Assembly: GCF_001598035.1 (NCBI RefSeq)
Contig: NZ_CP014835.1
Coordinates: 992,001 to 1,056,000, forward strand
Source of the DNA: Streptococcus halotolerans
Lineage (GTDB): Bacteria; Bacillota; Bacilli; Lactobacillales; Streptococcaceae
DNA: 64,000 nt
Direction of reading: 5' to 3'
Each line of letters starts with the position of its first letter. Position 1 is the first letter of the stretch. A model generated the notes under the pieces. It saw only the letters and a list, made by a program, of their open reading frames with translations, was not told the origin of the DNA and did no database searches. Shown one piece after another: positions 1 through 64,000 of the stretch. The position numbers and the translations under genes were made by a program.

Positions 1-234
1 GTCAACACCGCCACCTTTATTGATCTCAGCAATCGCTAATTGAGCGCCATTTTTACCGGCATTACCATAAGCAGAAACATCACCTGTTGACTCAAAGTTT
101 AATCCCACTTTCAGCGTATCGCCAACTTTAGTTCCTTCTGCGTTTGCACTTGAACTACTAGGAGCAGCGCTACAAGCTGCAAGAAAGGCTGTACTCATAA
201 CTGTAACAGCTGCAAAAGTTAATTTTTTCTTCAT
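1..234 (-). CDS. livJ: Branched-chain amino acid ABC transporter, substrate-binding lipoprotein (5' part only)
   Basis: Only the first 78 codons lie in the window; the gene runs off the left edge. Residues 1-21 form a lipoprotein signal: a KKK n-region, a hydrophobic core, and a lipobox L18-A-A-C21. A Ser-rich linker follows. KVGLNFESTGDVSAYG and GAQLAIAEIN are typical of the start of LivJ-type (Peripla_BP_6) binding proteins, which capture Leu/Ile/Val outside the membrane for the LivHMGF transporter. The ATG at 234 is preceded by AAGGAG at good spacing and by a near-consensus promoter. In streptococci livJ lies next to ylbG and clpP, as here, which supports the call. The liv permease and ATPase genes would lie beyond the edge. 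Confidence 0.85.
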   Translation of the reverse strand, partial: MKKKLTFAAVTVMSTAFLAACSAAPSSSSANAEGTKVGDTLKVGLNFESTGDVSAYGNAGKNGAQLAIAEINKGGGVD

Positions 235-263
235 AAAACAATCTCCTTAAAGTATGTTACATC

Positions 264-292
264 ATAATACAGAATTATCAGAATATTGTCAA
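264..292 (-). promoter_or_regulatory. livJ promoter
   Basis: On the minus strand there is a perfect -35 TTGACA (287-292), a 17-bp spacer, and -10 TATTAT (264-269), about 30 bp upstream of the livJ start codon. This is a near-consensus vegetative promoter. Confidence 0.75.
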
Positions 293-421
293 TACTTTAT
301 TTCTGAATTTTTTAAATTTTTCAAAAAAATAGCTTTATGAGGCTTCTAAGCCGATCAGATTGAAGAAAAGTATATGGTGAACCATTTGCTTCAACCTTTT
401 TTCTTTATATTAGAAAACAAA

Positions 422-465
422 AAATCTCTTAGAAATACTGTCACATCAATACTTCTAAGAGATTT
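422..465. other. Intergenic stem-loop between livJ and ylbG
   Basis: A perfect 13-bp inverted repeat (422-434 and 453-465) has an 18-nt loop. It has no clear U-run on either side, so it is not an obvious terminator. The rest of the gap (293-629) holds further short hairpins, such as GAGACTTTTAAGTCTC near 535, but no gene that I can support. Confidence 0.35.
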
Positions 466-629
466 ATTAGTTACAGACGTAAAGGTCCTTTTCTCGATAG
501 TCTCATGTTCGAGAGGTTTTGTCTTCTTTCCGAGAGACTTTTAAGTCTCTTTCTTCAGAACTTTGGAAAAGAAACAGTAACACTTGAGAGTTTTTTTCTG
601 TACTGTCACTATTTTCAGTAACAATCGAC

Positions 630-663
630 AAAAAAATAGACAGTCCTTAAGAACTATCTATTT
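630..663 (-). terminator. Rho-independent terminator of the clpP-ylbG unit
   Basis: On the minus strand a 9-bp stem (ATAGATAGT/ACTGTCTAT with one G-U pair) is followed by a run of seven U, just downstream of the ylbG stop codon. Confidence 0.65.
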
Positions 664-667
664 GTTA

Positions 668-922
668 TCATTCCTCATGGTTGTTCAGATTCCCTACAAA
701 ATTCATATCGATATCATCGAGAGCGGACGGTTTAACCTTTTTAACATATTTCATTGTTTTTAAAGTTGACACAATGTCTTCTTCCTGCTCTTTATCAATA
801 TATATCATGACATATTTAAATCGTTTGGAATGGTAAAAAATATCACCAAATTTACTTAACTTTCTAGCATCGCGATTATAGTAAAGATAAACCGCAAGGC
901 TCATTCTTTCTTTGATTTCCAT
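668..922 (-). CDS. ylbG: YlbG family protein (DUF2129, UPF0298)
   Basis: This 84-residue protein has the family signature LYYNRDARKLSKFGD, followed by a segment with FKYVMIYID and a conserved C-terminal DDIDMNFVGNL. The molecular function of UPF0298 proteins is not known. The open frame extends upstream to 976, but the start at 922 (MEIKERM) is preferred because AAAGG precedes it and family members begin close to this point. It lies downstream of clpP in the same orientation and ends at a terminator, so it is probably co-transcribed with clpP or read from the short gap between them. livJ, clpP and upp as neighbours match the usual streptococcal order. Confidence 0.8.
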   Translation of the reverse strand: MEIKERMSLAVYLYYNRDARKLSKFGDIFYHSKRFKYVMIYIDKEQEEDIVSTLKTMKYVKKVKPSALDDIDMNFVGNLNNHEE

Positions 923-1015
923 AGTTTCCTTTTTCTTATTCAGTCTTATTTCTATTATTATAGCAAAATTTCCCAAATAAAAAACCTGCCAAGGCAGGTT
1001 AGCTCACATTCTGAA

Positions 1016-1606
1016 TTATTTTAATTCATTGTTATCCATAATAGCATCGATGAAGCCATATGCAAGTGTTTCTTCAGCATCCATCCAGCGATCACGTTCA
1101 GCATCGATATGGATTTTTTCCATACTTTGTCCTGAATTATCAGAAAGAATTTTTTCTAGTTTGTGACGTGTTTTCAAAAGATGCTCAGCAGCGATAGCCA
1201 TATCTGTTTGTTGCGTACCGCCACCAGTACCTCCCATCGGTTGGTGCATCATGTATTCTGCGTTTGGCAACATGAAACGTTTACCCTTGGCACCTGATGA
1301 TGCGATAATAGTCCCCATTGAAGCTGCCATTCCCATAACGATGGTTTGCACATCAGCTTTGATGAAGTTCATGGTATCAACGATAGCCAAGCCAGCAGAA
1401 ACAGAACCACCGGGCGTATTGACATAAAGGTAGATATCTTTAGTTGGGTCTTGGGCATCCAAGAAAAGCAACTGCGCAATCACTGAGTTTGCCATGTTAT
1501 CTTCAACTGGACCCGTTAACATAATAATACGGTCTTTTAGCAGACGTGAGTAAATATCATAAGAACGCTCACCGCGTGACGTTTGTTCAATAACTACAGG
1601 AATCAT
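1016..1606 (-). CDS. clpP: ATP-dependent Clp protease proteolytic subunit ClpP
   Basis: This 196-residue serine peptidase forms the barrel that degrades proteins unfolded by ClpC, ClpE or ClpX in the cytoplasm. The catalytic triad is visible: Ser96 in MGMAASMG, His121 in MMHQPMGG and Asp172 in DAERDRW. The oligomerisation motif [10 protein letters not shown] is present. The frame could start at 1642, but ATG 1606 ([15 protein letters not shown]) has GGAG 7 nt upstream and gives the family length. Upstream lie a consensus promoter overlapped by a CtsR box, and further upstream a CIRCE-type HrcA site. Heat and protein-damage control is therefore likely. clpE, also in this window, carries similar sites. 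Confidence 0.97.
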
Positions 1607-1665
1607 ATCTTTCTCCATTTCATTGTTTGTTAGCAATTTCAATTGCCAATTTAATGACTGATTTC

Positions 1666-1694
1666 ATTATATGACTTTGGTCAAAAAAGGTCAA
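1666..1694 (-). promoter_or_regulatory. clpP promoter
   Basis: Minus strand: -35 TTGACC (1689-1694), 17-bp spacer, -10 TATAAT (1666-1671), then about 60 bp to the start codon. Both half-sites of the CtsR box overlap the -35 and the spacer. Confidence 0.8.
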
Positions 1695-1695
1695 A
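1679..1695. promoter_or_regulatory. CtsR operator upstream of clpP
   Basis: Direct heptad repeat GGTCAAA-AAA-GGTCAAA, a perfect match to the CtsR consensus RGTCAAANANRGTCAAA. It overlaps the -35 region, so bound CtsR would block RNA polymerase; heat or arginine phosphorylation of CtsR would relieve this (known for the family). Confidence 0.85.
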
Positions 1696-1710
1696 TAAAA
1701 AACTCATTTT

Positions 1711-1737
1711 TTAGCATTCTAAGTGATAGAGTGCTAA
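1711..1737. promoter_or_regulatory. CIRCE-type HrcA operator upstream of clpP
   Basis: On the minus strand this reads TTAGCACTC-N9-GAATGCTAA, one mismatch from the CIRCE inverted repeat TTAGCACTC-N9-GAGTGCTAA. It lies about 20 bp upstream of the -35. Dual CtsR/HrcA control of clpP is known in some streptococci. Confidence 0.75.
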
Positions 1738-1746
1738 TTCAACATC

Positions 1747-1776
1747 TAAAAGGAAAGAGCAATCTCTTGCTCTTTC
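1747..1776 (-). terminator. Probable terminator of upp
   Basis: Perfect 10-bp stem GAAAGAGCAA/TTGCTCTTTC with a 4-nt loop, just after the upp stop on the minus strand. The following U-tract (CCTTTTAG) is weak. Confidence 0.5.
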
Positions 1777-1798
1777 TAGGCTAATGCCAACACTATTG

Positions 1799-2428
1799 CT
1801 ATTTTGTACCAAAGAGACGGTCACCCGCATCACCGAGACCAGGAACAATGTAACCATGCTCATTTAGTTTTTCATCAAGAGATGCCGCGTAGATATCCAC
1901 ATCTGGATGAGCTGCTTGCAATTTTTCCACACCTTCTGGAGCAGCCACTAAACACACAAAGCGAATATTTGTCGCACCGCGTTTTTTGAGTGAATCTACT
2001 GCCAATATTGCTGATCCACCAGTCGCAAGCATTGGGTCAACCACGAAAATTTGGCGTTGATCAATGTCTTCTGGCAATTTAACCAAGTATTCCACTGGCT
2101 CAAGCGTTTCTTCGTCACGATACATACCGATATGACCAACTTTAGCAGCCGGAACGAGACTCAAAAGGCCATCTACCATACCAATACCAGCACGAAGGAT
2201 TGGAACAATGGCTAATTTCTTACCAGCCAATTGTTTTTGAACCGTTGTTGTTACTGGTGTTTCAATTTCAACGTCTTCAAGAGGCAAGTCACGAGACACT
2301 TCGTATCCCATCAACATAGCAATTTCATCAACTAATTCTCTAAAATCTTTTGTTGGAGTCGTTGAACGACGTAAGATTGAGAGTTTGTGTTGAATGAGCG
2401 GATGTGAAATGACTTGGAATTTTCCCAT
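1799..2428 (-). CDS. upp: Uracil phosphoribosyltransferase
   Basis: Converts uracil and PRPP to UMP in cytosolic pyrimidine salvage. The 209 residues match the usual length. The PRPP-binding loop [12 protein letters not shown] is at about 129-140, and the uracil-site motif [12 protein letters not shown] is at the C-terminus. The start [16 protein letters not shown] is the family N-terminus. It is a single gene between two hairpin terminators, with clpP downstream in the same orientation. Confidence 0.97.
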
Positions 2429-2467
2429 GATTTAAAACCACTTTCTATTGTTTTTATTTATTATATC

Positions 2468-2494
2468 AAAAAATCCTCCACGAGGGGAGGATTT
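2468..2494 (-). terminator. Terminator of the metB-patB unit
   Basis: Minus strand: AAATCCTCC stem with complementary GGAGGATTT and a 5-6 nt loop, followed by six U. It lies about 30 bp past the patB stop. Confidence 0.75.
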
Positions 2495-2520
2495 AAGCAG
2501 GTCAATCCAACAAAATTCAA

Positions 2521-3687
2521 CTATCCTTTCGGGAAAGCTTTGACTAAGCGCGTCAGCGCTTCTTCTATCACGTGGGTGGGCGTTGCCGTATTTAGACGGA
2601 AGTGATACTCTCCCTCTTTTCCAAAGGTTAAACCATCGTTTAGGATTACTTTGACCTCTTCTTGAAGAATTCTTCCTAGTTCATTATGGTTAATCTCGTA
2701 GTCAGAAAAATCTAGCCAAACCAGATAAGTACCTTCTGGTTTCATTACCTTGATATTTGTTTGTGTGGTCAAGGTTTCAGTGAGTAAATGGATATTCGTT
2801 TCCAAAACGTTTTTTAACTCGTCTAACCAGTCCTTACCATACCTTAGCGCTGTTTCTGTGGCCCAAAAACCTAGCGTGGAGACTTCGTGTTGATTATTGA
2901 CCAACTGTGCATCCCTAAAAGCTTTCTTTAGTTTAGGATTTGGGATGAGCGCAAAGCTATTTTTGGTTCCTGCAATATTAAAAGTCTTGGTTGCACTCGT
3001 CAATACCAGAGCAAAATTCTGATAGTCAGCATTAACAGACAAGAGGCTATGATGCTTGTGTCCAAAAAGGGCTAAATCTTGATGAATTTCATCTGAAACC
3101 AGATAAACACCATGTTTTCGGCAAAGTTCTGCTACCCTAACAATCTCCTCCTTGGTCCAAACTCGCCCTCCAGGATTGTGAGGACTGCAAAAGAGGTAGA
3201 GTTTAACCTCATGATCAACCAAGTCTTTTTCTAATTGCTCAAAATCTATCTCAAAGTGCCCATTCTTGTCTACCAAAGAGTTGCTTACTAAATGGCGCTC
3301 AGCTAACGTGACACTTCGTGCGAAAGGAGGATAAACTGGCGTGTTAATGAGGACAGCATCTCCTTTTTGTGTAAAAGCATTGATAGCCACTGAAATGGCT
3401 GGCACCACTCCTTCAATCAAGACAATGTCTTCTTTATTAAGGATAACTTGATGCTGTGTTTTTTCCCAATCTTGAATAGCTTGATAGAGGCTATCTTTTG
3501 GAGCATCGTAGCCAAAAACGGACCTTTTAGCAAATTCTTCAAGTGCTTTTGTCATAGCTGGAAAAACCTGAAAGTCCATATCCGCAATCCAAAGAGGAAT
3601 AATCTCTGGATCATGTTTAACCTTTTGCCACTTGATGGCATTGGTTTTTAGACGTTCTGGAATATCGGTAAAATTGTACTTGGTCAT
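2521..3687 (-). CDS. patB: MalY/PatB-type PLP-dependent cystathionine beta-lyase / aminotransferase
   Basis: 388-residue fold-type I PLP enzyme. Visible motifs are the N-terminal WIADMDF segment typical of MalY/PatB, the substrate-binding NPGGR (from Asn171), DEIH (Asp199) contacting the PLP pyridine nitrogen, and SATKTFN with Lys234 as the Schiff-base lysine. The family cleaves cystathionine or cysteine to homocysteine or sulfide plus pyruvate and ammonia. It starts 9 bp after the upstream cystathionine gamma-synthase/lyase gene, so the two form an operon for methionine/cysteine interconversion. The exact substrate preference cannot be read from the sequence. Confidence 0.88.
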   Translation of the reverse strand: MTKYNFTDIPERLKTNAIKWQKVKHDPEIIPLWIADMDFQVFPAMTKALEEFAKRSVFGYDAPKDSLYQAIQDWEKTQHQVILNKEDIVLIEGVVPAISVAINAFTQKGDAVLINTPVYPPFARSVTLAERHLVSNSLVDKNGHFEIDFEQLEKDLVDHEVKLYLFCSPHNPGGRVWTKEEIVRVAELCRKHGVYLVSDEIHQDLALFGHKHHSLLSVNADYQNFALVLTSATKTFNIAGTKNSFALIPNPKLKKAFRDAQLVNNQHEVSTLGFWATETALRYGKDWLDELKNVLETNIHLLTETLTTQTNIKVMKPEGTYLVWLDFSDYEINHNELGRILQEEVKVILNDGLTFGKEGEYHFRLNTATPTHVIEEALTRLVKAFPKG

Positions 3688-3696
3688 ATTTACTCC

Positions 3697-4791
3697 TCAC
3701 TTACTCAAAGCTTGTTCTAAATCAGCTTTCAAATCCTCTACATCTTCGATTCCTACCGATAGTCGCAACAAATTATCGGACAAACCATAAGAAAAGCGTA
3801 CTTCAGCAGGAATATCAGCATGTGTTTGAGTAGCTGGGTAGGTCATCAGACTTTCTACACCACCCAAACTTTCCGCAAAACTAATCACTTTGAGACTATT
3901 TAAAAGTGCAGGAATTTTTCCTTTGTCCTTAACTTTAAAAGAAATCATCCCGCCTTTTCCTGTGTAAAGGACTTCTTTAACAGCCACATGATTATCTAGA
4001 AAAACAGCCAACTCTTGAGCATTTTTTGTTACAGCCTCCATACGGATTTTAAGGGTTTTGAGCCCACGCATGAGAAGATAGGAATCCAGTGGAGATAAAT
4101 TAGGTCCAGTGGTGTTGTAATGATACATAAGTGTTTCAAAAAGCTCTGTATTATCTGTAATCACAACCCCTGCTAGGACATCGTTGTGACCTGATAAGTA
4201 TTTTGTCGCTGAATGTATGACAATATCAGCACCAAGCGGAATCGGATTTTGATAAACTGGGCTATAAAAAGTATTGTCAACCAAGACTTTTGCCCCCTTA
4301 TCATGGGCGACCTTGGCTACTTTTGCAATGTCAAATTCAACCATCAAAGGATTGGTTGGGGTTTCAACATAAACCACATCAGTCGATTCATCAATAGCAG
4401 CGATCATTTCCTCTTCGGTATTGGCATAAGTGACACTAAACCGGCCTTCTGACTCCTGATTGTTAAACCAACGAAAAGAACCGCCATACAAATCACGCGC
4501 TGCAACAACTTTACTGCCATAAGCAAAGACGGAAAAAGCAAGCACAACAGCACTCATACCTGAACTGGTTGCAATTGCATACGCTGCTTGTTCAATTTTT
4601 GCCAATGTTTCTTCCAATGCACTTCTGGTAGGATTCTTAGTTCGTGTGTAATCAAAACCGGTAGACTTGCCAAATTCTGGATGTTGATAAGTGGTTGATA
4701 AATGGATTGGAGCAACCAGTGATCCGGTTGCATCATCTGATTTGATGCCTGCTTGCGCTAGAATAGTAGCCAGTTGATAAGCTTTTGTCAT
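3697..4791 (-). CDS. Cystathionine gamma-synthase/lyase family PLP enzyme (MetB/MetC/MccB type)
   Basis: 364-residue Cys/Met metabolism PLP enzyme. Key motifs are YTRTKNPT (PLP phosphate region, about 48-55), SSGMSAV, VYVETPTNP, DNTF (Asp172) and HSATKYLSGH with the PLP lysine at Lys197. Members make or split cystathionine; telling synthase from lyase needs closer phylogeny, so no symbol is given. AAAGGAAG lies just before the ATG. The neighbouring patB gives a two-gene set for transsulfuration. I could not pick a convincing promoter; TATGAT and TAGAAT candidates lie 25-55 bp upstream. Confidence 0.85.
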   Translation of the reverse strand: MTKAYQLATILAQAGIKSDDATGSLVAPIHLSTTYQHPEFGKSTGFDYTRTKNPTRSALEETLAKIEQAAYAIATSSGMSAVVLAFSVFAYGSKVVAARDLYGGSFRWFNNQESEGRFSVTYANTEEEMIAAIDESTDVVYVETPTNPLMVEFDIAKVAKVAHDKGAKVLVDNTFYSPVYQNPIPLGADIVIHSATKYLSGHNDVLAGVVITDNTELFETLMYHYNTTGPNLSPLDSYLLMRGLKTLKIRMEAVTKNAQELAVFLDNHVAVKEVLYTGKGGMISFKVKDKGKIPALLNSLKVISFAESLGGVESLMTYPATQTHADIPAEVRFSYGLSDNLLRLSVGIEDVEDLKADLEQALSK

Positions 4792-4996
4792 AAATCTTCC
4801 TTTCTGGTTTTAGAATGCCTCATCATAGTCACCTTTAATCAAGTACGTTTATTCTAACATTTCTCAGAAAAGATAACAGATGGCTGATTATACCGATTTA
4901 TGATAGAGGGATATAGTTTAGCATTATAGCAACTAATACTCATCCAAAATCAAAAACTAACTTTCTGTAACCATTGTCTGTTGACGGTGGTTTTTA

Positions 4997-5101
4997 ATAC
5001 TCTTCGAAATCAAAGGCAGACCTTCTTGACATGATTTGATGAACTTTAGTTCTATCTGTATCGGCGTTGCCTAGTTTGTTTTTGATTTTCATTGAGTATA
5101 A
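4997..5101 (-). repeat. BOX-like dispersed repeat, copy 1
   Basis: About 105 bp with ends resembling streptococcal BOX/MITE ends: TACTCTTCGAAATCAAAG at one side and TTTTCATTGAGTATA at the other. The centre (TTAGTTCTATCTGTATCGGCG) is shared, inverted, with 53223-53322. A fragment of a further copy (TACTCATCCAAAATC) begins near 4937. It fills the non-coding gap between the metB-like gene and the ytgP terminator, where I see no gene. Confidence 0.5.
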
Positions 5102-5179
5102 ACAAGACGGGACCACCACTCTAATCGATTTGTAGGTAACTAAGAGATCATTACTAATCAAAAGTCTTCTTAGCAATAG

Positions 5180-5205
5180 AAAAAGGCTAGACATCTGTCT
5201 AACCT
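5180..5205 (-). terminator. Terminator of ytgP
   Basis: Minus strand: AGGTTAGACA pairs with TGTCTAGCCT (one G-U) and is followed by five U, just past the ytgP stop. Confidence 0.65.
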
Positions 5206-5217
5206 AAGATCATTGAT

Positions 5218-6852
5218 TTATGAAATCTTAAATTTCTCACGAAGACGACCAGCACGACCACCAATCAACTTATCTAGCATGCGAGTTTTAAGCGACATGT
5301 AGCCATAACTAAAAATACCAACAGCACCGACTATAACAACATAAAACACGCTATGAACACGACTAGCAGGATCAAGCACAAAACTTAAACCAAATGTCAC
5401 AACCGCCGTCAAAAGGGCCATTACAAGTGTCATCAGATTAATCATCTGCAAACGCCGTGTCAAACCAGAAGCATCGATCGACGTCAAGTTTTGCAAACGA
5501 AGATAACTTAAGACTATCGGAACCGACAAAGCAATAGAAGTTGATAAGAGTGGGCCATAGCCATGGAACAGATAAATCATAGGAATCTGTAAGACAATCT
5601 TAGTTATTAAGCCATAGATGAAATAACGCATAGCTTTTCGATTTTCAAACATGGCTTGAAGCATGGGAGACAACATGATGTAAAGGGCTAAAAATACCGT
5701 CTGAACCATTGCTGCTACAAACATACCAAGTGCCATGTCACTAGGTGCACCGTAGAAAACAGTATAGACTGGCTTGGCTAACACAAGGATGCCGACAATC
5801 GCTGGCATAATAAACATAAAGAGCAGTTGTAAGTTATTAGTAATCAGGCTAGCGGCTGCCTTCATATCTTTTTTGACGTAATTCTCCGTCAATAAAGCAA
5901 TCCCAACACCACCAATGGAAGCTGCAACAGATACCAAAAGCATCACAACCTTATTAGGGTTTGAAGCAAAATAAGCAAATTGAACTAGCAAATCCGAACG
6001 GCTATAATCTGTTATCATTTTCATAAAAGGAACATAAGAAAACTGATCAATCAAACTAAAGACTTGAACGGCTGATCCTGTCACGATAAAGGGAATTGCT
6101 TCTTTCAAGGTCTCAACAAACAAAACCTTGGCATCAACAGATACTTCTTTTGTTTTTTCAAAAAAGATTGGCTTCAACAAGTTTGACTTAGCCAAATAAT
6201 AGACCAAAACAGCCATGCTGGCTAACATTCCAAGAAAAGCCGCAAAGGTTGACTGAGTAACAGCTTTAACATAATCACCCGAACCAAGCTGCATGATAAA
6301 ATAGGCTGTTAACAGCATCCAAATAACACGGATAAATTGTTCAGCTATTTGACTCTTAGCAGAAGGAGCCAAATCATTGTGTCCCTGAAAAACGCCTCGA
6401 ATGACACTCATCATTGGGAAAATAAAAACAGACCAAGATAGGCTTTGAATAACCGGGACTAGTTCATTACCCGCTCCTGACATTTTGGCAATAACCGGAG
6501 ACAAAAAAAACATAACCCCAGCACTAATGAAACCAAGAAACAGCATGAACTTTAGGAATTGACGAATCAATTGTATGGTCTCAGACTGCCTATCCATAGC
6601 ATTATATTTGGCAATCTGTTTTGCTACTGCCACATTCAAACCTGATGTGGAAATCAAGAGAAAAAGTGAGTAGATGTTATAACCTTGCGTAAAAAGGGCA
6701 TTGGCTTCATTAGCATGCTTACCCATCCACAGATACCAAGGAATGATATAGACCACTCCCAATAAACGACTGATGAAACTTCCGGCTGCCGACCAGGCAG
6801 TCCCGCGCATCATCTGCTCCTGTTGGGAGACTTTTGGTTTGCTTTCAGACAT
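5218..6852 (-). CDS. ytgP: Lipid II flippase / MOP-superfamily polysaccharide exporter YtgP (MurJ type)
   Basis: 544-residue polytopic membrane protein with about 14 hydrophobic segments and the early motif GTAWSAAGSFISRLLGV typical of the MurJ/MviN branch of the MOP superfamily. The S. pyogenes YtgP homologue, in the same position beside murE, has been shown to replace E. coli MurJ, so the protein probably flips lipid II across the membrane for peptidoglycan synthesis. ATG 6852 is chosen over an in-frame TTG at 6858, because AGAAGGA lies 7 nt from the ATG but only about 1-3 nt from the TTG. A near-consensus promoter lies upstream. It is divergent from murE, another peptidoglycan gene. Confidence 0.85.
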   Translation of the reverse strand: MSESKPKVSQQEQMMRGTAWSAAGSFISRLLGVVYIIPWYLWMGKHANEANALFTQGYNIYSLFLLISTSGLNVAVAKQIAKYNAMDRQSETIQLIRQFLKFMLFLGFISAGVMFFLSPVIAKMSGAGNELVPVIQSLSWSVFIFPMMSVIRGVFQGHNDLAPSAKSQIAEQFIRVIWMLLTAYFIMQLGSGDYVKAVTQSTFAAFLGMLASMAVLVYYLAKSNLLKPIFFEKTKEVSVDAKVLFVETLKEAIPFIVTGSAVQVFSLIDQFSYVPFMKMITDYSRSDLLVQFAYFASNPNKVVMLLVSVAASIGGVGIALLTENYVKKDMKAAASLITNNLQLLFMFIMPAIVGILVLAKPVYTVFYGAPSDMALGMFVAAMVQTVFLALYIMLSPMLQAMFENRKAMRYFIYGLITKIVLQIPMIYLFHGYGPLLSTSIALSVPIVLSYLRLQNLTSIDASGLTRRLQMINLMTLVMALLTAVVTFGLSFVLDPASRVHSVFYVVIVGAVGIFSYGYMSLKTRMLDKLIGGRAGRLREKFKIS

Positions 6853-6882
6853 TTTCAAATCCTTCTAAATCTTCTTCAATTC

Positions 6883-6911
6883 ATTATAAACTTTTACATA
6901 AGACTTGTAAA
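6883..6911 (-). promoter_or_regulatory. ytgP promoter
   Basis: Minus strand: -35 TTTACA (6906-6911), 17-bp spacer, perfect -10 TATAAT (6883-6888). It lies in the 88-bp gap shared with divergent murE. Confidence 0.75.
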
Positions 6912-6940
6912 ACTCTAGCCATAGGTCTAAAATAAGAAGT

Positions 6941-8386
6941 ATGATAACAATAGAAACTGTATTAGATATCTTAAAAAATGATCAAAATTACCGTCAAATC
7001 AACCACCCTAATGGTTACTTCTTTAACTGGCAAGGAGTTTGTTTTGATAACTTAAGCTATGATAGCCGAGAGGTCAATGCTCAGACACTCTTTTTTGCCA
7101 AAGGCGCATCCTTCAAAGCTGAATTTCTAGAACAAGCTGTTTCTAAGGGGCTTAGCTGGTATATCTCTGAAATGGATTATGACGTAGGAATCCCGGCAAT
7201 CTTAGTCAATGACATTAAGCAAGCAATGAGTCTGATTGCTATGACTTTCTACAACAATCCCCAAGATAAACTCCAATTACTGGCATTTACAGGGACTAAA
7301 GGTAAAACCACTGCTGCTTATTTTGCCTATCACATCTTGAAACAACATTATAAGCCAGCCATGCTATCAACCATGAACACAACCTTAGATGGCAAAACTT
7401 TCTTCAAGTCAACTTTGACCACTCCTGAAAGTTTAGACCTCTTTAAAATGATGGCTGAAGCAGTCTCAAACGGTATGACACACCTAATCATGGAAGTCTC
7501 CAGTCAGGCTTATCTGGTCAAACGCGTCTATGGATTGACCTTTGATGTTGGCGTCTTCCTCAATATTAGTCCTGACCATATCGGGCCAATTGAACATCCA
7601 ACCTTTGAGGATTATTTCTATCACAAACGCTTGCTAATGCTTAATAGCCAAGCAGTCATTGTCAACAGTAGTATGAATCACTTTCAAGTCGTTAAAGAAC
7701 AAGTGGAAACTCGTCCTCATGATTTCTACGGCCAAGATTCTGATAATGCTATTGAGAACAGCTCTGCTTTTTCGTTTGATGCTAAAGGAAAACTGGCTGG
7801 GCATTACGATATCCAATTAATTGGTGACTTTAATCAAGAGAATGCTATTGCCGCAGGATTAGCTTGTCAACGGCTAGGCGCAAGTCTTGAGGATATCCAA
7901 AAAGGGATTGCTGAAACTAGTGTTCCCGGTCGTATGGAAGTTTTAACACAAGCAAACGGTGCTAAAGTATTTGTCGATTACGCCCATAATGGCGATAGTC
8001 TAACCAAATTGCTAGATGTTGTCAGCCAGCATCAAAAAGGGCAGATTACGTTAATATTAGGCGCTCCGGGTAACAAAGGTGAAAGCCGGCGTGCTGACTT
8101 TGGTCATGTCATCAATCAGTACCCCGAGTTAGCGGTCATCTTAACGGCTGATGACCCCAACTTCGAAAACCCACAAACCATCTCTGAAGAAATCGCCAGC
8201 CATATTGATCGACCTGTTAACATCATAATTGACCGTGAGAAGGCTATTCAAGCTGCCTTGACACACACAACCAATGAAGACGATGCCGTCATCATTGCTG
8301 GCAAGGGAGCAGATGCTTATCAAATCGTCGAAGGTAAACACGCTGAATACGCTGGTGATTTAGAAATCGCAAAATCATTTTTATAA
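6941..8386 (+). CDS. murE: UDP-N-acetylmuramoyl-L-alanyl-D-glutamate--L-lysine ligase
   Basis: 481-residue Mur ligase that adds the third amino acid of the peptidoglycan stem peptide in the cytoplasm, using ATP. Domains: N-terminal UDP-substrate domain (1-105), central ATPase with the P-loop GTKGKTT (118-124) and the MEVSSQAY and PDHIGPIEH motifs, and a C-terminal domain with DYAHNGDS. The DDPNFENP motif (404-411) replaces the DNPR of diaminopimelate-adding enzymes and is the L-lysine signature of streptococci. The Shine-Dalgarno is weak (AGAAG). A TTGTAA-17-TAAAAT pair lies so close to the ATG that it would give a nearly leaderless mRNA. A terminator follows. Confidence 0.95.
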
Positions 8387-8443
8387 TCATTCTTGATACT
8401 TTTTTGAATGATTATTATTAAGAAAATTTTCTGCAAAAAGAGG

Positions 8444-8470
8444 TAAAAAGGGCTTTTGAAAGCCCTTTTA
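8444..8470 (+). terminator. Terminator of murE
   Basis: AAAAGGGCTTT and AAGCCCTTTTA form a strong stem-loop 60 bp downstream of murE, with U residues at the 3' edge. Confidence 0.7.
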
Positions 8471-8473
8471 CTA

Positions 8474-8547
8474 TGCTATAATCAAACACAGATTATCCAG
8501 GATCAGACCGAATAAATCGTTAAAGTATTGGATATTCTAATCTTTAA
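8474..8547 (+). promoter_or_regulatory. fhuCDBG promoter and possible operator
   Basis: An extended -10 (TGCTATAAT, 8474-8482) lies directly after the murE terminator. Downstream, an imperfect dyad with TTAAAG/CTTTAA arms (8520-8547) lies in the leader and could be a metal- or iron-responsive operator. The dyad does not match Fur or PerR consensus well, so its role is inference. Confidence 0.45.
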
Positions 8548-8602
8548 AACACGTTGTACACTTCATCAATAAGAGGTTACTTTAAGAAATGGAGGACTCA
8601 CC

Positions 8603-9403
8603 TTGTCAGAGATTCAAGCCCACAACATTGATGTGGCCTATGATCACACTACCATCATTGAAAATCTTTCGGTCAGTCTGCCTAAAAGAGCCATAACCAC
8701 CATTATCGGTGCTAACGGTTGCGGGAAATCTACCTTGCTCAAAGCCTTGACACGTATTCATAGCGTCAAAAAAGGCCATATTTACCTCGATGGTCAGTCT
8801 ATCGCCAAGATGCCTACTAAGGAGGTAGCTAAAAAAATCGCTCTTCTTCCTCAGGTTTTAGAAGCAACTGAAGGGATTACCGTTTATGAATTAGTGTCCT
8901 ATGGTCGCTTTCCTCACCAAAGATATCTGGGGACTCTGACTGCTCATGACCGCAGCCGCATCCACTGGGCAATGGAGATGACAAAGGTAACGGAACTTGC
9001 CAATCTTGAAGTGGATAGTCTCAGTGGGGGGCAGCGCCAACGTGTCTGGATTGCCATGGCTTTGGCCCAAGACACAGACACTATTTTTCTAGATGAACCA
9101 ACGACTTATCTAGACCTCAACCACCAACTTGAAGTTCTTGAATTGTTGGAGCGTTTAAATAAAGATTCTGATAAAACCATTATCATGGTACTGCATGACC
9201 TCAATTTATCGGCCCGTTTTTCAGATCACATCATCGCTATGAAAAAGGGAAGCATTCGCTATCAAGGACCTGTCAAAGAGGTCATTACACCTGAACGTAT
9301 TGAAGATATTTTCCACATCAAGGCTCATATTATCGACGATCCTGTTTCCAAACGTCCCATTTTACTTTCTTATCAATTATTATCACCCTCGGAGGATTTA
9401 TGA
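8603..9403 (+). CDS. fhuC: Ferric hydroxamate ABC transporter, ATP-binding protein
   Basis: 266-residue cytoplasmic ATPase powering iron(III)-hydroxamate (ferrichrome-type) uptake. Walker A GANGCGKST at 36-44, ABC signature LSGGQRQR at 140-147, Walker B IFLDEP at 161-166, and the H-loop VLHDL. It belongs to the FepC/FhuC subfamily by overall pattern. The start codon is TTG at 8603, with GGAGG 7 nt upstream. The stop overlaps the fhuD start (ATGA), so the two are translationally coupled. It is the first gene of fhuC-fhuD-fhuB-fhuG, the order known in group B Streptococcus; the group A equivalent is ftsABCD. Confidence 0.92.
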   Translation: MSEIQAHNIDVAYDHTTIIENLSVSLPKRAITTIIGANGCGKSTLLKALTRIHSVKKGHIYLDGQSIAKMPTKEVAKKIALLPQVLEATEGITVYELVSYGRFPHQRYLGTLTAHDRSRIHWAMEMTKVTELANLEVDSLSGGQRQRVWIAMALAQDTDTIFLDEPTTYLDLNHQLEVLELLERLNKDSDKTIIMVLHDLNLSARFSDHIIAMKKGSIRYQGPVKEVITPERIEDIFHIKAHIIDDPVSKRPILLSYQLLSPSEDL

Positions 9404-10344
9404 AAGGTCGCAAACTCTTAACGCTCATTTTTCTTATAACTACTTGTTTTCTTCTAGTCGCCTGCAGCTCTTCCAAAAAAGAAGCTTCAAAATCAGAAGA
9501 AGTCAATATTTCTAGCATGCCCAAGATAAAAGGATTTACCTACTATGGTGATGTCCCTGAAAACCCTAAAAAAGTCGTCAACTTAGCTTACTCATACACG
9601 GGGTATCTTTTAAAACTCGGTGTCAATGTTTCTTCTTATTCTCTTGATTTAGAAAAAAATAGCACAGCTTTTGGCGATAAACTAAAAGGATTACCGCGAC
9701 TCACTTCAGCTGATATTGAGGCTATTGCTGCCCAAGAACCTGATTTGATCATTGTTTTTTCACTTGATGAAAATATCGATAAACTCAAAAAAATCGCCCC
9801 TGTACTGGCAATTGAATTTGGCGCTAGCGATTACCTTCAAGTCATGGACCAATTAGGTCAAGTTTTTGGCAAAGAAAAAGAAGCCAAGGCATGGCGTCAA
9901 GATTGGGACAAAAAAGTGTCTCAAACCAAAAAGGAATTAGCTCATCAACTCAATCCAGCTACCACTTTTACTGTTATGGACTTCTATGATAAAAATATCT
10001 ATCTCTATGGTCCGGAATTTGGACGTGGCAGTGAGTTAATATACCGTGCTTTGGGCTACAAAGCACCTCAAAAAGTTCAAGAAGACGTTTTCAAAAAAGG
10101 TTGGTTCGGAGTCTCTCAAGAAGTTCTTGGCGACTACATCGGTGACTATGCTGTCGTCAATACCAATAAAGATAATCAAAAGGCTGCCTCATCACTTAAG
10201 GAAAGCGATGTTTGGAAAAATATTCCTGCCGTTAAAGAAAAGCACGTGTTAACTGTTGATTATAACCTCTTCTACTTCGCTGATCCAATGTCACTCGAAC
10301 TGCAACTAGATGCTTTTGCCACTGCTGTCAAAAAAGCTAACTAA
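9400..10344 (+). CDS. fhuD: Ferric hydroxamate-binding lipoprotein
   Basis: 314-residue class III (helical backbone) siderophore-binding protein. An n-region KGRK and hydrophobic core end in the lipobox L19-V-A-C22. The mature part carries the TroA/FhuD pattern KVVNLAYSYTGYLLKLGV and DIEAIAAQEPDLIIVF. It is anchored to the outer face of the membrane and delivers Fe-hydroxamate to FhuBG. It overlaps fhuC by 4 bp and lies 17 bp before fhuB. Ligand specificity is inferred from the operon. Confidence 0.92.
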   Translation: MKGRKLLTLIFLITTCFLLVACSSSKKEASKSEEVNISSMPKIKGFTYYGDVPENPKKVVNLAYSYTGYLLKLGVNVSSYSLDLEKNSTAFGDKLKGLPRLTSADIEAIAAQEPDLIIVFSLDENIDKLKKIAPVLAIEFGASDYLQVMDQLGQVFGKEKEAKAWRQDWDKKVSQTKKELAHQLNPATTFTVMDFYDKNIYLYGPEFGRGSELIYRALGYKAPQKVQEDVFKKGWFGVSQEVLGDYIGDYAVVNTNKDNQKAASSLKESDVWKNIPAVKEKHVLTVDYNLFYFADPMSLELQLDAFATAVKKAN

Positions 10345-10361
10345 TCATTAGAAAGGCTATT

Positions 10362-11378
10362 ATGTCGCCCTTAATGACTCATCAAAATAGGCCAAGATTA
10401 CTTTGGCTTGTTTTTTTCATCCTCACTATCTTTCTGCTAGTAGGGATCTACTTTGGTTTACGATTTGGAGCTGTTCATTTTTCTCATAAAGAGGTGTTAA
10501 CTGCCTTGCAACACCCTCTCACGAATTCAAACATCCAAGATATTGTCATCGATATCCGCCTGCCTCGTATATTAGCTGCTATCTTTGTTGGAGCAGCTAT
10601 GGCCCAAGCTGGTGCTCTTATGCAAGGGATTACGCGAAATGCTATTGCTGATCCAGGACTTCTTGGTACCAATGCTGGAGCAGGTTTGGCTCTCATTATG
10701 GCTTATGCTTTTATTGGTAATCTTCACTACCTCCAGATCTTATTGATTTGTCTTCTCGGTTCTAGTCTTGCGACTCTGATGGTATTCATCTTGTCCTATC
10801 AGAAAGGAAAGGGCTATCATCAAGTGCGATTAATCTTAGCCGGAGCCATGATTTCCACACTATTTTCAGCTATTGGTCAAGCCATAACCATCTATTTTAA
10901 CTTGGAGACAACTATCATTGGTTGGCAGGCAGGTGGATTGGCACAAATCAACTGGTCTATGATTAGCATGATTATTCCTATTATTATTCTAGGGCTTGCC
11001 TTGGCGCAATTATTTTCCCACCAATTAACGATTCTCAGTTTAAATGAAACAGTGGCTAAAGCTCTTGGTCAAGAAACCTTTCTAATGACTTTATTTTTAT
11101 TAATAATCGTTTTGGTTATTTCATCAGGTGCTGTTGCTATGGTAGGTTCCATTGCCTTTATCGGTTTAATCATTCCTCACTTCATCAAACTCTTTGTTCC
11201 AAAGGATTATCGCCTTATTCTTCCCTTATCAGCTTACGCTGGGGCAGTCTTCCTACTTTGGGTTGATATTGCTTCGCGCATGATTCATCCCCCCACAGAA
11301 ACACCGATTAGTGCCATTATTGCTGTTGTTGGCTTGCCTTGTTTCTTGTGGCTTATTAGAAAGGGAAAATACCTATGA
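10362..11378 (+). CDS. fhuB: Ferric hydroxamate ABC transporter permease FhuB
   Basis: 338-residue FecCD-family permease with about 9-10 membrane segments. Family motifs include DIRLPRILAAIFVGAAMAQAG, the ATPase-coupling region around LNETVAKALGQ, and GSIAFIGLIIPHF. The ATG at 10362 has AAAGG upstream; a second ATG five codons later is possible. It pairs with FhuG to form the pore. It overlaps fhuG by 4 bp (ATGA). Confidence 0.9.
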   Translation: MSPLMTHQNRPRLLWLVFFILTIFLLVGIYFGLRFGAVHFSHKEVLTALQHPLTNSNIQDIVIDIRLPRILAAIFVGAAMAQAGALMQGITRNAIADPGLLGTNAGAGLALIMAYAFIGNLHYLQILLICLLGSSLATLMVFILSYQKGKGYHQVRLILAGAMISTLFSAIGQAITIYFNLETTIIGWQAGGLAQINWSMISMIIPIIILGLALAQLFSHQLTILSLNETVAKALGQETFLMTLFLLIIVLVISSGAVAMVGSIAFIGLIIPHFIKLFVPKDYRLILPLSAYAGAVFLLWVDIASRMIHPPTETPISAIIAVVGLPCFLWLIRKGKYL

Positions 11379-12382
11379 TTGCACAGAAAAAACGCACCAA
11401 ACCAACCTTTCTTACCCTAGTTTTCCTACTCGTTACTTGTTTTTTCCTTGCTTTATCAATCGGTTATGCCAATGCTTCCATCATGGATCTTGTTGACGTC
11501 TTAACTGGTCAAGCTTCTAGGGGCATGGCTTTGATTATTACCCAAATTCGTTTACCACGTATTATGGCCTGTCTTTTGGGCGGGGGCTCTCTTGCCTTAT
11601 CAGGCTTACTCCTGCAAAATCTTACTAAGAATCCTTTGGCTGATTCTGGTATTCTAGGCATTAATGCTGGTGCAGGATTAATGGTTGCACTTGTTATCGG
11701 CTACTCTGACTTATCAGATATTAGCACCACGGCACTGACTCCTTTTCTAGCCATGTTTGGTGGGGCAGCAACGATTGTCCTTGTTTACTGGATTTCTCGA
11801 AAAAAGAATCACGGTGTCAACCCAACACGCTTAATCATCGCTGGTATTGGAATGTCCAGTCTATTATCGGGACTAATGGTTACCATTGTTTCTGGAATTG
11901 ATGATTTTAAAGTTGATTTTATTGTCAGCTGGTTGAGCGGCAGTATTTCTGGAGCCTCATGGCCAAGAATACTAGGCTTTGCACCAGCTTTGCTTCTCCT
12001 TTGGGTCATCACTTATACCAGAAGTCAGTCCCTTAACATCATGAACCTTAATGAGCAGACCGCTCTAACTCTAGGTTTAGATCTTCATAAGGAACGAGTG
12101 GTTGTCCTCTTTCTATCAACCGCTCTAGCCTCTCTCAGTGTTGTCTTAATTGGCAATATTACCTTTATCGGACTTGTTGCCGGGCATATCACACGTCAAT
12201 TACTAGGTGGCGACCATCATTTAACAATCCCAAGCAGTATTATTCTTGGCATGATTTTACTTTTGGTTGCTGATACTATCGGACGCGTATTACTTGTTGG
12301 AACAGGAGTTCCAACTGGAATTATTGTCACCTTGATTGGCGCTCCATATTTCCTTTATTTAATGACAAGAGTGAAATTATAA
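11375..12382 (+). CDS. fhuG: Ferric hydroxamate ABC transporter permease FhuG
   Basis: 335-residue FecCD permease paralogous to the preceding gene: QIRLPRIMACLLGG, GLLLQNLTKNPLADSGILG, LNEQTALTLGLDL, ITFIGLVAGHI. It forms the transmembrane heterodimer with FhuB and is coupled by an ATGA overlap. It is the last gene of the operon; an IS-like remnant begins within 20 bp of its stop, so the native terminator may have been replaced. Confidence 0.9.
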   Translation: MIAQKKRTKPTFLTLVFLLVTCFFLALSIGYANASIMDLVDVLTGQASRGMALIITQIRLPRIMACLLGGGSLALSGLLLQNLTKNPLADSGILGINAGAGLMVALVIGYSDLSDISTTALTPFLAMFGGAATIVLVYWISRKKNHGVNPTRLIIAGIGMSSLLSGLMVTIVSGIDDFKVDFIVSWLSGSISGASWPRILGFAPALLLLWVITYTRSQSLNIMNLNEQTALTLGLDLHKERVVVLFLSTALASLSVVLIGNITFIGLVAGHITRQLLGGDHHLTIPSSIILGMILLLVADTIGRVLLVGTGVPTGIIVTLIGAPYFLYLMTRVKL

Positions 12383-12391
12383 CAAAAAAGC

Positions 12392-12810
12392 TTCCTAATT
12401 TTCTGTAGTGGATGACTTCCCTACGGAGGTTATGGGGCTTTTTCAGCGTAAAAAGGATAATCACAGCCGACTTCAACCAAGTCACACATGATTGCTTTCA
12501 TACCTCGTCTCGTCAAGATAATGTTTTACTTCACTTCGTATTACAAACATTACGATTAGACGTCTAATCTAAAATCGGTAAAATTATCCATGCCGAATCA
12601 TGCTGACACTTTGTCAAAAATTTTCCAAATAAAGTGTTTTTTAAAACCATCAAATCATAACAATAAGACACTAACCAGTAAGCGACTGTCGTATTTGAAA
12701 GTCATTTTTGGTAGTGTAAAATAGCTTGTGTAAACATGCAAAAGAAGAAAAACTAATATGATTCTCTCGTGCGCTTAGTCATCAGTCATCCACTATAAGA
12801 TAGACTCCTC
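12392..12810. mobile_element. ISL3-type relic or MITE-like element with inverted ends
   Basis: The left end (12402-12417, TCTGTAGTGGATGACT) and the inverted right end (12784-12800) match each other at nearly all positions. They also resemble the terminal repeat of the intact ISL3-family element at 53.8 kb (CTGTAGTGGGT). The adjoining left-end motif CTACGGAGGTTATGGGGC parallels CCTCGGAGATTATGGAGTC of that element. The roughly 370 bp between hold no recognisable transposase. It is either a deleted IS or a non-autonomous derivative. Together with the terminator at 12904 it explains the 600-bp gap after fhuG. Confidence 0.5.
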
Positions 12811-12903
12811 CCTGCCAATTGACAATTCAATAGAGCTTGCAGAAGCCTAGATAAGCACTTAACTTTTAGAAAAGCTGTTATTTCGACATTTTTGGTTATA
12901 AAG

Positions 12904-12950
12904 AAAAAAAGATTGAAGAAAAGGTCCAACATGGACTTTTTCTTCAATCT
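12904..12950 (-). terminator. Terminator of ppaC
   Basis: Minus strand: 17-18 bp stem (AGATTGAAGAAAAAGTCC with its complement), 5-nt loop and a run of seven U, about 40 bp past the ppaC stop. Confidence 0.85.
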
Positions 12951-12990
12951 GAGAGACAACAATCAAAAGGATTGCTACCTTTTACTATCT

Positions 12991-13926
12991 TTAAGCATTG
13001 AAACTTTCTGTTAATTGTGGGACTACTTGTTTCTTACGTGAAACAGCACCTTCAAGGAAGGCATGGTTATTGTCAAGTTTGAAATTAAAGGCTGCTTCAA
13101 CCTTGTCCATATTTGAACCTAGTGCCAGAATTTCTGAGTTTGAATTAAGAATATCAGTAATCATCAAGACAAAGTCAGAATAAGCTTCTGATACAATCGC
13201 ATCAGCAATAGCTGCTTCAATCTCTTCTTGGCGTTCTAAGACATCCTGAATATCAACAGTGTTTACTTGCGCTACACGGACACTATTTCCATTAAGTTCA
13301 AATGTTTTAGCATCGATATCGATCAATTCTGCTGCTGACTTGCTAGAAAGGTTGGTACCTGCTTTGAGCAATTCAAGACCATATTCCTCCAAATTGATAC
13401 CAGCTAGTTCTGCCAATTCTTTAGCGACCTGCGGATCTGATTCGTGAGTTGTTGGTGATTTCAAAAGAAGTGTATCAGAAATCAATCCCGAAAGCAAAAG
13501 ACCAGCTACTTCTTTTGGAAGTTCTACCTTGTTTTCTTTGGCAGCACGATACACAATGGAAGATGCTGAACCAACCGGCTCTACGCGCATATAAAGAGGA
13601 TTTGCAGTCTCAAAATTAGCCACACGGTGATGGTCAATAACAGCTGCAACTTCCACGTCATGAATATCTGAGATTGACTGTTGAAATTCGTTGTGATCAG
13701 TCAAGATAACTTGGCTAACCCCTTCTGCTTTAGCAGATTCAACCACACGCAGAGCGTCTACACCAAAGTAGTTAAGTGCAAAAGCTGTCTCCTCATTTGG
13801 TGTACCAAGTGCTACTGCTTCAGCATCGCGACCGAAAGCTGTGCGCTCCAAGTAAGCCCAACCATATGATGATGCAATGGCATCTGTGTCAGGATTTTGG
13901 TGACCAAAAACTAAAAATTTAGACAT
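12991..13926 (-). CDS. ppaC: Manganese-dependent inorganic pyrophosphatase (family II)
   Basis: 311-residue cytosolic enzyme splitting pyrophosphate to phosphate. DHH-superfamily motifs are in order: [10 protein letters not shown] (His9, Asp13, Asp15 metal ligands), the ALGTPNEET segment, DHNE (Asp77), and DHHRVANF with the DHH triad near residue 98. The C-terminal DHHA2 domain carries SRKKQVVP, whose Arg/Lys bind substrate. GAGG precedes the ATG. An extended -10 promoter lies upstream and a strong terminator downstream, so it is probably monocistronic. Confidence 0.95.
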
Positions 13927-13970
13927 GTTTATACCTCTTTATTATTTTAACTTCTGTTACATTATACCAT

Positions 13971-13979
13971 AAGTCCAGC
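13971..13979 (-). promoter_or_regulatory. ppaC promoter (extended -10)
   Basis: TGGTATAAT on the minus strand, about 45 bp before the ppaC ATG. No good -35 is seen, as is usual for extended -10 promoters. Confidence 0.6.
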
Positions 13980-14033
13980 TAACTACCAAAGTACTTGCTA
14001 ACAAATAAGAACTGCCCTGACATAGCCTATTCT

Positions 14034-14060
14034 AAAAAAGCTAGGATCATTATCCCAGCT
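14034..14060 (-). terminator. Terminator of pflA
   Basis: Minus strand: AGCTGGGAT pairs with ATCCTAGCT (one G-U), loop AATG, followed by six U. Confidence 0.75.
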
Positions 14061-14068
14061 GACTTCAT

Positions 14069-14860
14069 TTAAGCACCTTGCATGCGTTTCATGTATTCTG
14101 TGTAACTTTCAGTTTGCATGATATCCTTAGCATTTTGAACGCGGGCTGGTGTTGGCGGTTTAACACCCTCAAGTTTATAGGGAATGCCTAATTCTCGCCA
14201 CTTAAATTCACCCATTGTATGGTAGGGTAGCACCTCGAACTTGTCTACATTGCTAAGGGTTTTGACGAATTGCCCTAACTCCTCTAATTCTTCATCCATA
14301 TCTGTCAAGCCGGGCACCAAGACGTGACGAATCCAAACTGGTTTTCCCTTGTCAGAAAGATAGCGAGCACAAGCTAGGATATTGCGATTAGACTGACCTG
14401 TGACTAGTTTGTGCTTCTCAGGACGAATCGCTTTAATATCGAGAAGAACTAAATCAGTCACTTCTAGCAGCTTATCAAAGATTTCGTGATAAGCTGGTTT
14501 ATCACGAAACGGCAAGGCACAAGTATCCAGAGTACAATGAATCCCATATTTTTTGGCTTCATGAAACAGGGCCGTAACAAACTCAATCTGTAAGAGAGCT
14601 TCTCCCCCCGAAACCGTGATGCCACCATTTTTACCCCAAAAATGACGGTACTTCATCGCTTCATTTAAAACATCTTGGACTGTTCTTTCTTGTGAATTAT
14701 TGGTCTCCATTTGCCAAGTATCAGGATTATGACAATACTGACAACGCATTTTGCAACCCTGCATGAAGACAATAAAACGAATACCTGGACCATCAACAGA
14801 GCCAAAGCTTTCCGTTGAATGAACCATTCCCGTTACTTGTGAATAATCAGTTTCAGTCAT
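14069..14860 (-). CDS. pflA: Pyruvate formate-lyase activating enzyme (radical SAM)
   Basis: 263-residue radical SAM protein. The cluster motif C36-X3-C40-X2-C43 (QGCKMRCQYCHN) binds a 4Fe-4S centre that cleaves S-adenosylmethionine to install the glycyl radical on pyruvate formate-lyase, enabling anaerobic mixed-acid fermentation. The start is well supported by GGGAGG 5 nt before the ATG. A -10 TATAAT lies at 14910-14915 on the minus strand with a weak -35. It is monocistronic, ending in a hairpin terminator. No pfl structural gene is in the window, as is usual in streptococci. Confidence 0.93.
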   Translation of the reverse strand: MTETDYSQVTGMVHSTESFGSVDGPGIRFIVFMQGCKMRCQYCHNPDTWQMETNNSQERTVQDVLNEAMKYRHFWGKNGGITVSGGEALLQIEFVTALFHEAKKYGIHCTLDTCALPFRDKPAYHEIFDKLLEVTDLVLLDIKAIRPEKHKLVTGQSNRNILACARYLSDKGKPVWIRHVLVPGLTDMDEELEELGQFVKTLSNVDKFEVLPYHTMGEFKWRELGIPYKLEGVKPPTPARVQNAKDIMQTESYTEYMKRMQGA

Positions 14861-15123
14861 TGCAGCCTCCCATACATGAAAATTTTATGTAACCGTTTTT
14901 ATAATTTCTATTATACACTTTTCACTATCAAAATAAAAGAGTGACAAGAAAATGACGCGGCTAATTCAATAAGTTCTTTTATAGTACAGTCAACAAGCTT
15001 TGCCATTAATTTCCTAGAACCTAACATCAGAGATTGAAGACAAAGTCCTTAGAACTAAGTTTCCAGGGGCTTTTTGCTAATTTTCGCGGGTAATAAAAGA
15101 AAGAGAGCTTCTGAGGGTAACAT
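14861..15123. other. Non-coding gap upstream of pflA
   Basis: It holds the pflA promoter region. Around 15050-15080 there is sequence with some hairpin potential (CCTTAGAACTAAG). I see no gene here; an IS1182-type relic starts at 15124. Confidence 0.4.
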
Positions 15124-15440
15124 ATGTTTCACACAAAAACTGACTATAATCGCAAGCGATTCAGATATTATATCCTTGACCAGTTGGTTCCTGAGAGATG
15201 CTTTCCCTTCAAATGGAGCAAGTCGTTGATTCGGAGTTTATTTGTGATTTAGTTGACGACACCTATTCTTCTGATAATGGTCATCCAAGTTCGGATCTTA
15301 CTATGTTAAGCAAAATCTCTATTATTCAATGTTTCTATGAGTTTCGCTCCATGCGCCAGACTATCAAGAAGATGGAGGTGAACACTGCCTATCCTTAGTT
15401 TTTTGAGCTAACTTTGGCGTGTCTCACTATCAACAATCCG
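15124..15440 (+). pseudogene. IS1182-family transposase fragment
   Basis: From the ATG at 15124 the reading MFHTKTDYNRKRFRYYILDQ, followed after a frameshift by LVDDTYSSDNGHPSSD and EFRSMRQTIKKMEVNTAYP, follows the N-terminal domain of IS1182-type transposases. In those proteins the order is DYNRRQ, LDQLVPE, GRPSIDP, RSMRQTIKEIEVNMAYR. The frame is broken and the catalytic region is absent. It is an old decayed insertion between pflA and the CBS protein gene. Confidence 0.65.
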
Positions 15441-15522
15441 AGAAAATTGATGGCAGGAAGGGCTTTTTATTTAGGTCTAGTCCAGCTTTATGACCCATTT
15501 TCACTTCAATGGTTGAGATAGC

Positions 15523-15556
15523 AAAAAAAGACAAACTTCCAAAAGGACGTTTGTCT
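15523..15556 (-). terminator. Terminator of the CBS-domain protein gene
   Basis: Minus strand: AGACAAACGTCC pairs with GGAAGTTTGTCT, loop TTTT, followed by seven U; immediately after the stop codon. Confidence 0.8.
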
Positions 15557-15561
15557 CCCAT

Positions 15562-16893
15562 CTAATCTTCTTCTTCCTCTTCAGGGATTTCAGAAACCAA
15601 TAATTTTAACTTGTTAATACGACCATCCTTAACTTTATCGTTAATTAGGGTCAATTGTTTATCGTTACTATCCACAATGTAAGATTCCTTGACTTCTTGG
15701 CTCGGAATCGAACCGACTCCTGTTAGATAGAATCCAGCAATAGTGTCAACATCATCACTTTCTAAGTTTGTATCGAAATAACCATTGAACTCATTGAGAG
15801 TCATTGTTCCTTGAACAATATAGGTATTTTCAGCAATTTCGCGAACTGATTCAGCTGCAAGGTCTGTTTCATCATCGATTTCACCGACAATTTCTTCTAA
15901 AAGATCTTCAAGTGTCGCAATACCTGCCAAGCCTCCATATTCATCCAAAAGGATAGCCATTTGGTTCTGAGTTGCTCGCAATTGAGTCAACAGATCATCT
16001 ACAAAAATAGTCTCTGGAACAAATAGTGGCTCTTGCATAATACGACGAATATTGATGTTATCAAAGCCATTAGCAAATGCATCGTTAAGGATTTTCTTAG
16101 TATGAATAAGCCCAATAACCTTATCCTTATCTCCGTCATAAACAGGAATGCGGGAATAATTTTCTTGTAAAATAGCTTGAACAATTTCTTTGATATCATC
16201 ATTGATATCGACCATGAAAGCATCTGTACGAGGTACCATAACCTCCCGCGCCATCATCTCATCAAGAGAGAAAATCCCTTGAAGCATACCAATCTCATCT
16301 GCATCTAGTGAGGCTTCACTATTGGTTAAGATATATTCAATTTCATCACGCGTCATCTGCTCATCTGCATCATCAAAATTCATTGGGGTGATACGGCTAA
16401 GAAGATTGGTTGATGCCGATAGCAACCAAACAAAGGGACTGACAATCTTGCTTAAAACCAAAACAACTGGTGCTGAAACAACAGCAAGATTTTCCTTGAG
16501 ATTCATGGCAATCCGTTTAGGATAAAGTTCACCAAAAACAATAGAGATATAAGTCAAGAAGATTAAGGACGCCGCGCTCCCAATAGTATTTGCAAGCCTA
16601 GAATCTCCAAACCAACCGGCAATAACTTCCCCTAAAGAATCTGCAAAATTGGCACCAGCCAAGAGATTAATCAAGGTAATCCCAACTTGAATAGTTGATA
16701 AAAAATTATTAGGATTTTCTAAAACTTTCACCAAACGAATGAATTTTTTATCACCCTCTTCGGCTTTTTGGTCAACACGAGATCGATTTAAAGACACAAG
16801 AGCCATCTCACTGGCTGAGAAAAAGGCATTGAGTAGGGTTAAGATAAGTAATAAAATAAATTGTAATATCAAGGACTGACCGGGGTCTTCCAT
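15562..16893 (-). CDS. CNNM/CorC-type membrane protein with DUF21 and CBS domains (hemolysin-family)
   Basis: 443 residues. An N-terminal DUF21/CNNM domain has 3-4 membrane segments and the motif [19 protein letters not shown] pair follows ([12 protein letters not shown] to [18 protein letters not shown], about 215-345), and then a C-terminal CorC/HlyC domain ends in an acidic tail EEEEED. Members transport or sense Mg2+; the 'hemolysin' name is historical. ATG 16893 is preferred over TTG 16896 because GGAG is 7 nt away from the ATG. It is single, with its own terminator. Substrate is inferred from the family. Confidence 0.85.
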
Positions 16894-17040
16894 CAATAGT
16901 CTCCTAAAAAGTAAATATAATGTCTATATTATAGCATAAAATTTAGCGATAAGCTAAATATTTCCTACCTAAAACAGCTAGAAATACTTTTATTAAGGCG
17001 TTTATGACAATTTCCATCAGCAAAAAAGTATTGCATTGAT

Positions 17041-17670
17041 TTAACTGTCAGAAAAATCATAGAGTTGAGGGTATTCGTGACATTTTGGATTCTTAGGATG
17101 GCAGATAGCACGTCCAAAATAAATCATAGCTTGATGAGCCGGCAGCCATTCTTCTTCAGGCAATACCTCCATGACGCGTTTTTCAATGTCAAGTGGTGTG
17201 GCTGATTTTTTCACAATATCATGATGCTTACAAATTCTGGTCACATGAGTATCAACCGCAAAGGCTGGTATGCCAAAACCAACACTCATAACCACATTAG
17301 CTGTTTTACGTCCTACACCCGCCAAACTTTCCAACTCAGATCGAGTTCTGGGTACCTCCCCATCAAACTCTTCCAAGAGCTGTTGCGAGCACTTTTTCAA
17401 AAACTTAGCTTTATTACGATAAAGCCCCAGTCGTGAAATGTACTCGGCAATTTCCTCTTCCGTTGCTAAAGCCATATCAGCAGGAGTCGGAAAGGCCTCA
17501 AAGAGAGCCGGTGTCACTTTATTGACCGCCGCATCTGTTGTTTGCGCTGACAAGGTCACCGCCACTAGCAACTCAAAACTATTACGAAAATTTAGGCTAG
17601 GTTTGGCATCTGGAAAAAGAGCAATAATCTCTTCAATAACCTTACGTGCTCGTTTTTTTGATAATACCAT
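17041..17670 (-). CDS. nth: Endonuclease III homologue (DNA glycosylase/AP lyase)
   Basis: 209-residue HhH-GPD base-excision repair enzyme removing oxidised pyrimidines. The helix-hairpin-helix LAGVGRKTA holds catalytic Lys122, and FAVDTHV holds Asp140. The start at 17670 (MVLSKKRARK) has AAAGGA 6 nt upstream; the longer frame to 17763 lacks support. Odd point: the C-terminus has C190-X6-C197 and then HEYPQLYDF, so only two of the four cysteines of the usual 4Fe-4S loop (C-X6-C-X2-C-X5-C) remain. As I recall, the pneumococcal protein shows the same loss, so this looks like a lineage trait rather than damage. Confidence 0.9.
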   Translation of the reverse strand: MVLSKKRARKVIEEIIALFPDAKPSLNFRNSFELLVAVTLSAQTTDAAVNKVTPALFEAFPTPADMALATEEEIAEYISRLGLYRNKAKFLKKCSQQLLEEFDGEVPRTRSELESLAGVGRKTANVVMSVGFGIPAFAVDTHVTRICKHHDIVKKSATPLDIEKRVMEVLPEEEWLPAHQAMIYFGRAICHPKNPKCHEYPQLYDFSDS

Positions 17671-18349
17671 AAACATTCCTTTTTGTTTTTTTCTTATTAT
17701 AGCACGACTGCTGTCTTCAGACACAAAGCAACTTATTAAAAATGGTCCTATTATAGTTATCATTTAAATCATTTTTTTACTATTGCTGAACCAAGTATCA
17801 TAAATAACAATTCTGACCTGGTAATCATCGGCGATCGCCATTGGATTTGACCCCAGCTCATGACAATCCCCCTGTCGCTGATCCTCTACCATCCTCTTTG
17901 GGGACAACCTTTTTTACACTACATCTTCACAAAATTTTAGTCTTTGTGGCATGAACAATACTTTCCAGAATTTTTAACAAGCTAGCTTTTTGGAAAACGA
18001 ACCGTTAGAAGAAGATATCCCATCCCTTAACTTTTTGTTCGACTCAAATAGATTATTCATTGAACATTAGCCAGAAGACTTTGGTCAATCTAGCGTGCAT
18101 CAACCAAACTCAAATCATATCTCAACCATTGATTAATCAACTATTTTTCACTTTTTACTCTACTTGAAGAAATTCTTACATCCAAACGTTAGGGTGTCTA
18201 TCTAGATAGACTGGAAGACTGTAAGGCACTCCCATAGGATCTAAGATTTTTTCAACGGTTGCCAGATATCGTTAACACTTTTTTCAAATAATTATCCGAT
18301 TTGTAACAGAGGTCACTCCTGATTTACCTAACTATCAGACAGCCGTCCC
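17671..18349. other. Non-coding gap upstream of nth
   Basis: Many stops in all frames and no ribosome-binding site with a credible ORF. The right part is probably the decayed 5' half of the ISL3-type element whose 3' half is recognisable from 18350. No intact feature seen. Confidence 0.4.
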
Positions 18350-18700
18350 ATGAAAAGGCAGTCTTTAACAAGACATCTCTATCCAGCATGAACAATTACT
18401 GGTTAATTATCCATAAAAACTGCTATCAATTATTAGACCATATGTTCTACTCACAAAGCTTTCGAAAACCTTTAACGGTACTTAAAATTATCAACAAGAC
18501 GTTAAGCTTTCTCAGGGAAACTCTGACTCATAAAAAACCATATCACACACGCTAATACTATCTTCCAGACTGTCTTTTAAAAACGTTCAAGAAATACACA
18601 GACTATATCACAAACACCTTTGAATATCCCTTATTCTAGCACTAAACTCGAAGCCAACAACAAGCTCATCAAAGACATTAAACACCAAAAACTTTAGAAC
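18350..18700 (+). pseudogene. Decayed ISL3-family transposase (C-terminal half)
   Basis: Broken frames read YWLIIHKNCYQLLDHMFYSQ and SFRKPLTVLKIINKTLSF (from about 18397), then, frameshifted, IFQTVF and IPYSSTKLEANNKLIKDIK (18557-18690). These follow, in order, YWKLIQQDSR, FYRPTFRMHLT, IFKTVL and LPYSNAKLEATNNLIKVIK of the intact ISL3 transposase at 53972-55231. Several stops are present, so this is an old copy. Confidence 0.65.
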
Positions 18701-18725
18701 CAAGTTACTTCTCTCTTTAATCATG

Positions 18726-18758
18726 AAAAAAAGAGAGAAACAATCTGATTCTCTCTTA
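18726..18758 (-). terminator. Probable terminator of the ogt/ArsC-family unit
   Basis: Minus strand: AAGAGAGAAT pairs with the complementary TTTCTCTCTT and is followed by a run of seven U, about 100 bp past the last stop. Confidence 0.55.
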
Positions 18759-18861
18759 CCCCTAGCTACCAATCATCTACTAGATGCTGGTTAGTTTACT
18801 TTCTTCTTGCTTGGAAGGCTGGGTCATAATAACTGATGGCTAGAAAGCCGATTATTAATTC

Positions 18862-19221
18862 TTACTCAGACAACTGTAAGGCTGCATAAGGCGTGCGGTA
18901 GCCGATTTGAAGGACCCTATCATCCTTGATAAGGATAGGGCGCTTGATTAACATGCCATCTTTAGATAAAAGTTCCAAAGCCTTATCAACTGTCAAGCTA
19001 TCAAACTTGTCTTTAAGACCTAACTGTCTGTATGAATTTCCCGAAGTGTTGAAAAACTTCTTCAAATCAAGGTCGGAATGCTCCAGGAGTTCTTGAAGTA
19101 GACTGACTTGTGGGGGATTAGTCTTAATGTCAACCGCCTCATAGTTCACTCCAAGCATATCCAACTCCTTCTTAGCCTTCTTACAGGTCGTGCATTTAGG
19201 ATATTCATAAAAAGTATACAT
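18862..19221 (-). CDS. Spx/ArsC-family thioredoxin-fold protein
   Basis: 119 residues with an N-terminal C-T-T-C redox motif (YPKCTTCKKAK) and the family pattern RPILIKDDRVLQIGY near the C-terminus. The fold is shared by arsenate reductases and by the RNA-polymerase-binding regulators Spx/MgsR; which role applies here cannot be read from the sequence. Two ATGs are adjacent (19224, 19221); the second is better spaced from GGAG. The gene overlaps the ogt stop, so it is translated from the ogt transcript. Confidence 0.75.
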   Translation of the reverse strand: MYTFYEYPKCTTCKKAKKELDMLGVNYEAVDIKTNPPQVSLLQELLEHSDLDLKKFFNTSGNSYRQLGLKDKFDSLTVDKALELLSKDGMLIKRPILIKDDRVLQIGYRTPYAALQLSE

Positions 19222-19697
19222 CATTTCTCCAATTCTAAGAGCATCGCCTTGCGCTCAAGCCCGCCAGCATAGCCCGTCAAACTCCCATCTGCACCTAACA
19301 CTCGGTGACAGGGCACGATGATGGATAGAGGATTTTTTCCAACGGCAGAGCCAATAGCTTGCGCAGACTTGCAATTAAGCTCTGTGGCTAGTTTGCCATA
19401 AGTGGTCGTTTGACCGTAGGGAATAGCCGCTAGCGCTGACCAGACTCGATGCTGGAAAGCAGTCCCATGCGGAGCCAGTCTCAATTGGCTAGGGTCTGGC
19501 TGACGCCCCGCAAAATAAGCATCTAGCCAAAGCTTAGCTTCTTGGTGAGGAGTGACTTCCTGATTCAATAGTTGAAATGACTCAAAACCACGCTCATAAT
19601 AAGCCTGTCCCACAAAATAAAGCCCCAAAAGCGACTCCTCATCAGCTAAAAGACTGATTTGCCCCAAAGGAGACTGGTAAAATGTTCTAAATATCAT
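19221..19697 (-). CDS. ogt: Methylated-DNA--protein-cysteine methyltransferase
   Basis: 158-residue suicide DNA-repair protein that takes the methyl group from O6-methylguanine. IVPCHRV with acceptor Cys130, and GYAGGLERK after it, are diagnostic; the helix-turn-helix region YGQTTTYGKLA is intact. The N-terminal domain is short, as in other Ogt proteins. It is followed by an overlapping Spx/ArsC-family gene. The -10-like TATAAT lies just upstream of the start (about 19703-19708 on the minus strand). Confidence 0.92.
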   Translation of the reverse strand: MIFRTFYQSPLGQISLLADEESLLGLYFVGQAYYERGFESFQLLNQEVTPHQEAKLWLDAYFAGRQPDPSQLRLAPHGTAFQHRVWSALAAIPYGQTTTYGKLATELNCKSAQAIGSAVGKNPLSIIVPCHRVLGADGSLTGYAGGLERKAMLLELEK

Positions 19698-19820
19698 TCG
19701 TCTATTATATCAAAAATAATAACAATATGAATCTGCATTTAGTACACTATAAAATCAGCAAAACTAATCCAAACAGCGACTAAAGCAGTGAACTGCCTAA
19801 CAGACAACTATATTCACAAT

Positions 19821-19850
19821 ATTTCATCACCGCACCCGTGGCCTACCACA
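19821..19850 (-). repeat. Possible decayed terminal CRISPR repeat
   Basis: ATTTCATCACCGCACCCGTG resembles the array repeat (ATTTCAATCC..ACGCACCCGCG) with small indels. It lies at the leader-distal end, 49 bp before the first intact repeat, a somewhat larger gap than the normal 32-36 bp. It may be an eroded oldest repeat; the match is only partial. Confidence 0.3.
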
Positions 19851-19899
19851 ATAAAGCGTTAGACCAAACTCGCTATTTTGGGAACATAAGCCGTTATTG

Positions 19900-21914
19900 A
19901 TTTCAATCCACGCACCCGCGAAGGGTGCGACCTTTAAACCATCTGGCTCTGTATAAACTTTTTTATTTCAATCCACGCACCCGCGAAGGGTGCGACCATA
20001 ACTCGCAGAAGTATAGCCATCATTTGAATACATTTCAATCCACGCACCCGCGAAGGGTGCGACAGGAGTCCAAGAGCAGTTATGTTTTGCAATCGAAATT
20101 TCAATCCACGCACCCGCGAAGGGTGCGACAATCTCATGGGCAATTTAATAAAGGAGGTAAAATATTTCAATCCACGCACCCGCGAAGGGTGCGACTCAGA
20201 TTGCGCATTATCATACAGGTCGATTAGAATTTCAATCCACGCACCCGCGAAGGGTGCGACTCCAGTTAATTTCCATGTTATTTCCTTTCTTTAATTTCAA
20301 TCCACGCACCCGCGAAGGGTGCGACAAAACGCAACTCATGACCGTTTATCAAACAGAGATTTCAATCCACGCACCCGCGAAGGGTGCGACTTAGGGAATG
20401 ATTTACTAGATGGCTCTTCAAAGTAATTTCAATCCACGCACCCGCGAAGGGTGCGACATGGAAACACTAACCTATACCTTAACCGACCGCCTAATTTCAA
20501 TCCACGCACCCGCGAAGGGTGCGACCTACCACGAAAGAAAATAAAACGCTCAGAGAGCAATTTCAATCCACGCACCCGCGAAGGGTGCGACCCTTTGGAA
20601 CAGGTATCACATCAGAAGAATCAAAATTTCAATCCACGCACCCGCGAAGGGTGCGACATCATGCTAAATCTAGTCATGCAATATCTAAAAATTTCAATCC
20701 ACGCACCCGCGAAGGGTGCGACCAAACGTCCGGTTAACATTTATATGACAGCGTGGATTTCAATCCACGCACCCGCGAAGGGTGCGACCAGGACAAAAAA
20801 TGAAAATAACTGCATTAACAATGATTTCAATCCACGCACCCGCGAAGGGTGCGACGAGTAGAGGTCTTAAATAAATCACTTGTCTTAAATATTTCAATCC
20901 ACGCACCCGCGAAGGGTGCGACCAGGACAATTTACCGTCAACGATCTTAAACAAGCATTTCAATCCACGCACCCGCGAAGGGTGCGACGGTGTTACAGGC
21001 AGCATTCAGACACGTAACTATATTTCAATCCACGCACCCGCGAAGGGTGCGACTTTGGGAAATTGGAGTTCGACTAAAACATGTTAAAATTTCAATCCAC
21101 GCACCCGCGAAGGGTGCGACGATATGTTATCCCAGCAGGTCATGATTACTACGAATTTCAATCCACGCACCCGCGAAGGGTGCGACTGATAAAAGATAAC
21201 ATAATCAAAAAGCAAACCTTATTTCAATCCACGCACCCGCGAAGGGTGCGACGGATTAGGCGTGATATTGAGGTAGATACCGACAAAATTTCAATCCACG
21301 CACCCGCGAAGGGTGCGACAACAACGATAAGCTCTGGGCGAAACTACTCAAAATTTCAATCCACGCACCCGCGAAGGGTGCGACGTTAATAAAGCTTTTA
21401 TGTTGCATACCATAAAGATTTCAATCCACGCACCCGCGAAGGGTGCGACCTTTATTTTCCTTTCTGTCTTCATCCTCCCTAGTTATTTCAATCCACGCAC
21501 CCGCGAAGGGTGCGACAGACGCACATACGCTTGTAAGTGGGGATTGCCTTATTTCAATCCACGCACCCGCGAAGGGTGCGACGTAATGTTGAGTACTTTG
21601 TAAAAATGCTAAAAAATATTTCAATCCACGCACCCGCGAAGGGTGCGACAGGTTTATATGGCGGTACTACTGCCGTAGGATATTTCAATCCACGCACCCG
21701 CGAAGGGTGCGACCGGTTGCTTTGGTTACTTGATAGCTTTCCACCAGAAATTTCAATCCACGCACCCGCGAAGGGTGCGACGCTGGTTTTTAGGAAAATT
21801 GAAAGTTAATAAGATCATTTCAATCCACGCACCCGCGAAGGGTGCGACTGGAGCACCTGAATATCAGTCTAATGATGATGTTATTTCAATCCACGCACCC
21901 GCGAAGGGTGCGAC
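19900..21914 (-). CRISPR. Type I-C CRISPR array, 31 repeats and 30 spacers
   Basis: There are 31 copies of a 32-bp repeat, all identical as far as I can read, with spacers of 32-36 bp. On the + strand the repeat begins ATTTCAATCC and ends GGGTGCGAC. Read on the minus strand (the sense of cas genes and leader) it is GTCGCACCC-TTCGC-GGGTGCG-TGGATTGAAAT: a 7-bp hairpin with 5-nt loop and an 11-nt handle, the classic I-C repeat that Cas5c cleaves. First repeat 19900-19931, last 21883-21914. The leader lies at the right, so the newest spacer is 21849-21882. No spacer is duplicated by eye. I could not match spacers to phages. Confidence 0.98.
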
Positions 21915-22061
21915 AGCGCAAGAAGACACTGTTTTGTATTATTTTATCAAATTCAAAAGTCCTTTTTCAAGGCATTTTTATTAAAAATCGCTCATTTCAA
22001 GCCGTTTTAGCAACGAACTTATGAGTTTTTACTGAGTAACTCAGGTTCGCACAACTATTTT
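21915..22061 (-). promoter_or_regulatory. CRISPR leader with array promoter
   Basis: AT-rich region between the cas2 stop and the first repeat. On the minus strand -35 TTGAAA (21965-21970), 18-bp spacer and -10 TAAAAT (21941-21946) put transcription start about 20 nt before the first repeat. It would drive pre-crRNA, and its repeat-proximal part is the likely integration signal for Cas1-Cas2. Confidence 0.65.
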
Positions 22062-22355
22062 TTATAAGAGTAAGACGCCTACATCAGGGTCATAACTATT
22101 ATCGCGACCTATTGTCTCTATTCGATTTTGCCAATTTTTCCCCAGCAAATAGAAGCGAATACTGTCAGTTTCCATATCTATAATGTCCAGTAATGTTTCC
22201 TTAATGTCGACAAATTCAGCTGGTGTAACTGAGCATTCAAATACGGAATTTTGGACGCGCTGCCCATAATCTACGCACAACTTTGCTACATGACGCAGTC
22301 GTCTACGCCCTGCAGCTGTATTAGTATTAACATCATAGGTAACTAAAACCATCAT
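22062..22355 (-). CDS. cas2: CRISPR-associated endonuclease Cas2
   Basis: 97-residue ferredoxin-fold protein of the Cas1-Cas2 spacer integrase. MMVLVTYDVNT gives the beta-1 strand with the conserved Asp; RVQNSVFEC and SIRFYLLGKNW are typical of subtype I-C Cas2. ATG 22355 is used (AGGAGG 5 nt upstream); a GTG at 22361 is in frame but overlaps the Shine-Dalgarno. It is the last cas gene before the leader, 9 bp after cas1. Confidence 0.95.
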   Translation of the reverse strand: MMVLVTYDVNTNTAAGRRRLRHVAKLCVDYGQRVQNSVFECSVTPAEFVDIKETLLDIIDMETDSIRFYLLGKNWQNRIETIGRDNSYDPDVGVLLL

Positions 22356-22364
22356 AAACACCTC

Positions 22365-23390
22365 CTAGACCAAAAATGGCGGATAACTCTCTAGGTCGCC
22401 TCGAATAGCTTTCGCCAATAGCTGAGCTTGAACGTAAGGCAGCAGCATCAGTTTTACTTTTTCTTTAGTAAAAGGATGCACAACTTCTGTGTGCTTGCGT
22501 TTTTGCCATGCTTCAATGAATGTAGCACGACCTCTATCAGTTAGCAGAACACTGCCGTTTTCCTTAATCTCAAAATCTTTCTTACTCAACTGACTACGAT
22601 TGATAAGTGAAAAGACAAAGCGATCAACAATATAAGCACGAAACTCTTCCACCAGATCCAGCGCGAGACTGGCTCGACCGGGACGATCCGTATGGAAAAA
22701 ACCTACGTAGCTATCCAAACCAACAGCTTCCAAAGCGGATTGACATTCGTAGGTCAGCATACTGTAACCAAAAGACAAGAGAGCATTGACGCAGTCCAAC
22801 GGTGGACGCCGTGAGCGTATCTTAAATGAAAAAGTTTCTTTATTAGTCAAGATAAAATCATTGAAAAGCCGGAAGTACTGATTAGCTGCCTGACCTTCAA
22901 TTCCAAGCAAGGTCTCCTTATCTGGTGCAGCTTGAATTTGCTCCAATGCCCAAACCAGTTCCGTATTGACTTCTCCAAATAGCTGCCTATCGATACGGTC
23001 TTTGTGGTCACGTTTAAAGCGCAGAAGATACTTTCGCGAATTAGATACCTTAGCTAAAATAAAACGTTTGGCATACGTTAGCGACTCCTCATCGTCAGCT
23101 AAACGGTAGTGTTCCCGTCGTAACAATACATTGCCGTTAGTTGGTCCGACAAAACGGCCACAAAACTGACCTTGTGGGTTGTGAAATGACAGATTAATAT
23201 GATGTTCCGCGCATAACTTTATCAAAGAAGGTGACGCACCTAGGTAAGAGAAACAAACAATACCTTCAATAATCCGATAGGGGAAACGTTGAACGACCTT
23301 TCCGTCCTTCTTGATAACGATATTATCCCGCTCTCGGGTCAGGTAAAAATCTTCCTGTGTCAAATATAAGGTATTCAGCAATTTTTTCAT
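22365..23390 (-). CDS. cas1: CRISPR-associated endonuclease Cas1 (type I-C)
   Basis: 341-residue integrase that inserts new spacers at the leader end. Metal-binding residues are visible: Glu165 (LLGIEGQAA), His233 (GFFHTDRPGR) and Glu248 (LDLVEEFR). The length and the N-terminal LLNTLYLTQEDFYL are typical of Cas1c. It overlaps cas4 by 4 bp (ATGA), consistent with a Cas4-Cas1 functional link in choosing PAM-adjacent prespacers. Confidence 0.96.
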   Translation of the reverse strand: MKKLLNTLYLTQEDFYLTRERDNIVIKKDGKVVQRFPYRIIEGIVCFSYLGASPSLIKLCAEHHINLSFHNPQGQFCGRFVGPTNGNVLLRREHYRLADDEESLTYAKRFILAKVSNSRKYLLRFKRDHKDRIDRQLFGEVNTELVWALEQIQAAPDKETLLGIEGQAANQYFRLFNDFILTNKETFSFKIRSRRPPLDCVNALLSFGYSMLTYECQSALEAVGLDSYVGFFHTDRPGRASLALDLVEEFRAYIVDRFVFSLINRSQLSKKDFEIKENGSVLLTDRGRATFIEAWQKRKHTEVVHPFTKEKVKLMLLPYVQAQLLAKAIRGDLESYPPFLV

Positions 23391-24058
23391 AAACTGTCCT
23401 CATCTTTCAAAGCTTGTGCGATATAATTATCCACATTTCGCCCTTTCTTGCTTAATCTCGGTAGGCAAATATGTACTAGAGAGCATAGTTGACAATTTTT
23501 AAAATATTCTGCCTTCGTCACATGCTTACCTTCGTAATAAGCGTGCATCTCCTTTGCTAAATCAAAGACTGCCTGCCTTAAGGTTGGCGTTATGTCAATT
23601 CTCTCTTTCTGATTCACCTTGTGATAATAAAGATAACCGACATCAATCCTACAATTCAATGTCTCTTCCAGGCAAATTGTCTGCGCTACCAGTTGAACAA
23701 TATCACGCGTATCCTTTCTAGGCTGTCCGCGTTTATATTCAACAATAGTAGGACGCCATTTCCCACGTCTCCCCTTAAGTTCTACTCCTGCTGCATCCTT
23801 GTAAAATTCCACCACATCTAAAATACCGTAAAGTCCCAGCTTAGAAGAGGAAACGTGCATAGCTCGTGAAATAATCACATCTTTGCGCTTTTCTTTAATG
23901 TAAGGATTGTCAGCTTTTTTATGCAAAACTTGTCCATGTGCTGTGGCCTCATTATCTTCCCATTGTTGATCAATATGAATTAATCCCCACTGACGCTTAC
24001 AAAACTGAAAATGTTGAATACCTGATAACATCAAATAATCTTCTTCGGAATAGACCAT
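23387..24058 (-). CDS. cas4: CRISPR-associated exonuclease Cas4 (Dna2-like)
   Basis: 223 residues. Four iron-sulfur cysteines: Cys20 (QFCKRQW) and Cys189, Cys192, Cys198 (NCQLCSLVHIC). PD-(D/E)XK nuclease residues are Asp81 (GILDVVEF) and Glu107-X-Lys109 (VEYKRG). Cas4 trims prespacers so that they carry the right PAM. It sits one base after cas7 and overlaps cas1 by 4 bp. Confidence 0.95.
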   Translation of the reverse strand: MVYSEEDYLMLSGIQHFQFCKRQWGLIHIDQQWEDNEATAHGQVLHKKADNPYIKEKRKDVIISRAMHVSSSKLGLYGILDVVEFYKDAAGVELKGRRGKWRPTIVEYKRGQPRKDTRDIVQLVAQTICLEETLNCRIDVGYLYYHKVNQKERIDITPTLRQAVFDLAKEMHAYYEGKHVTKAEYFKNCQLCSLVHICLPRLSKKGRNVDNYIAQALKDEDSL

Positions 24059-24059
24059 A

Positions 24060-24908
24060 TTACAGTCCTTCTAAAATATCAACTGTCAAACCTTTCGCTT
24101 TATATTCTTCTAATTTTTCTTGATTAAGCATAATATCATAATCTTCATAGCTATTTTTGTCTGGATTTACTTTATCAAATTCTAACAGATCAAAGACACG
24201 TCCACTTGAAACGTTACCCAATTTGCTGGCATGAGTAAACCAGAAGACCTCACGCACACGCATGGAACCCTCAGGGCGGGCTGATGAAGCGTCATTTTCA
24301 AATAGACTAATTAGTGCCTCCTTAAGCACTTCTGCGTCTTCTTGTCTAAAACCTGTTTTTTCAGCAAAATAAGCGTTGATAGAACCTCTAACGACATAAA
24401 TGCCGTAGTCGACAAAATGCTTGGTGCCCATGGTGTCAGACGAACGACCACTATTATTTTTAGATTCCATACCATTGGTGCTACGCGTAATTTGTAGGCT
24501 GGAAATCACGATAGGTTCCAGAGATTTAGCCATGCTAATAGAAACTGGACCACGTACCCCAATAGATTTTTTCAGATAAGTAAAAACTTGTCCAAAACTA
24601 CGTACGTCAAGCCACATTTGATTAGCCTTCTCTTCAATCTCATCATTTGGTGTTTTAGTTGTAAAATGCTGAGAAAAACGTTTTTCAAGGGATTTGAACT
24701 CGTCTTCAATACGATCATTAGCTTGAACAAAAATAGAATGTCCCATATCTTGCATACGATTACGAATTTTACGTTTAATGGCGACATCACTCATCAGACC
24801 GTAACCTTTAGCATCTGTTCGTGGCATATTCCCTGATAAGGGATCGCCATTGGCATTCGCCTCACGTACCTCGAGGGTTACCATAAAATCAATTTTATTT
24901 TCTAACAT
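24060..24908 (-). CDS. cas7: CRISPR Cascade backbone protein Cas7 (Csd2, type I-C)
   Basis: 282-residue RAMP protein that coats the crRNA along the spacer. MVTLEVREANANGDPLSGNMPRTD (read in two parts: VTLEVREANANGDP and LSGNMPRTD) is the I-C Csd2 N-terminus. The region around SIGVRGPVSISMAKSLEPI and the later NGMESKNN segment are typical. The ATG is 3 bp after the cas8c stop. It is the most abundant Cascade subunit in this subtype. Confidence 0.95.
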   Translation of the reverse strand: MLENKIDFMVTLEVREANANGDPLSGNMPRTDAKGYGLMSDVAIKRKIRNRMQDMGHSIFVQANDRIEDEFKSLEKRFSQHFTTKTPNDEIEEKANQMWLDVRSFGQVFTYLKKSIGVRGPVSISMAKSLEPIVISSLQITRSTNGMESKNNSGRSSDTMGTKHFVDYGIYVVRGSINAYFAEKTGFRQEDAEVLKEALISLFENDASSARPEGSMRVREVFWFTHASKLGNVSSGRVFDLLEFDKVNPDKNSYEDYDIMLNQEKLEEYKAKGLTVDILEGL

Positions 24909-24911
24909 CTG

Positions 24912-25304
24912 CTATTCCTCGCTTCCCATGTTTGCTTTTGATGTATAATAATATTTCTTTTCAGCATAATAGCCAAATATAAACTTGTAATCTAAGGCAT
25001 CTGTAAATTCTTTCGCTGAAAAAGCTGGCGTTAGCAATTCAATAACTTCCGCACGCTCTTTATCTAATTTCTTCCAAAGACCTGGGCGATTTAACTTTAG
25101 AACTTCCTCATAAGGCTTCACTTTATTTTCCAAAAGTGTCATCATTTTCGCAGGTTGTCCTGTGTAAGCAGTCCAATAACGTTCCGCATTTGTAATGCGG
25201 TCCTGATTACCTTCTAAAGCATAGCGCTGCGTTTCAATCAACTCATAAATAGCAAGTAAACGTCCAAATAAATAGGAACGGTTACTATATTTGTGGTCCA
25301 ACAT
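24912..25304 (-). CDS. cas11c: Probable internal Cas11c small subunit, in frame within cas8c
   Basis: Inside cas8c an ATG at 25304 is preceded by a very strong Shine-Dalgarno, GGAGAGGAG (25314-25322), 9 nt away. Translation gives a 130-residue, Lys/Glu-rich, helical polypeptide starting MLDHKYSNRSYLFGRLL and sharing the cas8c stop. In characterised type I-C systems the small subunit Cas11c is made exactly this way, from an internal start in cas8c with about this size. The call rests on the SD, position and length, not on a domain search. Confidence 0.7.
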   Translation of the reverse strand: MLDHKYSNRSYLFGRLLAIYELIETQRYALEGNQDRITNAERYWTAYTGQPAKMMTLLENKVKPYEEVLKLNRPGLWKKLDKERAEVIELLTPAFSAKEFTDALDYKFIFGYYAEKKYYYTSKANMGSEE

Positions 25305-26804
25305 AGGGGTAAACTCCTCTCCATTTTGTTTGTGCAAGATAGCCAGTGCCACCTGTTGAATCTGATACCAGTGTCTAGGGTACCTCTGCCGGTGTTTCAG
25401 ATTACTTTCTAATTTCTTGACTAGATGAATGGGCACCGAATGCCCATCTAACAAAGCCGTGACAAGTTGCTGATACTGGTCACTTCGGAAGCTATCGTTG
25501 TCCAATTCCAGATAACGTTCTCTATCCGTTCCGTAAGCTGCTAAAATCATATCATTCAAACTTGGTGTTTTTATAACAAAGTTATTGCCCTGCTTTCTGC
25601 TTTCCCAACTGTAATTGTGCTGCCATCTTTCTAAATGTTGCAACAGTTCTGAAACCTGAAGGTGACGAAAATATTTCAGAGCAATTCGTCCATCATTAGT
25701 CTTATTTAAAATAGCTGCGTAATAGGTTGAAGCGTCACTAAATGTCTTCTTTCCGTGAATAAAGGACTGGTTAATCTCACGATTGGTCTTATCAATTGAA
25801 AAAACAGGTGTCTCTGTCTCATAAACATCAGGCAGCATGTTGTCCCAGTTGAAAACATCACTTTCTACAGACTTCGTCACATCAAGCTGACTGTCATTGG
25901 CTATATCATCACTAAACCAATTGATCATCTGCTGTGTTCCTCCCAACCAAACATGAGTTTGGTCATTTTCCAGCAAATATTTCGCCATCAGGTGAATCTT
26001 CTCAGAAGTCTGGGTGCCAACGGTAAAGACATCATCGCGCTCTCTAAAGCGACCTTTGTAGGTTTCGTTATTGTTACTAACCGAAATCAGTTTAGCATTT
26101 CCAATCAAGCCGCGATGCTTGGTTGCAAGAGTTTCTTTTCGTCCACTAATATTACAGATAATTTTATCGTCGTGATGACTTTCAACGTAAGCGATAAAGG
26201 CTTGGTGCAAGGCTTGATAATTAGTAACAGAGACTGTCCGATTACCAATAAAATGATCAATCTTAAATTCCAAAAAACACGTCGACAAATCAACTGTCTT
26301 TTCCTTATTGTCTGTCCCAACAGAGGTAACTTTCAAGCCTTCTCTTGTATAAGATTGACCATACAACGATTGACAAATCTGGGACAAAAATTCAGGTTGT
26401 AAGATAAATCTTTGGATAAGGCTCAGATAATCTTTGACTTGCTCATCGCGACAAGCGGCACGCCAGTTTTCCAATTGATTATGGTAAGCATCATACTGAT
26501 CTTGGTTTATTTCGGACACGTAATAGCTGAGTTTATCAACCAGAGGATGGGAGGCAGGATTCTTACCAGAACGTGCCACCGAATTAGATGTGACAGGAAA
26601 AATAATCGTTTCTTCTTTCCCTATATAATCGGCTTTAATAAACTTCCCCTCATTATCGAGAACAACTGAAATGATATTTTTTCCATTCGATTTAAGACTG
26701 GTATGATAAATTGGTAGCAATATCGTTCCCTTGCTAGCATTATCAACCCAACTCTCAGTTTCCGCATTTTCATAGGTTTTGAGTAGCGAGGTAAAGAAAT
26801 CCAT
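24912..26804 (-). CDS. cas8c: CRISPR Cascade large subunit Cas8c (Csd1)
   Basis: 630 residues, normal for Csd1/Cas8c, which reads the PAM (TTC in this subtype) and opens the target duplex. N-terminal WVDNASKGTILLPIYHT and the central FIHGKKTFSDASTYYAAIL and YNFVIKTP-like regions follow family pattern. The ATG shares one base with the cas5c stop (TGATG), with GGAGG 6 nt upstream. The last 130 codons can also be translated separately as Cas11c (see 24912-25304). Confidence 0.95.
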   Translation of the reverse strand: MDFFTSLLKTYENAETESWVDNASKGTILLPIYHTSLKSNGKNIISVVLDNEGKFIKADYIGKEETIIFPVTSNSVARSGKNPASHPLVDKLSYYVSEINQDQYDAYHNQLENWRAACRDEQVKDYLSLIQRFILQPEFLSQICQSLYGQSYTREGLKVTSVGTDNKEKTVDLSTCFLEFKIDHFIGNRTVSVTNYQALHQAFIAYVESHHDDKIICNISGRKETLATKHRGLIGNAKLISVSNNNETYKGRFRERDDVFTVGTQTSEKIHLMAKYLLENDQTHVWLGGTQQMINWFSDDIANDSQLDVTKSVESDVFNWDNMLPDVYETETPVFSIDKTNREINQSFIHGKKTFSDASTYYAAILNKTNDGRIALKYFRHLQVSELLQHLERWQHNYSWESRKQGNNFVIKTPSLNDMILAAYGTDRERYLELDNDSFRSDQYQQLVTALLDGHSVPIHLVKKLESNLKHRQRYPRHWYQIQQVALAILHKQNGEEFTPMLDHKYSNRSYLFGRLLAIYELIETQRYALEGNQDRITNAERYWTAYTGQPAKMMTLLENKVKPYEEVLKLNRPGLWKKLDKERAEVIELLTPAFSAKEFTDALDYKFIFGYYAEKKYYYTSKANMGSEE

Positions 26805-27541
26805 CAGTGACCTCCTTTTTCCTTAGCTTCATCAGCTAGGTAACTATCATATTCTTCATCAACAGACTTGACTTGTCCTGGCGTCTTAAAGGCATAACTG
26901 GACAAGGTATTCATGATTTCACAATCTTCTTGCTCCTTAAAATGAACGATGCCATTTTCCATGACTGTCTGAGTGAAATAGGACCGTAGTGGTGTTTTCT
27001 TATCGGTTGGATAAGCAAACGAATGAAACATAATACCGAAATCAATGGTCTGACCTTGATAAGAAGAAATGGCCGCGTCATACTCTTCTTGACTAATCTC
27101 GTCGACTCGTCCGTAGCATTCTCGTGTCCCCAAAAAAACATCCCTGCGTCCCCCTTTTTTTAAAGACCGCGACATAATAGCTTCATGCTTTTTAGGTAAA
27201 CGATCTTGCTCAAGATCGGAACGATTGCTATTCCACGTAAAATGAAACTTAATCAAGTATTCCACATCACTCAGATAAGAAACATAACTCAGATCCGCTC
27301 CGTAGTCAGCAAGCAACGCACGAACCCCATGCAATTCCGTCTGAATTTGATTAATCACTTTAACCTCTGTCACCACATTAACGATAGTTGGTTTATAGTA
27401 TACAGCATCAACCACACCCTGCAGCGCCTGACGAGTAGGAATCAGGTAAGAGCTACGCTCTCCCCCACCCTTGGTTGCAGGGTTGGTGAACAACGCCAGA
27501 TCTCCTCTCACACGCATGTAAAAATTTCGTGAACGATACAA
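26804..27541 (-). CDS. cas5c: CRISPR Cascade Cas5c (Cas5d), crRNA-processing endoribonuclease
   Basis: 245 residues. In type I-C, which lacks Cas6, Cas5c cuts the repeat at the base of its hairpin and keeps the 11-nt 5' handle. Candidate catalytic residues by analogy with B. halodurans Cas5d are Tyr48/Tyr49 (DAVYYKP) and Lys118-His119 (LPKKHEAIM). FLGTRECYG is a family motif. The start is TTG at 27541: AGGAGG lies 8 nt upstream and the encoded MYRSRNFYMRV is the expected N-terminus, so the rare start is convincing. The upstream gap holds the crRNA-like regulatory region. Confidence 0.94.
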   Translation of the reverse strand: MYRSRNFYMRVRGDLALFTNPATKGGGERSSYLIPTRQALQGVVDAVYYKPTIVNVVTEVKVINQIQTELHGVRALLADYGADLSYVSYLSDVEYLIKFHFTWNSNRSDLEQDRLPKKHEAIMSRSLKKGGRRDVFLGTRECYGRVDEISQEEYDAAISSYQGQTIDFGIMFHSFAYPTDKKTPLRSYFTQTVMENGIVHFKEQEDCEIMNTLSSYAFKTPGQVKSVDEEYDSYLADEAKEKGGH

Positions 27542-27610
27542 ATTGGATACCTCCTTAGTTTGATAGAGACATTTAGAAAAGACAATAATGTCAACGACAA
27601 AAAGAATTTG

Positions 27611-27654
27611 GGAAGAGAATCGTGCTAAACTCTTCTCTTCCGTTCTCTTTTTTT
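27611..27654 (+). terminator. Hairpin with + strand U-run between small ORF 2 and cas5c
   Basis: 9-bp stem GGAAGAGAA/TTCTCTTCC (27611-27619, 27633-27641), followed on the + strand by GTTCTC and seven T. On the minus strand the same stem is followed, after about 6 nt, by a run of five U, so it may also act as a leaky attenuator before cas5c. No gene is known to me that would need a + strand terminator here. Confidence 0.4.
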
Positions 27655-27765
27655 CTTCACTGATTGAGAGCGATAGACTTTCAAAAATGTCGCTGATGCC
27701 ATAATGATTGCTGGCATTTTATCAATTAGCTTACTCAACAGTTGAAAAAGATAGTCGTCGATAAG
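27625..27765 (-). CDS. Small ORF without a standard start codon, upstream of cas5c
   Basis: A 46-codon open frame, LIDDYLFQLLSKLIDKMPAI followed by a basic tail (KKKRERKRR), is preceded by an excellent Shine-Dalgarno (GAGGAGG, about 27771-27777). The codon at the right spacing, however, is CTT (27763-27765) and not ATG/GTG/TTG. A TTG ten codons in (27736-27738) is the first usual start and is too far from the SD. It may be a degenerated peptide gene, or use a non-canonical start. The predicted product is an amphipathic helix with a very basic C-terminus. Confidence 0.35.
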   Translation of the reverse strand, partial: LIDDYLFQLLSKLIDKMPAIIMASATFLKVYRSQSVKKKRERKRRV

Positions 27766-27895
27766 ATCTTACCTCCTCTATATTAATAAAACATGTCGCA
27801 CAATCTATGTGCTTTTTAACATCTCAATGTTCTTATACGATACACCTAGCTCACAAAAGGCTACTTGTTAGATTCCTAATATCACATCTTAACTC

Positions 27896-28021
27896 TTAAT
27901 CATAATCTCCTCTCAGCCAATTGAGTAAGGCTTTAGCTGTGACAATAAGAAGCATGATAGAACCTAGTGACATTACCATAAGAAATAGGAAGAATAATAA
28001 TTTTATTACAATTGATAGCAT
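27896..28021 (-). CDS. 41-residue single-helix membrane peptide, candidate toxin in the cas3-cas5c gap
   Basis: ATG at 28021 with AAAGGG 7 nt upstream; stop TAA at 27896-27898. The product MLSIVIKLLFFLFLMVMSLG plus SIMLLIVTAKALLNWLRGDYD is one long hydrophobic helix with a charged C-terminus, the shape of type I toxin or signalling peptides. I do not recognise the family. It is about 97 nt downstream of a promoter whose -35 adjoins the site matched by the crRNA-like RNA at 28272-28378. That context, not homology, suggests it may be repressed by Cascade. It could equally be a harmless leader peptide of the cas operon. Confidence 0.5.
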   Translation of the reverse strand: MLSIVIKLLFFLFLMVMSLGSIMLLIVTAKALLNWLRGDYD

Positions 28022-28124
28022 TGACGTCCCTTTCTATCTAGTTAAAGCTCCATTTTAGTTGAAACGAATACTCTTTAACTAACAAATACCTTTAGTATCA
28101 AAGAAGTTCTAATGACACAATACT

Positions 28125-28152
28125 ATTATATCACTTCTTAAATTATTATGAA
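28125..28152 (-). promoter_or_regulatory. Promoter of the small-peptide/cas5c-cas2 transcript
   Basis: Minus strand: -35 TTCATA (28147-28152), 16-bp spacer, perfect -10 TATAAT (28125-28130); start near 28117. It is the best promoter in the gap and reads into the 41-residue peptide gene and on toward cas5c. The TTC PAM and the protospacer-like site begin 2 bp upstream of the -35. Confidence 0.6.
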
Positions 28153-28153
28153 C

Positions 28154-28172
28154 TTCAGAATTGGAAGTATGC
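28154..28172 (+). promoter_or_regulatory. Protospacer-like operator matching the crRNA-like RNA
   Basis: TTC (28154-28156), the type I-C PAM, is followed by AGAATTGGAAGTATGC. The spacer-like part of the RNA at 28302 reads AGAATGGGATGGATGC. Positions 1-5, 7-9, 11 and 13-16 match; mismatches are at 6, 10 and 12. In type I Cascade, positions 6 and 12 are flipped out and do not pair, so the complete seed (1-5, 7, 8) is matched. Beyond position 16 the match is lost, which would favour binding without Cas3 cleavage. Confidence 0.7.
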
Positions 28173-28256
28173 ATATTTCGATAGATTATCATTGTCTCTC
28201 TCTGAGATGTTTTTGGTAATCAAGTGACTAACTTCATTTTAGAGGGGTCATTATTG

Positions 28257-28265
28257 TGGTATACT
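28257..28265 (+). promoter_or_regulatory. Promoter of the crRNA-like RNA (extended -10)
   Basis: TGGTATACT on the + strand, an extended -10 element (TGN plus TATACT). Only a weak -35 (TTTTAG, 28237-28242) is seen. Predicted start is about 28272, two bases before the repeat-like hairpin. Confidence 0.6.
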
Positions 28266-28271
28266 AGCCTT

Positions 28272-28378
28272 ATCATAACTATTGGTTATGTGGATTGAAA
28301 TAGAATGGGATGGATGCCCTTTCGTAACAGCAGCTAGCTTTTTTCTCTTAAAAGATAAAGCTAGCTGCTTCTTTTTTT
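28272..28378 (+). ncRNA. crRNA-like regulatory RNA (CreR/CreA type) with degenerate CRISPR repeat
   Basis: The predicted RNA is about 107 nt, antisense to the cas operon. It starts with hairpin CATAAC-TATTG-GTTATG (28274-28290; 6-bp stem, 5-nt loop), then TGGATTGAAAT (28291-28301). Loop length and the 11-nt handle are exactly those of the array repeat, while the stem bases differ but still pair, a sign of selection on structure. A spacer-like stretch (28302-28328) follows, and then a rho-independent terminator takes the place of a second repeat. Cas5c should process it to a guide with the canonical handle. Its seed matches a PAM-flanked site at the promoter of the adjacent operon. The class (CreA antitoxin of CreTA, or CreR-type cas autorepressor) is known from other CRISPR subtypes; assignment here is inference. 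Confidence 0.75.
28329..28378 (+). terminator. Terminator of the crRNA-like RNA, overlapping the cas3 3' end
   Basis: Perfect 13-bp stem AGCAGCTAGCTTT/AAAGCTAGCTGCT (28329-28341, 28357-28369) with a 15-nt loop, then TC and seven T on the + strand. On the minus strand no U-run follows, so it serves the + strand RNA. The last cas3 codons lie in the loop and distal arm. Confidence 0.8.
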
Positions 28379-30744
28379 ACCCCAATGACTTCGTCATAAT
28401 ACTCCTCTTGTAAAATCAATACTTCTCCATCTAAATAAGATTTGGTTGCAGCTAATAGCTCGTCGCCATTTCTAAGGTTGACAGTATAGGTCTGCAATTC
28501 CTTGAGAAGTTGCTTGATACGAAACCATTCTTCATTTGTTGGATAATCTGTGCTACTTAAAATATCTTCTAAAACTGGTATTGTCTCTTTGGCTTTACCA
28601 TAACTTACCAAAACACTGACGCTATCATCTTTAATGAGATTAATCTTATGGCCAGCTGTCTTAAACGACTGACACAGCATCGCTTGTGTTTTACCACCAG
28701 AAAACGTATTGCAACTGAGATAATCGTAACCTGTTTCGTTATCTCCGATAGGATAATCCATATCATTCTTATGATCGGCATAATATGTTTCAAAAAAGCA
28801 ATCGTTGAGCGATACAAGGTCAATTGGGGAATGATACTGCTTCATAATAGCTTCAGTCACATCTTTCTTATGCTTGATTTCCTTCAGACGCGACAAGCTT
28901 TCTTCATTTTCGGTCAGATTAACCAAAGTGACACGCCCTTTATGACGTTTACCTTCACGATTACAACGACCACTAGCTTGCACGATGGAATCAATCCCTG
29001 CATAAGATCGCACAACTTGTTCAAAATCAACATCAACCCCTGCCTCGATTAACTGAGTGCTGACACAAATCACAGGCACCCCCTCTTTGAGTAGTTCTTT
29101 GATTTTCTTAATCAAGTCCAGACGGTGCTGAGGACACATGTTAGTTGAGAGTTGGTATAGTGGACGATCAACTTGATTTTCCAGAATCCGGTAAAGGTTA
29201 TCCACGGATTTTTTAGTATTAAGAATAATCAAGCTTGATTTGTCCTCACTCAATACAAAATCAGCAACGTCAGTGAGACTGGTTTTACCATCAGTGTCAT
29301 CAAATTTCCAAAGTTCTGTCCGTGTAAATCCTTCCAATTCTTCCGCTGACAATGTGACAATATCTGCCTCATTTGCATAAGAAAGCCGGTGTTTAACCTC
29401 ATCAGATCCGTATGTAGGTTGCGTTGCTGTACACAAAACAATCGTTGCGTTCATCACTTGACTGAGAAAATTAAGAGTTAAGTTAAAGAGCGTAGTCACC
29501 TCAATTGGCAAGGATTGGACTTCATCCAAAATAATAATACTATCAATCAAACTAGAAAAGCGACGGATATTGCTAGACTTGGTCTTAACAAGCGTTTGAA
29601 AAAACTGTACCATGGATGTTAAAACAACAGGACTATCCCAGCTATCTAAAAGATAATCAGCCAATAGCGCTGCTTTTTCATCACCTTGCTCCTCTTTGGC
29701 GGTGCTTTCTTTCACAACGTTAGAGTGGTGTTCAAGCACCCCTTCTTCACCTATGACGCCTTTTATCGCGCTAGCATTTTGCTCCAAAACGGATAAGAAT
29801 GGTGTAATGTAGAAGAAACGCTGCTTGCCTTGCTTTGTCATCTGTTGTGTCGCATAGCGCAAGCTAAGATTAGTTTTTCCTGCACCTGTCGGCAAATTGA
29901 GGCGGTAAACACCTGTCGTATCCGTAGCACCACGTGCCTTTACACGATCCGCAATAGCAGTACGAATACGATTTAGAGGTGTCTTAGGTTGCCCAAAACT
30001 AGCATACAAGTCTTCAACTGATTGCTGATAACCTTGAATGAGTTTTCGTTTTTTAGTCAAACTAGGCGGTTCGAGAATGAAATCGTAGGCGTTAATGGTG
30101 TCTAAAATATCCGCGTTTTTAAGCAAGGACAGGTACAATCTCACTATGCAGCCTGCATAAAAAGCTTCCTCACTCTTATCTCTAGGTGACAATTTTTCCC
30201 ACAATAATTGAAAATTATTCCAAGCTTGCTCCAGTAGATCTCGCAAATAAGGATACCCATAATCGGATAAAGACGTTTCCAACTCCTCTGCATACTGGAG
30301 AACATCTGGGTTAAAAGCGTAATTTTCTCGCGTTTGCATTATCCGCTGAAAAGTTTTATTATAACGAAAACTTTGAGCGCTCTGACCATCGTCAAATGGG
30401 ATATCATACATGCCATGATGGGCAGCGATAACATAAGTTACGATGTCTCTAAAAAAGCAGCGTTTTTTATCAGCGAATGCTTCTTTCGGAAAACTCTGAA
30501 CCATCATACCATAGAGATACTTGGCACCTGCATAAGAATGGTCTACCTGCAAGTTAGGTTTCTGACAAAGCTTAGTTTGAAACAAAGGATCAGACTTGCC
30601 TAGGTCATGGTACAAGCCTAAAAGAAAGAGGATATCCCCTTGTCCAATTGATGAAGCACTTTGTCTAGCATCAACGGCCACGTTGAAAGAATGTTCCTTC
30701 AATGTCTGTTTTTGATTCATTTCTTGATTGTAATGTGCCCACAT
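28348..30744 (-). CDS. cas3: CRISPR-associated helicase/nuclease Cas3
   Basis: 798-residue fusion of an HD nuclease and an SF2 helicase that degrades the target strand after Cascade binding. HD motifs: His18, H46-D47 (LYHDLGKSD), and AAHHG near residue 115. Helicase motifs: Walker A LPTGAGKTN, DEVQS box (ILDEVQSLP), SGRCNREG motif VI. ATG 30744 (MWAHYNQEM) is preferred to the far-upstream in-frame TTG. It is separated from cas5c by 806 bp, unusual for I-C, and its 3' end overlaps the convergent crRNA-like RNA terminator. A TACAAT -10 lies about 45 bp upstream, so it probably has its own promoter. Confidence 0.95.
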   Translation of the reverse strand: MWAHYNQEMNQKQTLKEHSFNVAVDARQSASSIGQGDILFLLGLYHDLGKSDPLFQTKLCQKPNLQVDHSYAGAKYLYGMMVQSFPKEAFADKKRCFFRDIVTYVIAAHHGMYDIPFDDGQSAQSFRYNKTFQRIMQTRENYAFNPDVLQYAEELETSLSDYGYPYLRDLLEQAWNNFQLLWEKLSPRDKSEEAFYAGCIVRLYLSLLKNADILDTINAYDFILEPPSLTKKRKLIQGYQQSVEDLYASFGQPKTPLNRIRTAIADRVKARGATDTTGVYRLNLPTGAGKTNLSLRYATQQMTKQGKQRFFYITPFLSVLEQNASAIKGVIGEEGVLEHHSNVVKESTAKEEQGDEKAALLADYLLDSWDSPVVLTSMVQFFQTLVKTKSSNIRRFSSLIDSIIILDEVQSLPIEVTTLFNLTLNFLSQVMNATIVLCTATQPTYGSDEVKHRLSYANEADIVTLSAEELEGFTRTELWKFDDTDGKTSLTDVADFVLSEDKSSLIILNTKKSVDNLYRILENQVDRPLYQLSTNMCPQHRLDLIKKIKELLKEGVPVICVSTQLIEAGVDVDFEQVVRSYAGIDSIVQASGRCNREGKRHKGRVTLVNLTENEESLSRLKEIKHKKDVTEAIMKQYHSPIDLVSLNDCFFETYYADHKNDMDYPIGDNETGYDYLSCNTFSGGKTQAMLCQSFKTAGHKINLIKDDSVSVLVSYGKAKETIPVLEDILSSTDYPTNEEWFRIKQLLKELQTYTVNLRNGDELLAATKSYLDGEVLILQEEYYDEVIGVKKEAASFIF

Positions 30745-30850
30745 ATTCCTTATCCTCACGGTTAAAAATATTACCAATATTGTACAATAAAAACGCTTTC
30801 ATTTCTAGCTCCAATTTATAAAATTAAGCTAGACAAAAAAACAACGCACG

Positions 30851-31160
30851 TTATAGTCTCTTGAATTAAGGTTGAGACATCGTCACTTTCGCCTGGCCCT
30901 ACTCAAGTGCTGCCCTCCTCTCAGCTCTTTATCTCGAAGTTAATCATTCGACTATATGTCCCAAGACACTAAGAAGAGAATCATCAAAAATATCAAAGCT
31001 ATGGGGAGTTAGAACCTAATCTAGTTCATTTCTGTGAACTATTAACTGAAGTAGAAAACATCAACTACTCTGATACGACGGTTAGAAAACTGCTCTATCA
31101 AGCTGGACACTTATCGCCAAAAATGCAACGAAAAACGAAGCGACGCTTGACAAATAGTAG
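30851..31160 (+). pseudogene. IS1202-type (ISNCY) transposase relic
   Basis: 30851-30950 matches, in inverse orientation, the segment 53387-53485 (both contain TTGAATTAAGGTTG and CCTACTCAAGTGCTGCC). This part is probably an IS end. From 30973 an open stretch reads KYQSYGELEPNLVHF, CELLTEVENINYSDTTVRKL and HLSPKMQRKTKRRL, like the helix-turn-helix domain of IS1202-type transposases. The catalytic core is missing. It occupies the gap between cas3 and the perR operon terminator. Confidence 0.55.
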
Positions 31161-31203
31161 AAAAAACACCCCAAACATTAGATATCGCGTCTAATGTTTG
31201 GGG
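31161..31203 (-). terminator. Terminator of the perR operon
   Basis: Minus strand: perfect 14-bp stem CCCCAAACATTAGA/TCTAATGTTTGGGG, 7-nt loop, then GTTTTTT. It lies 70 bp past the small membrane protein gene. Confidence 0.8.
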
Positions 31204-31272
31204 CATGTCACTCTCAAGTTTATTGATCACTTCAAACCATAAGAAGACAACATTACCTCTTCTTATTTTATC

Positions 31273-31467
31273 TTAAAATAGGGAGTCGTCTTCTAACTCG
31301 TCCTCTTCTTGGCATCGCTCTTCTTCTGTTTTTGACGGTACTTCCTCTACCTTAGCATTGGGATCTGGCTTAAAAATATTGAATACTTTAACTAAAGCGA
31401 TAGCTTTAATAATCGAAAAAGCAAGTAGAATGAGAGCAATAATTTGAATAGATGACATGTTTCTCAT
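31273..31467 (-). CDS. Small membrane protein with acidic tail, downstream of perR
   Basis: 64 residues: one hydrophobic segment (IQIIALILLAFSIIKAIALV, about 7-26), a short basic/polar linker, and an acidic C-terminus (EEERCQEEDELEDDSLF). I do not recognise the family. The ATG at 31467 overlaps the perR stop (ATGA), suggesting translational coupling; the next ATG (31458) is an alternative. Orientation with the tail inside is likely but not proven. It shares the perR terminator. Confidence 0.6.
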   Translation of the reverse strand: MRNMSSIQIIALILLAFSIIKAIALVKVFNIFKPDPNAKVEEVPSKTEEERCQEEDELEDDSLF

Positions 31468-31925
31468 AACCTTTCTGCCTGTTCTTTTTGACAATTACCA
31501 CAAATACCGTAAATCATAAATTGACTCTTCGTAATTTCATAACCTGTTTGAAAGGCCGCCTCTCGAGCAATCTCTGGCAATTCGATTTCCAAATCACTAA
31601 TTTTCCCACAAATCTCACAAATAACATTAATATGATCATGTCCCTTATAATCAAAATAAGTGGTTTGATCATTAGTCACTTTTATCTCTGATACAAAACC
31701 CTCATCGACCAAGACGTGGAGATTATTATAAACAGTCGCCAGACTGAGATTGGGATAACGGAGACTCAAATCCTTATAAATCTGCTCAGCACTAGGATGG
31801 TGATTGGCAGCAATCATATACGCTAAAATCGCTTTTCTAGACTCAGTAATGCGACTATGTTTTTTACGAAAATGCGCTAGAACAGCCTGATATTCTGCTT
31901 CTAACTCTTCAGTTAAGTCAATCAT
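31464..31925 (-). CDS. perR: Fur-family peroxide-stress regulator (PerR type)
   Basis: 153 residues: N-terminal winged helix with the recognition segment SLATVYNNLHVLVDEG, and a C-terminal metal domain with YFDYKGHDHINVICEICGK and GICGNCQ. Structural zinc cysteines are C103-X2-C106 and C142-X2-C145. Candidate regulatory ligands are His43, Asp92, His98 and Asp111; position 100 is Asn where B. subtilis PerR has His93, as also in the streptococcal GHQHLN form. It represses peroxide- and metal-response genes until its iron-bound His is oxidised. It heads a short operon with a small membrane protein, 66 bp downstream of a surface-protein gene. Confidence 0.82.
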   Translation of the reverse strand: MIDLTEELEAEYQAVLAHFRKKHSRITESRKAILAYMIAANHHPSAEQIYKDLSLRYPNLSLATVYNNLHVLVDEGFVSEIKVTNDQTTYFDYKGHDHINVICEICGKISDLEIELPEIAREAAFQTGYEITKSQFMIYGICGNCQKEQAERL

Positions 31926-31991
31926 TACCTTTACCTTTCACCTTATCATTTTTACTATATGTTGTTGCTTCGTAACAGGAAACATTATCGT

Positions 31992-34898
31992 TTAGTGGTC
32001 TTTCCTCAGAAAATAAAATCCGACCAAACTGTAGGCAATGATCATGATAACCATTAACAGATGAACTAGCAGTGAACCTAAGTCATCCTTCTTTTTTATA
32101 GAGAAAAGATTGTCTACTGTGCCATCAAATAAGCCTATATCACTATCATCTCTCATAGTGGTTTTTCTAGCTTCTGCTGAATGTTGCGATTTGTCATTTG
32201 TCATTGTCTCTAATTCAGATTGATCAAAGGAAGCATCATTCCCCTCCTCTGAAGAATAAACCGAACCACTAAAGCGTTCTAAAACTTTTTGAGCTATTTT
32301 GACTGACACATCTAAATTATTCGAAGTAGAGACTACAGGAACACTTGTTACGTAAAACCATCGGCCTTGCCTTTGACTACTATTATCTTCAGAAATAGAA
32401 AGTCCAACTGGTATTATCATTGAAGTCTTTTCTTCCAAAGCAGGAGACTCGATGGCTTCCATTTCTTCCTCTGAACGGCTATCCGTCTCATCAGCATCGT
32501 CACTATCTGCTACAGCATCTAAATGAAGATAACTAGCAGGAATGAATCCCTCGCCACTATCAAAATCATCACTATTATTAACAGAGTCATTTTCCGCAAG
32601 AGTACTGGGTAACTCTGGTAAAACAGGAGGATCGCCATCAATCAAGCCATCACTAGATGAGGAGGCTTCAGATCCGTCATTGGGATCTTGCGGAGACTGA
32701 GAATCCTCTACTTCGTCTGTAGTTATTGGGTACTCAGGATCATTATCCGGAAGAGTACTAGGTAATTCTGGTGAAACAGGAGGATCGCTATCAATCAAAG
32801 CATCATCACTAGGTGTGGAGACTTCAGATCCGTCGTTGGGATCTTGCGGAGACTGAGGATCCTCTACTTCGGCTTCATCAATTGGTAGATCAGTTTTATC
32901 ATCTTTATCATCCAAGGATGTATCGGGGTGAGATGGTGAAATAGGAGACTCATTAGTAACAAAGCCATCGTCTCTAGGTGTGGAGACTTCTGAACCATCG
33001 TTGGGATCTTGCGGAGACTGAGAATCCTCTACATCGTCTGTAGTTATTGGGTACTCAGGATCATTATCCGGAAGAGTACTAGGTAACTCTGGTGAACGAG
33101 GAGGATCGCCATCAATCAAGGCATCGTCTCTAGGTGAGGGATCTTCAGGTTGGTCGATAGGATCCTGCGGAGACTGAGAATCCTCTACTTCGGCTTCATC
33201 AATTGGTAGATCAGTTTTATCATCCAAGGATGTATCGGGGTGAGATGGTGAAACAGGAGGATCGCCATCAATCAAGCCATCATCACTAGGTGTGGAGAAT
33301 TCAGATCCGTCGTTGGGATCTTGCGGAGACTGAGGATCCTCTACATCGTCTGTAGTTATCGGGTGCTCAGGAACATTATCCGGAAGAGTACTAGGTAACT
33401 CTGGTGAACGAGGAGGGTCGCCATCAATCAAGCCATCGTCTCTAGGTGAGAGATCTTCAGGTTGGTCGATAGGATCCTGCGGAGACTGAGAATCCTCTAC
33501 TTCGGCTTCATCAATTGGTAGATCTATTTCATCTTTATCATCCGAGAGTGTATCGGGATGCTCTGGTGAAACAGGAGGATCGCCATCAATCAAGCCATCA
33601 TCACTAGGTGTGGAGAATTCAGATCCGTCGTCGGGATCCTGCGGAGACTGAGGATCCTCTGCGTCGCCAGCATCCTTTAGATTTTCGTCTTCTGATAAGT
33701 CAGGAAGATTGTCCGAAAGTAATGGCGGTAAGATAGTCAAACCATACTCATTTTGAGCACTTTGACCATCAGAATCATTGACAGAAATCCGCACGCGATA
33801 ATCCCCAGGATTACGGAATTGTACTGAAGTCGTGCCACCTTCTAGACTAGTAATTTCACCTGTGGATAGATTTTCATACGATAAGGTTTCAAGACGTGTT
33901 GTGTAGCTATCACTATTTGAAAAATCATCTTCCTTATCAAAGATTGTGACTGCCGACAATAAATCAACAACCTCATCAACTTTTGCCGTAACTGTTTTCG
34001 TAGCAATGCCAATAGTAGGTGCCGTATTTATAATCCAATCACTAACAGTAGCATACAACTTTTCTGAATACGTAGCTGTCACTGTATATAAACCTTTTTG
34101 AAAAACGGAGATTTGCTCTTTCGTCACTGGAACATAAAGGGCAATTGAGCCATTCTCCCTTTGAATAGATTTAACAACAAATGTGCTATTTCCCATTTGA
34201 GACTGATGCACATAAGGCTGCCCTCGCCAGGTGTCTGTGACCTCATCATAAGTGATTAGCAGGTCATGTCTATTATCCTTTTCAACCAATGTACCGTCAG
34301 TTTCAGAATAATAGCTAGCGCCTGAAAACTCAAGAACAATGGCTTTGACATTTGGCGAAATTAATAAAGGAATATCAGATCTAGTTGTTGAAATTGGAAA
34401 ATTAGCTAATGCTATTTTTGTGGGATCACTAGCAGCTTTTTGATCAAAACCAACCGCGTCCCACAAATCAAATTGGCTTACTTCTTTATCCGTTATCGTT
34501 TTTGTATCTTGAGTAGAAGATTCACTTACTAAGTCTGAAGCATTACTTGTTTCAGCAGTATGTTCAGATAATGTTTGATCAGCTAATGAGCTCTTATCAT
34601 CACTCCAAATCTTCTCATCAGCGGTCGACTCAATGGTGTTTTCTACCATTTTAGAAGCATCTTGATTGGTATCGTTCTCAAGACGGCGTTCTTCTGAATT
34701 ATTTGGAATTGCCGTCTCACTCATTACAGAAACAACAGATTCATCTGACCCTGTTAACTCATCTGCATACCCTTGCCCCGATACCATTCCCGCTGAAAGA
34801 GCTGCCATCGTAAATAATGCAGCAAGGCTCCGAGTGGTTCTATATTCTCCAAAACATAACGGCAACACAAAATTGGAACGAGACTTTTCTCCCTCCAT
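31992..34898 (-). CDS. Large secreted/membrane-anchored protein with Asp/Pro-rich tandem repeats
   Basis: 968 residues. The N-terminus is basic, followed by a signal-like hydrophobic stretch (TTRSLAALFTMAALSAGMV). Then come a Ser/Thr/Glu-rich region (about 45-135), a folded part with Ig-like segments (to about 390, e.g. GDYRVRISVNDSDGQS), and seven QSPQDP-containing repeats (about 405-760). A second small domain (WFYVTSVPVV) precedes a C-terminal membrane helix LVHLLMVIMIIAYSLVGFYF ending FLRKDH. No LPXTG is present, so anchoring would be by the helix rather than sortase. ATG 34898 is preferred over TTG 34937 (AGGAGG upstream, spacing long). -10 TATAAT at 34970-34975. Function is not recognised; host contact is a guess. 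Confidence 0.7.
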   Translation of the reverse strand: MEGEKSRSNFVLPLCFGEYRTTRSLAALFTMAALSAGMVSGQGYADELTGSDESVVSVMSETAIPNNSEERRLENDTNQDASKMVENTIESTADEKIWSDDKSSLADQTLSEHTAETSNASDLVSESSTQDTKTITDKEVSQFDLWDAVGFDQKAASDPTKIALANFPISTTRSDIPLLISPNVKAIVLEFSGASYYSETDGTLVEKDNRHDLLITYDEVTDTWRGQPYVHQSQMGNSTFVVKSIQRENGSIALYVPVTKEQISVFQKGLYTVTATYSEKLYATVSDWIINTAPTIGIATKTVTAKVDEVVDLLSAVTIFDKEDDFSNSDSYTTRLETLSYENLSTGEITSLEGGTTSVQFRNPGDYRVRISVNDSDGQSAQNEYGLTILPPLLSDNLPDLSEDENLKDAGDAEDPQSPQDPDDGSEFSTPSDDGLIDGDPPVSPEHPDTLSDDKDEIDLPIDEAEVEDSQSPQDPIDQPEDLSPRDDGLIDGDPPRSPELPSTLPDNVPEHPITTDDVEDPQSPQDPNDGSEFSTPSDDGLIDGDPPVSPSHPDTSLDDKTDLPIDEAEVEDSQSPQDPIDQPEDPSPRDDALIDGDPPRSPELPSTLPDNDPEYPITTDDVEDSQSPQDPNDGSEVSTPRDDGFVTNESPISPSHPDTSLDDKDDKTDLPIDEAEVEDPQSPQDPNDGSEVSTPSDDALIDSDPPVSPELPSTLPDNDPEYPITTDEVEDSQSPQDPNDGSEASSSSDGLIDGDPPVLPELPSTLAENDSVNNSDDFDSGEGFIPASYLHLDAVADSDDADETDSRSEEEMEAIESPALEEKTSMIIPVGLSISEDNSSQRQGRWFYVTSVPVVSTSNNLDVSVKIAQKVLERFSGSVYSSEEGNDASFDQSELETMTNDKSQHSAEARKTTMRDDSDIGLFDGTVDNLFSIKKKDDLGSLLVHLLMVIMIIAYSLVGFYFLRKDH
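32640..33670 (-). repeat. Tandem coding repeats in the surface-type protein
   Basis: Seven units of roughly 155-175 bp, each coding for VED(P/S)QSPQDP, a D/N-rich stretch, then (G/A)LIDGDPP and SP(E/S). Two unit types alternate (NDGSE and IDQPED). DNA identity between units is high, so the copy number should vary between strains by recombination or slippage. Confidence 0.85.
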
Positions 34899-34937
34899 AC
34901 AACCGTCTACCTCCTGCTTATTTCGTTTGTCAGCCAA

Positions 34938-35170
34938 TAAATTGCGCTTCTCTCTTCTTTAGTCTCATCATTATAACGTATTTTCTCCAAAAATACTAAG
35001 GAAACAGTCCAAGACCGCGCCTTCTTTCAACCAAATAGTTAAAGCAATTAAACTCTTTAGATGATAACAAAAAAGAAGGCAATAGTCTATCTTTTCACAA
35101 CAAAAAATCAATAGCTCAATTCAGACCAATTCACTCCATCTGGCTTCATAAAAAAGCAGATAAGTAGCTT
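34938..35170. other. Non-coding gap upstream of the surface-protein gene
   Basis: It holds the TATAAT -10 of the surface-protein gene near 34970. The rest shows no gene or strong hairpin to me. Confidence 0.4.
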
Positions 35171-35362
35171 TAAAAGCAATGAAGAAAAATCTTATCAGCC
35201 GTATCTTTCACCATACCTTGATCTGTCTAGCTGAACACAATATCTCTTTAACAGCTCTTATGAACCATGAGATCCCAACATGGGTGCTAAGACCTCAACA
35301 CCAATCTATACCCACATCACTAAAAAACTCAATGTAAAAGTAGCTGAAAAACTGAAAAAAAT
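35171..35362 (+). pseudogene. Tyrosine integrase C-terminal relic next to hup
   Basis: One frame reads HHTLICLAEHNISLTALMN and, after a frameshift, PIYTHITKKLNVKVAEKL. This matches the end of phage-type tyrosine recombinases: the HTHxxLLAE box, ALMxRLGH, and IYTHVT with the catalytic Tyr. Only the last 60 or so residues remain, without Arg/Lys catalytic parts. It is probably the scar of a prophage or ICE once inserted at hup. Confidence 0.6.
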
Positions 35363-35385
35363 GATTTCATGCCCTCTAAACATAG

Positions 35386-35432
35386 AAAAAGCCTATTGCA
35401 CAATGTAGAAACGTTGATGCAATAGACTTTTT
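35386..35432 (-). terminator. Terminator of hup
   Basis: Minus strand: CTATTGCA pairs with TGCAATAG, extended by AAAAAG/CTTTTT around a mismatch, with U-run CTTTTTC at the end. Confidence 0.75.
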
Positions 35433-35441
35433 ACTGCTAAA

Positions 35442-35717
35442 TTATTTTACAGCGTCTTTAAGTGCTTTACCAGCTTTGAATGCTGGAACTTTTGAAGCTG
35501 CGATTGAGATTTCTTCACCAGTTTGTGGGTTGCGGCCTTTACGAGCTGCGCGTTCACGAACTTCAAAGTTACCAAAACCGATAAGTTGTACTTTATCACC
35601 TTTTGCAAGGAATCCTTCGATTGCTTCGAACACTGCATCAACTGCTGCAGCTGAATCTTTCTTAGTCAATTCTGTTGCTTCAGCAACCTTTGCGATCAAA
35701 TCTTGTTTATTTGCCAT
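35442..35717 (-). CDS. hup: DNA-binding protein HU
   Basis: 91-residue nucleoid protein that bends [23 protein letters not shown] and the arm segment [23 protein letters not shown] (in parts [19 protein letters not shown]) are the HU signature. The frame extends to 35735, but the standard N-terminus begins at 35717. It has a near-consensus promoter and its own terminator. A phage integrase relic lies just downstream, in keeping with hup being used as an integration site. Confidence 0.96.
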
Positions 35718-35768
35718 TTTGAACAAATCCTCCATAAATTTTAAGCTTAATGCTTATTAACAGTCTCT

Positions 35769-35797
35769 ATCATATCGGAAAAACCTTATAAGGTCAA
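35769..35797 (-). promoter_or_regulatory. hup promoter
   Basis: Minus strand: -35 TTGACC (35792-35797), 17-bp spacer, -10 TATGAT (35769-35774), about 50 bp before the start codon. Confidence 0.75.
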
Positions 35798-35842
35798 GTA
35801 ATTAACGCTCTTATGGCTGTTATTTTCCCATTTTTCATACCT

Positions 35843-36436
35843 TTACGGCTCTTTAAATAAATCAAAACTTATTCGGTCATTTGCTAAGTCAAACTCTGTT
35901 GCTTTGGCATAAAGACCATTTGACAATTTAATATCTTTCAATGACAAAATGATTTCAGATTTCTTCGGTTTTATCGCAAGAAATTTAGGAATATCATAAG
36001 CATTTGAAATATAACTCAAGATTTCCTTCTTTGGTAAGGTTAGGGTACCAGCAGAAACGGAGGTTACTTCTAGTTGGACATCACCATTCTTTAAAACGTA
36101 GGGTGCAAAGTAAACGTAAAGCGGGATTTCATAACCTAGTAATCGATAAGAACCTTGAAAAAGAACTTGACTTGAAGTCGTGTAAAATTCATACTTCAGC
36201 CCCTTGGTTTGATAATCTTCCAAAAAGGCTGCTGCTGTATTATTCAACTCTTCTCTTGTCGTGACAAAAGTGCCAGCTTTTATTGCTGTTTCCTTGTCTT
36301 TTGATTCTGATTGTTGACTAATTTTTTGCTCACGAGGTTGGATTACTCTGTAACCAACAACCCCCACAAAGGCCAGGTTCATCGCCAATAAAATCAGGAA
36401 GAGATACTTCCATAAACTAAGCTCATTTTTTTTCAT
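35843..36436 (-). CDS. ypmS: YpmS family protein (DUF2140)
   Basis: 197 residues: a short cytoplasmic N-terminus, one membrane segment (YLFLILLAMNLAFVGVVGY, 11-29), and an extracytoplasmic domain with the DUF2140 pattern QVLFQGSYRLLGYEIPLYVYF. Function is not established. It overlaps the ypmR-like gene by 14 bp, and the ypmR-ypmS pair is conserved in Firmicutes, which suggests joint action at the cell surface. Confidence 0.8.
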   Translation of the reverse strand: MKKNELSLWKYLFLILLAMNLAFVGVVGYRVIQPREQKISQQSESKDKETAIKAGTFVTTREELNNTAAAFLEDYQTKGLKYEFYTTSSQVLFQGSYRLLGYEIPLYVYFAPYVLKNGDVQLEVTSVSAGTLTLPKKEILSYISNAYDIPKFLAIKPKKSEIILSLKDIKLSNGLYAKATEFDLANDRISFDLFKEP

Positions 36437-37256
36437 GTGTCTGACTTATCCTTTCCATGATAGCATCTGCCATGATACTATAGCCAGTATTGTTGGGATG
36501 AAAGTGATCTTCTGTAAAGAGAGCATCATTGACAACCGTTGTTTGATCACCTGATACTGAAACAACACCTTCTTTTCCATCAACCCCTTTATATAATTGA
36601 TCATTAATACCGACGAAATAAACCTTATCATACTCGGCTGTTAGTTTTTTGGTTCCAAGATTCCACTGATCAACAATATCTTGCATTTGGGTCATTTCAG
36701 GAAAGTTGAGGTAAAAAGGATTATAGATACCAACAACATAAATGGGTAAGTCTGGATTCTCTTTCCTAGCTAAATCAATAATCTGTCTAAGATTTTTTTT
36801 GTAAGTCTTTGAACCAGCTGTAAAGCTCCCCTCATTGAGATGATCCAAATTCTCTCGAATCACTTTCATAACATCATTGCCACCAACTGTCAAAGTCATG
36901 AGATTAGCAGTTTTTAAATTTTGTTGAATCGCCTTTTGTTTCTTCATACGATTCAAAATCTGACGACTGGTATTCCCTGAAATCCCATAGTTACTAGTGA
37001 CCGTTCGATAGCGGTAAGTCTCATCCAGACGTTTGGCTAAGAGAGGTACAAAGCCGCCTTGATTAGTTGTATCACCAACACCTTGTGTCAGTGAGTCCCC
37101 AATAGCCAACAAATGGAATTTTTCCTGCTTTTCCTTTAAAAAATCCGACTTCTTCAGTTGGGCATTTGAAGCTGGAAACAAGAACCAAAAAATAAGGGTA
37201 AACACTAAAAGACTTGCCAAAAATACAGCAAGTCCACTTTTAATCGTCTTAGTCAT
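36423..37256 (-). CDS. SGNH/GDSL-family hydrolase (YpmR type)
   Basis: 277 residues: N-terminal membrane anchor ([18 protein letters not shown]), then block [15 protein letters not shown] with the nucleophile Ser, block III GGNDVM, and block V FHPNNTGY with Asp/His. An extracellular esterase or lipase-like activity is likely; the substrate is unknown. It overlaps degV by 8 bp and ypmS by 14 bp, so the three genes form one transcript. Confidence 0.85.
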
Positions 37257-38088
37257 AACGCACTAACACCGCAAAAGCATCCTCACCCGTGTGAGTTTGG
37301 ATAATGGATCCGGTCTCTAAAACAGAGATTTCTTGGTTGACAAAAGCTTGTAATTTTTCTTTCAATGCTAGAGCAAAATCTTTCTTTCCTGCATAGGAAA
37401 TACCAATTTCTGCGATCGGATGACCCTCAACACTAGCTAGAAAACTATCCAACCACTTTGTAAAGGTTTTAGCACCGCGTCCTTTAACAATTGGAACAAG
37501 CTCATGATTTGTCATTTCCATGACAACACGGATATTTAACAAAGAACTCAAAAGGCCTGTCACACGTCCAATACGGCCACCTTTCACTAGATTTTCCAAA
37601 GTTGACACACCAATATAAAGTTCCGTTTTCTGGCGAACCTGTTCGATGCCAGCTAGAATTGTCTCCAAACTAGCTCCTTCTTTCGCAAGTTTAGCCGCTT
37701 CAACAACTTGAAATGCCATGGCTTGATCAGTAAAGCTAGAATCAATAACGGTTGCATCAACACCAGCAATAGTTGCTCCTTGTCGAGAGGCCTCTACAGT
37801 TCCAGATAAAGAGTGAGATAAATGGATAGATACAATGTGATCAGCACCTTCTGCTACCAAACCTTCATAAACCTCCGCAAAGAGTCCTACTGGTGGTTGG
37901 CTTGTTTTGGGCAATGCCTTCCCAGACTTCATCAATGAAAGAAACTTTCCTTCTTCTTTTAAGTCAGCATCTGAGAAAACTTCACCATCAATCATTACAG
38001 AAAGTGGAACAACAGTAATATCCAATGCTTCTACAACGCTTTGTTCTATTGTAATAGAGGAATCTGTTACGATTTTTATCTTACTCAT
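37249..38088 (-). CDS. DegV family fatty acid-binding protein
   Basis: 279 residues. [10 protein letters not shown] at the start, [19 protein letters not shown] and [12 protein letters not shown] are DegV motifs. DegV/FakB proteins hold a fatty acid for phosphorylation by the FakA kinase, feeding exogenous fatty acids into phospholipids. Whether this is a true FakB is not decided by sequence. It is the first gene of degV-ypmR-ypmS. Confidence 0.88.
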
Positions 38089-38201
38089 GTCAAAACCTGT
38101 TCTAATCTTATTTTCGTTATTCTGTGAATTACATTATATCAAAAAACAATCTGTTTAGGAACCGCTGACGCTCCCTGGGCAGCCATCAAGTGATGAAAAC
38201 C

Positions 38202-39860
38202 TTATTTTCGGAGCAGTTCCTTGGCCTGCTCACGCGCTGAAGCAGTCACATCACTCCCAGCAATCATTTTGGCAATCTCTTCAATTCTCTCTTCTTGACT
38301 GAGAAGTCGCACAGTAGATACCGTTGACGTTTCATCACTTTCTTTAGAAATATAAAATTGATAATCTGCTGCTGCAATAACTTGTGGCAAATGCGAGATA
38401 GCAAGAACCTGTCCGTGACTTCCGATTTTATAAATCTTTTGAGCGATTGCTTGAGCAACACGTCCCGAAACCCCAGTATCCACTTCATCAAAGACGATAC
38501 TGGTCTTATCTTCTTTACGGGAAAAGGCAGATTTAATCGCTAACATCAGACGGGATAACTCTCCACCAGAGGCTACTTTGACAAGCGGCTTAAATCCTTC
38601 TCCAGGGTTAGTTGAAATGTAAAACTCAACCAACTCATTACCCTCTTTACTGAATTTTCCCTTGTCAAATTGTACCCGAAAGTCTGCCTTTTCCATATAC
38701 AGCTCTCTTAGTTCAGCTTTAATCTCTTGTTCAAGCGACAAGGCAATATCATGTCTAGTCTCAGATAATTTAGCAGCAGCAACTAACAGATCTTTCTCCA
38801 AACGACGAAGATCCTTCTCTAAACTCTCTGAGCTACCATCATTGCCTGTCAAGAGATTATATTCCTTAGTGATATTATCCAAATACTCCAGAACATCGTC
38901 CACACTACCGCCATATTTTCGCGTAATAGTGTTCAAGATGTCTAGACGTGCTTCAACAGCTAATAAGCGTCCTGCATCAAAGTCTAAATGATCAACGAGG
39001 TCACCCAACTGCTTAGTCACATCTTCTAAAACATAGTAACTTTCAGAAAGATGGAGTGATAATTCTTTGTAGTCTGGATCAAACTCTTCTAGGGTCATCA
39101 GATCATTCATAGCAGAACGAACATTTGACAAACTAGACATTTCCTCGTTATCAAGCATGGTATAAGCATTGGTCAAAGTATCAGCAATCTGTTTGTGATT
39201 CATCAGCTTATCACGTTCTTGGACCAATTTGTCATCTTCACCTGATTTGAGGGCTGCTGCTTCAATCTCTGCCATTTGAAATTCTAACATCTCAATTCGA
39301 GCCTTATGCTCACGTTCATTTTTTTGTTGTTCAAGAACCCGTTTACGTAATAACCGATAGGCATCAAACGTTTCTTGATAAGTCCTTTTAATATCAGAAA
39401 ACTCAGCATCGCCAAATTCATCTAACATCCCAATATGCAAACTCGGTTTCATCAATTCTTCCTGATCGTGCTGACCATGAATATCAACTAAATGTTGCCC
39501 AATTGACTTTAAGGTTGTCAGATTCACCATCTGACCATTGACTCGACTGACACTACGCCCATTTTGGAAAATATCTCGCCGAATAATGAGGTCATCTTCA
39601 CAATCAATGCCATTTTCTTCCAGAATAGCAACCAATCGAGGGCTCTTTTCCACTGAAAACAAGCCTTCAATTTCAGCTTTTCGCTGCCCGTGTCGTATCA
39701 CTTCTGTTGAGGCACGCGCGCCAAGCATCATGTTCATAGCATCAATGATAATAGACTTACCTGCCCCTGTTTCACCAGTTAAGACTGTCATTCCATTATC
39801 AAAAGTCAATGAAATCTCCTCAATGATAGCAAAGTTTTTTATGGAAATTTCTAATAACAT
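38202..39860 (-). CDS. recN: DNA repair protein RecN
   Basis: 552-residue SMC-like ATPase acting early in double-strand break repair. Walker A GETGAGKS at 29-36, a long coiled-coil middle (about 150-370), signature ASGGELSRLMLAI and Walker B SIVFDEVDTGVSG. It is the last gene of the xseA-xseB-ispA-tlyA-argR-recN operon, an order conserved in Firmicutes, 15 bp after argR. Confidence 0.96.
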   Translation of the reverse strand: MLLEISIKNFAIIEEISLTFDNGMTVLTGETGAGKSIIIDAMNMMLGARASTEVIRHGQRKAEIEGLFSVEKSPRLVAILEENGIDCEDDLIIRRDIFQNGRSVSRVNGQMVNLTTLKSIGQHLVDIHGQHDQEELMKPSLHIGMLDEFGDAEFSDIKRTYQETFDAYRLLRKRVLEQQKNEREHKARIEMLEFQMAEIEAAALKSGEDDKLVQERDKLMNHKQIADTLTNAYTMLDNEEMSSLSNVRSAMNDLMTLEEFDPDYKELSLHLSESYYVLEDVTKQLGDLVDHLDFDAGRLLAVEARLDILNTITRKYGGSVDDVLEYLDNITKEYNLLTGNDGSSESLEKDLRRLEKDLLVAAAKLSETRHDIALSLEQEIKAELRELYMEKADFRVQFDKGKFSKEGNELVEFYISTNPGEGFKPLVKVASGGELSRLMLAIKSAFSRKEDKTSIVFDEVDTGVSGRVAQAIAQKIYKIGSHGQVLAISHLPQVIAAADYQFYISKESDETSTVSTVRLLSQEERIEEIAKMIAGSDVTASAREQAKELLRK

Positions 39861-39875
39861 GACCTTCCTCGTTTT

Positions 39876-40346
39876 CTATTTTTTTCTTATCCAACTTCGA
39901 AACGTTCCAGCAAGTTCTCGAGCGGTTTCCCCAGTTGTTGCAATCAAAAGCAAACTATCATCGTCGCCAATCAAGCTAAAAATCTGATCAGCATAATCCT
40001 CTAAAATCAGTCGTTTTAAATATTTTGTCGAACCAGGAACCACCACAATATTAATCATATCCGCAATTCCCGACTGCCCTAGAGTCACTGTCAAGATATT
40101 CTCCTCAGCTGCACGTTGCAAGGGGCTCATGTAACGTTTAGCAGCTTCGTTTGATAGACCATAGACATAACCACCACGATTGCCTTTTACTTTGATAATA
40201 CCGATGCTGTTAATATCTCTAGAAACCGTTGCCTGAGTTGCTGTAACCCCCTTTGACTCTAAAATAGTTACCAACTCTTGTTGTGTTTCAATTTCTTGTT
40301 CAGTAACAATTTTTCGAATCAACTCTAATCGTTCATTCTTCCGCAT
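39876..40346 (-). CDS. argR: Arginine repressor (ArgR/AhrC)
   Basis: 156 residues. The N-terminal winged helix (RLELIRKIV to ATVSRDINSIGIIKV) is joined to a C-terminal hexamerisation/arginine-binding domain with the IGDDDSLLLIA motif, whose adjacent Asp residues contact arginine. The start at 40346 (MRKNERLEL) gives the family length and overlaps tlyA by 14 bp; the frame extends upstream without support. Streptococci often have several ArgR paralogues, and this operon-borne copy corresponds to AhrC. Confidence 0.9.
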   Translation of the reverse strand: MRKNERLELIRKIVTEQEIETQQELVTILESKGVTATQATVSRDINSIGIIKVKGNRGGYVYGLSNEAAKRYMSPLQRAAEENILTVTLGQSGIADMINIVVVPGSTKYLKRLILEDYADQIFSLIGDDDSLLLIATTGETARELAGTFRSWIRKK

Positions 40347-41160
40347 TTTTCTTAAATTCCTCGTGTGCTCTCGCAACAACCTGACCAATATCAGCTGATA
40401 CGAACGTTTCAGGTGTCGCTGATTTTTCCATATAGGCTAAAAATTCAATATTCCCGTGACCACCTTGGATTGGTGAAAAATCTAGCCCCTTAACAGTAAA
40501 TCCGTAATCCACCGCGAAAGTCGTCACTTTTTCTAAAACTTTTTCATGAACAACCTTATCTTTGACGATACCGTTTTTGCCAATCTGCTCACGCCCCGCT
40601 TCAAATTGTGGTTTAACAAGAGCAACTACCTGACCGCCATCAACTAAGACATTAGCTAGCGCTGGCAAGATCAAGTTGAGTGAAATAAAACTCACATCAA
40701 TACTGGCAAATGAAGGTAAGCCTTCCGTGAAATCTTTACTTTCAGCGTAACGGAAATTGTACTGTTCCATCGAGCGCACACGCTCGTCTTGACGTAATTT
40801 CCAGACCAATTGGTTGGTCCCTACATCAACAGCATAGACTAGTTGGGCACCCTCTTGCAGCATAACATCTGTAAAACCTCCTGTTGAGGCTCCGATATCA
40901 ATTGTTGTTTCGTCTTCAACTGAGATATTAAAAACTGTCAAGGCTTTTTCTAGTTTAAGCCCACCACGGCTGACATATTTGAGCTTTTCACCTTTTAGTT
41001 TCAGCTCAGTGCTATCATCAATTTTCTCACCTGGTTTATCATAGCGTTGCCCATTAATAACATTAATGACTAATCCTGCCATAACCCCACGTTTGGCTTG
41101 TTCACGTGTTTCAAAAAGGCCTTGTTTATAAGCTAATACATCCACTCTTTCTTTAGGCAT
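40333..41160 (-). CDS. tlyA: TlyA family rRNA 2'-O-methyltransferase / hemolysin A
   Basis: 275 residues: N-terminal S4 RNA-binding domain (RVDVLAYKQGLFETREQAKRG to KGEKLKYVSRGGLKLEKAL), then an FtsJ-like methyltransferase with the SAM motif IDIGASTGGFTDVML. Known members methylate ribosomal RNA; the hemolysin label is doubtful. It overlaps ispA by 8 bp and argR by 14 bp. Confidence 0.9.
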   Translation of the reverse strand: MPKERVDVLAYKQGLFETREQAKRGVMAGLVINVINGQRYDKPGEKIDDSTELKLKGEKLKYVSRGGLKLEKALTVFNISVEDETTIDIGASTGGFTDVMLQEGAQLVYAVDVGTNQLVWKLRQDERVRSMEQYNFRYAESKDFTEGLPSFASIDVSFISLNLILPALANVLVDGGQVVALVKPQFEAGREQIGKNGIVKDKVVHEKVLEKVTTFAVDYGFTVKGLDFSPIQGGHGNIEFLAYMEKSATPETFVSADIGQVVARAHEEFKKNAEE

Positions 41161-42022
41161 GAAGTCGTAACCTTTCTATGATGGTCATCATACCATCAGC
41201 TTTAAAGACTGTTTCTTCTTCCATTTTTTGGAAAATAGCGACGACTTGATTTAGCGAATTTTCCAAAATCTCGTAAGATTTACCCAGGCCCAAAAGAGCT
41301 GGATAAGTTGACTTAGCAGCCTCGAGATCTTTATTCGGCGTTTTGCCTAAAGCCTCAAAATCCGCTGTGACATCTAAAATATCATCGCGAACTTGAAAGG
41401 CCAGACCAATTAATTGACCTGCTGTGCTTAAATCGGCAATGACCCTATCCGATTGTTTGGCAATGTGACCAGCAGCGACAAATGGAAATGCTAAAAGAGC
41501 ACCTGTTTTGTTGGCGTGAATCAACTGAACTTGTTCAAGCGTCAAATCCTGACCTTCGCCTTTCATATCAAGCATTTGCCCACCAACCATGCCAAAAGTA
41601 CCTGAGGAGCGAGACAACATCTGTATCAACTTGATTTTAATGTCATTATCCAAATCTGCTTCAGCAATCAAGCCTGAGGCATCTAAAAAGAGGGAGTCAC
41701 CAGCCAAAATAGCTGTCGCCTCATCAAATTTTTTATGGTTGGTCAAGCGCCCCCGACGATAGTCATCATTGTCCATAGCAGGCAGGTCATCATGAATGAG
41801 ACTACCTGTATGGATCATCTCAAGTGCTGCTGCCACATCAAAATGGGCCGTTGTTAATGCGAGACCAAAACCATCCAACAACTCTAATAAAATTCTTGGG
41901 CGAATCCGCTTGCCACCGCTATCAATCGAATAAAGGATAGCCTCAATCAAGTCAGATGATACAACATCTTGACTCTGATAATAAGTGCGAATAGCCTGAT
42001 CAATTTCCCTTATCTTATCCAT
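41153..42022 (-). CDS. ispA: Farnesyl/geranyl diphosphate synthase
   Basis: 289-residue trans-prenyltransferase making C15 (or C20) prenyl diphosphates from isopentenyl diphosphate for undecaprenyl carrier synthesis. First Asp-rich motif HDDLPAMDNDD (from about residue 77), second RDDILDVTAD, and the early GGKRIRP. ATG 42022 shares one base with the xseB stop (TGATG); an in-frame TTG just before it is less likely. Confidence 0.93.
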   Translation of the reverse strand: MDKIREIDQAIRTYYQSQDVVSSDLIEAILYSIDSGGKRIRPRILLELLDGFGLALTTAHFDVAAALEMIHTGSLIHDDLPAMDNDDYRRGRLTNHKKFDEATAILAGDSLFLDASGLIAEADLDNDIKIKLIQMLSRSSGTFGMVGGQMLDMKGEGQDLTLEQVQLIHANKTGALLAFPFVAAGHIAKQSDRVIADLSTAGQLIGLAFQVRDDILDVTADFEALGKTPNKDLEAAKSTYPALLGLGKSYEILENSLNQVVAIFQKMEEETVFKADGMMTIIERLRLHA

Positions 42023-42240
42023 CAAGCATCCATTTCCACTTCTGTTCCGTCTGGCTGCATAACTTTAACCAAGGTTTTTTCAGCATCTTGCAAGGTTTTT
42101 TGGAGTTCTTTAGACAAAAGCATTCCTTTTTGAAATTGCTCAATAGCTTCTTCTAAAGGAACATCTCCATTTTCCAATTGAGCCACAATAGTTTCTAACT
42201 CTTTTAAATTATCTTCAAATGTTTTTTTCTTGCTTGGCAT
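42022..42240 (-). CDS. xseB: Exodeoxyribonuclease VII small subunit
   Basis: 72 residues with the XseB pattern [21 protein letters not shown] and [12 protein letters not shown]. It binds XseA to form the single-strand exonuclease. It overlaps xseA by 26 bp and ispA by one base, so it is tightly coupled. Confidence 0.95.
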
Positions 42241-43558
42241 TTGCTACCTCTACTTCTATCTGACCATCTTTCATTTGAATAGAGAGATGGTCTCCTTTTT
42301 TGACGTCATTAATACTCGTGATGGCTTTTTGGTCTTTTTGGACAATGGCATAGCCACGCGCGACAATCCTAGTCGTATCTAGCGATAAGAGCGTTTCTTG
42401 GGCCTTTTCAAATCGATTAACTTTGCTGTCATAGACACTCGTCATGTTTGACATGAGAAGCCGATTTAAAATGGCTAGACGTTCATCATATCGATTCATT
42501 TTTTCAGACAATCCTGTTGTCAAGAAGCGTTGTTTTAACAGTCGCTCTTGTTGCTGGGCATGATTGAGATTATTAGCCATTAACTGTGTCAAACGGCTGG
42601 TCAAATGGTCTAATTTTTGCGAAATCCCATCATAAAGACGTTCAGGTTGTCTAAAAATAACGGACTGCCGTAGTTGATTCAAACGGTCTTCTTGCCATTT
42701 CAACTGTCTAAGACTAGCCTGATAGGCCCGTTGCTGACGTTCACCAATCCAAGCTAAAATATCTGCTTTACTAATTGGCGTGGCCAATTCAGCTGCTGCT
42801 GTCGGAGTAGCGGCCCGTCTATCTGCCACAAAATCAGCCAAAGTGGTATCCGTCTCATGTCCGACACTTGAAATAATCGGTAACCGCGATTCAAAAATAG
42901 CTTCTACAACCATTTCTTCATTAAAAGCCCACAAGTCTTCAATTGAACCACCACCACGCCCAATAATCAAGAGATCCAAATCCTCTCTCTGATTGGCCTT
43001 AGCGATGTTAGCTGCCACTTCCTGAGCCGCACCATCTCCTTGAACCTTGGTCGGAAATAGCAGAATATCAACTCCAGGGAAACGCCGTGAGATGGTTGTG
43101 ATAATATCTCGAATAACGGCACCACTTGGACTAGTCACAACCCCAATCTTTTTAGGAAATTGAGGTAGGGCTTGCTTGTGTTTATCATCAAAATAACCTG
43201 CTGCCGTCAGTTTCTTTTTAAGTTGCTCAAACTGAAGGGCCAAGGCACCGATACCATCTGGCTCCGCTTTTTCAATGATAAGGGAATAAGAACCGCTAGG
43301 CTCATAGAGTTGAACGCGACCAATAACATTAATTTTCATGCCTTCTTCAAGGTCAAATCCTAACTTTTTGAATTGGCTTGCCCACATGGTAACTTGTATA
43401 ACTGCGTGCTCATCTTTAAGCGAAAAATACTGGTGATTGGGACGACGTCGAAAGTTAGAGACCTGTCCAGTCAAATAAACCCGCTCCAAATACGGATCAC
43501 GATCAAATTTCAGTTTAAGGTACTTGGTTAAATGACTAACCGTTAGATAATCCGACAT
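42215..43558 (-). CDS. xseA: Exodeoxyribonuclease VII large subunit
   Basis: 447 residues: N-terminal OB-fold ([20 protein letters not shown]), catalytic domain with [29 protein letters not shown] and [19 protein letters not shown], and a C-terminal coiled coil. The start at 43558 ([14 protein letters not shown]) is chosen on the family N-terminus, with AAGGGAG just upstream; the open frame to 43666 is not supported. It is the first gene of the operon running to recN. Confidence 0.95.
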
Positions 43559-43647
43559 CTGCTCCCTTTCCATTTTTATGCAAAATTCTTTATCCATTAT
43601 ACCATTTTTCAACCAAATAAGCAGAAAAAGCAAGCTGAAGAAATCGA

Positions 43648-43700
43648 CAAAAAAAGTTAGAAGCACTGTCGTAACAGAACACTCCTAACTCTATTTTTAA
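43648..43700 (-). terminator. Terminator of the aldo/keto reductase gene
   Basis: Minus strand: GAGTTAG and CTAAC arms with an inner stem around CTGTTACGACAG, ending in seven U. It lies between the reductase stop and xseA. Confidence 0.65.
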
Positions 43701-43721
43701 TCATCTTTTCTATAAATCTAT

Positions 43722-44708
43722 CTACAAGGCTCCCACAATAGCATGGGGTTGGTAGCACTCATCCAAGTATGCCATCTCTTCTTCTGTCAAGTAGACATCA
43801 AAGGCCCCCATAAAATCGTCCAAATATTTTTCTTTAGTCACACCAACAATAGGTGAATGAATGCCTTTTTGCCATAACCACGCTAGGGCGATTTGCGCTC
43901 TGGAAACAGCCTTTTTACCTGCTAGCTCTGCCACTCGCTCTACAATAACACGGTCTTGATCTTCGGTAGCATCGTATTTGGCATGTGCAATTTGATCTGT
44001 TTTACTCCGCGCTGTATCTGCTGTCCAATCTCGAACAACACGTCCAGCCGCCAAAGGACTATAAGGCACCAAGGCAACCCCATAATCGTTGCAGAATGGA
44101 ATCATCTCACGTTCATCTTCGCGGTAAAGCATGTTGTAATGGTTCTGCATAACTGAGAAGGTTGTCCAACCATTCTTTTCAGCCACATATTGTGCCTTTT
44201 GAAATTGCCAAGCATACATAGCTGAAGCACCGAGATAATGAACCTTACCAGCACGCACCAAATCATTCAAAGCGGCCATGGTTTCTTCAATCGGCGTATG
44301 GTAATCCCAACGGTGAATGTATAAGATATCAATATAATCGGTTCCCAAACGTTTTAAACTGGCTTCTACTTGATTAAAAATAGCCTTGCGTGACAAACCT
44401 TTGGTATTTGGGCTGTCAGAATGGCCGTCACCGAAAAAGAGTTTGGTAGCAATAATCACCTCATCACGCTTAGCAAAGTCAGCCAAAGCACGACCTAGAT
44501 ATTCTTCACTAGTCCCTTGGGCATAGGTATTAGCGGTGTCGAAAAAATTGATTCCCATGTCCAACGCTTTTTTGATAATATGACGACTATCTGCTTCATT
44601 AAGTAACCAACCAGAATGAAAACCTACGCTTGCATCTCCGAAACTCATACAACCCAAACATAATTTTGACACTTCAAGGCCTGTATTTCCCAATCTTGTG
44701 TATTCCAT
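43722..44708 (-). CDS. Aldo/keto reductase
   Basis: 328-residue NADPH-dependent (beta/alpha)8 barrel oxidoreductase. Catalytic tetrad candidates: Asp and Tyr in FFDTANTYAQG, Lys in IATKLFF, His in LYIHRWD. VPYSPLAAGRV is the cofactor region. ATG 44708 (MEYTRLGNTGLEVS) has GGAGG 6 nt upstream, better than ATG 44711. Substrate unknown; the subgroup resembles YakC/YeaE-type general reductases. It is monocistronic. Confidence 0.88.
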   Translation of the reverse strand: MEYTRLGNTGLEVSKLCLGCMSFGDASVGFHSGWLLNEADSRHIIKKALDMGINFFDTANTYAQGTSEEYLGRALADFAKRDEVIIATKLFFGDGHSDSPNTKGLSRKAIFNQVEASLKRLGTDYIDILYIHRWDYHTPIEETMAALNDLVRAGKVHYLGASAMYAWQFQKAQYVAEKNGWTTFSVMQNHYNMLYREDEREMIPFCNDYGVALVPYSPLAAGRVVRDWTADTARSKTDQIAHAKYDATEDQDRVIVERVAELAGKKAVSRAQIALAWLWQKGIHSPIVGVTKEKYLDDFMGAFDVYLTEEEMAYLDECYQPHAIVGAL

Positions 44709-44814
44709 CATTGCCCTCCATTTATCTAACCTGAACTTATTATACACCCTAGAGTGAACTCCAAGTCAAGCGTTTTCATGATGAAACTAATAAGAATCGG
44801 ATGACATCCAATGC

Positions 44815-45465
44815 TTAAAGCATATACCAGACGATAGCTATGTATTGCAAGGCTGAAGCTAGAAGGATAAAGAGGTGCCAAATCATATGAAAATAAGGTT
44901 TTTTCTTAGCGTAAAAGAAAGCACCGACTGTATATGATAAGCCCCCTGCTAGCATGAGCAGGCCAAAAACAAGATTAGTTTTTTGAATAATGGCTGGGAG
45001 AATAAAAACAACCAGCCAGCCCATAAAGAGATAAAGAGAAAGACTAAAACTTTCATTAATATTCTTAGCAAAAATTTTATAAAGAATCCCAAAAACAGTG
45101 GCTCCCCACTGTAAAACGATAATGGTAATACCCAGCCAACCACCAACCAAGGATAGGGCTACTGGCGTGTAAGAACCCGCAATAGCAATGTAAATCATAC
45201 TATGGTCGACAATTCGCAGGATATATTTCTGTGGTGTTCCATAAGTCATTGAATGATAAACCGTCGATGACAAAAACATCAAGAAAAGGCTGATAACAAA
45301 AATAGACATCCCCACTGCTGCTGTCATATCATAAAGCTGGAAAGCTCTAATAGCAGTAACGGGTAAAAGACCTAGCATAATGGCTGATCCCACCCCATGT
45401 GTTGTTGCATTGGCAATTTCTTCTCCAAACGATAGCGGATGATTTAATTTAAAGGTTTGATTCAC
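44815..45465 (-). CDS. Hemolysin III family membrane protein (PAQR type)
   Basis: 216 residues with seven hydrophobic segments and the family motifs NATTHGVGSA, SSTVYH, DHSMIYIAIAGSYTP and a C-terminal HMIWHLF. His/Ser/Asp residues form a metal site in the PAQR family. The frame opens at TTG 45486, but GTG 45465 has GGGAGG 8 nt upstream and is the likelier start; it overlaps the preceding gene by 17 bp. Confidence 0.85.
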   Translation of the reverse strand: MNQTFKLNHPLSFGEEIANATTHGVGSAIMLGLLPVTAIRAFQLYDMTAAVGMSIFVISLFLMFLSSTVYHSMTYGTPQKYILRIVDHSMIYIAIAGSYTPVALSLVGGWLGITIIVLQWGATVFGILYKIFAKNINESFSLSLYLFMGWLVVFILPAIIQKTNLVFGLLMLAGGLSYTVGAFFYAKKKPYFHMIWHLFILLASALQYIAIVWYML

Positions 45466-45928
45466 TATTTTTTCCTCCCAGTTCAATCGTTAACAAGCGA
45501 GCCTTATAATAAGACTTTACAGCCAAACAAGCGTAAGCAATAACCTCTGGCACTTCTGCTTCTTCATTCATACAAGTGGCAAACCAATTGTATAAATCTT
45601 CCGAGCTATAATCCTGTTCCAGAACGCTTAGCGTCTCACCAATCTCTTGCAAGCTAAAAACATTTTTCAAAAACGCAATAGCAATTAAACGAGCTATCTG
45701 ATGACGTTGGTATTTTTTCTTAAACGGCTTTTCTAAATGACCATGCTTGACATAATTGTTTACCATAGAAGATGTAATCCCTTTAGCATCCCTGTCAACA
45801 CCTGTCTGGCTAACCTTGTTAACATAGTAAAGGACTTGGTCTAAATAGAGGTCCAATTCTGGTAACTCTTTCCATAGTGGTATTTTCTCTAATTTTATTT
45901 CTTCAAAAATATCATATCTAGTTTTCAT
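45449..45928 (-). CDS. DUF1836 domain-containing protein
   Basis: 159 residues: a MerR-like helix-turn-helix arrangement typical of DUF1836 (ITSSMVNNYVKHGHLEKPFKKKYQRHQIARL), then helices. It is probably a DNA-binding regulator, but no target is known. It overlaps the hemolysin III gene, suggesting co-expression. Confidence 0.8.
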   Translation of the reverse strand: MKTRYDIFEEIKLEKIPLWKELPELDLYLDQVLYYVNKVSQTGVDRDAKGITSSMVNNYVKHGHLEKPFKKKYQRHQIARLIAIAFLKNVFSLQEIGETLSVLEQDYSSEDLYNWFATCMNEEAEVPEVIAYACLAVKSYYKARLLTIELGGKNSESNL

Positions 45929-45995
45929 AACCAGATTATATCATTTATATAATTTAAAACAAGAAAAAACCTTGCCCAGAGACAAGATTTCGAGG

Positions 45996-46847
45996 TTATT
46001 TTAAAGTGGCTAAGGCAGCCTCATAAGTTTGCTCTAGTAACATGGTAATAGTCATAGGACCAACACCACCAGGAACTGGCGTTATCAAATCAGCTATTGA
46101 TTTAACTGCTTCAAAATCGACATCCCCCGATAGTTTCCCATTCTCATCGCGATTCATGCCCACATCAATCACGACTGCGCCTGGTTTGACATAATCAGCT
46201 GTGATAAATTTTGAGCGCCCAATAGCAACCACCAAAATATCTGCTGTCTTGGTAATGTCAGCCAAATGTTTCGTTCTAGAATGTGTCGAGGTTACGGTAG
46301 CATCAGCTTCTAAGAGAAGAGCAGCCATCGGTTTACCAACGATATTGGAACGACCAACAACGACCGCATTTTTTCCTTCTAAGTCAACACCATAAACTGC
46401 GAACATCTTCATGATACCAGCAGGTGTGCAAGGAATCATAGCTGGTTTTCCAGACCACAAACGTCCCGTATTAACATGATGAAAACCATCAACGTCCTTA
46501 GTCGGGTCAATTGCTAGGACAACTTTTTCCTCATCAATATGATCTGGCAGGGGTAACTGCACTAGAATCCCGTGAAAGCGATCATCACGATTGTACTGCT
46601 CAACCACAGCCAGAAGCTCTTCTTGAGAGATAGCTGCTGATAAACGAACCGTTTCACTGAAAAATCCAGCTTTTTTAGCAGACCGTTCTTTATTTCTAAC
46701 ATAAACCTGACTAGCAGGATTTTCTCCGACCAAAATAACCACCAAACCTGGAACAAGTCCCTCTTTCTCCTTTAAGTGAGCAACCTTTTCAGCCAATTCA
46801 GCCTGCATCTTTTGGGCCAAGCCCTTACCATCAATCAATCTTGCCAT
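45996..46847 (-). CDS. folD: Methylenetetrahydrofolate dehydrogenase/cyclohydrolase
   Basis: 283-residue bifunctional enzyme interconverting methylene-, methenyl- and formyl-tetrahydrofolate. [14 protein letters not shown] holds the catalytic Lys, [13 protein letters not shown] is a family signature, [13 protein letters not shown] is the NADP site, and the C-terminal [16 protein letters not shown] is diagnostic. AGGAG lies 6 nt before the ATG, and an extended -10 promoter lies upstream. Confidence 0.96.
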
Positions 46848-46871
46848 CCTACACTCCTATACTTTTTGACC

Positions 46872-46880
46872 ATTATACCA
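46872..46880 (-). promoter_or_regulatory. folD promoter (extended -10)
   Basis: TGGTATAAT on the minus strand, about 25 bp before the folD ATG, abutting the terminator of the upstream transporter operon. Confidence 0.6.
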
Positions 46881-46905
46881 AAAAGCTAGGCTGATACCTA
46901 GCATC
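46879..46905 (-). terminator. Terminator of the amino acid transporter operon
   Basis: GATGCTAGGTATC pairs with the complementary AGCCTAGC arm, with U-runs on both strands; it ends the ABC operon and adjoins the folD promoter. Confidence 0.65.
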
Positions 46906-46909
46906 TTTT

Positions 46910-47644
46910 TTATAATACTTTACTCAAGAAATGTTTCGTTCTTTCTTCCTGAGTATTTTCAAAGATTTGTTGAGGTGTGCCATCTTCTACGATAACACCA
47001 CCATCCATGAAAATGACACGGTCAGCCACCTCACGCGCAAATCCCATTTCATGTGTCACAATAACCATGGTCATCCCAGACTTCGCCAAGTCTTGCATAA
47101 CGACCAAAACCTCTCCTACCATTTCGGGATCAAGAGCTGATGTTGGTTCATCAAAAAGCAAAACATCTGGATCCATAGCCAATCCACGCGCTATGGCAAT
47201 ACGTTGCTGTTGCCCACCAGATAAACTGGACGAGTAGGCATCTGCTTTATCACGAAGACCAACTTTATCTAGAAGTTCAAAAGCTTTTCTTTCTGCTTCA
47301 CTCTTTGATAAACCTTTTGTTTTTATTGGCGATAAAGTGATGTTCTCCAAAATACTCATATTTGGAAAAAGGTTAAATTGTTGAAAAACCATTCCCATTT
47401 TCTCACGCATCTTGAAAACATCATTCTTTTTATCAGTAATATCCACACCTTCAAAAGTAACACTACCTTTCGTTGGTATTTCTAGTAAATTCATGGTTCT
47501 AAGGAATGTTGATTTTCCTGATCCAGAAGGACCAATGATAACCACAACTTCTCCCTTATGAATTTCAAGATTGATCCCTTTTAACACTTCATTTTGGCCA
47601 AAGTGTTTATGCAAATTCTCGATTGAAATTAATGTCTCTATCAT
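46910..47644 (-). CDS. Polar amino acid ABC transporter, ATP-binding protein
   Basis: 244 residues: Walker [10 protein letters not shown] (38-46), Q-loop [12 protein letters not shown], signature [16 protein letters not shown], Walker [14 protein letters not shown]-loop VTHEMGFA. The pattern is that of GlnQ/ArtM/GltL proteins. It shares its first base with the permease stop. No substrate-binding protein gene is adjacent, so the substrate is open. Confidence 0.9.
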
Positions 47645-48330
47645 TATAATGTTCCTCCATTACCCATTCGTTTTTCAAGGATTTGCAATAATCTAGACAT
47701 TGCCGTTGTGATCATTAAATAGTAGAACGCTGCAAACAAGAGTGGTTCAACAGGAATATAGGTCGCTGTTACGACAGATTGGGCACCATTCCAAAGTTCC
47801 ATTACCCCAATGGTTTGTAACAGTGAGCTGTCCTTGATGATGGTAATAAACTCATTCCCCAAAGCCGGCAAGATATTTTTGATCGCTTGAGGCAGAATAA
47901 CATAACGCATAGCATTTTTAGGCTTAATACCAAGTGAATAGGCTGCTTCCAGCTGACCCTTTGGAACAGACTCAATACCGGCACGAACGGACTCCGAAAT
48001 ATAGGCACCACTATTCAATGAAATAATAATAATACCAGGCAAAAGACGGCTAAAATCCATATCTAAGACACCAAAACCAACCGTCGGCGCCCCACTAAAA
48101 TGCATCCAGGCAAATGCAATCATGATTTGGACTACCATAGGAGTCCCCCGAAAGACCCAAACATAAAAACTGGCTATCCAAGCTAAAGGCTTAAAGGAAC
48201 TCCTTTTTGAGAACGCCACTAAGATACCAATAATGGTTCCCAAAAAAACAACACAGGCAGAAATCATAATGGTGACGATAACGCCGTAATTAAAATAAGC
48301 CCAATACTTGGGAAGGAAAGAAAAATCCAT
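47644..48330 (-). CDS. Polar amino acid ABC transporter, permease
   Basis: 228 residues with five membrane segments and the coupling loop [22 protein letters not shown] of the His/Glu/Gln/Arg permease family; [10 protein letters not shown] is also typical. First gene of a two-gene operon with a promoter upstream. The binding protein must be encoded elsewhere. Confidence 0.9.
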
Positions 48331-48362
48331 AACGAACTCCTATTTACTAAAAGATAAGAACC

Positions 48363-48391
48363 ATCATAGCATAGATAAACTAAAAACACAA
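48363..48391 (-). promoter_or_regulatory. Promoter of the amino acid transporter operon
   Basis: Minus strand: -35 TTGTGT (48386-48391), 17-bp spacer, extended -10 TGC-TATGAT (48363-48368). Confidence 0.55.
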
Positions 48392-48406
48392 TGTTTTTTG
48401 GTATTT

Positions 48407-48436
48407 TTATACAATAAAGCATCCTTTTTTGTATAA
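48407..48436. promoter_or_regulatory. Inverted repeat upstream of the transporter promoter, possible operator
   Basis: Perfect 8-bp arms TTATACAA (48407-48414) and TTGTATAA (48429-48436) with a 14-bp spacer, 15 bp upstream of the -35. It may bind an activator or repressor of amino acid uptake; the regulator is unknown. Confidence 0.35.
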
Positions 48437-48571
48437 ACAAAGCTAAAATCTATTGAAATATTCACATCAGATCATAGCCTTTCTAACACCTGAGTTTTTA
48501 CATGAGCTACCAGCGATGCCTCTAATATCACAGGCTCCCAACACTCGTATCACCATCTTTAAAGGCAAAAT

Positions 48572-48606
48572 AAAAATGAGTCCGACACTATGTCCCAGAC
48601 TCATTT
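48572..48606 (-). terminator. Terminator of the DUF1797 gene
   Basis: Minus strand: AAATGAGTC and GACTCATTT arms with an inner GGACA/TGTC stem, then TTATTTT. Confidence 0.65.
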
Positions 48607-48614
48607 CTACTACC

Positions 48615-48845
48615 TTAATAAAGCAAATCATAGATTTCCATTGCAATCAAATCAATGCTATCAAACGAATACGACTCCTTAGCTTCAACATCGCGCAAAG
48701 TGAAGACTGGTCCGTTTTCTGGATCGTTATTGAATGATACTTCTGCAACAACAACTCCTTCTCGCTCAAAATTACGTTTTAAATTACCGCCATCTGTGGC
48801 CATAAGCTCAAGACGATTGATGATTCTCACTAAATGTGATTCCAT
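48615..48845 (-). CDS. DUF1797 family protein (YkuJ type)
   Basis: 76 residues matching the DUF1797 pattern: HLVRIINRLELMATDGG, REGVVVAEVSFNND and SYSFDSIDLIAMEIYDLL. Small cytoplasmic protein of unknown function, common in lactic acid bacteria. It is monocistronic and divergent from clpE. Confidence 0.8.
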   Translation of the reverse strand: MESHLVRIINRLELMATDGGNLKRNFEREGVVVAEVSFNNDPENGPVFTLRDVEAKESYSFDSIDLIAMEIYDLLY

Positions 48846-48951
48846 ATCTTACTCCTCTATTTCTATTAATTTCTCTTATTTTACCACAAAAAGCTTTCAA
48901 AGTAACACTAAATCAACTATTTTCCTGATATTAAAAGTTTAAAAAAACGCA

Positions 48952-48978
48952 TTAGCACTCCCTTAGTTAGACTGCCAA
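48952..48978. promoter_or_regulatory. CIRCE-like element upstream of clpE
   Basis: TTAGCACTC-N9-GACTGCCAA: the left arm is a perfect CIRCE half and the right arm has 7 of 9 matches to GAGTGCTAA, with the correct 9-bp spacing. It lies 17 bp upstream of the clpE -35. Confidence 0.5.
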
Positions 48979-48995
48979 TTTTTTGAACTTTTTAC

Positions 48996-49023
48996 TTGCA
49001 ATGCAGAACTATCGTGCTATAAT
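48996..49023 (+). promoter_or_regulatory. clpE promoter
   Basis: -35 TTGCAA (48996-49001), 16-bp spacer, extended -10 TGC-TATAAT (49018-49023). The leader is about 107 nt and contains a CtsR box. Confidence 0.75.
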
Positions 49024-49037
49024 AAAGTCAGATAAAG

Positions 49038-49054
49038 TTTGACTATATTTGACC
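49038..49054. promoter_or_regulatory. CtsR operator downstream of the clpE promoter
   Basis: TTTGACT-ATA-TTTGACC, the perfect reverse form of the CtsR heptad repeat, starting 15 bp after the -10. Bound CtsR would block initiation or early elongation. Confidence 0.85.
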
Positions 49055-49136
49055 AAAATCAATTTGGTTTGGTAAAAGTCCTATATCTATTGAAACATTT
49101 CACTTTTAAAAATCTCTCAAAAAGCGAGGTATATCT

Positions 49137-51401
49137 ATGCTTTGTCAAAATTGTCAATTAAACGAATCAACTATCCATTTATACACTAATGTTAATGGAA
49201 GACAAAAACAAGTTGATCTTTGCCAAAACTGTTATCAAATCATGAAAACAGATCCTAAAAACAGTCTTTTGTCAAACTTAGGCCAAGGTCAAGAAAGAGC
49301 GTCATCATCTATGAACCCATTTTTCGATGATTTCTTTGGTGATCTCAATAACTTCCGCGCCTTCAGCGGTGATTTACCAAACAGTCCTAAAACACAAGCA
49401 GGTGGTCAAGGTGGCAACAACGGTCCAGGAAACCGTCATCCAAATGGTCCCCAAGGACCTACTCAACAAAAGAACCAAGGTCTCCTAGACGAATTCGGTA
49501 TCAATATCACTGAAATCGCTCGTCAGGGTGACATTGATCCTGTTATTGGCCGTGATGATGAAATTCTTCGTGTCATTGAAATTCTAAACCGCCGTACTAA
49601 GAACAATCCTGTTCTTATCGGTGAACCTGGGGTTGGTAAAACAGCTGTTGTGGAAGGCCTAGCACAAAAAATTGTCGATGCTGATGTTCCACAAAAACTC
49701 CAAGGCAAGCAAGTCATTCGTCTAGATGTTGTCAGCCTTGTTCAGGGAACCGGTATCCGTGGTCAATTTGAAGAGCGTATGCAAAAACTCATGGAAGAAA
49801 TTCGTAATCGCCAAGACGTGATTCTCTTTATCGATGAAATCCATGAAATTGTTGGTGCTGGTAGTGCTGGCGATGGCAATATGGACGCTGGTAATATCTT
49901 AAAACCTGCTCTCGCACGTGGCGAGCTCCAATTAGTTGGTGCAACAACTCTTAATGAGTATCGTATTATTGAAAAAGACGCTGCTTTGGAACGTCGTATG
50001 CAACCGGTTAAAGTCGATGAGCCAAGTGTTGAAGAAACCATCACTATCTTAAAGGGAATTCAACCAAAATACGAAGATTACCATCATGTCAAATACAGCT
50101 CTGATGCTATCGAAGCAGCAGCCATTCTCTCCAATCGTTACATTCAAGATCGCTTCCTTCCCGATAAGGCTATTGACCTTCTTGACGAATCCGGTTCTAA
50201 GATGAATTTAACCTTGAATTTTGTTGATCCGCAAGAAATCGATCAGCGACTAGTTGAAGCTGAGAATCTCAAAGCTCAAGCAACACGTGATGAAGACTAC
50301 GAACGTGCCGCTTACTATCGTGATCAAATCGCTAAGTACAAAGAAATGCAAGCTCAAAAAATAGACGATCAAGATACCCCTATTATTACGGAAAAAAATA
50401 TCGAAGCTATTATTGAGCAAAAAACTAATATCCCCGTTGGCGATCTTAAAGAAAAAGAACAAAGTCAATTGGTTCATTTGGCGGATGATCTTAAATCACA
50501 TGTCATTGGTCAAGACGATGCTGTCGATAAAATCGCAAAAGCTATCCGTCGTAACCGGGTCGGTCTTGGCTCCCCAAATCGTCCTATCGGTTCCTTCCTC
50601 TTTGTAGGACCAACTGGTGTTGGTAAAACAGAACTCTCTAAACAATTAGCTATTGAACTCTTTGGTTCAGCTGACAGCATGATCCGTTTCGACATGTCTG
50701 AATACATGGAAAAACACGCTGTTGCCAAACTTGTCGGTGCTCCTCCGGGATACGTTGGTTATGAAGAGGCTGGGCAATTAACTGAAAAAGTCCGCCGCAA
50801 CCCATATTCACTCATCCTACTTGATGAAGTTGAAAAAGCGCATCCAGATGTCATGCACATGTTCCTCCAAGTACTTGATGATGGTCGCTTGACTGATGGC
50901 CAAGGTCGTACGGTCAGCTTCAAAGACACCATCATTATCATGACTTCTAATGCCGGTACTGGCAAAGTTGAAGCTTCTGTTGGTTTCGGTGCTGCCCGTG
51001 AAGGTCGTACCAATTCTGTCCTTAACCAACTTGGTGATTTCTTTAGCCCAGAGTTTATGAACCGTTTTGACGGTATTATCGAATTCAAGGCCCTTGAAAA
51101 AGAAAACCTTCTAACGATTGTTAACCTTATGCTTGAAGATGTTAACGACCGTCTCGCTGTCAACGGCCTCCACCTCGAGGTAACCGATAAAGTTAAGGAA
51201 AAACTAGTTGACCTTGGCTATGATCCAAAAATGGGGGCTCGACCACTGCGCCGAACTATACAAGACCATATCGAAGATGCTATCACAGATTTTTACCTTG
51301 AAAATCCTTCAGAAAAAAATCTCCGTGCTATCATGACTTCGAATGGACATATCGTCATCAAATCAAACACAAAAGCTGAAGCTGTTATTGAAGAAAGCTA
51401 G
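49137..51401 (+). CDS. clpE: ATP-dependent Clp protease ATP-binding subunit ClpE
   Basis: 754-residue HSP100 unfoldase for ClpP. An N-terminal zinc finger (C3-X2-C6 and C29-X2-C32) is the ClpE hallmark. It is followed by a Gly/Gln/Asn-rich linker (about 85-110), AAA-1 with GEPGVGKTA and [10 protein letters not shown], a UVR-type coiled coil ([18 protein letters not shown]), and AAA-2 with GPTGVGKTE and [11 protein letters not shown]. It clears damaged protein under heat stress and, in relatives, helps inactivate CtsR. Control by CtsR, and perhaps HrcA, is visible upstream. It ends at a strong bidirectional terminator. Confidence 0.96.
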
Positions 51402-51402
51402 A

Positions 51403-51442
51403 AAAAAGGTTGTGTCAATCATGAGATTGACACAACCTTTTT
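51403..51442 (+). terminator. Bidirectional terminator between clpE and the ECF S gene
   Basis: Perfect 18-bp stem AAAAAGGTTGTGTCAATC with its complement and a 4-nt ATGA loop, U-runs on both strands; it serves the two convergent genes. Confidence 0.9.
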
Positions 51443-51445
51443 GCA

Positions 51446-51955
51446 TTATCGGAGGTTCCAGTAAGCCTGAAAATCCTTAACAATTGATGTTCTAAAATAA
51501 AGACAATAAACAACCAAGATCGAGAGAACAGCCGCCAACACATCAAAGGGTAATTTCATCATCGCATATTGAAGATTGGCATAAAGAAAAGCTCTACCTA
51601 GTCCATAACCAATAATATCAACCATTGCCCCTAGAGACATCGCCAACAAAACGCGCTTTTTGGTAGCCTTCGTCTCCTTTGGCCCAACAACAACTGATAT
51701 GACAGCTACTTGTAAACTATGCGTTACAAGCGTGACAAACATGGGTGTCGGATAAAAGAAGAAATCTCCTAAAAACGAACCAATCCCCGCAACCACCATC
51801 GCTTCCAGAGGTGGAAATAAGAGCCCTACTAAAAAAATAACAATACCATTGATATAAAAATGTCCTCCCGGTACAGGAATCGATAAGAAACGAGCACTCA
51901 AAATAATGGTCACCGCCATAAAAAGAGCTGAAATTGTGACTTGTCTTGCTGACAT
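51446..51955 (-). CDS. ECF transporter S component
   Basis: 169-residue protein with about six membrane segments of the PF07155-like ECF S-component type: an N-terminal ISALFMAVTIILSARF and the PVPGGHFYINGIVIFLVG loop. S components bind a vitamin or similar cofactor and share the EcfAA'T energy module encoded elsewhere. The vitamin cannot be named from sequence. ATG 51955 has GGAGAGG 6 nt upstream; the in-frame TTG at 51970 is discarded. Confidence 0.8.
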   Translation of the reverse strand: MSARQVTISALFMAVTIILSARFLSIPVPGGHFYINGIVIFLVGLLFPPLEAMVVAGIGSFLGDFFFYPTPMFVTLVTHSLQVAVISVVVGPKETKATKKRVLLAMSLGAMVDIIGYGLGRAFLYANLQYAMMKLPFDVLAAVLSILVVYCLYFRTSIVKDFQAYWNLR

Positions 51956-52091
51956 AACCAACCTCTCCAAGCTTTAACTGTTGTCATCATTTATACCAAT
52001 ATTCTCAGGAAATGTCAAAATTTTGGGAAACTTTTCTAGTTTATTAGGTTAATTTTTAGTATAATAAGAGAAAAAACTATCGAGGAAAACT

Positions 52092-52541
52092 ATGGTAAAT
52101 CCTACATTCGGCCACAAAGAAGACAATGTTGTCTATCAAAATCGTTATGGCGTTTATGCTGTTATCCCAAATAAAGAGCAGGATAAAATGATTCTGGTTC
52201 AAGCACCAAATGGAGCCTGGTTTCTCCCCGGTGGAGAAATAGAAGGAAACGAAGACCATTTTCAAGCGCTCGAACGTGAACTGATCGAAGAACTTGGTTT
52301 TAAGGCACAACTTGGAGACTATTTTGGACAAGCTGACGAGTATTTCTACTCTAGCCATCGCGATACACATTTTTACAATCCTGCCTATATCTACGAAGTC
52401 ACTTCCTTTGAAGAGTTAGGAAATCCTTTGGAAGATTTTAATAAGCTGGCTTGGTTCCCTATCCATGAAGCTAAGGCTAAATTAAAACGTGGTAGTCACA
52501 AATGGGGCATTGAAATGTGGGAAAAAAAACATATTAAATAA
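52092..52541 (+). CDS. Nudix hydrolase
   Basis: 149 residues with the Nudix box GGEIEGNEDHFQALERELIEELGF (G-X5-E-X7-REL-X-EEL-G), which binds Mg2+ and splits nucleoside diphosphates linked to another moiety. Substrate unknown. GAGG precedes the ATG and a TATAAT -10 lies about 40 bp upstream. It is next to DUF1827 in the same orientation, which has its own TATAAT. Confidence 0.88.
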   Translation: MVNPTFGHKEDNVVYQNRYGVYAVIPNKEQDKMILVQAPNGAWFLPGGEIEGNEDHFQALERELIEELGFKAQLGDYFGQADEYFYSSHRDTHFYNPAYIYEVTSFEELGNPLEDFNKLAWFPIHEAKAKLKRGSHKWGIEMWEKKHIK

Positions 52542-52600
52542 TTTTTTCAGGTTAATAAGTGTTATAATATAAACAGAAAAAGTTTTATTGGAGGATAAAC

Positions 52601-52903
52601 ATGAGACTTATCAATGTGACAAGCAGCCACCCTACACTCGTTAAAAACCAACTCCGAAACACTGATGCAACTTTAGTCGAAGTCTACTCTGCAGGTAACA
52701 CTGACGTTATCTTTTCGCAAGCACCAAAACACTATGAAATCCTCATTTCAAACAAATACCGTGCTATCAAAGATTCTGAATTAGAAGCTATCCGAGAATT
52801 CTTCCTTAAACGCAAAATAGATAAAACTATTGTTTTGAAAGAACAATTGAGAACATCACACACTGAAAATCTCATTAATATCTCTATTCCAACAACTGTT
52901 TAA
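52601..52903 (+). CDS. DUF1827 family protein
   Basis: 100 residues beginning MRLINVTSSHPTLVKNQLRNT, matching the lactic-acid-bacterial DUF1827 family of unknown function. GGAGG lies 6 nt before the ATG, and TATAAT about 35 bp upstream. A hairpin with a U-run follows directly. Confidence 0.8.
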   Translation: MRLINVTSSHPTLVKNQLRNTDATLVEVYSAGNTDVIFSQAPKHYEILISNKYRAIKDSELEAIREFFLKRKIDKTIVLKEQLRTSHTENLINISIPTTV

Positions 52904-52930
52904 CAAGCTACCACCATGGCTTGTTTTTTT
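52902..52930 (+). terminator. Terminator of the DUF1827 gene
   Basis: ACAAGC and GCTTGT arms with a 10-nt loop, followed by seven T. Confidence 0.7.
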
Positions 52931-53222
52931 ATAAAAAATGACACAAACGACAAAAAATTGAGATTTAGATCCATAATGCCATTATCATGTGCTTACTAAA
53001 AACCCCTAAGCGTCATGGTTTGAACACTGAGAAATGCGTCACTCATCTTCCAACACCCTCCCCCCCTCCAGATCCTCGTCAACAAGGAGCTTATTTACCA
53101 TGATTAGACATTGTCCTAGGACAACCCTTGTCATTTATCAAGTATATCAATGTTTTGGGTAAGCCATCTTTTTTGGACAGTAGTCAATGATTGGCTATTG
53201 TTTTTGTTTAGACTATATTATA
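52931..53222. other. Non-coding gap after DUF1827
   Basis: AT-rich sequence with a C-rich stretch near 53060. I see no gene, IS end or strong hairpin. Confidence 0.4.
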
Positions 53223-53322
53223 AATGACCATCAAAAGCAGACTAGGGGATGTTGATACAGATAGAACTGAAGGTTATCAAATCAAGTCAACAACGTCCGC
53301 TTTTTGATCGTCATTGAGTATT
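53223..53322 (+). repeat. BOX-like dispersed repeat, copy 2
   Basis: Aligns with the reverse complement of 4997-5101 over about 95 bp, sharing GATACAGATAGAACT, ATCAAATCA and a TCATTGAGTA end, at roughly 70% identity by eye. It is a streptococcal dispersed non-coding repeat. Confidence 0.5.
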
Positions 53323-53386
53323 AGCTTCAAAATGATATTAAAAACAAGAACCTTATTGGGATAATTTTTGATAAGAATATCTAGTT

Positions 53387-53485
53387 GAATGAATTAACTT
53401 TGAGACAAAGAACTGAGATACGGGCAGCACTTGAGTAGGGTAAGACGAAAGCAATGATGTACCAACCTTAATTCAAAATACTATA
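53387..53485 (-). mobile_element. IS1202-type end fragment
   Basis: Reverse complement matches 30851-30950, including TTGAATTAAGGTTG and CCTACTCAAGTGCTGCC, with about 75-80% identity by eye. No transposase coding sequence adjoins it. It is probably the orphan end of the same IS as the relic by cas3. Confidence 0.5.
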
Positions 53486-53754
53486 CATAAAGCTAATCGT
53501 ATATCGCTTAGTTAAAGTCATTTGCTATTGCTTTTTTACTTATCACATAGAAGTCTACAATGTGATAAGTATTAGTCTGACTCGCCGAAGCCATACTATG
53601 CATACTGTGAATACGCTTGAACGTAAGACGCCAGTACTTTAATCTAAAAGAAAAAATAATGAGCACTCTCTCCCATCAGAGATTTCCTCACTACTAATCT
53701 TAGTATGTTTTTAATATACTTCATTATTAAATGATTATCGATTTTGGCATTTTC
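53486..53754. other. Non-coding gap with a possible stem-loop
   Basis: ACTTATCACAT (about 53539-53549) and ATGTGATAAGT (about 53560-53570) form a hairpin without a U-run. Nothing else is recognised. Confidence 0.3.
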
Positions 53755-53785
53755 ATCTACCCACTACGGTTACTAAGGAACCAAT
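53755..53785. mobile_element. Orphan ISL3-type right end
   Basis: CTACCCACTACGGTTACTAA followed by GGAACC resembles the right inverted repeat of the intact element (ACCCACTACAGTTGACAA then AGAGCC). It lies about 65 bp left of that element, so the site has been hit more than once. Confidence 0.45.
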
Positions 53786-53839
53786 CATTGTTTTAGAAAG
53801 CCTCGATAGCATGTTTCTATTCATAGATCTACGGACTTC

Positions 53840-53847
53840 GACATTCT
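53840..53847. repeat. Left target-site duplication of the ISL3 element
   Basis: GACATTCT, identical to 55268-55275 on the other side. ISL3-family elements typically make 8-bp duplications. Confidence 0.85.
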
Positions 53848-55267
53848 GGCTCTATAATTTCTGTAGTGGGTAAATTCTCCTCGGAGATTATGGAGTCTTT
53901 TTGAATATAGCAAAAAAGTCCCATATGACTTATAATGAAGAGCAACCGAACCACTCATTAGAAAGACTCATATGGAACAATTAGATTATATCAAAGAGTC
54001 GCTTGACATTAAAGACCCTAACATCACTTTTGAAAAGACATTTGACAAGTTCTTCACTCACAGAGAGTATCATGCCAAGTTAGATTATGATCCCCCTCAA
54101 TGCTCTGTTTGTCAAGGAAAAATGACAAAGTACGATTTCCAAAAGCCTTGCAAAATTCCCTATCTGGAAATGGCGGGTTGTAAAGTACTGATTCGTCTCA
54201 AAAAGCGTCGCTTCAAATGTCAAGCGTGTGGGAAAATGGCTGTTGCTAAGACCTCTCTGGTCAGAGAAAATCACCAGATTCCCAACATCATTAACCACAA
54301 AATCACCGACAAACTCATGAGTCGTGAGGCAATGACAAAAATCTCTGAAGACCTGTCTGTCTCTGTGTCAACCGTCTATCGGCAGCTCAACCGCTTTGAG
54401 TGCAAGACCGATTTAACCTGGTTACCCGAGAACATGTCCTGGGATGAGTATGCTTTTAAGAAGGGAAAGATGAGCTTTATTGCCCAAGATTTCGATGCTA
54501 ACAAGATTATCGCTATCCTTGATGGTCGGACGCAAGCTGTCATCAGAAATCATTTTTTGCGGTATTCTCACAAGGTGCGCAGTCGTGTTAAAGTCATCAC
54601 CATGGATATGTTTAGTCCCTACTATGACATCGCTAAGACACTGTTTCCTAAGGCGAAGATTGTTCTCGATAGGTTCCACATTATTCAACATTTATCTCGC
54701 GCTATGAACCGTCTCCGTATCCAAATCATGAACCAATTTGAGCGTCAATCTCACGAATATAAGGCCTTGAAACGTTACTGGAAACTCATCCAACAAGATA
54801 GTCGTAACCTAAACGATAAACGGTTTTATCGTCCAACTTTTCGCATGCACTTGACCAATCAAGAGATTGTGCAACGTCTTTTGAGCTACTCTGATGAGCT
54901 ACGTCACCACTATGAACTCTTTCAATGCCTTCTCTTTCATTTCCAAGAAAAGCAGGAGAAACACTTCTTTGAACTCATTTCTGATACCATCAAACAAGTC
55001 CATCCCATCTTCAAGACCGTCTTATCAACCTTTCTAAAAGACAAGGAAAAGATTATCAACGCCCTGAAACTACCTTATTCCAATGCCAAACTAGAGGCGA
55101 CCAACAACCTTATTAAAGTCATTAAGCGAAATGCTTTTGGCTTTAGGAACTTCGAAAACTTCAAAAAACGGATTTATCTTGCTTTGAATACAACAAAAGA
55201 GAAGACCAAACTGGTCCTCTCTCGGTGTTAACTATAAGTCAACCCACTACAGTTGACAAAGAGCCGA
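53848..55267 (+). mobile_element. Intact ISL3-family insertion sequence
   Basis: 1420 bp bounded by imperfect inverted repeats GGCTCT...CTGTAGTGGGT (24 bp, 18 matches) and flanked by a perfect 8-bp duplication GACATTCT. It contains one full-length transposase. The perfect duplication and unbroken gene point to a recent insertion. Confidence 0.92.
53972..55231 (+). CDS. ISL3-family transposase
   Basis: 419 residues: an N-terminal zinc-finger/helix-turn-helix region (CSVCQGK, RRFKCQACGK, SVSTVYRQLNRF), then the DDE_Tnp_ISL3 core with the Asp in FIAQDFDANKIIAILDGR, the second Asp in ITMDMFSPYYD and the conserved C-terminal SNAKLEATNNLIKVIKRNAF holding the Glu. All catalytic carboxylates appear present, so it may be active. 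The ATG lies 124 bp inside the left end. Confidence 0.92.
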   Translation: MEQLDYIKESLDIKDPNITFEKTFDKFFTHREYHAKLDYDPPQCSVCQGKMTKYDFQKPCKIPYLEMAGCKVLIRLKKRRFKCQACGKMAVAKTSLVRENHQIPNIINHKITDKLMSREAMTKISEDLSVSVSTVYRQLNRFECKTDLTWLPENMSWDEYAFKKGKMSFIAQDFDANKIIAILDGRTQAVIRNHFLRYSHKVRSRVKVITMDMFSPYYDIAKTLFPKAKIVLDRFHIIQHLSRAMNRLRIQIMNQFERQSHEYKALKRYWKLIQQDSRNLNDKRFYRPTFRMHLTNQEIVQRLLSYSDELRHHYELFQCLLFHFQEKQEKHFFELISDTIKQVHPIFKTVLSTFLKDKEKIINALKLPYSNAKLEATNNLIKVIKRNAFGFRNFENFKKRIYLALNTTKEKTKLVLSRC

Positions 55268-55275
55268 CATTCTCT
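55268..55275. repeat. Right target-site duplication of the ISL3 element
   Basis: GACATTCT, the pair of 53840-53847. Confidence 0.85.
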
Positions 55276-55378
55276 TTCTCTCTCGCTAGTCAGGCGTAGA
55301 AGTCGCTTGCAATGCACCCAATAGTGATTCCCACAAAGGGACTTGCTCTTCAAATATGTGATCTGCCCATCATACGAC

Positions 55379-55417
55379 AAAACGAGAAGACCAAATGGTC
55401 TTCTCGTTTGCTTTTTT
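55379..55417 (-). terminator. Bidirectional terminator downstream of ileS
   Basis: Perfect 12-bp stem AACGAGAAGACC/GGTCTTCTCGTT with a 4-nt loop. T-runs lie on both sides (stronger on the + strand). It lies about 90 bp past the ileS stop; the sequence from 55276 to 55378 holds no feature that I recognise. Confidence 0.65.
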
Positions 55418-55508
55418 GAGAAAGAATCATTTCACCACATATAGTAGCGGACCTAAGCTTTCATACCCAGTTATCATTGTCAGATGTTCTAAACTGATTT
55501 CCTTGATA

Positions 55509-58307
55509 TTAAGCTTTAACTTCGAATCCTTCTGCTACTGCTTCTGGGAAGTTTTCTTCGATGACTTTTGCGCTAGCATCACAGACCATCACTCCGTATG
55601 GACGCATACGAGTTGTTGGATCAATCCGACGAGAACGCTCACAAACTTCTCCTTCTGCACGCTCTACACTGAAAGCAACACCATCAAAAGCCACAGCATC
55701 CACTGGCTTATCAGCTTCATCAGCAATCGTCAATTGTGAGACAATCAATAAAAGAGCGATATCGCTATCCAGTGAATCTAGTAAGTTTCTCACTTCTTTG
55801 CTGGCGTAAACTGTCATATGAGCTTCTAGTGATTTCCCAATAACTTTAGCATTGCGTGCTTCTTCAAGCGCTTTTTGAGCATGAGCGCGGAATTCCATGA
55901 AGGCATCCCACTCTTCTAAAATAGCTTCTTGCCCTTCGAATGCTTGAGCCACAGGCATCTCTGATAGTTGAACGAAGTCTTCTTCTTCATGTTCAAGGTA
56001 TGACCAGATTTCTTCAGCCGTATGAGGCAAGATTGGGGTCAATAACTTAGTGATTTTTACCAAGATATCATAGAAAACAGTTTGCATTCGACGACGTTCT
56101 GGGCTATTCGCAGCTTCAATGTATACCACATCTTTAGCAAAATCAAGATAAAAGGCAGATAAATCAATAGTCACAAAGTTAACAACTGCTTTATAGATAG
56201 CCATGAAATCATAATTGTCGTAAGCTTTGTTAATTGTCTCAACAAGTTTGTTAAATTTGATGGTCATGTATTTATCGACTGCACCTAAATCTTGATAAGC
56301 AACCGCATCTGTAGAAGGATTGTAATCATGTGTATTAGCGAGTAAGAAACGAAGCGTATTACGGATTTTACGGTAAGTCTCAGAAACTTGACCTAAAATG
56401 TCCATAGATACTCGAACATCATTATCAGTATCAACAGATGCTACCCAAAGACGGAGAATTTCAGCACCATATTGCTTAGCCACATCATTTGGTGAAATGA
56501 TATTACCTTTTGATTTAGACATTTTCTCACCTTTACCATCTAGAACGAAACCTTGTGAAAGGATAGCTTTATATGGCGCATGTCCATTGACAGCTACAGA
56601 GGTGATCAATGACGAGTTAAACCAACCACGATATTGATCAGACCCTTCAAGATAAAGATCAGCAGGGTAAGAAAGATTCTCACGAGCATTCATAACACCA
56701 TTCCATGATGAACCAGAGTCAAACCAAACATCCATGATGTCAGTTTCCTTAGTAAATTCACCATTTGGAGAACCTGGATGGGTAAAGCCTTCAGGAAGAA
56801 GGTCTTTAGCCTCACGTTGCCACCAAATAACAGAACCGTGTTCCGCAAACAAATCAGCAACATGGTCCGTAACTTCTTTAGTCATGATTGCTGTGCCATC
56901 TTCAGCATAGAAAATTGGAAGAGGGACACCCCATGAACGTTGACGAGAGATAACCCAATCGCCACGGTCACGAATCATATTGTAAAGACGAGTTTTTCCC
57001 CATGACGGATGGAAGGTTGTTTTCTCAATTTCATCAAGGATTTCTTGGCGGAATTTCGCTACTGAAGCAAACCATTGCGGCACTGCACGCCAGATGATTG
57101 GTTTTTTAGTGCGCCAATCAAATGGATAGGAGTGACTAATAACTTCTTTAGCAAGTAGCAAATCACCTAATTTTTCCAGAACGGTTGGGACAACCTTATC
57201 ATAGAATTGTCCTTCAAAATCAGGCCCAGCAAGTTCATTCATAAGACCACGTTCGTTCACTGTCACATAAACTTCAAGGTCATATTTCGTCCCAACATTG
57301 TAGTCATCCTCACCAAATGATGGTGCGGTATGGACGATACCTGTACCAGAATCTGTTGTTACATGATCACCTAGGATAACTAATTCTTCGACAGCTTCAT
57401 CCCATGGGTGTTCAGTGACAATATACTCTAAATCAGAACCTTTATGGCGCTCAAGAACCTCAAATGATTCCCATTCAAATTTTGCAGCAAGTGTATCAAC
57501 AAGAGCTTCTGCTACGACAAATTTACGCTCATCATTTGGCGTTTTAACCAATAGGTAATCTAAATCAGCACCAACGGTCAATCCGCGTGAAGCTGTAATG
57601 GTAAATGGGGTAGTTGTCCACACCACGATATAAGTATTTGTGTCAAGGATACCCTTACCATCTTTTACTTTATTGGCATAGTAGAGTGATGTCGACTCAA
57701 TATCATGATATTCAATTTCTGCTTCAGCCAGAGCAGATTCAGAAGACCAAGACCAGTAAACAGGCTTAGCACCACGGTAGATATATCCCTTATCAGCCAT
57801 CGCGCCAAAAACCCGGATTTGATCTGCTTCAAATTGAGGATCAAGCGTGATATAAGGATTTTCCCAATCGGCAGAAACGCCGAGACGTTTAAAGTCTTCA
57901 CGTTGCTTATCAACTTGAGACAGAGCATACTGGCGACACATTTCTAGGTATTCAGCCAGATCCATTTCTTTACGCTTAACACCTTGCTTGGCTAATACTT
58001 GCTCAATTGGAAGGCCATGCGTATCCCAACCTGGTACATATGGTGCTGAAAAACCAGACATTGATTTTGAACGAACAATGATATCTTTTGAAATTTTGTT
58101 CAGAGCATGTCCAACATGAATATTACCATTGGCATAGGGAGGACCATCGTGAAGGTGGAATGACGGTTTTCCTTCATTCAATTCTTGACGTTTTTGATAA
58201 ATGGCTGCCTCTTGCCAAGCTGCTTGCCATTGTGGTTCTTTATTGGGAAGACCAGCACGCATCGGGAATGCTGTTTTACCGAGATTCAATGTATCTTTTA
58301 ATTTCAT
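55509..58307 (-). CDS. ileS: Isoleucyl-tRNA synthetase
   Basis: 932-residue class I synthetase charging tRNA-Ile. HIGH-type motif [17 protein letters not shown] near residue 57, the KMSKS loop [10 protein letters not shown], a large editing insert ([14 protein letters not shown]), and a C-terminal domain. The usual C-terminal zinc cysteines are reduced to [11 protein letters not shown] and GVMVCDAS: one Cys each instead of C-X2-C pairs, as in many streptococci. ATG 58307 has AAGGAG 6 nt upstream; the frame runs on to 58337 into the terminator of the T-box. Expression is controlled by the T-box leader. Confidence 0.96.
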
Positions 58308-58317
58308 ATAAAACTCC

Positions 58318-58562
58318 TTAAAAATAAAAGCTTTCATCCAAAAAGGACGAAAGCTCGTGGTACCACCTTAATTCAGAAAATACCATTTCAAACCAAATGT
58401 TAAAGCGTAAGGCTCACTAAAAATGGTGATATTTTCCCTCTTGAGCCGATAAGGGAGCTCACCCCTCCTAACTTACTGACTTCAGCTAGAAAGATCGAAA
58501 ATGATAATTTTTTAAGCAGTGATGACAGGACTCACACCCTCTCCTGTTCGCTTAGCATATAC
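58318..58562 (-). promoter_or_regulatory. T-box riboswitch (Ile) upstream of ileS
   Basis: Minus strand leader of about 245 nt. The T-box core GGTGGTACCACGAG lies at 58353-58367. Downstream, AGCTTTCGTCC pairs with GGATGAAAGCT and is followed by U-rich sequence as the terminator (about 58322-58355). The antiterminator uses the T-box core. Stem I is closed by TTTTTTAAG/CTTAAAAAA, and an ATC (isoleucine) triplet followed by A at 58521-58523 is the likely specifier. Uncharged tRNA-Ile would permit read-through into ileS. Confidence 0.88.
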
Positions 58563-58581
58563 TTAAAAAATCGTGTTTTTC

Positions 58582-59493
58582 TTAATCTTCGAAATTCAAT
58601 TTAAAAGTTTGTGTTTCATTTAAGCTTGCTTCTGACTCATCGCTAGCGTATGTTGAATGACCAGAATATGACTCGGACTCAAAGAATTCTGGTTCCGTTT
58701 CAAAACTTAAAGATTCTTCTTCAGCTAAGTCTGATTCAAAATTAAAACCTTCAGAAGAACTTGTCTCAAATAAAAGATCATCTGTCAATAAAGGATCTTG
58801 ACCTGCAATGGTTTCTTCCAATTGACGATTGCTTTCTTCAACACGACGCTGTAATTCTGCCATTTCTTCAGGCGAGAATTGACGAGTTGCATCGATAGTT
58901 GCCGCATCAGCTACTTGAGGCGCTTCATGATTAGCATCAAGCACTGACTCGACAACTTCCCTAAAGGCAACATCTGAATTTTGAATATAGGAAGCAGTAG
59001 GTTGTAATAATTCATCCCATTCAGGTGAATTTACTAATGCTAAATGGCTTTCAACAGATGACAATAGACGTTGATGGAAGACACGAGTTTGACGTTTCAA
59101 ATCTTCTGTCTCAATAGCAACGCGTTTAGCCTCATCAGCGGCGTCACGAAGCATGTCGCTCGCTTTTTGTTTGGATTCTTCTAAAAGAAGTGTCGCTTGA
59201 TTGTTAGCGTGTGTCAAAATGTTATCAGACTCTGTACGAGCAGATGCTTTTACTTTATCAGCAGTTTCTTGGGCCAAGATAACTGACTGACTCAATGATT
59301 CTTTCATTTCGTCAAAGTAAGCTAACTTTTCTTCAAGCATTTTGATTTTTGCTTCTTGCTCGCGATTTTCACGGGTTAGTTTTTCATAGTCATCAACAAC
59401 GATGTCTAAGAATTCATTAACTTCTTCTTCGCTATATCCGCGGAATTTTAGTTTAAACGTTTTATCTTTAATATCAAGTGCTGTAATAGCCAT
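58582..59493 (-). CDS. divIVA: Cell division protein DivIVA
   Basis: 303 residues. The N-terminal membrane-curvature domain (ITALDIKDKTFKLKFRGYS and EEEVNEFLDIVVDDYEKL regions) is followed by a long coiled coil (60-200) and an acidic, Ser/Glu-rich C-terminus (SEGFNFESDLAEEESLSFE). It marks poles and division sites in streptococci and is a known StkP/PknB substrate. Last gene of the ftsA-ftsZ-ylmE-sepF-ylmG-ylmH-divIVA cluster. Confidence 0.95.
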   Translation of the reverse strand: MAITALDIKDKTFKLKFRGYSEEEVNEFLDIVVDDYEKLTRENREQEAKIKMLEEKLAYFDEMKESLSQSVILAQETADKVKASARTESDNILTHANNQATLLLEESKQKASDMLRDAADEAKRVAIETEDLKRQTRVFHQRLLSSVESHLALVNSPEWDELLQPTASYIQNSDVAFREVVESVLDANHEAPQVADAATIDATRQFSPEEMAELQRRVEESNRQLEETIAGQDPLLTDDLLFETSSSEGFNFESDLAEEESLSFETEPEFFESESYSGHSTYASDESEASLNETQTFKLNFED

Positions 59494-59504
59494 TACAACC
59501 TCCC

Positions 59505-60299
59505 CTATTTCTGTCTAATTTTTTTGACGACTAATTTATGTTTTCCTTTCGATGTTACACCATTGTCTGAAATGATACGGCACCTGCCATATCCTCGAAC
59601 ACTGAGTAAATCATCAACCAGTACTATTTCAGTCGTTCTCGTCGTTAATTTATGGTTAACTTTTACTTTCTGGGACTGAATCAGCTTTTGGCTGGTTTGT
59701 CTCGGTAATTGATGAACTGCTGCAATTACTTTATCCAATCTTAAACTCGCGACAAGATAAAGCTGCTCTTGGCCTTCTTCAAGATATTCGAGCTTCTGAC
59801 TAAAGTCAACTTCTTGAAGTTTAACAGGGACCTTAGCAATCTTGCTAACATTTGTTTCAAAATAAGTAACCATTGATTTTTCAAGAAATATTTGTGCATC
59901 ATCACCATTAACTAAAATATCACCGAAAATGGAACGTTTAATGCCTAATTGATTAATCAATGTACCCATAATTTGCGAATGGTTGAGGCGATTAAACTTT
60001 TTAGCATATTGGATGTTGAGCAGGCTTATTTCAAAATCATCGACATTTAGTTGATAATAATCTGGAGCAATAATGACCCTATGATACTCCTCGGTAAGAA
60101 TATCACGACTTGAGTAAAATGTCAAAGTTGTTTGAGAAACCAGCTCATTAACAATGACTTCTTGTCTAGGATCAAGAAAATCTGTTAAATACATGCTGTA
60201 AGTATTCTCAACAGAATGAATTATATCTTGAACTTTATCTATAAAGGCATGTTCACTAACATCGTAATGTTGATATAAGTGTTTCGATGGTTTTTCCAT
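59505..60299 (-). CDS. ylmH: YlmH, S4-domain RNA-binding protein
   Basis: 264 residues with a C-terminal S4 domain (LVDDLLSVRGYGRCRIISDN). B. subtilis YlmH/RqcP acts in ribosome rescue by alanine tailing; whether the streptococcal protein does so is inference. It shares one base with the upstream ylmG stop. Confidence 0.88.
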   Translation of the reverse strand: MEKPSKHLYQHYDVSEHAFIDKVQDIIHSVENTYSMYLTDFLDPRQEVIVNELVSQTTLTFYSSRDILTEEYHRVIIAPDYYQLNVDDFEISLLNIQYAKKFNRLNHSQIMGTLINQLGIKRSIFGDILVNGDDAQIFLEKSMVTYFETNVSKIAKVPVKLQEVDFSQKLEYLEEGQEQLYLVASLRLDKVIAAVHQLPRQTSQKLIQSQKVKVNHKLTTRTTEIVLVDDLLSVRGYGRCRIISDNGVTSKGKHKLVVKKIRQK

Positions 60300-60556
60300 T
60301 AGAATAATAGTAAGTATGAAAAGAGTCTAAGTAATAACTGAAGTACCAAGAAAACGGCAACAATGGTAAAATCGATTCCACCGAATTGAAGTCTTAAGCG
60401 TCGAAACGGAGCCAAGGTTGGCTCAACAATTGCAACTAAAACTTGTCCTAGCTTAGTTTGATAGGCTCCTGGAAACCAAGAGAGTAAAGCATAGATTACT
60501 AAAAGTGTCGAATAAACTCGTACGAGTCTAACTAGTATTATATAAACTAAAAACAT
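60299..60556 (-). CDS. ylmG: YlmG/YggT family membrane protein
   Basis: 85 residues, two hydrophobic segments and the conserved ALLSWFPGAYQTKLGQVL and EPTLAPFRRL motifs. It is thought to act in cell shape or septum assembly. It lies one base after sepF. Confidence 0.88.
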   Translation of the reverse strand: MFLVYIILVRLVRVYSTLLVIYALLSWFPGAYQTKLGQVLVAIVEPTLAPFRRLRLQFGGIDFTIVAVFLVLQLLLRLFSYLLLF

Positions 60557-60557
60557 A

Positions 60558-61160
60558 TTAACGTCGTTTCATATCGTAGTCAAAATTAACCTCTTGACCA
60601 GCATTTGGAATTGTCATTTCTTCAATGTCAACAATAACAAATTGTGGTGTCAATAAATACATTGAAGAACCTACTTTTTGAAGATTACCTGATAACACAC
60701 GGCTAGCTCCATCAACAAAGTCTAAGCAACGGCGTGCTTGGGCTTCTAGCATGTATTGAAAGTCAATCAAAACGCATTCATTACCGGCTAGCAAATCAAC
60801 AATTTCTGTTGCATCTTCGTATTTACGTGGGTATTTTAAGGCAATAGTTGGTTGGGATGAATTACTCATTTGCTCTTTTCTATATTGTTGTGCGGGAGCA
60901 ACACCGTCGCGATGCGCTTGTTCTGATGGGACAGAATTCACCTGTCTTTGACCGCGCTTTTGTGTTTGCCCTTGCATCGAAGCTGCTGATTGATTAGCTG
61001 CCTGCGATGGTCGTTCTTGTGATACATTACTCGTTTGTGCGGATAAACCTCGTTTTTGTTCTTGTTGAGGCAATGCTTGCTCAAACTCTTCTACATCACT
61101 AACTTCATCTGTAGCAAAGTATAAAGTTATTTTTTCAATCGTATCTTTAAAAAATGCCAT
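60558..61160 (-). CDS. sepF: Cell division protein SepF
   Basis: 200 residues: an N-terminal amphipathic membrane anchor ([16 protein letters not shown]), a Gln/Ser-rich linker, and a C-terminal SepF domain ([22 protein letters not shown], read in parts, and [14 protein letters not shown]). It ties FtsZ filaments to the membrane. Confidence 0.94.
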
Positions 61161-61169
61161 ATGTCTCTC

Positions 61170-61838
61170 CTATTGAAAGAAAGCTGTACCAATTCGAACA
61201 AATGTTGCACCATGTTTGATAGCGATGAGATAGTCACCACTCATTCCCATGCTCAAGTCTGTCATCGGCATATTCTTTATATTTTTAGCTTTAATATCTT
61301 CTTTTAATTGGTAAGTTTCTTCAAACAAAATGTCTAATTCCGCCTGACTCGCTTTTAGCGGAGCCATTGTCATCAATCCAACGAGATTAATATTAGGTAA
61401 CTCTGCTAATTCCAGTAAGGCTTGTTCGATCTCACTCTTTAGAAAACCATGCTTACTAGGTTCTTCTGATAAATTAACCTGAAGGAAACAATTGATCGGA
61501 TGATCTGCTCGCTTATTAATCTCCTTAGCCAATTTTACTGAATCCAAGGCGTGAAAATAATCCACTAGATTAATCACATCTTTAACTTTTCGGCGTTGAA
61601 GGCTACCAATTAAATGCCAAGTAACTGACTGATCTGCCAACGCATGGTATTTATCCAAAAATTTGTCAACACGGTTCTCACCAATATGTCTAACACCCGT
61701 GTCAACCAACTGATGAGCTACTTCTGCTTCGACATATTTTGTTACTGCAATAACATTAACTTCCTGAGTGTTATTGGAAGACTCAATGGCATCTGCTACA
61801 CTGCTGAAAATCTTTGTTTTATTGTTTGCTAAATCCAT
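61170..61838 (-). CDS. ylmE: YggS/PLPBP family PLP-binding protein
   Basis: 222 residues, a single (beta/alpha)8 barrel. The PLP lysine is in NVIAVTKYV and the family motif HLIGSLQRRK follows. It balances PLP and amino acid pools and has no known catalytic activity. It lies between ftsZ and sepF, as in most Firmicutes. Confidence 0.92.
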   Translation of the reverse strand: MDLANNKTKIFSSVADAIESSNNTQEVNVIAVTKYVEAEVAHQLVDTGVRHIGENRVDKFLDKYHALADQSVTWHLIGSLQRRKVKDVINLVDYFHALDSVKLAKEINKRADHPINCFLQVNLSEEPSKHGFLKSEIEQALLELAELPNINLVGLMTMAPLKASQAELDILFEETYQLKEDIKAKNIKNMPMTDLSMGMSGDYLIAIKHGATFVRIGTAFFQ

Positions 61839-61844
61839 CGCATT

Positions 61845-63176
<1,332 letters not shown>

Positions 63177-63185
63177 TCACTTTTT

Positions 63186-64000
63186 TTAATCAAACATACT
63201 GCCGAAGATTCCTCGAACTCTATCTCCAATATTTTGTTTAGGTTCGCGTGGCTTAGGCGCTTCTTGGATGTTCTCATCTTGATCAAAATGATCTGGTTCA
63301 TTCAACGAAAAATCATTTTGAATAGGTTGTTGTATTTGTTTTGGTATCGTATCATTTGGACCAATATCAATAGGTTTACGGCGAAGGATTTCTTCTCCCG
63401 TAACTGCTAACTGAGCGATAATATCGACATCAGTTAACGTGCCAACGTACTCAACCAAACCAATGACATTCGCAAACATCGGGTTACGGATACCAACTTG
63501 ATGTGGCACAAAAAGTTTTACTTTAGTTCCAAACACTTCTTGTGCTATCTCAACGACACCAGGAAGAATTGCGCCACCTCCAACGATGACAATTCCACCA
63601 GGAAGTTCAAGCAAGCGACCACGTTCCAAATCTTGCTTTACCCGCTCTAAGACATGCTTTATGCGAGCTGAGATAATCTCTGCAAGATATTTTTCGGTAA
63701 CATCAACCGGTGTATCGCTTCCCACAACTTCAACTTGAACACTATCTGTTGCGCTTGCTTCTTTAACATTGGCATTACCAAAATTAAACTTCAAGGCTTC
63801 TGCAATTTGTAGCGACGTTTTTAAGACTTTTGAAATGTCTTTAGTGACGTATTCTCCACCCTCTGGATAGATGTTGGTGTATTGAAGTTCCTGAGCTCGC
63901 ATTGAAGCAACAGTCGTTTGACCACCACCCATATCAATGACAGTCGCACCAAATTCGCGTTCTCCTTCATTAAGAACTGACTTGGTCATTGCCAATGGAG
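63186..64000 (-). CDS. ftsA: Cell division protein FtsA (C-terminal part)
   Basis: About 271 codons are visible; the 5' part lies beyond the right edge. The actin-like phosphate loop VIDMGGGQTTVA and the adenosine motif GGIVIVGGGAILPGV are present. The C-terminal RVRGIFGSMFD is the amphipathic membrane-targeting helix. FtsA anchors FtsZ to the membrane. Confidence 0.95.
   Translation of the reverse strand, partial: PLAMTKSVLNEGEREFGATVIDMGGGQTTVASMRAQELQYTNIYPEGGEYVTKDISKVLKTSLQIAEALKFNFGNANVKEASATDSVQVEVVGSDTPVDVTEKYLAEIISARIKHVLERVKQDLERGRLLELPGGIVIVGGGAILPGVVEIAQEVFGTKVKLFVPHQVGIRNPMFANVIGLVEYVGTLTDVDIIAQLAVTGEEILRRKPIDIGPNDTIPKQIQQPIQNDFSLNEPDHFDQDENIQEAPKPREPKQNIGDRVRGIFGSMFD

What the first reader, a model, noticed from the sequence alone, without database searches (positions are those of the whole stretch)
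28272..28378. A crRNA-like RNA gene encoded opposite the cas operon in a type I-C locus
Seen directly: on the + strand there is an extended -10 (TGGTATACT), a hairpin CATAAC-TATTG-GTTATG, then TGGATTGAAAT. After a 27-nt stretch comes a perfect 13-bp terminator with seven T. The 11-nt TGGATTGAAAT is identical to the handle of the array repeat, the loop length is the same (5 nt), and the stem differs in sequence but still pairs. This is a degenerate repeat kept for structure, standing alone outside the array and in the opposite orientation. Established knowledge: CreA (antitoxin of CreTA modules) and CreR (cas autorepressor) are mini-CRISPR RNAs in other subtypes. Inference: Cas5c processes this RNA and loads it onto Cascade as a regulatory guide. 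I know of no report in streptococcal I-C loci.
Basis: partly seen in the sequence, partly recalled or inferred. Interest (0 to 1): 0.95.

Follow-up and report, generated by a model that had tools for sequence, protein, structure and literature searches.

The report
CRISPR guide RNA silencing its operon
In a streptococcal CRISPR immune locus, a stand-alone gene shaped like a CRISPR guide RNA matches a DNA site beside the predicted start point of transcription for small peptide genes and the CRISPR surveillance-complex genes, so it is predicted to make that complex switch off its own production, and would release a possibly toxic peptide if the complex failed.

Summary
The + strand element at 28257-28378 (extended -10, hairpin, 11-nt repeat handle, 27-nt guide, 13-bp terminator) recurs antisense in the cas3-cas5c gap of 19 of 26 Streptococcus genomes with Cas5c. 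In 19 of 19 loci the guide's best site in the gap carries TTC, the type I-C PAM; it mostly matches at positions 13-16 and mismatches at 6 and 12, and it lies at the -35 of a strong predicted promoter facing cas5c (best promoter in 18 of 19, second-best in one). Guides tried on gaps of loci with different guides never score as well (0 of 238). In the window's genome the target is the only site with fewer than 3 mismatches. In nine loci that promoter leads straight to cas5c (CreR-like); in ten, the window included, a small peptide frame lies between (CrePA-like cargo). Five of 55 other Bacilli loci show the same RNA and target. Best reading: a type I-C CreR/CreA-like guide repressing a peptide-plus-Cascade unit. 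Transcription, processing, repression and toxicity are untested.

The parts
28238..28265 (+). Promoter of the crRNA-like gene (-35-like TTTAGA, extended -10 TGGTATACT)
   Evidence: By my reading, TG stands one base before the -10 in 17 of 19 loci (not L045; in L041 the printed stretch does not reach the promoter).
28274..28290 (+). Hairpin derived from the repeat (CATAAC-TATTG-GTTATG)
28291..28301 (+). 11-nt repeat handle TGGATTGAAAT
   Evidence: Identical to the array repeat; TGGATTGAAAT or CGGATTGAAAT in 19 of 26 gaps
28302..28328 (+). Guide region; nt 1-16 pair with the target except positions 6, 10 and 12
28329..28378 (+). Intrinsic terminator of the crRNA-like gene, overlapping the 3' end of cas3 on the other strand
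28154..28172 (+). Target: PAM TTC 28154-28156 and matched stretch 28157-28172
   Evidence: 13 of 14 scored positions match; only site in the genome with fewer than 3 mismatches
28125..28152 (-). Predicted repressed promoter TTCATA-16-TATAAT (TG before the -10); its -35 begins next to the PAM
27896..28021 (-). ORF1, 41-aa strongly hydrophobic peptide, ATG start behind AAAGGGA
27625..27762 (-). ORF2, 45-aa peptide frame with basic tail; likely start ATC, 9 nt after GGAGG
26804..27541 (-). cas5c, first Cascade gene after the repressed promoter
   Evidence: TIGR01876
24060..26804 (-). cas8c (26804-24912) and cas7 (24908-24060)
   Evidence: TIGR01863 and TIGR02589
28348..30777 (-). cas3, upstream neighbour in cas sense
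   Evidence: TIGR01587 and TIGR01596
19900..21914 (-). CRISPR array, 31 copies of the handle

Best explanation
The element is a stand-alone crRNA-like gene whose guide matches a TTC-flanked site beside a predicted promoter facing cas5c, and it likely directs the locus's own Cascade to sit there and repress that promoter. Predicted steps, none tested: the RNA is made from the + strand; Cas5c cuts at the base of the hairpin and keeps the 11-nt handle; Cascade forms on the short guide and binds the target through about 16 nt of partial pairing, enough to block the promoter but too little to lead to destruction by Cas3. The repressed unit in this window would carry two small peptide frames and then cas5c-cas8c-cas7 and the genes behind them. 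The core role is therefore likely autorepression of Cascade (CreR-like), seen bare in nine relatives. Here and in nine other relatives a peptide frame is part of the same predicted unit; it may be a membrane-active toxin that would appear when Cascade is lost or blocked, for example by an anti-CRISPR (CrePA-like). Shown directly by sequence: the anatomy, its conservation, the guide-target matches and their mismatch pattern.
For: Element kept in 19 of 26 genus genomes with Cas5c, always antisense in the cas3-cas5c gap. Best guide site in the gap has TTC in 19 of 19 without requiring a PAM (14 positions); scores 12-14 of 14, against 4-10 of 14 for 238 guide-gap pairs with different guides, none as good as the guide's own. 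Position 6 matches in 7 of 19 and 12 in 4 of 19, while 13-16 match in 17, 18, 18 and 15 of 19. A tested I-F CreA has its three mismatches at positions 6, 11 and 18 and needs pairing at 2-5, 7-9 and 13-17 (PMC10097628, passages). The target lies within -11 to +15 nt of the -35 of the best-scoring cas-facing promoter in 18 of 19. Genome-wide the window's target is the only site with fewer than 3 mismatches. Five other Bacilli loci have the RNA and a TTC target that 0 of 500 shuffled guides equal. The peptide frame has dN/dS 0.13-0.41 in the five pairs compared.
Against: No expression, cleavage or repression data. The promoters are consensus calls by my own weights, with no shuffled control. Seven of 26 genus genomes with Cas5c lack the RNA. 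In the weakest test (10 positions, any PAM) shuffled guides did as well in 30% (L030), 25% (L048) and 5% (window) of trials. The 19 loci are related and hold 13 different 16-nt guides. Against a toxin: nine of 19 RNA loci have no ORF2-like frame; L032 and L041 keep the frame without a good start; L033 keeps a peptide with a start although its cas8c is frameshifted in this draft assembly; no Pfam or NCBIfam family is hit. In the window about 480 nt and two peptide frames separate the promoter region from cas5c, so control of cas5c by this promoter is inferred.
Confidence: 0.66

Rival explanations
1. Pure cas autorepressor (CreR): the RNA only tunes Cascade level, and the peptide frames are leader or neutral sequence without toxic action.
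For: Nine of 19 RNA loci have the target promoter directly ahead of cas5c with no ORF2-like frame. The five non-streptococcal loci with RNA and target also lie in the cas3-cas5c region. L033 keeps the peptide with a frameshifted cas8c.
Against: The peptide frame is shared by ten loci and eight have a ribosome site and a start codon; dN/dS below 0.5 in the five pairs compared; hydrophobic stretches.
Confidence: 0.4
2. Pure toxin-antitoxin (CreTA or CrePA): the promoter serves only the peptide or a toxic RNA and ends before cas5c; cas5c has another promoter or reads through from cas3.
For: Same layout as the Acinetobacter I-F CreTA in the cas3-csy1 gap: divergent mini-ORF behind the CreA target (PMC10097628, section 6 read). 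Hairpins lie between ORF2 and cas5c, strongest in L030-L032.
Against: In nine relatives the same kind of target promoter points at cas5c with nothing ORF2-like between. No strong second promoter before cas5c in the window (L028 has one scoring higher than its target promoter).
Confidence: 0.2
3. Decaying orphan repeat left by an array rearrangement, without function.
For: The stem differs from the array repeat; in L041 array-like repeats sit in the gap.
Against: Handle, stem pairing and a guide-matched target kept in 19 of 26 loci with 13 different guides.
Confidence: 0.02
4. An RNA anti-CRISPR (Racr-like) that occupies Cas5c or Cascade as a decoy.
For: A solitary I-C repeat beside an anti-CRISPR gene in a Bifidobacterium prophage inhibits I-C immunity (PMC10651486, passages).
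Against: Here it lies inside the cas locus and has a matched target in the same gap; an exact pattern for the short-gap form found nothing in viral contigs (one pattern only).
Confidence: 0.03

Closest known systems
CreR, crRNA-like autorepressor of cas genes (review PMC12737573, section 9 read)
   Same: crRNA-like RNA; guide partly matching a site at a cas-facing promoter; would let Cascade repress itself.
   Different: Subtype I-C, where Cas5c and not Cas6 would process it; one degenerate repeat plus terminator; peptide frames between promoter and cas5c in ten loci. The review has no occurrence of I-C.
CreTA of Acinetobacter I-F (PMC10097628, passages and section 6 read)
   Same: Lies between cas3 and the first Cascade gene; divergent SD-led mini-ORF behind a PAM-flanked target; similar mismatch positions.
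   Different: Two repeats there, one here; CreT there acts as RNA with a 33-bp ORF; here the frames encode 33-45 aa peptides with signs of protein-level selection.
CrePA, protein toxin with CreA antitoxin (review PMC12737573, section 10 read)
   Same: A protein gene behind a promoter targeted by a crRNA-like RNA.
   Different: CreP typically has a KilA-N domain; these peptides are 33-45 aa with no Pfam or NCBIfam hit.
Stand-alone repeat elements of Shmakov et al. 2023 (recalled; not held)
   Same: As I recall, they report stand-alone repeats with guides partly matching cas or cargo promoters in many type I loci and V-A.
   Different: Whether I-C or streptococcal cases are listed could not be checked.

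Membership tests
CreR | Repeat-derived hairpin and handle outside the array | tested here: met
CreR | Guide with limited complementarity to a PAM-flanked site at a cas promoter | tested here: met
   the promoter is predicted by consensus only
CreR | The targeted promoter drives cas genes | tested here: inconclusive
   Directly ahead of cas5c in nine relatives; in the window two peptide frames and about 480 nt lie between; no transcript data
CreR | RNA bound by Cascade and represses transcription | not testable with these tools
   Needs experiment
CreR | Generally not coupled with a toxin gene | tested here: inconclusive
   Nine loci without and ten with a peptide frame of unknown action
CreTA (type VIII) | Toxin is an RNA | tested here: inconclusive
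   dN/dS 0.13-0.41 in five pairs of the ORF2 frame points to a protein; an RNA effect is not excluded
CrePA | Protein toxin, typically with a KilA-N domain | tested here: not met
   No Pfam or NCBIfam hit for ORF1, ORF2 or four relatives; toxicity itself untested
Racr (RNA anti-CRISPR) | Encoded by a virus or plasmid | tested here: not met
   Inside the cas locus in 19 of 26 genomes; exact pattern absent from viral contigs
Ordinary CRISPR array | Two or more like repeats around spacers | tested here: not met
   One handle on the + strand, ended by a terminator

The most novel reading that the evidence does not exclude
One Cascade-guided promoter carries both the rescue and the penalty: when Cascade runs low, the released transcript makes a death peptide from a deliberately weak start codon (ATC, ATA or TTG, never ATG, in the eight startable ORF2 frames) and new Cascade subunits. 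A brief shortage is repaired; a lasting block by an anti-CRISPR or by cas damage lets the peptide build up and stops the cell. This would merge CreR and CrePA into a single timed circuit in type I-C, built on an older, Bacilli-wide, Cas5c-processed CreR.
Probability: 0.33. Interest if true: 0.88.

Novelty: new variant of a known kind. Interest (0 to 1): 0.75.

Why it matters
Type I-C is described as one of the most common CRISPR subtypes (PMC7684278, passages) and has no Cas6. A guide RNA kept at the same place in 19 streptococcal and at least 5 other Bacilli loci would show that Cas5c-made RNAs regulate their own Cascade, with an exact target, PAM and mismatch pattern ready to test. The peptide cargo, which gene callers would miss because of its start codons, could explain how some streptococci hold on to I-C systems and respond to anti-CRISPRs. 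It also suggests that deleting or blocking Cascade in such strains may have side effects.

Tried and rejected
Rfam search of 27000-31500: three matches, all below gathering scores and irrelevant. Peptides: no Pfam or NCBIfam family for six tested; the protein-database search with ORF2 found nothing; a search with a related peptide from elsewhere in the genus found 10 unnamed or hypothetical proteins. ORF1 relatives in the genus: apart from the window only L027, with stops, E 0.009; other hits at E 0.01-0.1 are not convincing. Phage copies: one exact pattern, no hit. Orphan-repeat and Racr readings were considered and set aside as given under rivals. Seven loci from other classes (L069-L075, two of them with little upstream sequence) showed no exact handle with a hairpin. 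The MAFFT hairpin alignment misplaced L041 and L085, so stem pairs were counted from the handle outward. My note gave the PAM as 28152-28154; the right place is 28154-28156. It also said 20 of 26 loci; the count is 19. No structure prediction was made.

Full report
What is there. The window holds a type I-C locus on the - strand: cas3, an 809-nt gap, then cas5c, cas8c, cas7, cas4, cas1, cas2 (families) and an array with 31 copies of the handle. On the + strand of the gap lies the element of the finding, confirmed base by base.

Conservation. Cas5c was found in 26 of 284 genomes of the genus, the window's own included. I fetched 6-18 kb around the other 25 and read all 26 cas3-cas5c gaps (in L040 the contig ends inside the gap). 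The antisense handle G(T/C)GGATTGAAAT is present in 19 of 26, with a paired hairpin of 4-7 bp before it in each of the 19; the seven without it (L038, L039, L043, L047, L049, L050, L051) have gaps of 49-139 nt. Counted outward from the handle, stem pair 1 is C-G in 19 of 19; pair 4 is A-T 16, G-C 2, C-G 1; pair 5 is G-C 15, A-T 2, C-G 1; pair 6, in the six stems that long, is C-G 2, T-A 2, A-T 2. The arms were chosen as paired stretches, so broken pairs could not appear in this count. On a Cas8c tree of 24 of the 26 (L033 and L044 left out because their longest cas8c piece was under 400 aa), the peptide label needs 3 changes, RNA-without-peptide 5 and no-RNA 4; all three together need 6, against a shuffled mean of 11.6 (0 of 200 as low). 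So the RNA has been lost or gained several times, and the peptide is clustered.

The target. Each guide was compared with its own gap, RNA gene excluded, on both strands. With a 14-position score (1-5, 7-11, 13-16) and no PAM requirement the best site has TTC in 19 of 19; TTC is 2.1% of trinucleotides there. With 10 positions (1-5, 7-11) it is 18 of 19, the exception being L033, whose TTC site scores 9 of 10. Own scores are 12 (2 loci), 13 (8) and 14 (9) of 14. Of 342 possible guide-to-other-gap pairs I tested the 238 with clearly different guides: scores 4-10, none as good as the guide's own. Shuffled guides, with TTC required and 10 positions, did as well in at most 1% of trials in each locus; without the PAM requirement they did as well in 30% (L030), 25% (L048) and 5% (window) and in at most 2.3% elsewhere, so the PAM and the longer match matter. 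Positions 1-5 and 7-11 were used to choose sites; the free positions show the pattern: 6 matches in 7 of 19, 12 in 4 of 19, 13-16 in 17, 18, 18 and 15 of 19, 17 in 6 of 19. Over 18 distinct guide-target pairs, positions 6 and 12 mismatch in 26 of 36 cells and 13-16 in 8 of 72 (Fisher P 2e-10, relatedness ignored). This is the every-sixth-base pattern of type I Cascade (recalled) and resembles what was measured for an I-F CreA (PMC10097628, passages). TTC is the complement of the GAA PAM used in a I-C study (PMC6519985, passages), and a listing abstract gives TTC for a Xanthomonas I-C system (PMC8406640). In the window, the PAM is 28154-28156 and the match 28157-28172. Genome-wide the pattern with up to 3 mismatches gives six hits: this one with 1 and five with 3, one of the five being the RNA gene itself; the reversed control pattern gives two.

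The promoter. By a consensus score of my own (no shuffled control), the best cas-facing promoter in the gap has its -35 starting -11 to +15 nt from the PAM end of the target in 18 of 19; in L028 it is the second-best, at +9. In the window TTCATA-16-TATAAT begins 1 nt from the PAM. The target is on the RNA strand in 16 loci and on the cas strand in L033, L037 and L041: the place is kept, the orientation is not.

What is repressed. In nine loci (L034, L035, L036, L040, L042, L044, L045, L046, L048) no ORF2-like frame lies between the promoter and cas5c; the few SD-led frames seen (L040, L045, L048) start in the RNA gene or cas3 region and look unrelated. This is the layout of CreR-like autorepression. 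In ten (window, L027-L033, L037, L041) a related frame of 33-45 aa lies between. Eight have a ribosome site and a start codon: ATC in 3, ATA in 2, TTG in 3; L032 and L041 have the frame without a good start. In L027 about 1.1 kb, with transposase-like frames by their look, separates promoter and frame. Five pairs give dN/dS 0.41, 0.13, 0.36, 0.27 and 0.33 (from; short frames, so rough). The peptides are small, most with one hydrophobic stretch, the window's ORF2 less so but with a basic tail; they hit no family and resemble by profile (probability 97) a 48-49 aa uncharacterised peptide family found elsewhere in streptococcal genomes. The window also has ORF1, 41 aa and strongly hydrophobic, with only a broken relative in L027. 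Hairpins between ORF2 and cas5c, strongest in L030-L032, may partly separate the two. In the ten peptide loci cas5c and cas7 match in one piece in 10 of 10 and cas8c in 9 of 10; L033 has a cas8c frameshift, real or a draft error.

Beyond the genus. Order and class searches gave Cas5c in 32 of 395 and 53 of 398 genomes, overlapping sets; loci were returned for 30 of each. Of the 57 different loci read, 55 are not Streptococcus. With one handle mismatch and a hairpin of at least 5 bp, 7 of 55 have an antisense candidate within 1500 nt upstream of cas5c; two loci also gave cas-sense matches that look like noise. Of the 7, five (L079, L085, L128, L140, L151) have a TTC site at 11-14 of 14 that 0 of 500 shuffled guides equal; L078 and L148 do not. 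I read only the upstream side and used this handle, so the count may be low.

Interpretation and limits. I put a Cascade-guided regulatory RNA at about 0.87. That it represses Cascade genes is likely; that the peptides are toxins is close to even, with L033 and the nine peptide-free loci against, and layout, selection and hydrophobicity for. Nothing was shown in cells here.

Known or new. CreTA, CreR and CrePA are known (PMC12737573, sections 9 and 10 read; PMC8501985 and PMC9458426, passages; PMC10097628). PMC12737573, PMC9458426 and PMC8501985 have no occurrence of I-C. Searches pairing I-C or Cas5c with CreA, CreR, CreTA and like terms listed no paper that by title or abstract start describes such an RNA in I-C; I read the listings, not all the papers. 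The two most relevant surveys, Shmakov 2023 and the 2023 CreR paper (both recalled), are not held, so earlier mention there cannot be excluded. Hence: a new variant of a known kind.

Noticed in passing
   Followed up: partly
L112, L114 and P0002-P0011: A 48-49 aa peptide family related by profile to ORF2, with its own promoter-like sequence; in L112 it lies next to a short gene that looks like a helix-turn-helix regulator.
   Followed up: partly
window 27762 and L027, L028, L030, L031: Likely start codons ATC or ATA behind perfect ribosome sites in the ORF2 family, invisible to standard gene calling.
   Followed up: partly
gaps of L029, L033, L037, L041: A conserved inverted repeat with GGGCC(C) at its centre directly after the ORF2 stop codon.
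   Followed up: no
L085 gap (another family of the order): A gap of about 800 nt between cas3 and cas5c with the RNA and its target, holding frames not identified here.
   Followed up: no
window 31992-34937: A 981-aa frame with long repeats of the DPQSPQDP type, likely a surface protein by its look.
   Followed up: no
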